In this document: one piece after another, positions 1-22,053 of the stretch
Layout of the letters: every line of letters starts with the position of its first letter
Position numbering within the stretch: the stretch's first letter is position 1
Assembly (NCBI GenBank): GCA_000310025.1
Contig: FN648195.1
Span: forward strand, 3,025 to 25,077
Direction: 5' to 3'
Source of the DNA: Ectocarpus siliculosus
Taxonomy: Eukaryota; Sar; Phaeophyceae; Ectocarpales; Ectocarpaceae
Length of the DNA stretch: 22,053 nt
Notes under the pieces: generated by a model
Database searches by the model: none
What the model saw: only the letters and a program-made list of their open reading frames with translations
What the model was told of the DNA's origin: nothing
Made by a program: the position numbers and the translations under genes

Positions 1-17
1 CCCCCCCCCCCCCCCCC
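1..17. repeat. poly-C run at window edge
   Basis: Seventeen consecutive C residues open the window. This could be a real homopolymer or the margin of an assembly gap. Nothing else can be read from it. Confidence 0.9.
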
Positions 18-99
18 TGTCTGTAGAAACCTTAGCCTTTTATTAGAAAAGTGTTCTCATTTATTTATCCCGCTATTTTACTAGATTACAAGACTGGCG

Positions 100-384
100 A
101 ATTTTCATTGGTCAGCCAGTTAGCGCGGTCGATGCTAAATATGAACATACACACATTTTGTGTTTCCAACGCAGTGAGACGTATTTTTATTGGTCAGCCA
201 ATTAGCGCGGTCGATGCTTTTAAAAAAGACACATACACACACGGCCTCCCCCATGACATCCCCTCACGGGGTCCCAGATCATGGCCTGTAGAACGTGCTT
301 CCTTTTTAGCCGCTGGGACTGGCCGTTTTTCATTGGTCAGCCGGTTAGCGCGGTCGATGCTAACAGTAAAGACACACATACACG
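100..384 (-). repeat. Three copies of a short (GT)n-tailed dispersed element
   Basis: A near-identical core, GTTAGCGCGGTCGATG on the plus strand, occurs at 119-134, 201-216 (first base A) and 344-359. Each core is preceded by TTGGTCAGCC and followed 12-20 nt later by an ACACAYA-rich tail. Read on the minus strand, the order is a GT-rich run, a short spacer, CATCGACCGCGCTAAC, then a GGCTGACCAATRAAAA-like block. A fourth copy in the opposite orientation lies at 19781-19850. The separate locations and the shared tail indicate a small dispersed element rather than a simple tandem repeat. Its class is not recognised. Confidence 0.8.
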
Positions 385-1047
385 AGCCTAGCTCCAAAAA
401 CAGGGGCCTCTACCTGTGGTAGTGACTTCGAGGCACAATGCACGTTGTGGATATTGCGGTGCCATAAAAATGAACGTCGTGGGATGAAGAATGTGTGGGA
501 CCTACTCACCCACCCAATCATGCTCCCGCCCGCTCAAGTTGCCGCCGTCTGAGGGGATGCTCGCGCGCGTGCGGGTTGCCCCTTACTGTAGGAACTTGAC
601 TCTAGGTTGTGTAGGGCATACCGCTGTTGTTTTGGGCCGGAGTGAGTGGTTGGTGGTCCGGATGCCGTTTGATTGGTGCGCACAGAAAGACGGCGTGCGT
701 TGTCATGATCGAGAAAGGGATCGGTCTTGAGAAATCAGTCTCCAGGACGTTCGTGGCTACTGTAGCAGACTTGATGGACGTGTCTGCCTCAGGGCTATCA
801 CCGGTTATTTTGGTTGTTTTCGAGCAGGTCTACCACAACAGATTTTGGTAGACACGTCTGTCTTCGATGTCAAATAAAGGTGTTGGTCGTGGTTCCGCAC
901 AGGGCTATTTGGCAGACCGATGGACATGTCTTGTTTCGAACGAACACCGCCGTTGTTTTTCGTTGTTTCGAACAGGAATCTTGGCAGCGGAGAAACTGCA
1001 CCGATCAACGTGGCTTACCTCAAGTCGGCAGTCGTTAGGTGAGACGA
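385..1047. other. No gene seen
   Basis: Short open frames exist on both strands, but none has a recognisable protein motif, a convincing splice context or codon bias. I see nothing supportable here. Confidence 0.6.
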
Positions 1048-1191
1048 GAAATGGGAGAATTCAGGATCCTGAGTCTGCTCGTTCGCAGGAGCTCTGTAGC
1101 GCAGCGGGTTGTTCCCACAGAAATGGGAGAATTGAGGATCCTGAGTCTACTCGTACGCAGGAGCTCTGTAGTGCAGCGGGTTTGTCCTTCA
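1048..1191. repeat. 72-bp tandem duplication (two copies)
   Basis: The stretch starting GAAATGGGAGAATT at 1048 recurs at 1120, a period of 72 bp, with a handful of substitutions. The two copies share GAGGATCCTGAGTC-like and GCAGGAGCTCTGTAG blocks. Because 72 is a multiple of three, several frames on both strands stay open across it, which explains the local open frames. No known protein repeat is evident. Confidence 0.9.
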
Positions 1192-1305
1192 CGTTCGGCA
1201 ATATCGTATCGAGGACCCGATCCTATGATGGGATGTGTAGGCGCATGACGCGAAATAACAAACGACAGATTGCACAAAGGCGTTCGCGTCGATTGGACCG
1301 GTACA

Positions 1306-1520
1306 GATGTTAGAAGGTAGGCGAGTGTAATGAGTTAAGCACCGGATTTTTTTTTTTTTTTTGTCTTCACTTCAAATCAGCGCTCACAGCACTAGTGCCG
1401 TTTACTCCAACCCGTGGTCACGCAGAAGAGCCCCTCTCTACCCTCTACCCTCTACCCTCCCATCCTGCTGATGTTAGAAGGTACTGTAATGAGTAAGCAC
1501 CGGAACTTTTTTTTTTTATG
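1306..1520 (+). repeat. Direct repeat pair flanking a CCCTCTA array
   Basis: A block starting GATGTTAGAAGGTA and running through AAGCACCGGA into a poly-T tract occurs at 1306 and again at 1470, with small indels. Between them, at 1431-1460, is a short 7-nt array (CCCTCTA, about three units; TAGAGGG on the other strand). No coding sequence is apparent. Confidence 0.8.
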
Positions 1521-2009
1521 TCAAGACCCCAAAAAATTGGCAACAAACGTCCCTGTCTGACGACTGACTCGGGAGAGCGAACGCATAGAACCTGTTGCGA
1601 CGGGTCCTCTGAGCTGACTGCCTTTTCGTACACCCAACCAAAGCGCCGTTCTCCCGTCTCGTTGGTAGTGAATGTCGACACTCGCACCACCTCTGCAAAA
1701 CCCATTGGACGCTTGGCAGCGCTACGGGATATAACCCCAACCGCCAACTGTGTTGCCCATCCTCGAGACCCATGCATCCCATGCGGCTGATGCTTGCTTG
1801 GTGGCGCACGCGTAGCCGGGATAGGTTACGATGGAGCAACAGACATATTGCTACCCCGAAGTCGGAGGTATCACGGCTTGACGTTTGGCGCTGTAGGACA
1901 ACGTACCCTCTAGCCCCCCCCAGTTCCTGTCTGCGTGCGCCCTCGTTCAACTATCCTCTCTTGCCGGCGGCTGCTGCTCTGGCCTTGCTTTTTTTCCCGT
2001 TTGTGTCAG
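1521..2009. other. No gene recognised; likely intron upstream of the GRIP-like exon
   Basis: Open frames on both strands show no known motif. The end of this stretch, just before 2010, is a strong pyrimidine tract followed by TGTCAG. This suggests the stretch is intronic for the gene continuing at 2010. Confidence 0.45.
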
Positions 2010-2136
2010 GTACATGTCTACCCGGGATGCTGGGGAGCAGCGCAGCCTTCTCCGAGTGATCTCGACCATCCTGCAATTCACGAAGCAGGAGGTGGCAGAC
2101 GTTGAGGCTCGTATCACGGAGCTAGAGAAGACCATG
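2010..2136 (+). CDS. GRIP-like exon (penultimate)
   Basis: The exon has one leading base and 42 codons, ending at ATG|GTGAGG in phase 0. The helical pattern EQRSLLRVISTILQF is followed by an acidic helix ending ARITELEKTM. The ATG at 2014 could be read as a start, but the preceding pyrimidine-rich acceptor and the domain context favour an internal exon. Confidence 0.55.
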
Positions 2137-2949
2137 GTGAGGTTGTGTGCATTTGGTTCGTTTCCTTTCTCGCTTTTGAGCCCCCTCTGCATTCCTGAAT
2201 CCCTATTCACACCTTGTACATAAAACCATACGTGGTAAATAGATGGTTTAGATCTTTTCGGCCCATATTCCACCACTGTTTTGACCTTGAATCAGGTGCT
2301 GTGAGCGTGAATGCTCCCTGGCAACGACGAATGTTGCCTGGCAACGACGAATGTTGCCACCTGCCCGCGCCATTGCCCGCCACTGCCAGGCTGTCTGAAG
2401 GAATGGCTTTTGTGATCCGAATGTTTCGACGCCGTGTACCCTGTTTGGACGATGGCGGCAAGTCTCATTCGTACCCGCGACACTGTTATCTTGAGCCCCT
2501 CCACCCTCCTGGAAAAACGATATGTTTGACACTTTTGACACATAGGAGGAGCTTTCACAACCCCCCCCCCCAGGTATCTCTTCTTAAACAATGGGCACAG
2601 GAAAACTTTTCGTTTTTTCCTGTACCTCCATGCGTGCCTGTTTGCCCTTGGATGGGTTTCGGTCGCGATCCGTCGCGATCCGTTTCTCGTCCGCCTGCGC
2701 TTCCAACAATTTGTTGGCTCTCGTGGCGGTGCTCTTGTTAACGTTCGTACCTTGTGCCGCTCACTCACTAGCCTATCCTTCTTCCTTCTTCAGGTCAGGC
2801 GCGCCGGCAGCATGGTGGGGGGAGCCGGGCGGCGCGTGGGCGGGGTCGTCGGCGGGGTTGTGGGTCTCGTGTGGGGAGGGGGGAGGGCTGCTCCCGCGGA
2901 TGGCGGCGACGGCGTAGACGTTACGGAGGACGGCGGCGAGGAGAGATAA
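2010..2949 (+). CDS. 3' end of a GRIP-domain (golgin-like) gene, two exons
   Basis: Two plus-strand exons, 2010-2136 and 2794-2949, join in phase and end in TAA at 2947-2949. The first reads YMSTRDAGEQ then RSLLRVISTILQFTKQEV. This matches the pattern of the C-terminal half of GRIP domains (an ER.LLPVI.TLLQFS.EE-type motif), which anchor golgins to the trans-Golgi through Arl1. The second exon codes a Gly/Val-rich hydrophobic stretch (GRRVGGVVGGVVGLVWGGG) and an acidic tail. Both acceptors are strong (TGTCAG after poly-T, CTTCTTCAG) and the donor is ATG|GTGAGG. The front half of the domain and the coiled coil expected in a golgin are not visible upstream and would lie outside the window. The exon structure is seen; the GRIP assignment is an inference from motif memory. 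Confidence 0.55.
2317..2356. repeat. 20-bp tandem repeat, two copies with internal palindrome
   Basis: CCTGGCAACGACGAATGTTG occurs twice in tandem (2317 and 2337). Each unit contains GGCAAC and GTTGCC arms able to pair as a 6-bp stem. It lies in the intron between the two GRIP-like gene exons. Confidence 0.85.
2794..2949 (+). CDS. Terminal exon of the GRIP-like gene
   Basis: The exon holds 51 codons and a TAA stop after the acceptor CTTCTTCAG|GTC. Its phase matches the upstream exon. A glycine/valine-rich hydrophobic stretch of about 19 residues is followed by DGGDGVDVTEDGGEER. GC content is much higher than in the flanks. Confidence 0.5.
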   Translation, partial: VRRAGSMVGGAGRRVGGVVGGVVGLVWGGGRAAPADGGDGVDVTEDGGEER

Positions 2950-3929
2950 GAAACGCGGCGGTGTCTGTCTCCGAAACGTTCGCGGCGTCTGTATCTCCGG
3001 AGATTCGTGTTCATCATCAATTCCCTCTTCAAATGAAAAGCTGTTTTCATCCCTCCACGGTGGAAATTGGTTGTTGTCCAACAGCACTGCGAAGTGGTAC
3101 AGATTGCCGTGGGCCACGGCTGCCCATGGCTGCTTACGAAGTGACCTACGTTCGTCGACGAGAGGCGAGAGCCGTAAGACTTGGTGTGGTGTGTCGGGAT
3201 GGTCACGCGCGGTCACCGCCAAGAGGCAACGGCCTGGCATTTCGCCGCAGCAGAAACCCAAATTTGATGATACAACGACCGCTGTCATCCTCACCTCTCT
3301 TATCATGTAGTAGCTGCACGGGCCAGTTTTTGCCGCACTGGGTGTTAATGGGGGGGGGAGCGGGACAGGGTTGCCCCAGTAGCAGCGTCTTGGTGGGACA
3401 TGCGCCCCGGTCTCGACGCGCTCTCCAGACGTGTTAAGTGTTTTGGGGTTCATGTGCGTGCATGTAGGGGGCGTTGAAACGGGATATTGTGTGCTGAACG
3501 GTTGTTTTCTGTTGTCGTTTGATGTGAGCTGTGATGGGATGATTTGCATCGTCAAACCCATGGGTTGGGGTGTATCGGCCGCTGGGATATAAAATGTGGC
3601 AAAAAAATGGGTGGGTGGTGAGTCGTCTGTATGTCGGTACGGACGGCGTTCTTTCCGCTTTATCGTATCTTGCGCGGCGTTTCCGCTGGGCAGTCGAACC
3701 AGGCGAGCGAACGTTGGAACATTTCCGTTTCTTGATGGAAGAGGAGAGAAGGAACACAAATAGGCAACCAACAGAGGGATAAGAAATGAGCATGCAAGGC
3801 CTTTGTCGGGTGCTCGCGACCTCATGGACTGCATGCAATCAAGGCGCATGTGCTATTGATCCATCTTGTCTCGGTTGTCGGGGCGACGTTGTTTGCGTTT
3901 TGGCTGCGATCCCCCAGCTGCACGTTTGA
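2950..3929. other. Probable 3' flank; no gene supported
   Basis: This holds the 3' flank of the GRIP-like gene. A long minus-strand open frame covers 2773-3849 but has no recognisable domain and overlaps the terminal coding exon antisense, so it is not called as a gene. Confidence 0.5.
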
Positions 3930-4484
3930 CGCATCTCCCATAACCCACAAGCAACCAACCCTCCGGAGCGGTTCAAGGCACCGCCAATGTTCCAGACGGA
4001 CCCCAGGCTTGACGTGCAGTCACGTTTGTCGCTGCGATACAAGGCCGAGGCATATCAGTCCTACCTGCTTGAGCCCTTTACTATGTACCACGCTACGCTA
4101 CGAGACTTCGCCACTGAGCATAGCCTTCTCTAAAAAATCTCAACTCAGAATATACATCGGGTTCAGGATATCGCGTGGTTTGTACATGGACCATCCTGCC
4201 TCACGGCTACGGCGCTAACAGCCCACGCATTCCAAGACATGGCAGTTTTGAATGAACGAAGGATGGCCACTTCGTGTATGATTCATGCGGCGCAAGCACC
4301 GGGGACACAGCGAGGAGCGACAGAGACTAGGACCCAAGCACTGGGTTATTTCGTGTTATCCAGCAACAGGCCGAGCGCGACGCCGACGAGAATACAGCAA
4401 GACTTCTTCCGCGACATGAACAATGTGGTGCAAGCTACACAGCTAGCTGCGTCCTGCAGCACAAGAGGCACTCTGCGCTATTAG
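3930..4484 (+). pseudogene. Unrecognised reading frame with one in-frame stop
   Basis: One frame is open from 3930 to 4130, closed by TAA at 4131-4133, then open again in the same frame to the TAG ending at 4484. The first half has protein-like composition, for example RLSLRYKAEAY and LRDFATEHSLL. The second half continues with helical, mixed-charge sequence such as TRIQQDFFRDMNNVVQ. I do not recognise a family. It may be a dead exon or a transposon remnant. It lies tail-to-tail with the minus-strand TPR gene, so part could instead be that gene's 3' untranslated region. Confidence 0.35.
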
Positions 4485-4633
4485 AAGCTTGCCCTGCCCT
4501 GTTTCGATCGCGTTCAACGAGCGACCCCTTTTTCACAGAGGAAGCGCCTTCGATCCGGTGCTTAACTCTGTCCGTTACACCGGCAACACCGAACGAATCA
4601 CTTTCTATTTCCTAGGGTATCAGGCTTCCTCGA

Positions 4634-4783
4634 CTAGTAATTAGAATCCTGTTCACGGACATGTTGTCGAACACGCTCTAGGCCGGTCTGAGTGTCGGTC
4701 GTGTACTGGTGATGCTTCCACATCCTTGTCCTTCGGATGGAGTACGCCGTCTCCAGAAGTGGAATCGCCTCGTTGTGTTTGCC
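4634..4783 (-). CDS. Terminal TPR exon with stop codon
   Basis: After acceptor CCCGCAG the exon reads GKHNEAIPLLETAYSIRRT, then a degenerate C-terminal half ending VRQHVREQDSNY and TAG: 49 codons. It keeps the GK..EA..L signature of the cassettes but replaces the LNNRA..L.Q half with a charged helix, as expected of a capping repeat. Confidence 0.8.
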   Translation of the reverse strand, partial: GKHNEAIPLLETAYSIRRTRMWKHHQYTTDTQTGLERVRQHVREQDSNY

Positions 4784-7700
4784 CTGCGGGACATTCGAGA
4801 TGTTTGCTAGGACGAAAAAAATAATCACGTACAGCGCCCGACTTAACTAAGAAGTTGGCAGTTGAGAAATTGAGCCTCAACAAACTCCAAATCCAACAAC
4901 TTGAGCCTCATTTGTGTAAGAACCCCTACACTAAATCCTACATTGCGATCATTCGCAGCATAACCCTAGGAGCCAAATACAGTACAGTACTGCAAGCACC
5001 GCAGCCTCGACAAAACTGGAGGTCCCTTTTAGTGCGGGCGCTTTCTGTACGCGACAGCATATGTCAACGAGGCTAAACAGCGGCTAGTTCCCCCATCAGA
5101 CAAAATGCAAAACACGTTGGAAGACGTGATCGAGCCAGATTGCACAATAAACCTCATCCACACATGCGAAACTCAGCTTAAGACGGATTATTGTCACAAA
5201 ATGCGTTGACGCCATACGAGTACATTGGGAACCAAAAACTTTCTTCTGCAAGAATCCCACGGCTCTTACCTGGCTCTCTAACACCCGCGCCCAGTTGTGT
5301 AAGCTTGTGGCGACCTCAGGGTGGTCAGGACCACAAACCTTCTCAAATACAGCAAGCGAGCCCTTGAACAGCGGCTCCGCCTCGTTATACATCCCCTGTA
5401 GAACGTGACGACAATTTGTGCAAGAAAAAAGTGGGGGGGCATACATGCGTACACGCACGGGAAACAATGCTTGCTCAACAACGTCTTTGCTCCATGTGGT
5501 TGTTGAACATCCACAGGGTACAGATTAAGAAAAATTCCATGAAGGAAAAACAGCTCAAATGTTTGCGAAAACTAGAAAAAAGAGCTACAGTACAGTACGG
5601 GCCCGCAGATAAAGAAAAATTCTGTTAAGAAAAAAAGGCTCAACTTTTTACGAAAAATAAGAAACCAGGGCTAAGAAACACAGCTCAATCTCGGCCACAA
5701 CATAAGAAACGTCCCAACAAGAAACATGATGGTGCGATACCCTCACGACATAAGAAACAACGGGTAGCTGGGCGAGCGTGTCCAATAAGAAACGCCCCAC
5801 AGCTGCTCCTTCCGTGCCCCCACCCCCCTACCTAGCTGTGAACAGTGCACTTTTTTTTTTTTTGTGGGGAGGGAGGATGGTTACATATTTTCAGTTCCGT
5901 CTCTTCGAGAAGACCGGCCCGGCGATGACGGCCGACGGCTCTGGGGATGACCGCATCAACCTCGAAGGCCTTTCCGGGCCGTACACCTTCATGGACCTTC
6001 ATGGACGTGTAGAATGACGACAGCTCTGGTGAGGTGGACGAGGAAGGCGACAGCAGCCCTTCCGCAATGGACAAAAGGCGACGGTAACTTGGACAACCAA
6101 TCGTTGGACGGGTCTTCCAGCGGTGACGAGAGCGACCGAATCACCAACGGGCAACGGCAGTGAGGATCCCCTCGCCCAGATTGACGATGACGACGATTTG
6201 TCGTCTGAGGAGGAGATGCTCAGGATGGGTGTCCCGAACGGGTTTCGTCTCCAGGCGTCTCGACCACCGGCCCTTGATCAGTCCTGAGTGAAGCGAGGGG
6301 TGCTCGTAAAACTTGGTTTGGGTTGGTTCGGGGGACTCATCACTTGTAGAGCATCTCGAAGTTCTCCTCACACCTACGACTACTGCGTCACGCTGCACTC
6401 GGATGGAGGCGTCAAGTTGCCGTTGGAGTTCTATAGCAAGGATGAAGCTGCAGCCATTGGGGTGTGGGTGTTTCTAGAGGTGGACCAGGAAGAGGGAGTC
6501 AAGAAGTCCCGGAGGGGGACAACCCTCAATGTTCGCCACACCGAGCTTTCTGGATAATGCTCCATAAATGTTCGGTGTGTTGTGGTATCCTTAGCCAGAA
6601 ACAAGAAAATAAAAAATAAAAAATAAGAAAATGAGGAGGATGCGACCGTCCAAAGGAATAAGAAATGCCTTTTAAGAAAATGGACGACTTCGGCTTGTCC
6701 TTCGACCCCAAACAAGGGATTGAGCCTCAACCCGATTTTGACGTTTCTTATCTCCGGGCACGTGCTGTAGAAACACAGCTCTCTCGGCCACAACGTAATA
6801 AACGTTCCAATAAGAACCATGATCGTGCGATACCCCCAAGGCATAAGTAAGGGGTCGCGTCCTACTTTTCGATTTGCTTTCACCCCCTAATGTAGCTGTA
6901 GTGCAATGTCCCAGGGGGGAAGAATTAATCTTTCGCGGCGCCCCCCCGGCGCCAAAACAAAAAAAGCCGCCGCGGGCCACCACATAGGTATATTGATAGC
7001 ACTCACCTTCCGCCTCCCCTCTTGAGGGCTTGAACAAGTTGTTTTTTTGTCCTCAGAATTCAGAATGAGTCTTGTTGTGGTATTCAAAAGCAAGAAATAA
7101 GAAAATCGACAGTAAGAAAACCAGCAGGACAAGACAGCTCCAAACACTGAGAAACCCGTTGAAAGAAAATGGATGACCCCGGCAGCCGTTCGACCCAAAA
7201 TAAGGAATTGAGGCTCGACTCGATTTTTACGTTTGTTGTCCCCGGGTCCGTTCTGTACCACAGGAACATTCCTGGAAAATTCTGATGACTCTCACCTGCC
7301 GGTACAACAACCCCGCCTGGTTGTTTAGGTCCACAGCCACTCGTGGGTGTTGTGGGCCAAGGGCTGCCTCATTGATGGCGGCCGCTCGTACATATAGAGA
7401 GTCTACTTCCTTATACTTGCCCTGGAATGTAGCGTTAGGTTGCAGAAGACAGGATGTGGTCGAGGTAAGAAATCCGGAGGACAAATACATGCTCAACAAA
7501 GGCCGGGTGTCAGCGTCGTAGCCAAAATGTAGATGCTCAGGCGCCAGAGTCTTGCGCTCCACCGCCTGACAGAGCAGCTCGGCCTCTGCGTAACTTGCCT
7601 TGGAATGTAAGGGAAAGACGGGCGTGGGTCGTAATGATGTTAACACACGTAAATTGCACTACTGTGGAGCAATACATGCTCAACAACCCCGCCCCGTTTG

Positions 7701-10700
7701 AGGAACGTGATTGTTGTACCTTTTTGCTGCTGCCGCCTTAAGCCTGTGATATGAAGTGAAAACGTTCGGTGCGCTGGCGAGGGCTGGTGTACGCGGAGGC
7801 AGAGCAGAGAACCTTGTCGTGGTAGCTTTGCTAGGCCAAGAGAATTCAGCTGCGGCGAAGAAGAGAAGAAAAAAAGTCTCCAACAAGAAGTCAAAATGAT
7901 GGACAGACGTTTAGAAAGCAATGCTTGTGTCGCTTCGTTTGAAATCCCTACGACAAAAGTTGAGGTTTCGGTCGCGCTAAGGCACCGCTGCGGTCTCGTG
8001 CGCGTAGCTTCCGTGAGCTCAGGGTGCTGGCTGCCAGACTAATAGAAAAACGTTTTCAAGAGTCGATTATGTAAATGCATAGGCTATTTTGTTTTGGGAG
8101 GCAGGATTGGAATGACAGCCCGTAGAGTGGGACGGTCTCAGTATACTCGTCATGGTATGAGGTGAACAACGCACGCGGCAGAGAGTCTGATCAGTCTACA
8201 GCAGCCAAATTGAGTTCTAGAACAACAAGCAGAAATATTTGCCCTCCACAAGCACCTGCGGTAGAAGCAACGCGTGCTCCTCACCTGGCGTTGCAACAGC
8301 TCCGCCCTGTTGTTGAGCACCGAAGCCACATCAGGGTGATCCGGACCTAACACCTTCTCCCGTATGGCCTGTGACCGCTTGTAGAGTCTCTCCGACTCAG
8401 CGTGGTTGCCCTGTGCAATACGAAGTGGATTCTCGGTCACCCAGCGGTAAAACGTTCTAGCTGTTGTGTTCTGACTCCACACCGTGGGTATTGGATTGGA
8501 TGATGCCTCCTGTGCCAGACGACGTGGTCCCGCCCGTCCTTCGTTTCCTCCATTGTTTCCTCCATTGACTTCTCTGTCGTGACCACTTCGGCGAGACGAG
8601 AATTCACCCAAACTTCCTCCGTCCATCCCGGCACCTACTTACGGTCCCGCGCATGCCGTCAATTCTTGTCTAAACTTGGGGGACAAGGGCAGATCACTAG
8701 CGTCGGCGTATCTCTGAACCCCACGAAATGTCCAGGGAAAAACATACAGGCTCTCACCTTGGCTCGCAACAACCCCGCCCGGTTGTTATACGCTGTGGCA
8801 ACGGTTGGGTGCTCAAGACCTAACGCTTTCTCCCAAATCTTGGTGGTCAGCTCATGCAGTGGCTCAGCTTTCCGCGTACTTGCCCTGTGAAAAGAGGGGT
8901 GATGATGTACGTGGCAGCCAACAGTTCCAGAACGTTTCGCCGCGCAATTCGCGCCCTAAAACGTCTTCTGACTCATTTCTTCAACTCGCACGTGCGACCC
9001 CAACAACTCCGCCCGGTTGCTGAGGACTACAACATCCACTGGCACCCCCGAAGAAAATTCCTGGAAAAAAATTAACGGCTCTCACCTGCTTCTTCAACAA
9101 CCCCGCCCGGTTGTTGAGCCATGCGGCAAGATCTGGGTGGTCAGGGCCCAACGTTTTCTCTCCAATATCAATAGCTCGAAGGTACAGAGAGTCCGCCTCC
9201 GCATACTTGCCCTGGAAGTGGAAATGAAGGCATCGTGCGAACGTGGTCAAGGCGAGTAGAGCTCACTTCGGATGAACTAATGCTCAACAACCAGCACCCC
9301 CAAAGCTCGGACGTTCAACGCGCCTGTCTCCTCGTACTTACCCTGGAAACTTGGGGGCGGCAACGCGATGGGAATGAGATCAAGGGTAGATCGAACTGCG
9401 GAGGAGCAAATTGTCGACAAGCACGCCCGGTTGTTGGGCGTCGTGGCCACATCCGGCTTCTGCGGCGAACCCAGCACCTTCTCTGAGACTGCTCGTACAG
9501 TGGCCCTCGGCCTCAGGTACTTGCCATGCCACGCTGCCGCAGACGGCGTCGCAAAGTGGTGCCACATACATGCATACATAGTGTAGTCAGAGTGGCCCAG
9601 AACGTTCCCTCCCATGCCCTGTGACCACTCACAGAATGGCTCTTGTCTGCGTTTGGTTGTGCCTTGAGATGTGGTGAACAACAACAACGAGTCGGACTTT
9701 TAGTCAGGATGAGATCTAGAAGAAATTGCGGGGAGAACGGTTCCTTCTAGAATATTCTACATAATACGAGCATCGTGTTGCCTCTCACCTGGATCGTCAA
9801 CGACCCCGCCCGGTTGTTGAGCACTGTCGCAACCACAACATGATCCGGACCGAACACCCTCTCTCGAATGGCCTGTGACCGCCTATAGAGTGGCTCGGCC
9901 TCGGCATATTTGCCCTGTGACACAAGGAGTGGGATGGGGTAAGTGAGTGGACAAAACATCGAAAATAAGATGCCAACAAACGCACGCCCCGTAAAAATTC
10001 CTGAAAATTTCATTGGACTCTCTCACCTGTGCCGCGAAAAATCCCGCCCAGTTGTTGAGTGTTACGGCCACATGCGGGTGCCCAGGACCCAAGGCCTTCC
10101 TTAATATCGCGTGGGATTGCTCATACAGTGGTTCGGCCTCAATGTGTTTGCCCTGGCATACAGTTGTAGAAAACGTGGCAAAAGTTGTACTTCCTCTGTA
10201 TCATAAGTCCGTGCCGTTATGGGCGCTCAGTCGTTGGGGTACTTAAACGTTGACATTTAGCCTTTGACCGGGTGCGTTAGAAAGGCAAAGAGCATACGAA
10301 GATGACTAAAAAAAAAAAAAATCGAAGACCGTGTTACACACTAAAATTAGGTCAAAATATGCCCATTTTGGCCGTATTTCGGTATAAATTATTGAGAACT
10401 ATTTTGAGAATTTTACGACTTCGCAGTAGAACACACCGGGGTCAGAAAGCGATAGAGGGAAGGGACGTTGGAGAGGGTGGTAAAATACGATAAGGAGGCT
10501 TTTGAGAAGGCTTACGCCTGGATGGCATCGAGTCCCAGCGACAGAGAGGACGACTAATCGAGTTTTTCCCTTTCTTTTCCCCCGACAGCAACAGACACTT
10601 TTTTTACCCCGCAAGTGTCTTGGTTTTAGTGTGGGAAATCCAAGTGTCTTGGTTTTAATGTGGAACCGAAATTGTCTTGTTTTTTGTGTGGGGTCACGAT

Positions 10701-13700
10701 TATACTGGTTTGAGTATTGGCGGACGCGGCACGTATCGTTGAGTAGGAGGGGGGGGTTGGGTTCGGGCACTACTGTTGTTTGTTGCCCCGCAAGTGTCTC
10801 GTTTCTTGTGTGGGGCCTCCAAGTGTCTTGGTTTTAGTGTGTAACTCCCAAGTGTCTTGATTTGAGTGTGGGGGTCACTATTATACTGGTTTTAGTATGG
10901 GGGGCGCGTTTGGCTGATGGAGTATAGGAGGGGGGTTATCTTTGGGGTGGGGATAATTCTTGAGTTTTTGGGGGCGGGACAGGCGTTTAGCCCCACCCAC
11001 CCCCTACCTGGAAAAGGGCAAAATATGGCCGTTTTTAGGCCAACTCAATGTTTTCCGGCCGTTCAGCCGCATGGTTCAAGCACCAACTAAAAAAAAAGAA
11101 AAGTGTTTTTTCTTGCTCAATAAAACGACGGACAATTCAACGAAAAAATCGGAAAACAGATCGGACACCGTTAAGGGGGCGCAAAAACATAACGGCACAG
11201 ACTTATGATACAGAGGAAGTATAAATGTAGCTCAGTCAGAAAGGGGTCTACAACAGCGGAGAAACACTATCTTCATCCACGCCCGGCCGGTTGTTGAGCC
11301 CCTGGGCGACAGCAGGGTGCTCCAGGTCCACAACCGTCCCTCGTATGGTTTGTCGCCGCTGGTAGAGTGGGTCGGTCTCAGCACTTGCCATGGTACTGTA
11401 TGCGGCGAACAGCGCGGCAGAGAGTCGGATTTCAGGCAAACTGTTCTACTGTAGAATTGACTGCAGGAATGTTTTCTTCCTGTAGCATATAAATACAAGA
11501 GTCGTTTGACTCTCGCCTGTGCCCTCAATAACTCCGCCCGGTTGTTGAACGAGGTGGCCGGATCTGGGTGATCGCGGCTTCTCCGCAACCTCAATCGCTC
11601 GAAGGTAGAGAGGGTCCGCCTCGGTATACTTTCCCTGGAAGGGGGGGGCCAAGAACGAAAGGGCGTACGCGAAGGTTGGGTACGGCATATGTTTCGGAGG
11701 AACAAGGCTCAACAGCCGGGGGGGGGGTGCTGAGCGACAGGGCAACACCGGGGTGCTCCGAATTTAGCGCCCTCTCTCTCTCGTATGGCCTATGACAGCT
11801 CAAGGCCTCAGCATGCTTGCTGTGCGGAACAAGCGGTGGGTGGTTGCTAGGGAGCGGTTGCGTGTTTCGTGTGCAGGCTGCGAGTGAGTTCGGTCAACCA
11901 GTAGTTTTGACACATCGGTAGGTACGCCACGACTCACATGGCAGTGCACCCCTCGCTCTCTCTCATAGCCCTGTTGAGTAGCGAAGAGAGAACCAAACAT
12001 CGTTGCGGCCCCCCGGGCCAAGATACGCTGGGCCATGTGCCGCCTAACAACATTCCCTCGGCGCGTTCTGATAGTGGTCGGAATTGAGCTGCTTGTTGCA
12101 CCTGACCTGTTTCTCCAAAACAAGGGCCCTGGCCTGTTTCTCTAAAACAAGGGCGAGCCTCGCCCTGGCTGCGTTAGCACGGAGCAATGCCCGTCTCGAT
12201 TCCTTGCTGTCGTAGTCCTCGGCCACACGTGCGTCGTTCTCGGCACCCTTAGGTAGCTGGTGCGTTTTACAGACCACAAACGGAAGCACGGGAACAAATG
12301 TTGTGAATAGATGGCATACCATACGCCGACAACGTGTCTATTGAAGAGGTGCTCTAACATACACAATACGTGCAAACACAAGATAAGACGCCAACTGCTG
12401 TATACATGCGTGCAACCTGTATCTCCCACAACTGGTGTATCTCCAAAACGCACTGCACCTTTCGGTGACTCTCCTCGGCCAGATCGTATTGTCCGGCAGC
12501 GCGCTGCAAGTCCGGTAGGCAGAACCCAGTCTCACGCCAGTTTTGCCCAGCCAGGCGCATCATCTCCTTCATAACCTCGGGGGATAGGTTCTTCCACAGG
12601 TCTTCGCCACGCATGTCGGTGGTCACGTTGAGCTCCCGCGCCCACTCGTAAACGACGTGCTGGCCGCCTTTCAACGCGAAGAATTCGCGGAGGTGCAGCT
12701 GAATCTCACACACGTGGTCGTTCACGACGGGGTTCAGCTTCACATCCCGGTACCCGCTAGGCATCCAGTCGGAGTTGAAGCCGTTCTTCACCCGCAGAAT
12801 ATCTTGCTGTATGAGAGATTCACAACGGTAGCAGAAACCAGGTCGTATCTTGAGTTGAACGGTGTGGAATACGGAGTATTTTTTTAGGATGGCCACTTGC
12901 AGGTCTCGAAGAAGTTCAGATACTGGGGACAACTCGTTGGTAGTATGGATGCTGACCTGTACTCTCTCATCTACGGGAGATGACGAATTACTGCTGCGGA
13001 ATAGCTAGGAGGATAGCTGCTTTTTGGATTTTTTCATCGATATTGTTTCATGGCGATTGGAGATGCGCTCCCACGACAAGGTAATGACGAGTTACAGATG
13101 AGGCTTTGATTCAAAAATGGGGGCGATTTTCTTGGGCATGTTTTCGCGCTGCTGGCGATCGCACGCACGAGGCCTTAAAAATGAGGCGCACGCACAAAAC
13201 CTTAAATGGAGGTGCCAAGGAAACCTTGACGAAAAGGAGGAGTCCAAACTTGCGTACCAACGGCGGGGCTGGTTCGTGAACATTCTATGTGCTCTGCACA
13301 CCATCAGCGCTGGCTTGCTATGTCACTGAGGGTAAAGCCATGCCCACGTTGAAAACGTCGATGCCCATCCAGTAGCAATCCGTATTCAGTACCACGGGCT
13401 GTCCGCTCAGAATCATCGAAATCAGAGGCTCCGATAATGCTGATCGCGCGTTCGTGGGGCGGCCATAAACGAGTGAACCGCAGCATGTCCCTCCGTTCTC
13501 AGTGTGGTATAGCCGCACTCCCGCCGAGGTTTGTACCTGGGGGTTGCCCGGCCCGCTCTGGCTCACTGGTCGCAGCCGAACTCCACCGAGCTGCAACCCA
13601 GCTCAACCTCCACCACGGGCCATTCGATATTTGCCGCGCACTCGACTCGATCTCTAGGTGTCTAGATGTGATACTCACAGTAAACATCCGCTACACTTTG

Positions 13701-14582
13701 TTGTGAGGATCTTTCGGGCTATCTCTTGGTCAAAGTCTGGATGCACAATTCCGGCTAACACCGAGCCTAGCAACATAACGGCAGAGCAAGCAAGACCTGA
13801 ATGACTAGTAAACACAAAGAGCAAATTAGGCGTACAGTAGTTAAACGAGAAGGCGAACTTGAAATCGGGTACACAAAATCCCCAAGCATCACGGTCGTTA
13901 TCGGATCGCTAAATTTGTGCACAACACAAGCAGCACAACAAGGTGTTTTCTGGTTTCTTAAAGTTGCCTAAGTACCAATTTTATTTCAGGCGAACGAGTT
14001 ACAACACCGCAAATCTGCATGTCCTACTACTCACCTTGGGCAATTCCATGATAGCCAAGTACGCCTCTTTCAGAGCCTCCGGTGTGGCGCAGATCACAGT
14101 CACCCTGGTCATGTCAGCAACCTTTCTGACGTCCCCACCATAGGAGTTGCTGGCTTTCCGTCGCGTGCTTTCCCATGACTTGACATCCGCGCATTGAACC
14201 TTATACTTGCTCGAGTCGTGTGCAACCTTCGTTACGAGCTCGTCCAAATGCGGCTTTGCAAGCTCAGCGTCCGCAAGACAGAACTGTAGCTGGTTTTCAA
14301 GTTGCCCGCCTTCTTCGCAGTTCTGTGGGTCCAAGACCTTGGGTTGGACGATGCCCGTCCACCGAGCCGGGGCGATGCTGCGGAGGCATTCAAGCCCTCC
14401 CTCTTTGTTGAGCTCGTAGTACAAATCGTCGTAGGCGAGTTGAAACTGCACGACCGTCCGGACCTGGAGGCACTTGAGAGGATATTCATCTTGGCGTCTA
14501 GAATGACAGGCGATGTTTCACCTTCACATGAGGCCTTGAGCTCGTTCTCCAGACGGAGAAGCTCCTCGATGTCGACATTCAT
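4634..14582 (-). CDS. RelA/SpoT-like domain plus TPR-cassette gene (multi-exon; frameshifted as read)
   Basis: Minus-strand exons, in order: 14582-14035 and 12806-12417 (RelA/SpoT-like domain), 12247-12107 (helical linker), TPR cassettes 10152-10027, 9914-9789, 9211-9086, 8410-8285, 7421-7296 and 5395-5270, then terminal exon 4783-4634 with TAG. Every boundary is phase 0, with GT-AG introns, so about 660 codons join if a 2-nt insertion near 14484 is discounted. The N-terminal region has DVRKVADMTRVTVIC and GYRDVKLN...CEIQL, resembling the Asp- and Glu-bearing strands of RelA/SpoT (p)ppGpp synthetase folds. The TPRs are of the kinesin-light-chain type and predict a protein-binding solenoid. 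A symmetric exon can be skipped or added without a frame change. Broken cassette 8884-8758 and several decayed ones lie in the introns. The gene may be a pseudogene or a rapidly evolving receptor-like gene. Alarmone synthesis itself is not shown. Confidence 0.75.
5270..5395 (-). CDS. Intact TPR cassette exon
   Basis: Exactly 126 nt and phase 0 at both ends. It starts GMYNEAEPLF and contains CGPDHPEVATSLHNWA. Acceptor CTACAG|GGG, donor CAG|GTAAGAG. Confidence 0.85.
5520..5800 (+). repeat. TAAGAAA-rich repeat, copy 1
   Basis: The heptamer TAAGAAA occurs at 5526, 5626, 5658, 5672, 5703, 5751 and 5786. The block 5675-5757 matches 6773-6848 closely (ACACAGCTC, TCTCGGCCACAAC, CGTGCGATACCC-like words in the same order). 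It is therefore one member of a dispersed or locally duplicated repeat sitting in an intron of the TPR gene. Confidence 0.65.
5890..6557 (+). pseudogene. Decayed coding sequence, probably from a repeated element
   Basis: Several frames carry acidic, serine-rich coding-like pieces (EVDEEGDSSPSAMDKRRR, GSSSGDESDRITN, QIDDDDDLSSEEEM). These are followed, after an in-frame TGA at 6285-6287, by a compact domain-like stretch from 6288: VLVKLGLGWFGGLI, YDYCVTLHSDGGVKLPLEFY, VWVFLEVDQEEG. Pieces are linked only through frame changes. I do not recognise the family. The beta-rich WFGGLI...KLPL region resembles a small chromatin-reader-like barrel only in outline. It lies opposite to the TPR gene, in its intron. 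Confidence 0.45.
6567..6850 (+). repeat. TAAGAAA-rich repeat, copy 2
   Basis: It contains TAAGAAA at 6624, 6659 and 6673, then GAAAATGGACGACTTCGGC, ATTGAGCCTCAACCCGATTT and the CTCTCGGCCACAACG block shared with copy 1. Its first two thirds match 7055-7262. Confidence 0.65.
7055..7262 (+). repeat. TAAGAAA-rich repeat, copy 3
   Basis: It shares with copy 2 the order TTGTTGTGGTAT, CAAGAAATAAGAAAA, GAAAATGGATGACCCCGGC, AATTGAGGCTCGACTCGATT and CCCCGGGTCCGTTCTGTA. It is truncated before the CTCGGCCACAAC block. Confidence 0.6.
7296..7421 (-). CDS. Intact TPR cassette exon
   Basis: 126 nt, phase 0-0. It starts GKYKEVDSLYVRAAA and contains LGPQHPRVAVDLNNQAGLL. Acceptor TTCCAG|GGC, donor CAG|GTGAGAGTC. 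Confidence 0.85.
7478..7599 (-). pseudogene. Decayed TPR cassette
   Basis: The unit reads YAEAELLCQAVERKTLAPEH after an inserted T, then loses the pattern. The acceptor has mutated from CCAG|GGC to CCAA|GGC, and no donor is left at the 3' end. Confidence 0.65.
7665..7712 (-). pseudogene. TPR cassette fragment
   Basis: Only the GGGGCGGGGTTGTTGAGC stretch of the cassette's 3' half survives. The adjoining GAGCATGTATT is shared with the decayed copy at 7478-7599, so the two may be related duplicates. Confidence 0.4.
8285..8410 (-). CDS. Intact TPR cassette exon
   Basis: 126 nt, phase 0-0. It starts GNHAESERLYKRSQAIREK and contains LGPDHPDVASVLNNRAELL. Acceptor GCACAG|GGC, donor CAG|GTGAGG. Confidence 0.88.
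8758..8884 (-). pseudogene. TPR cassette exon broken by a 1-nt insertion
   Basis: Splice sites are intact (CACAG|GGC and AAG|GTGAGAGCC), but the unit is 127 nt instead of 126. An extra A in GGAAAGCTGAG (a three-base run) brings a TGA within seven codons. Apart from that base the unit has the normal pattern, ending NNRAGLLRAK. It is either a sequencing error, a recently dead cassette or an exon that is skipped. Confidence 0.75.
8990..9045 (-). pseudogene. TPR cassette fragment (3' half)
   Basis: The fragment reads VVLSNRAELLGSH with a following GTGCGAG. The first two thirds of the cassette are missing. It lies immediately 3' of the intact exon 9086-9211. Confidence 0.55.
9086..9211 (-). CDS. 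Intact TPR cassette exon
   Basis: 126 nt, phase 0-0. It starts GKYAEADSLYLRAIDIGEK and contains LGPDHPDLAAWLNNRAGLL. Acceptor TTCCAG|GGC, donor CAG|GTGAGAGCC. This is the clearest consensus member of the array. Confidence 0.9.
9279..9342 (-). pseudogene. TPR cassette with internal deletion
   Basis: The acceptor TTTCCAG|GGT is intact and the unit starts GKYEETGALNVRAL. It then jumps to the terminal GTTGTTGAGCA block and a stop. About half of the 126 nt is missing. Confidence 0.6.
9402..9525 (-). pseudogene. Decayed TPR cassette
   Basis: The front frame gives PEAEGHCTSS. The second half in another frame gives AVSEKVLG and KPDVATTPNNRACL. The acceptor has changed from CAG|GGC to CAT|GGC, there is at least one frameshift, and the donor is lost. 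Confidence 0.7.
9585..9663 (-). pseudogene. Truncated TPR cassette (5' two thirds)
   Basis: The unit reads GTTKRRQEPFCEWSQGMGG, then NVLGHSDYT, collinear with GKYAEAEPLYERSQAIREK plus LGPDHPDVA. The acceptor is CAA instead of CAG, and the LNNRA part is absent. Confidence 0.6.
9789..9914 (-). CDS. Intact TPR cassette exon
   Basis: 126 nt, phase 0-0. It starts GKYAEAEPLYRRSQAIRER and contains FGPDHVVVATVLNNRAGSL. The usual HPxVA reads HVVVA. Acceptor TCACAG|GGC, donor CAG|GTGAGAGGC. Confidence 0.87.
10027..10152 (-). CDS. Intact TPR cassette exon (first after the linker)
   Basis: 126 nt, phase 0-0. It starts GKHIEAEPLYEQSHAI and ends LNNWAGFFAAQ. Acceptor TGCCAG|GGC, donor CAG|GTGAGAGAG. It contains no internal ATG, so it is easy to miss when only ATG-started frames are considered. 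Confidence 0.87.
10188..11221. mobile_element. 1,034-bp TIR element with TA boundaries (Tc1/mariner- or MITE-like, non-autonomous)
   Basis: The left end starts TACTTCCTCTGTATCATAAG (10188-10221) and recurs as reverse complement at 11188-11221; 33 of 34 positions match. The outermost TA at each end can be read as a TA target-site duplication, leaving CTTCCTCTGT as the terminus. This is reminiscent of Stowaway/mariner ends. No transposase is visible inside. The interior is AT-rich at both ends (poly-A near 10306 and 11088) and holds a minisatellite. It sits in the intron between the linker exon and the first TPR cassette. Confidence 0.75.
10611..10940. repeat. Higher-order minisatellite inside the TIR element
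   Basis: Units of about 28 bp based on CAAGTGTCTTGGTTTTAGTG recur at 10612, 10642, 10791, 10820 and 10849, with a diverged one at 10671. They are organised in two ~179-bp blocks starting at 10611 and 10790. Each block ends with TATACTGGTTT, AGTAT and a G-rich run. Confidence 0.85.
11268..11389 (-). pseudogene. Decayed TPR cassette
   Basis: The unit reads AETDPLYQRRQTIRG and DLEHPAVAQGLNNRPG in one frame, so the body is still open. The acceptor is CCAT|GGC, two bases are missing near the start, and the donor is gone. Confidence 0.7.
11517..11634 (-). pseudogene. TPR cassette with 8-nt net deletion and GC donor
   Basis: The acceptor CCAG|GGA is intact and the start reads GKYTEADPLYLRAIEVAEK. 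The frame then shifts, and DHPDPATSFNNRAELL follows in another frame. The length is 118 nt instead of 126. The donor is CAG|GCGAGAG, a GC site. Confidence 0.75.
11702..11820 (-). pseudogene. Decayed TPR cassette
   Basis: The unit reads YERERALNSEHPGVALSLS, preceded by AAGCATGCTGAGGCC (KHAEA). The acceptor CAG|GGC has lost two G residues, and a C run replaces the NNRA codons. No donor remains. Confidence 0.65.
12107..12247 (-). CDS. Helical linker exon between RelA/SpoT-like domain and TPRs
   Basis: 141 nt (47 codons), phase 0-0, reading GAENDARVAEDYDSKESRR and then an Ala/Leu/Arg-rich helix ending VLEKQARALVLEKQ. Acceptor CTAAG|GGT, donor CAG|GTCAGG. The last nine codons (ARALVLEKQ) repeat the preceding unit by a 27-nt tandem duplication. 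It directly precedes the TPR array in gene order. Confidence 0.75.
12417..12806 (-). CDS. RelA/SpoT-like domain exon 2 and linker helix
   Basis: 390 nt (130 codons), phase 0-0, acceptor ATACAG|CAA and donor CAG|GTTGCA. Residues about 18-36 (SGYRDVKLNPVVNDHVCEIQ) match the strand region of RelA/SpoT synthetase folds that carries the E-x-Q motif. Next comes HLREFFALKGGQHVVYEWAR, then a helical segment and a first TPR-like start (AAGQYDLAEESHRK). It joins in phase to the preceding exon ending AIMELPK, so no additional exon is needed in the 1.2-kb intron. The same frame stays open upstream of the acceptor by chance. Confidence 0.75.
12807..14034 (-). other. Intron of the RelA/SpoT-TPR gene
   Basis: This 1.2-kb stretch is bounded by AAG|GTGAGTAG and ATACAG. 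Open frames at about 13318-13706 on both strands show no recognised motif. I see no further exon. Confidence 0.6.
14035..14582 (-). CDS. RelA/SpoT-like domain exon 1, with a 2-nt frameshift
   Basis: The exon follows poly-T and ACCGTAG. Its first codons are ATG AAT GTC, reading MNVDIEELLRLENELKAS. Around 14484 the sequence ATCCTCTCAAG switches frame; ATCCTCAAG would keep it open. The second frame continues QFQLAYDDLYYELNKEGG and ends YGGDVRKVADMTR, VTVICATPEALKEAYLAIME. The length is 548 nt, two more than a multiple of three, while the donor phase is 0. A 2-nt insertion in a CT repeat therefore explains it exactly. STRRKAS and ADMTRVTV resemble the basic loop and the Asp strand of RelA/SpoT folds. 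ATG is the first codon after the acceptor, so whether this is the true start is open. Confidence 0.7.
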
Positions 14583-16594
14583 CTACGGTACAACAAAAAA
14601 AAAACAATGTACGTATTGTAAACAATAGGGGTTCAGCGGCTTACGCCGCCACGCTCAAGAATGCGATGCAAAATGGCGCTGAAAGTATGTAGGTGTAGAT
14701 GGTTGCGTGTGTGGCATAGGTAGATGTATTTTCTCCACAGGTGGGCGTGAAGGTGATGGTTTGTTATTCCGTAAGTGCAGTGAGGAAAAAAGGGTTCTTC
14801 CTGCGGCGCTTGGACTGGGAACCAACACCGGAATTGGACCAATGACGGTGCCCCTTGCTTTGTTCCATATGCAGTATTGTCCATGGTCCATGGTCCACGG
14901 TCCCACATGGTCCATGGTCAGGAAGTCAAACAAATGGCGTGTTGTAAAGAAAACAAGTAATGCCCCAAACCTCGCTCTGATTTCAAAACTTGATTAATCC
15001 ACAACCAACAGCGTGCAATAACGATCGATAAGTGCAAGGAAAGCTCTTGACAAGATCTGCACGCAGCCCTTTTCGGCAATACGAGCCTCTCTCTGGATGT
15101 GGATGTCACAGTAGTCGGTCTACAGCAGTACCCACTTTTGTAGTCCAAAAGGGACGAACAATCCGCGTTATGCGAAAATGACGACCCACCTCTCACGCTG
15201 ACCTAGCCGAGGCCCACTCTAACCCGTTGTTCCCTCGGTCCTCTGCCTATTACTCCGTGGGGCTCTACACCGGGTCGCCCTTTCTGTGTCGCGAGAGCAC
15301 TTTGTTGCCGCCCTGCTTGATATTATGAAGATGTAGCAATTTCTTCAATTCAGTCCTCCCCCGCCATTAATTTGACAGGGTTTCTAAGGATGTTGTCACA
15401 AAGCAGACCTTTGTTCTTTCTATGCGTGCGTCCACTGCTGCACCGTATTTAGTTGCCTGGTTGCCTGGTTGCCTGCTGGGTGGCCTGACAGAACTCCGCC
15501 ATATTCTGGGTTTCACACAGAGGAAGGTTGGCTTTCGGGTTCACGCGCGCGACATGCGATCATGTGGCATCGATCTACCCAGCGGCAAAATAGCAGAGCA
15601 GCGCAGAGCAGACGAGGGGCACACTGCACGCTAATTCTGCGAGACCATGCGCCTTTCCTCGCGCCACGCGATCACCCCATTTCTTTTTTTTGGAGAATTC
15701 GTCAAGGGATTGTCATTTTCAATTGAGTCATCCACGTTGGCTCTGCGACGAGGAGGTGATCTGCAGCGCAGTAGGCGGCCAAGACTGCCATCGAGGCTCC
15801 AGCACAACGACTGCTTCAGGTGGATTAAAATACGTCTGTTCGGGGTTAGGACTCACCTGTTTGTTGTTGGCCAAATCACGAGCCGCGAACAGTCTAGACT
15901 ACACCCCGTGTGGAGGGCTCCAGGCGGTAGACTGTAGACTACAGCAGTACAACAGTAGTAGGAGCTGTGAGCACATGATGCATCAAGCCTTTTTTTTCAG
16001 AACCAGGGGGCCCCGCAGATGCTGCTTACTGTGCGGCCATGACGAAATCGTTCCGAACTTTGCGCACACTCTGTACTGTGCTGTAGATACCTCGGTCTTG
16101 CGCGTGCTTTACAAGGGAAGTGGCTATAGACAGGAAAAAGTAGAATGGCAGAGTATCCGTGGAAACGTGAACTCCAAGTGAATGAAATTATCGTGAGGAG
16201 ATTCCGTCATCGAACGTCGTATCGCCGGGCTGCAGTTTATCGGAGACTTGAGTTAGCCAGTTGCGTTCCCTTAGCATCACGGACGATGTTGAGGCGTTGA
16301 GGGAACCTAGACGTCCTTGGGTTGGGAGCCTCATTGGGTGGTACCCGTATCCCTTGATTTGACGCTTCGTTGCTTGATTTTTATCGTATACGAACATATG
16401 TTTGGGGTTGTTTTTAGTATTGTATAGTCTGATGCTGCGTTTCTTACTCTTGAGTACTCAACAACAGGGAACTCCGTACCTAGGAGTTTTAATTGCAATA
16501 AGCCAGCAGTTTTTCTTGTGCTTTGTTTCAAACGCAAAGTACTGTGGATTATTTATCTTGAGGCCACGGAAACGCATTCCGTTACCTTGGAAGG
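14583..16594. other. No gene recognised
   Basis: The only notable structure is short repeats. CCATGGTCC words lie at 14880-14921, three GGTTGCCT words near 15453-15473, and GTAGACTGTAGACTACAG-like inverted words at 15890-15945. Open frames of up to 163 codons show no domain. The upstream exon of the mTERF gene may lie here, but I could not identify it. Confidence 0.55.
14877..14921. repeat. CCATGGTC palindromic short repeat
   Basis: GTCCATGG recurs four times with slight variation. Each CCATGG is self-complementary, so the stretch can pair with itself in several registers. Confidence 0.7.
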
Positions 16595-16802
16595 TGTAGC
16601 GAAGAGAAGATTTAGTACCGTACATTTGGTTTATTTTTTACCTCTGCTTCCCTGCTCAGTGACGCTCAACCAGGTGCCCTTCCTTGTCTCAGGCTGTCTG
16701 TAGCGAAGAGAAGATTTAGTACCGTACATTTGGTTTATTTTTTACCTCTGCTTCCCTGCTCAGTGACGCTCAACCAGGTGCCCTTCCTTGTCTCAGGCTG
16801 TC
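16595..16802. repeat. Perfect 104-bp tandem duplication
   Basis: 16595-16698 and 16699-16802 are identical base for base as read, starting TGTAGCGAAGAGAAGA and ending CAGGCTGTC. Absence of any divergence points to a recent event or an assembly duplication. Confidence 0.95.
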
Positions 16803-17239
16803 ACATCACAACCATTTCCATTTTCTTGCCAACACCAGTGAACAGAAGTGAAAGTAGAACAGCTGCTTCGAGGGTCTCGCTGCTGTTGCAAGAGTTGTTG
16901 TCAAAGTGCTTGCGCCCCCCGAGTGAGAAACGGAGACCCTCAAAGATACAGAGGCGTCGACACGGAGTACATACTACGTAGAACATTGAGATATTTGTTG
17001 CATTAAGTATGCGAGATCCTCACTCTTTCTCTCTCTCTCTCTGGTTTGTTGCTTTCTTTCTTTTGCCTCTTGGGTCATCGATCGCTTCTCTTCGCTATGC
17101 ATATAGATTCAACACCCAGACGAGCCTAGGTTCTTAAGCCCCGCCTCCCACCCTTTTTTCGCAGCAAAATTCCAAATTTCTTGTTCTAAACTTCCTCGTT
17201 ATTTGCCTGCCCCCCTATCCATCCATACCCATCCAACAG
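16803..17239. other. Probable intron upstream of the mTERF exon
   Basis: It contains a CT run at 17027-17042 and ends in a pyrimidine-rich tract before ATCCAACAG. No exon is recognised. Confidence 0.4.
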
Positions 17240-17765
17240 AGGCATACAGGAACCGTTGTTAAGGGGGGAGTCGCCCGCCGAGCAGAGTGGGGTTACAACC
17301 AGGCAGCGCTGTCGCCACCACGCGCTCCACGCCTCGTTGCCAACTACGACAGCGGGGCTTCCCAGCCTGGCCGGGCTACCGAGCGCTAACAACAACAGCA
17401 ACAACAACAACGCCCCGCCTTCGCCATCCAACGGTAGCGGTGGTAGGTCTCGGAGAGGGAAGTACCCGGTGATCGAGCTCTATCGGCGGGACGCCGACGG
17501 CAGCACCACCGCTGATACTGCGGCCGGTATCGTCGGCGGCGGCGGTAGCGATGACGACGACGATGATGGCTTGGCGGGAGGAAGTCTTCCGTACGGGCGC
17601 CGCGGCGGAGTAGGAGCCCGGCGGTCAGTGGAGCCGCAGGCAACGGCGGTGGATCACCTCCGGTCTGTGCTGGGGCTGGCGTCGGATCAGGTGGACATGA
17701 TGCTGGAGTCGTTCCCGACGCTGGCGCACGTCGACCCGGACAAGCTAGGCCTACCCGCAAAGCTC
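17240..17765 (+). CDS. mTERF exon with low-complexity N part and first motif
   Basis: It is open in frame from the acceptor ATCCAACAG|A, with one base completing a codon. Low-complexity segments (NNNSNNNN, GGGGSDDDDDD) precede AVDHLRSVLGLASDQVDM and LESFPTLAHVDPDKLGLPAKL. The same frame runs on to a TGA at 17793-17795, but the strong donor GTGAGC and the in-phase mTERF continuation favour splicing at 17765. Confidence 0.65.
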
Positions 17766-19079
17766 GTGAGCGATATTGTGTACCAGAGTGGTTGAGCAAG
17801 GTGCAGCATTAGTAGCGAAAGAGTTGTAGTATGCGGCACAGCGGTAGCGAAAAGAGTGGTAATAATATGCCGCAGTAGAGTGGTAGAACAAGTGCAGCGG
17901 TAGAAAAAAAAGAGTGGCAGAGCAGTACAGCGGTAGCGAACGAGTGGTAAAACAATCTACAACAGCAGTAGCGAATGGTTGAACAAGGCAGCATAATACT
18001 ACGTTGAGCGAATTCCTCTGCAGGACCTGTGAGCTCCAGCCTGCGGTACGCCGCTCCCGGCTTGTCCGGGGAGAGGCGGTTTCATCTCTGGTCCCAGCGT
18101 TCTGAAGAATGTTCTGTGCATGTGCGCCCCAACAACATCAAAATGAACACATGACACACTTGTTCTACCTGGCGCTTCTGAGCGTGTTGCTTCATTTATT
18201 TATCGTGCGTGGGCGATCACGTGTAGTTGATCTCATGTAGTGTGCAAGTGTTTGTAGGCGGGCACCTGGGTCTGCAAACAGGGTACCAGCTCGTTCTGCT
18301 CCCCCGTTTCCTTGCTCGTTCCACCGGTTCTACCACTGGGCAGGCAGAAGCGTCTCCGGCACCGTCAAATGCCAATCAGCCCTATTCAGTCCCGCTACTT
18401 CCCTCCTCGATTGTTTGCAGCGGTTCCTCCGGCACACGATAGGCGCCGAGGTCCGCACGGTGGCTGTGTCCTTCCCCCAGTTCTTCGGGCACCCGCTGGA
18501 GAGACTCATTGCGCCGAGGCACGCGTTTCTCGTCTCCAACGGCCGCCCATCAGGTGCGTGGGGCGTGCTTCAAAGGCCACAGACGATCCTCCAGGTAGAC
18601 AGAAAGAGGCAGAACCCTTTCCGGGAAAGCCCACCCAAGCGGATCGGTGGAGCTGGCTCTTGTGCAAGAGAGAGGCAGGGTTTGGGGTGTGTGGGTTTTG
18701 GTTCTGAACAGTGGTCCCTCAGAAGCAGCCACCTGGACAGACCGAACGACCGCGCGTGTGGGTGCGCTTTCCCTGTCGGAGAGTCCCAGGTGGTGCTTGC
18801 TTGCTTTACCTGAGATGAATCTTTTGAAGCGCCGTGGATTTTAGCTCCGAGAGACGTGCGTGAGGTTTGGGCGTGTCCTTTGTGCAGTGCTGCGAGATTT
18901 TACTCAAGAGTTTTATTCGGTTTTTTGTACTCGTGTGAATTCGCCCGTCGTTGTCGCACTTATCATACACATGTGTGTCTGCTACCTACCCTGTTGCCAG
19001 GGGATCGGCTCCTGGAGACAGGGTGCCGAGGTCTGAGGCGGATGTTGGAGCTGCCCGTAAACAGGCGAGACAAAGCGTG
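17240..19079 (+). CDS. mTERF-family gene, partial (5' end not found)
   Basis: Exons 17240-17765 and 18421-18553 are well supported, with 19001-19079 as a likely continuation. The first exon ends GLPAKL and the second starts RFLRHTIGA, joining in phase 0 across donor CTC|GTGAGC and acceptor TTTGCAG. Together they give two mTERF motifs: LRSVLGLASDQVDMMLESFP with DPDKLGLPAKLRFL, and VSFPQFFGHPLERLIAPRH. mTERF proteins are helical-repeat nucleic-acid binders acting in mitochondria or plastids. The first exon also has Asn-rich, Gly-rich and acidic (D x6) low-complexity stretches. N-terminal exons, including any transit peptide, are missing from what I can identify. Confidence 0.7.
17782..17999. 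repeat. Imperfect minisatellite just inside the mTERF intron
   Basis: Units of roughly 24-37 bp around AGAGTGGTAGAACAAGTGCA and GCGGTAGCGAA recur about seven times with indels. The array begins some 17 bp after the predicted 5' splice site. Confidence 0.75.
18421..18553 (+). CDS. mTERF exon with FPQFFG...LIAPRH motif
   Basis: 44 codons plus one base, acceptor TTGTTTGCAG|CGG and donor CATCAG|GTGCGT. Residues 1-8 RFLRHTIG and 16-33 AVSFPQFFGHPLERLIAP are hallmark mTERF sequence. Confidence 0.75.
19001..19079 (+). CDS. Possible C-terminal mTERF exon
   Basis: After acceptor TGTTGCCAG the phase fits the preceding exon and gives GDRLLETGCRGLRRMLEL, then PVNRRDKA and a TGA. The GLRRMLELP stretch is plausible for the helix after an mTERF APRH motif. 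An alternative is splicing at the internal donor CCC|GTAAAC (after 19056) to the poly-Gln frame at 19162. Confidence 0.4.
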
Positions 19080-19161
19080 AACTCACACACAGCAGCAGCA
19101 GTTGTCCGTTTTCAACAGGGTGCACGCTGTGCGCTCGTGAGACGAATCAGTTTTTTTTCAG

Positions 19162-19557
19162 CAGCAGCAGCAGCAGCAGCGGCAAGGGGGGCACACCTTT
19201 CCGGGCCAATTCCGGCCTCCGGAGCTGATCTCGGCGTGTTTCCTACCCCAAGAGGGGGCTACGGTGCTTTCAATGCTCTTGTCCCGTTGCTGTTCGCCGA
19301 GATGTCAACCGATCGGCCGATCCCTGACTGTCGGTGCTCGGAGAGCCCACAGATCGCTCCAAACCGGGGGTCCCCTGAATGAAGGAGTGCTCACACGCGC
19401 CCTTGGCCCAAACCAACGCGAAAGCAAAGCACGCTGTACGCGCTTGGTGGCCGGAGGGGGCGGACGGAGGGGTAGTGGATTTGGTTTTCCAGCGCAAGAG
19501 GCTTTCGTTCCGATGATGATGGCCTCCCGGGAGGGGTCCCTAGGCTACGTAAAATAA
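19162..19557 (+). other. Open frame after a (CAG)7 acceptor; alternative last mTERF exon
   Basis: T8 followed by (CAG)7 forms a strong run of alternative acceptors. From the first CAG the phase-0 frame (six Gln, then RQGGHTFPGQFRPPEL) stays open to TAA at 19555-19557. It contains ATVLSMLLSR and is otherwise Arg/Gly/Ser-rich without a domain. It is either an alternative terminal exon or a chance frame. Confidence 0.25.
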
Positions 19558-19604
19558 CACGCCCAATAATCACGCTCATGGGGCATTCATTCACTCCGAC
19601 GTCC

Positions 19605-19612
19605 TATATAAA
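19605..19612 (+). promoter_or_regulatory. TATA box of the ankyrin gene
   Basis: TATATAAA lies 50 nt upstream of the ATG at 19662. A start site about 25-30 nt downstream would leave a leader of roughly 25 nt. The position is plausible; no other core element was checked. Confidence 0.45.
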
Positions 19613-19661
19613 CATATACCCTGCTGCTGCGTGATGCGATGAGAACAGATTTGTGGTGGAG

Positions 19662-19780
19662 ATGGTTCCCGGCCGTGAGGTGTCTGACTACCGCCGGTTC
19701 GAGCAGGCGTTTCTACGGGGGCCGTTCGATGCCGCCAGGAAGGGCGACGGGGAAACCCTGCGGCTTTTACGCTCCCATGG
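19662..19780 (+). CDS. Ankyrin gene exon 1
   Basis: 39 codons plus two bases, ending CAT GG|GTGTGT. The donor GT is the first unit of a (GT)14 tract. The helix FDAARKGDGETLRLLRSHG begins the ankyrin stack. Confidence 0.75.
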
Positions 19781-20560
19781 GTGTGTGTGTGTGTGTGTGT
19801 GTGTGTGTTGCTTTAGTTAACATCGACCGCGCTAACCAGTTGACCGATAAGAAGACGTGCGTCTTACATGTGTGTGTGTTTTCGCCCCATCTGTTCTGAG
19901 AGGGCACGATGGCTCAAAACAGGCTTATTGAGTAGATGGGAACACCGGTGAATAGCGACTCCAACTGTAGTTTGGCACCGTGCGATTGCGGAGAAAGTAT
20001 GTTTATCTCTCTTGTGCAGCACGTCGAGGTAATGCCTGCTTGAATGCTGGGATCACGAGGTCAAGCCTTTGAGCCTTCAGAAACCGAACACAAACACGCG
20101 GGGCAACACACAGGACGACACCATACGCCGTGCATCCGCCTGAACCAGGGACGCCCAGCGCAAGACCGCGGCTGTTGTTATCATCCGATTGCATGTCTCT
20201 CTTTGCCCGTTCACCTGCGGAGCCCCCCCTCCCCCCCCTCCTCTTCGTCGTTTCCATTGAATCGCGTGTGACGTTTCGTACAGGTGGGACTGCTGGGAGA
20301 CCGACAGACGAGGGCGCACGGCGCTGTTCTGGGCAGCCGGCGGGGGCTCCGTAGAGGCATGCAAGGCGTTAGTGGAGGGGGAGGGGGGGCTCCGGCCGCA
20401 AGATTCAGGCGGCGACGGGTCGACTCCGCTGCACTGGGCGGTGGCCGGGGTGGAGACGAGACGATTCGGCACCGGCGGGCACGTCAACGTAGGTGCATGC
20501 CGTTTTGTCTGTCCCGCTCCCTGTTGTCTCTGTGTCTTTCTGTCGCTCTCTCTCTCTCTC

Positions 20561-20615
<55 letters not shown>

Positions 20616-20620
20616 TTCTC

Positions 20621-20700
<80 letters not shown>

Positions 20701-20775
20701 TTTCTCCCTCTCTGTGTCTTTCTGTCTCTGTCTCTCAGTCCCTTTCTCTCGCCTTCCTCCTGTGTGTGCTTCTTC

Positions 20776-20856
<81 letters not shown>

Positions 20857-21718
20857 ATCTACGGTTGCCCACCTATCCACAACCTCCTCACCACCGTCCA
20901 CACTTCACCGTGGCTGCCATCGCAATTTCTTCCGTGCCGCAGGTCTGCCGGTGGCTCCTGGACCTCGGCGTCGACACCAAGGCGAGAACCTCCGAGGGAA
21001 ACACGGTCGTCATGTGGGCAGCGTGGGCGGGGGGTCTCGACGCCACGAGGTTCGACAACGGCGGTGCCCCTCTTGTTTTGCCAAAGTTTACAAGCGTACT
21101 CCGACAATAACAATTGACACCCTCACGCGCAAGGCCGCGCAAACTTTGAGTGGTAGGGTAGGGCACGAAGAACGACGAACGAAATGATTGCTAGAATTGG
21201 TGTGCAACACATCAAACAGCATTTCGCGCCTTCCTGCCTGTTGGCTGACGCTTATTTGTTGTCGAGGATGAATTGTGCAAATAACCGTTCATTTATCAGT
21301 TGACCCGCCCCGCAGAAGGAGAGGTTCCGGAAGACAAGAGTGGTGGAAATTTCGCTTTGTGGTTGTCTCGGATTGGTTCGGGGGGGGGGAAAGATTTGCG
21401 AAGGATTTTTTTCGAGGGACAATCAAGCTCACACACGGCCGACCTCATTCTCTCTCTCCCTCCTTTTACTTCACGGAAATGACTCAGGTGGTCCTTGACT
21501 CGCGTTGACAGCTGAGAAGGCTTCGCTTGGCCCCGTTGTTTCAACACCTCAACACCAGACAAATGATGATTGGTGACAGCAACAACTACTACAACCAACA
21601 ACAATAACGATAGGTGGGCAGTGGAGGAGGCTGGCGCACTTGATGTGGACGCGGCCAACGCGAACGGGTGCACCGTGGCTCACTGGGCCTCGTCGGGCGG
21701 CGACGAGGCTGTTTGCAG
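19662..21718 (+). CDS. Ankyrin-repeat protein gene, 5' part (continues beyond the window)
   Basis: Four exons join in phase: 19662-19780, 20284-20488, 20943-21049 and 21614-21718. The ATG at 19662 is the first after an in-frame TGA at 19632. The product starts MVPGREVSDYRRFEQAF, then FDAARKGDGETLRLLRSHG. Later ankyrin units include RGRTALFWAAGGGSVEACK, GSTPLHWAV, HVNVCRWLLDLGVD, GNTVVMWAAWAGGLDATR and GCTVAHWASSGG. Ankyrin repeats mediate protein-protein binding; no catalytic domain is visible. The last exon ends at VCR with donor GTACGC, so further repeats lie to the right of the window. Confidence 0.8.
19781..19850 (+). repeat. (GT)14 tract and fourth copy of the dispersed element
   Basis: (GT)14 at 19781-19808 leads after 12 nt to CATCGACCGCGCTAAC (19821-19836), then CAGTTGACCGATAAG. 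This is the same order as in the three minus-strand copies at 100-384, where the GT-rich tail is shorter. The copy starts exactly at the exon 1 splice donor. Confidence 0.8.
20284..20488 (+). CDS. Ankyrin gene exon 2
   Basis: One base plus 68 codons, acceptor TTTCGTACAG|G and donor AAC|GTAGGT. It codes DRRGRTALFWAAGGGSVEAC and DGSTPLHWAVAGV, i.e. about two ankyrin units. The phases fit both neighbours. Confidence 0.8.
20521..20855 (+). repeat. Long CT/CTGT microsatellite in ankyrin intron 2
   Basis: About 335 bp are almost purely pyrimidine on the plus strand. (CT)n runs are interspersed with (CTGT)n. The tract fills most of the intron 20489-20942 and creates artificial Leu/Ser-rich frames. 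Confidence 0.95.
20943..21049 (+). CDS. Ankyrin gene exon 3
   Basis: 35 codons plus two bases, acceptor GTGCCGCAG|GTC and donor ACGAG|GTTCG. It reads VCRWLLDLGVDTKAR and SEGNTVVMWAAWAGGLDAT, completing one repeat and starting another. Confidence 0.8.
21050..21613 (+). other. Ankyrin gene intron 3
   Basis: The intron is bounded by GTTCGA and CGATAG. It contains no recognisable exon. The acceptor lacks a clear pyrimidine tract; it is preceded by an AAC/ACA-rich stretch. Confidence 0.6.
21614..21718 (+). CDS. Ankyrin gene exon 4
   Basis: One base plus 34 codons and two bases, acceptor ACGATAG|G and donor TTTGCAG|GTACGC. It reads WAVEEAGALDVDAANANG and CTVAHWASSGGDEAVC, a full ankyrin unit. The phase continues exon 3. 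Confidence 0.78.
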
Positions 21719-22053
21719 GTACGCTATTCACTTGTTGTGCGCGTGCATTTTTGGGCGGCGGCATCGCGCGTTCGCTTTTCACTAGCGATACCCACCCACC
21801 CACCCACCCACCCCCCGGCGTTTCGTAGATGTTTCTTCGAATCTTCAGTCCAACAGCAGTCGTGTATCATTTGATTCCGGCATCCTCTTCGTCGTGGAGC
21901 AAAAGAGGTTTTGAGATTCGGTCCGGGGGTGTGGTATCTTGTGCAATCTACGGTAGTTGGCTTCACGCGCCCGAACGTTGGGGGACCGAAACGGACACCA
22001 AAATGTCCCACACTTTGGTGCTACAGCATCGATTCCGATGTCCATCCCTTACT
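21719..22053 (+). other. Ankyrin intron 4, running off the window
   Basis: It contains a (CCCA)n run at 21791-21814. Two possible acceptors (TTTCGTAG at about 21828 and TACGGTAG at about 21957) lead to frames without ankyrin character, so the next exon probably lies outside. Confidence 0.45.

Follow-up and report, generated by a model that had tools for sequence, protein, structure and literature searches.

Organization of the locus

The window, i.e., the whole 22,053-nucleotide stretch of Ectocarpus siliculosus DNA that was analyzed, carries on its minus strand a two-exon head followed by a linker exon, six cassettes, and a terminal exon, as read from the sequence. The features are given below in the direction of the gene.

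14035..14582, minus strand: head exon 1, 548 nt; N-terminal helices and first half of the SYNTH-like domain
12459..12806, minus strand: head exon 2, 348 nt, phase 0-0; second half of the SYNTH-like domain, motifs GYRDVK and CEIQL, donor AAG|GTGCAG
12107..12256, minus strand: linker exon, 150 nt, phase 0-0
11509..11634, minus strand: decayed cassette in an intron, internal frame change; end approximate
11266..11391, minus strand: decayed cassette in an intron, without AG acceptor; ends approximate
10027..10152, minus strand: TPR cassette 1, 126 nt
9789..9914, minus strand: TPR cassette 2, 126 nt
9409..9534, minus strand: remnant of a decayed cassette; ends approximate
9086..9211, minus strand: TPR cassette 3, 126 nt
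8758..8883, minus strand: decayed cassette that retains GT but has an out-of-frame acceptor end; ends approximate
8285..8410, minus strand: TPR cassette 4, 126 nt
7296..7421, minus strand: TPR cassette 5, 126 nt
5270..5395, minus strand: TPR cassette 6, 126 nt
4634..4783, minus strand: terminal exon; half repeat and capping stretch, 49 aa and stop

The initial annotation had described six phase-0 exons of 126 nt, each coding one TPR, and this description was borne out. All six cassettes were open, in phase 0, and flanked by AG on the 5' side and GT on the 3' side, and the joined cassettes (252 aa) matched TPR_12 (E = 7.9e-66) and TPR_10 (E = 5e-64). Each exon encodes helix B of one TPR and helix A of the next, resulting in a circularly permuted repeat. 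The C-terminal part of the linker exon resembles TPR helix A and would complete the first permuted unit; linker-like stretches, judged by eye, were also present 3' of exon 2 in loci L011 and L017. The capping exon that had been proposed at the end of the array was likewise found at 4634-4783, with look-alikes (by eye) at the ends of three other arrays (C30a 272955, C30b 679358, and C10 347916). By contrast, the end of head exon 2, initially placed at 12417, was moved to 12459 in accordance with the homology boundary of the family. The four decayed cassettes in the introns scored at least 8 bits. The intron stretch 10178-11231 is bounded by inverted repeats and is transposon-like. Scanning the window for Rfam families and tRNAs yielded no match.

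We then compared the head with its relatives. Head exon 2 had 16 matches in the genome, including that in the window, and an open two-exon head was present at 14 further loci besides the window locus. In all 14, the start codon and the assigned donor are joined by a single open frame. In exon 1 of the window, however, the ATG-led frame differs from the homologous frame, with the changeover near 14470; the ATG-led frame is closed by a stop 116 aa in, and the RelA/SpoT similarity is read in a different frame. Because the start codon and donor are thus out of frame with each other, unlike those of the 14 other loci, the window copy is probably a pseudogene or carries an assembly error. The dN/dS of the window head against six relatives was 0.25-0.36, so any loss of function would be recent. 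An AG lies immediately 5' of the start codon in 13 of the 14 comparison loci and in the window, and at locus C10 the start-codon position is occupied by GTG; a further exon upstream of exon 1 is therefore likely. Within ~1.3 kb upstream (2.5 kb for the window), no conserved coding exon common to the family was found, and matches were seen only between close pairs. Altogether, the genome contains ~14 intact-looking genes that pair a SYNTH-like head with one-repeat TPR exons, and the window locus is one member of this dispersed gene family, probably no longer functional as assembled.

Relationship of the head to the RelA/SpoT superfamily

A profile built from the head family matched two Photobacterium ORFs (E = 1.4e-18 and 2.6e-15) across the exon 1/exon 2 junction, and one of these ORFs itself matches Tas1 and YwaC. 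The profile also matched Tas1, a solved synthetase (E = 3.4e-5), a match that derives from exon 1; exon 2 alone gave no convincing solved relative (best E = 0.13). These results support the assignment of the two-exon heads to the RelA/SpoT SYNTH superfamily. Among the relatives found, the head appears nearest to the toxSAS/exported-synthetase branch (Tas1/Apk1-like), with which it has in common the D-x-x-R pattern and whose member Tas1 is its closest solved relative. The RelA/SpoT-like N-terminal domain of the initial annotation thus stands at the level of the superfamily, but not as one open frame in the window.

The proposed check with the RelA_SpoT profile (PF04607) gave a divided result. 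Neither window exon alone was matched, and the joined exons scored 18.8 bits against a gathering cut-off of 27. Seven of the 14 relatives were matched, with a best E of 1.2e-4, and member 1 reached 21.4 bits, also below the 27-bit gathering cut-off. When the genome was searched with PF04607, two other loci (L001 and L002) and no member of the SYNTH-TPR family were retrieved; the head profile in turn did not retrieve these two loci (best, -1.0 bits). With head scores under the Pfam cut-off, genes of this kind may be recorded by annotation pipelines as TPR-only and would be easily missed.

The heads were also run against Pfam, NCBIfam, PADLOC, and PHROGs. HD hydrolase, TGS, and ACT domains had no match in the 14 two-exon heads, the likely upstream exon lying outside the scan. 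Two single-member PADLOC matches (best, 0.011) were taken as noise. In PHROGs, phrog_7625 ("head morphogenesis") was matched by 3 of 14 heads (1.7e-5) and phrog_37685 by 5 of 14 (2.4e-4). Patterns derived from the head alignment were matched in viral contigs (14 matches) and genome contigs (21 matches) with no relative confirmed, the patterns being so strict that absence from bacteria is not implied; tblastn with one head (C4) gave no phage match and one plasmid record.

Conservation of the active site

Seven active-site columns were invariant in all 14 heads, and others were not. The invariant residues include the catalytic Mg aspartate, both donor-site lysines, the acceptor tyrosine, and the E-x-Q pair; D156 and E216 are among the invariant positions. 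The columns matching R64, R77, and R95 of FaRel2 were not conserved among the 14 heads. The column of SaEAS N169 is occupied by D in 14/14 heads and in both Photobacterium ORFs, and only 5 of the 14 retain the column-189 lysine that the bacterial ORFs have. In view of these differences, activity may be lacking, or directed at a different substrate, in some family members.

Cassette arrays across the genome and their variability

In ten head-bearing stretches of the genome, the window among them, 129 cassette matches of at least 8 bits were collected. Of these, 93 were open 126-nt units flanked exactly by AG and GT/GC, and the pattern in the window is therefore beyond chance. Eight long stretches contained 6 to 13 intact cassettes per array, so the arrays of related loci differ in cassette number, in agreement with the earlier proposal that cassettes can be added or lost. 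Decayed cassettes were also present at loci with open heads.

Variability among cassettes was greatest at the TPR ligand positions, in a position numbering that we take to apply to the register of the cassettes. For the set of ligand positions named beforehand, the figure was 21 of 20,000; for TPR positions 2, 9, 12, and 13, a set picked after the variability had been seen, it was 1 of 20,000. The site test for diversifying selection was mixed. Intron homology was assessed with a MAFFT alignment of 13 cassettes; a more permissive intron aligner called 1,059 cassette pairs similar, which was not credible. Of five cassette pairs examined, two had been chosen for low dS, a choice that inflates pN/pS; the three picked by intron similarity gave 14/43 against 53/73 (p = 0.031). 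All five compared with the C33-C29 head gave p = 0.06, and in these five the ratio at TPR positions 2, 9, 12, and 13 was not higher (0.69 against 1.29). In 179 cassette pairs with dS <0.6, pN/pS was 0.70 (0.64 at ligand positions and 0.69 elsewhere). A recognition surface reshuffled by exons, as had been suggested for this locus, may be reflected in the concentration of variability at the ligand positions.

Cassettes shared with NB-ARC loci

An NB-ARC profile had 27 matches in the genome and none within the window, consistent with the original view that the head is alarmone-synthetase-like rather than NB-ARC. Similar cassettes do follow NB-ARC heads elsewhere in the genome. One NB-ARC locus carries five cassettes of the same sequence type, all started by AG and, in three cases, followed by GT at exactly 126 nt. 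Among the other 97 compared cassettes, window cassette 6 is closest to two NB-ARC-locus cassettes from its own contig (75%). Among the best 150 cassette matches, 19 lie downstream of neither a SYNTH-like nor an NB-ARC head within 25 kb. In the genome, CHAT had no match and NACHT one weak match, and thus neither accounts for these 19. Arrays with neither head lie at C5:226103-228197, C12:258736, C43:57964, C16:825060, and C10:3224580. A COR-A profile gave one match.

Discussion

Comparison of the sequences reveals a gene family that is linked to the RelA/SpoT superfamily, retains most active-site positions, and has a head under constraint, together with differences in cassette copy number and variability focused on the TPR surface. 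The exon array first noticed at the locus is thus confirmed, and its interpretation is partly supported. A role of the SYNTH-TPR family in recognition or immunity is what we infer from this architecture. The protein would consist of an N-terminal SYNTH domain, a helical linker, a TPR solenoid in which each unit corresponds to one 126-nt phase-0 exon, and a capping exon. The SYNTH head would be the effector, moving pyrophosphate from ATP onto a nucleotide or tRNA and thereby causing cell arrest or death. The TPR array would keep the head off and act as the sensor for a foreign or altered protein; gain, loss, exchange, and perhaps skipping of cassette exons would diversify this sensor with the frame intact. 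Such a design would be analogous to bacterial CapRel, the sensor domain of the latter being replaced by the TPR array. We give this model as a whole, effector head plus diversifying CapRel-like sensor, an even chance of being correct.

NB-ARC-TPR and LRR-ROCO genes have been named as candidate immune receptors of brown algae (PMC11378527). The NB-ARC-TPR genes have shuffled TPR exons with one unit per exon (Teng 2024, PMC11378527), as in the window, but the family described here has a SYNTH-like head instead of the NB-ARC NTPase, and no switch ATPase was seen. LRR-ROCO genes similarly combine an exon-per-repeat sensor with a constant head, and alternative splicing is reported for them; they differ in their 72-bp LRR exons in phase 2 and ROC-COR head (PMC11378527). 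CapRel, a bacterial fused toxSAS-sensor, places an N-terminal toxSYNTH-type domain and a C-terminal candidate sensor in one chain, an order that the exons here would fit, whereas its sensor is a pseudo-zinc-finger domain and the array here is made of TPRs (PMC9712102, PMC11782079). Tas1/Apk1 and the exported alarmone synthetases have both D-x-x-R and E-x-Q in common with the heads, for which Tas1 is the closest solved relative; they are secreted or injected, whereas the head here is fused to TPRs (PMC12691689). Fungal NLRs with a RelA_SpoT N-terminal domain also join a RelA/SpoT-type effector to a eukaryotic repeat protein, but in these a NOD ATPase separates the head from the repeats, and exon cassettes of this kind go unmentioned in the available excerpts (PMC4986451, PMC10197012).

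Several other explanations were considered. The SYNTH-fold head, its chemistry lost or altered, could be a binding or dimerization module, the proteins being TPR adaptors in ordinary signaling and the cassettes a repeat expansion. The unconserved R64, R77, and R95 equivalents, the scarce column-189 lysine, the Pfam scores below cut-off, and the mixed site test would fit this explanation, as would the fact that repeat proteins frequently grow by tandem duplication. However, the 14/14 invariance of the catalytic aspartate, donor-site lysines, acceptor tyrosine, and E.Q pair and the peak of variation on the ligand face argue against it, and we consider it unlikely, though a serious contender. Synthesis of (p)ppGpp for the plastid, as by canonical algal RSH enzymes, with the TPRs used in plastid or metabolic regulation, is very improbable. 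Plastid RSH enzymes do occur in algae (PMC6881373) and divergent small synthetases are reported from heterokont algae (PMC3153485), and the superfamily is that of the heads, but the two PF04607 loci are unmatched by the head profile, HD and TGS domains had no match in the two-exon heads, and the search turned up Tas1-like and exported-type ORFs as the nearest relatives. Decay of an NB-ARC-TPR receptor, with a chance likeness of the head to RelA/SpoT, would account for the similar cassettes behind NB-ARC heads, but hardly for the conservation of the head at 14 loci and its match to bacterial ORFs (E = 1e-18), nor for the placement of all 27 NB-ARC matches outside the window, and we regard this explanation as next to negligible.

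The window locus itself, whatever the family does, is somewhat more probably than otherwise a dead copy without present function, a reading compatible with the effector-sensor model for the family. The out-of-frame exon 1, the four decayed cassettes, and the inverted-repeat-bounded intron stretch point in this direction. On the other hand, open frames and splice signals are present in all six cassettes, the linker, exon 2, and the terminal exon, the dN/dS of the head implies that a loss would be recent, open-head loci have decayed cassettes too, and the frame break could be an assembly error.

In our literature search, RelA/SpoT-type heads on brown-algal TPR genes were not described, and neither "RelA" nor "SpoT" occurs in the text of PMC9815663; Zambounis 2012 and Teng 2023 could still mention them. 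We tentatively suggest, while holding it to be somewhat doubtful, that the family is a further candidate class of immune receptor in a multicellular alga, in which a toxic alarmone synthetase or tRNA pyrophosphokinase is fused directly to a TPR sensor, as in CapRel, without an ATPase switch and with cassettes from a pool akin to the one used by NB-ARC receptors. If so, one recognition module would serve two effector heads that are unrelated to each other, and perhaps others as well, because some cassette arrays follow neither head. Complex multicellularity arose independently in the brown algae. For this type of sensor to carry a second effector head, unrelated to the first, would mark the cassette array as a portable recognition module, and the SYNTH-TPR family, if confirmed, would tie eukaryotic genes to bacterial toxSAS-type defense.

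Results

The E. siliculosus genome (189,456,909 bases in 492 contigs) was searched with the window placed at C458:3025-25077. The following exons were assigned to the minus strand of the window.

Exons of the gene model in the window
14582-14035, minus: head exon 1, 5' of the cassettes
12806-12459, minus: head exon 2, 5' of the cassettes
12256-12107, minus: linker exon of 150 nt, 5' of the cassettes
between 10152 and 5270, minus: six TPR cassettes of 126 nt each, open, in phase 0, with AG/GT ends
TAG at 4634, minus: terminal exon of 150 nt, 3' of the cassettes

The six phase-0, TPR-coding exons of 126 nt described in the initial annotation were confirmed as open and AG/GT-flanked, and when joined they matched TPR_12 with E = 7.9e-66. 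Its exon 2 end at 12417 was moved to 12459, because the boundaries common to the family place the donor at AAG|GTGCAG. Four decayed cassettes, each of at least 8 bits, were found in the introns.

We then surveyed the head, the SYNTH-like domain encoded by exons 1 and 2. Sixteen genomic matches were obtained for each exon, the window being counted in both, and pairing by position gave 14 loci with both exons open, plus the window; C24 has a stop inside exon 1 and lacks a match to exon 2, and C15 has an exon 2 fragment only. Head splice sites were assigned by us from boundaries common to the loci; some family donors are weak, that of exon 1 is GC in C20, and the C25 exon 2 match reaches a TGA just past the assigned donor. 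The head profile did not find the two PF04607 (RelA_SpoT) loci of the same genome.

Active-site residues listed in PMC11782079 and PMC12691689 were mapped by our own alignment. The equivalents of FaRel2 K66, K74, D90, Y128, E145, and Q147 and of SaEAS R124 were invariant in all 14 heads, and the S70 column was kept in 13. The R64, R77, and R95 columns were not conserved across the 14 heads, a lysine at column 189 was present in five, and the N169 column was D in all 14, likewise in the two bacterial ORFs matched by the family profile. Membership of the head in the SYNTH superfamily is well supported at the sequence level. The bacterial ORFs are adjacent, unannotated, and SYNTH-type with hydrophobic N-termini, on a plasmid of Photobacterium sp. 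DA100; two Deinococcus plasmids carry more distant relatives.

As assembled, the gene copy in the window is broken. Exon 1 spans 548 nt between its ATG and its donor, which puts the two in different frames; the frame opened by the ATG is only 116 aa long, and another frame carries the conserved residues. In all 14 other loci, one frame is open from the start codon through the donor. The break may be an assembly error; if real, the loss would be recent, since the readable part of the head gave dN/dS of 0.25-0.36 against its nearest relatives (six pairs).

Thirteen of the 14 comparison loci, and the window, have AG immediately 5' of the start codon, and C10 has GTG at that position; a further exon 5' of exon 1 is therefore likely, and the AG could also be the end of an intron in the 5' UTR. 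No conserved coding exon was found near exon 1 on the upstream side (~1.3 kb; 2.5 kb in the window). At about -200 to -310, the window shares blocks that are 78-80% alike with C30a, C30b, or C20.

Among ten head-bearing stretches, 93 of 129 cassette matches were intact 126-nt units. The terminal exon was recognized by eye in the window, C30a, C30b, and C10 only, so the counts for the other loci may be incomplete.

Intact cassettes per head-bearing stretch
20-22 kb stretches: window 6, C30a 10, C30b 8, C10 11, C18 13, C25 6, C9b 12, C16 11
10 kb stretches: C20 4, C15 12

The introns next to 13 cassettes from C30a and C30b were compared, and some pairs were clearly alike, with values as high as 0.85 on the upstream side and 0.88 on the downstream side. 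The C30a cassette at 277398 paired best with C30b 676191 by its upstream intron (0.85) and with C30b 676923 by its downstream intron (0.81), as unequal exchange would give. When the 93 intact cassettes and five from one NB-ARC locus were compared, 24 of the 98 had their best match within their own locus.

The same cassette type follows two heads. Of 616 candidate hits, 150 were scored. An NB-ARC match lay no more than 25 kb upstream of 87 of these and a SYNTH-like head upstream of 44; the remaining 19 had neither. Arrays with no such match within 25 kb upstream (C5:226103-228197, C12:258736, C43:57964, C16:825060, C10:3224580, and others) might have further head types. The contig of the window also carries an NB-ARC locus; in a 2.1-kb piece of it, AG precedes all five cassettes examined and GT follows after exactly 126 nt in three. 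Two of its cassettes were the closest to the last window cassette (75%; 98 compared). The cassettes at C458:257192 and 258076 in this locus are identical and 884 nt apart, with identity running 165 nt, and neither has GT where the donor normally lies.

Variability was examined in the TPR register, using general TPR numbering and ligand positions. Positions 13, 12, 9, and 2 were within the top six. The predefined ligand set (2, 5, 9, 12, 13, 33, and 34) had a mean entropy of 2.87 versus 1.90 overall, a value reached in 21 of 20,000 permutations; a reduced set, chosen post hoc without the conserved position 5 and two linker-side positions, gave 3.39 (1 of 20,000). Five close cassette pairs had pN/pS of 1.15 (synonymous 18.3/143.2, nonsynonymous 71.7/486.8), biased upward in that two were picked for low dS, versus 0.40 for the C30a-C30b head (Fisher p = 0.0007). 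The other three of the five, picked by introns, gave p = 0.031, and the five pairs versus the C33-C29 head gave p = 0.06. Within the five, the ratio was 0.69 at the four ligand positions versus 1.29 elsewhere; these four are not its driver. Across 179 pairs with dS below 0.6, it was 0.70 (ligand set 0.64, rest 0.69). Given the p = 0.06 comparison, the low-dS pairs, and the latter two sets of ratios, these data are suggestive, not proof, of diversifying selection on cassettes.

Other features were recorded in the window.

Other features of the window
10178-11231: ~1.05 kb between 44-nt inverted repeats (89%), in the intron 5' of cassette 1; resembles a small DNA transposon, with no clear target-site duplication
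20261-20500, plus: ankyrin-repeat coding stretch (Ank_2, E = 4.4e-9), running into the next feature
20461-20884: long CT-rich simple repeat
16595-16802: perfect 104-nt tandem duplication
92-378: a 62-nt repeat present three times in direct orientation, close to the left end; possibly the end of a dispersed mobile element
19795-19865: inverted relatives of the 62-nt repeat, ~19.5 kb from the direct copies
1047-1187: two 69-nt copies, 91% alike, spaced by 72 nt

Discussion

Judged from sequence, these components are those of a protein that fuses sensor and effector: a constrained enzyme-like head, variable repeats, and frame-neutral exons. According to PMC9712102, the C-terminal domain of CapRel inhibits its toxic N-terminus and also senses a capsid protein. 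The exon order would give the TPR family the same arrangement, a putative effector at the N-terminus followed by a candidate C-terminal sensor. RelA_SpoT domains are also described, in PMC4986451 and PMC10197012, as N-terminal effectors of fungal NLRs. By analogy, the SYNTH-like head would be a pyrophosphokinase held under autoinhibition, and ligand binding to the TPR array would release it. We infer that the head-TPR family may have an immune role.
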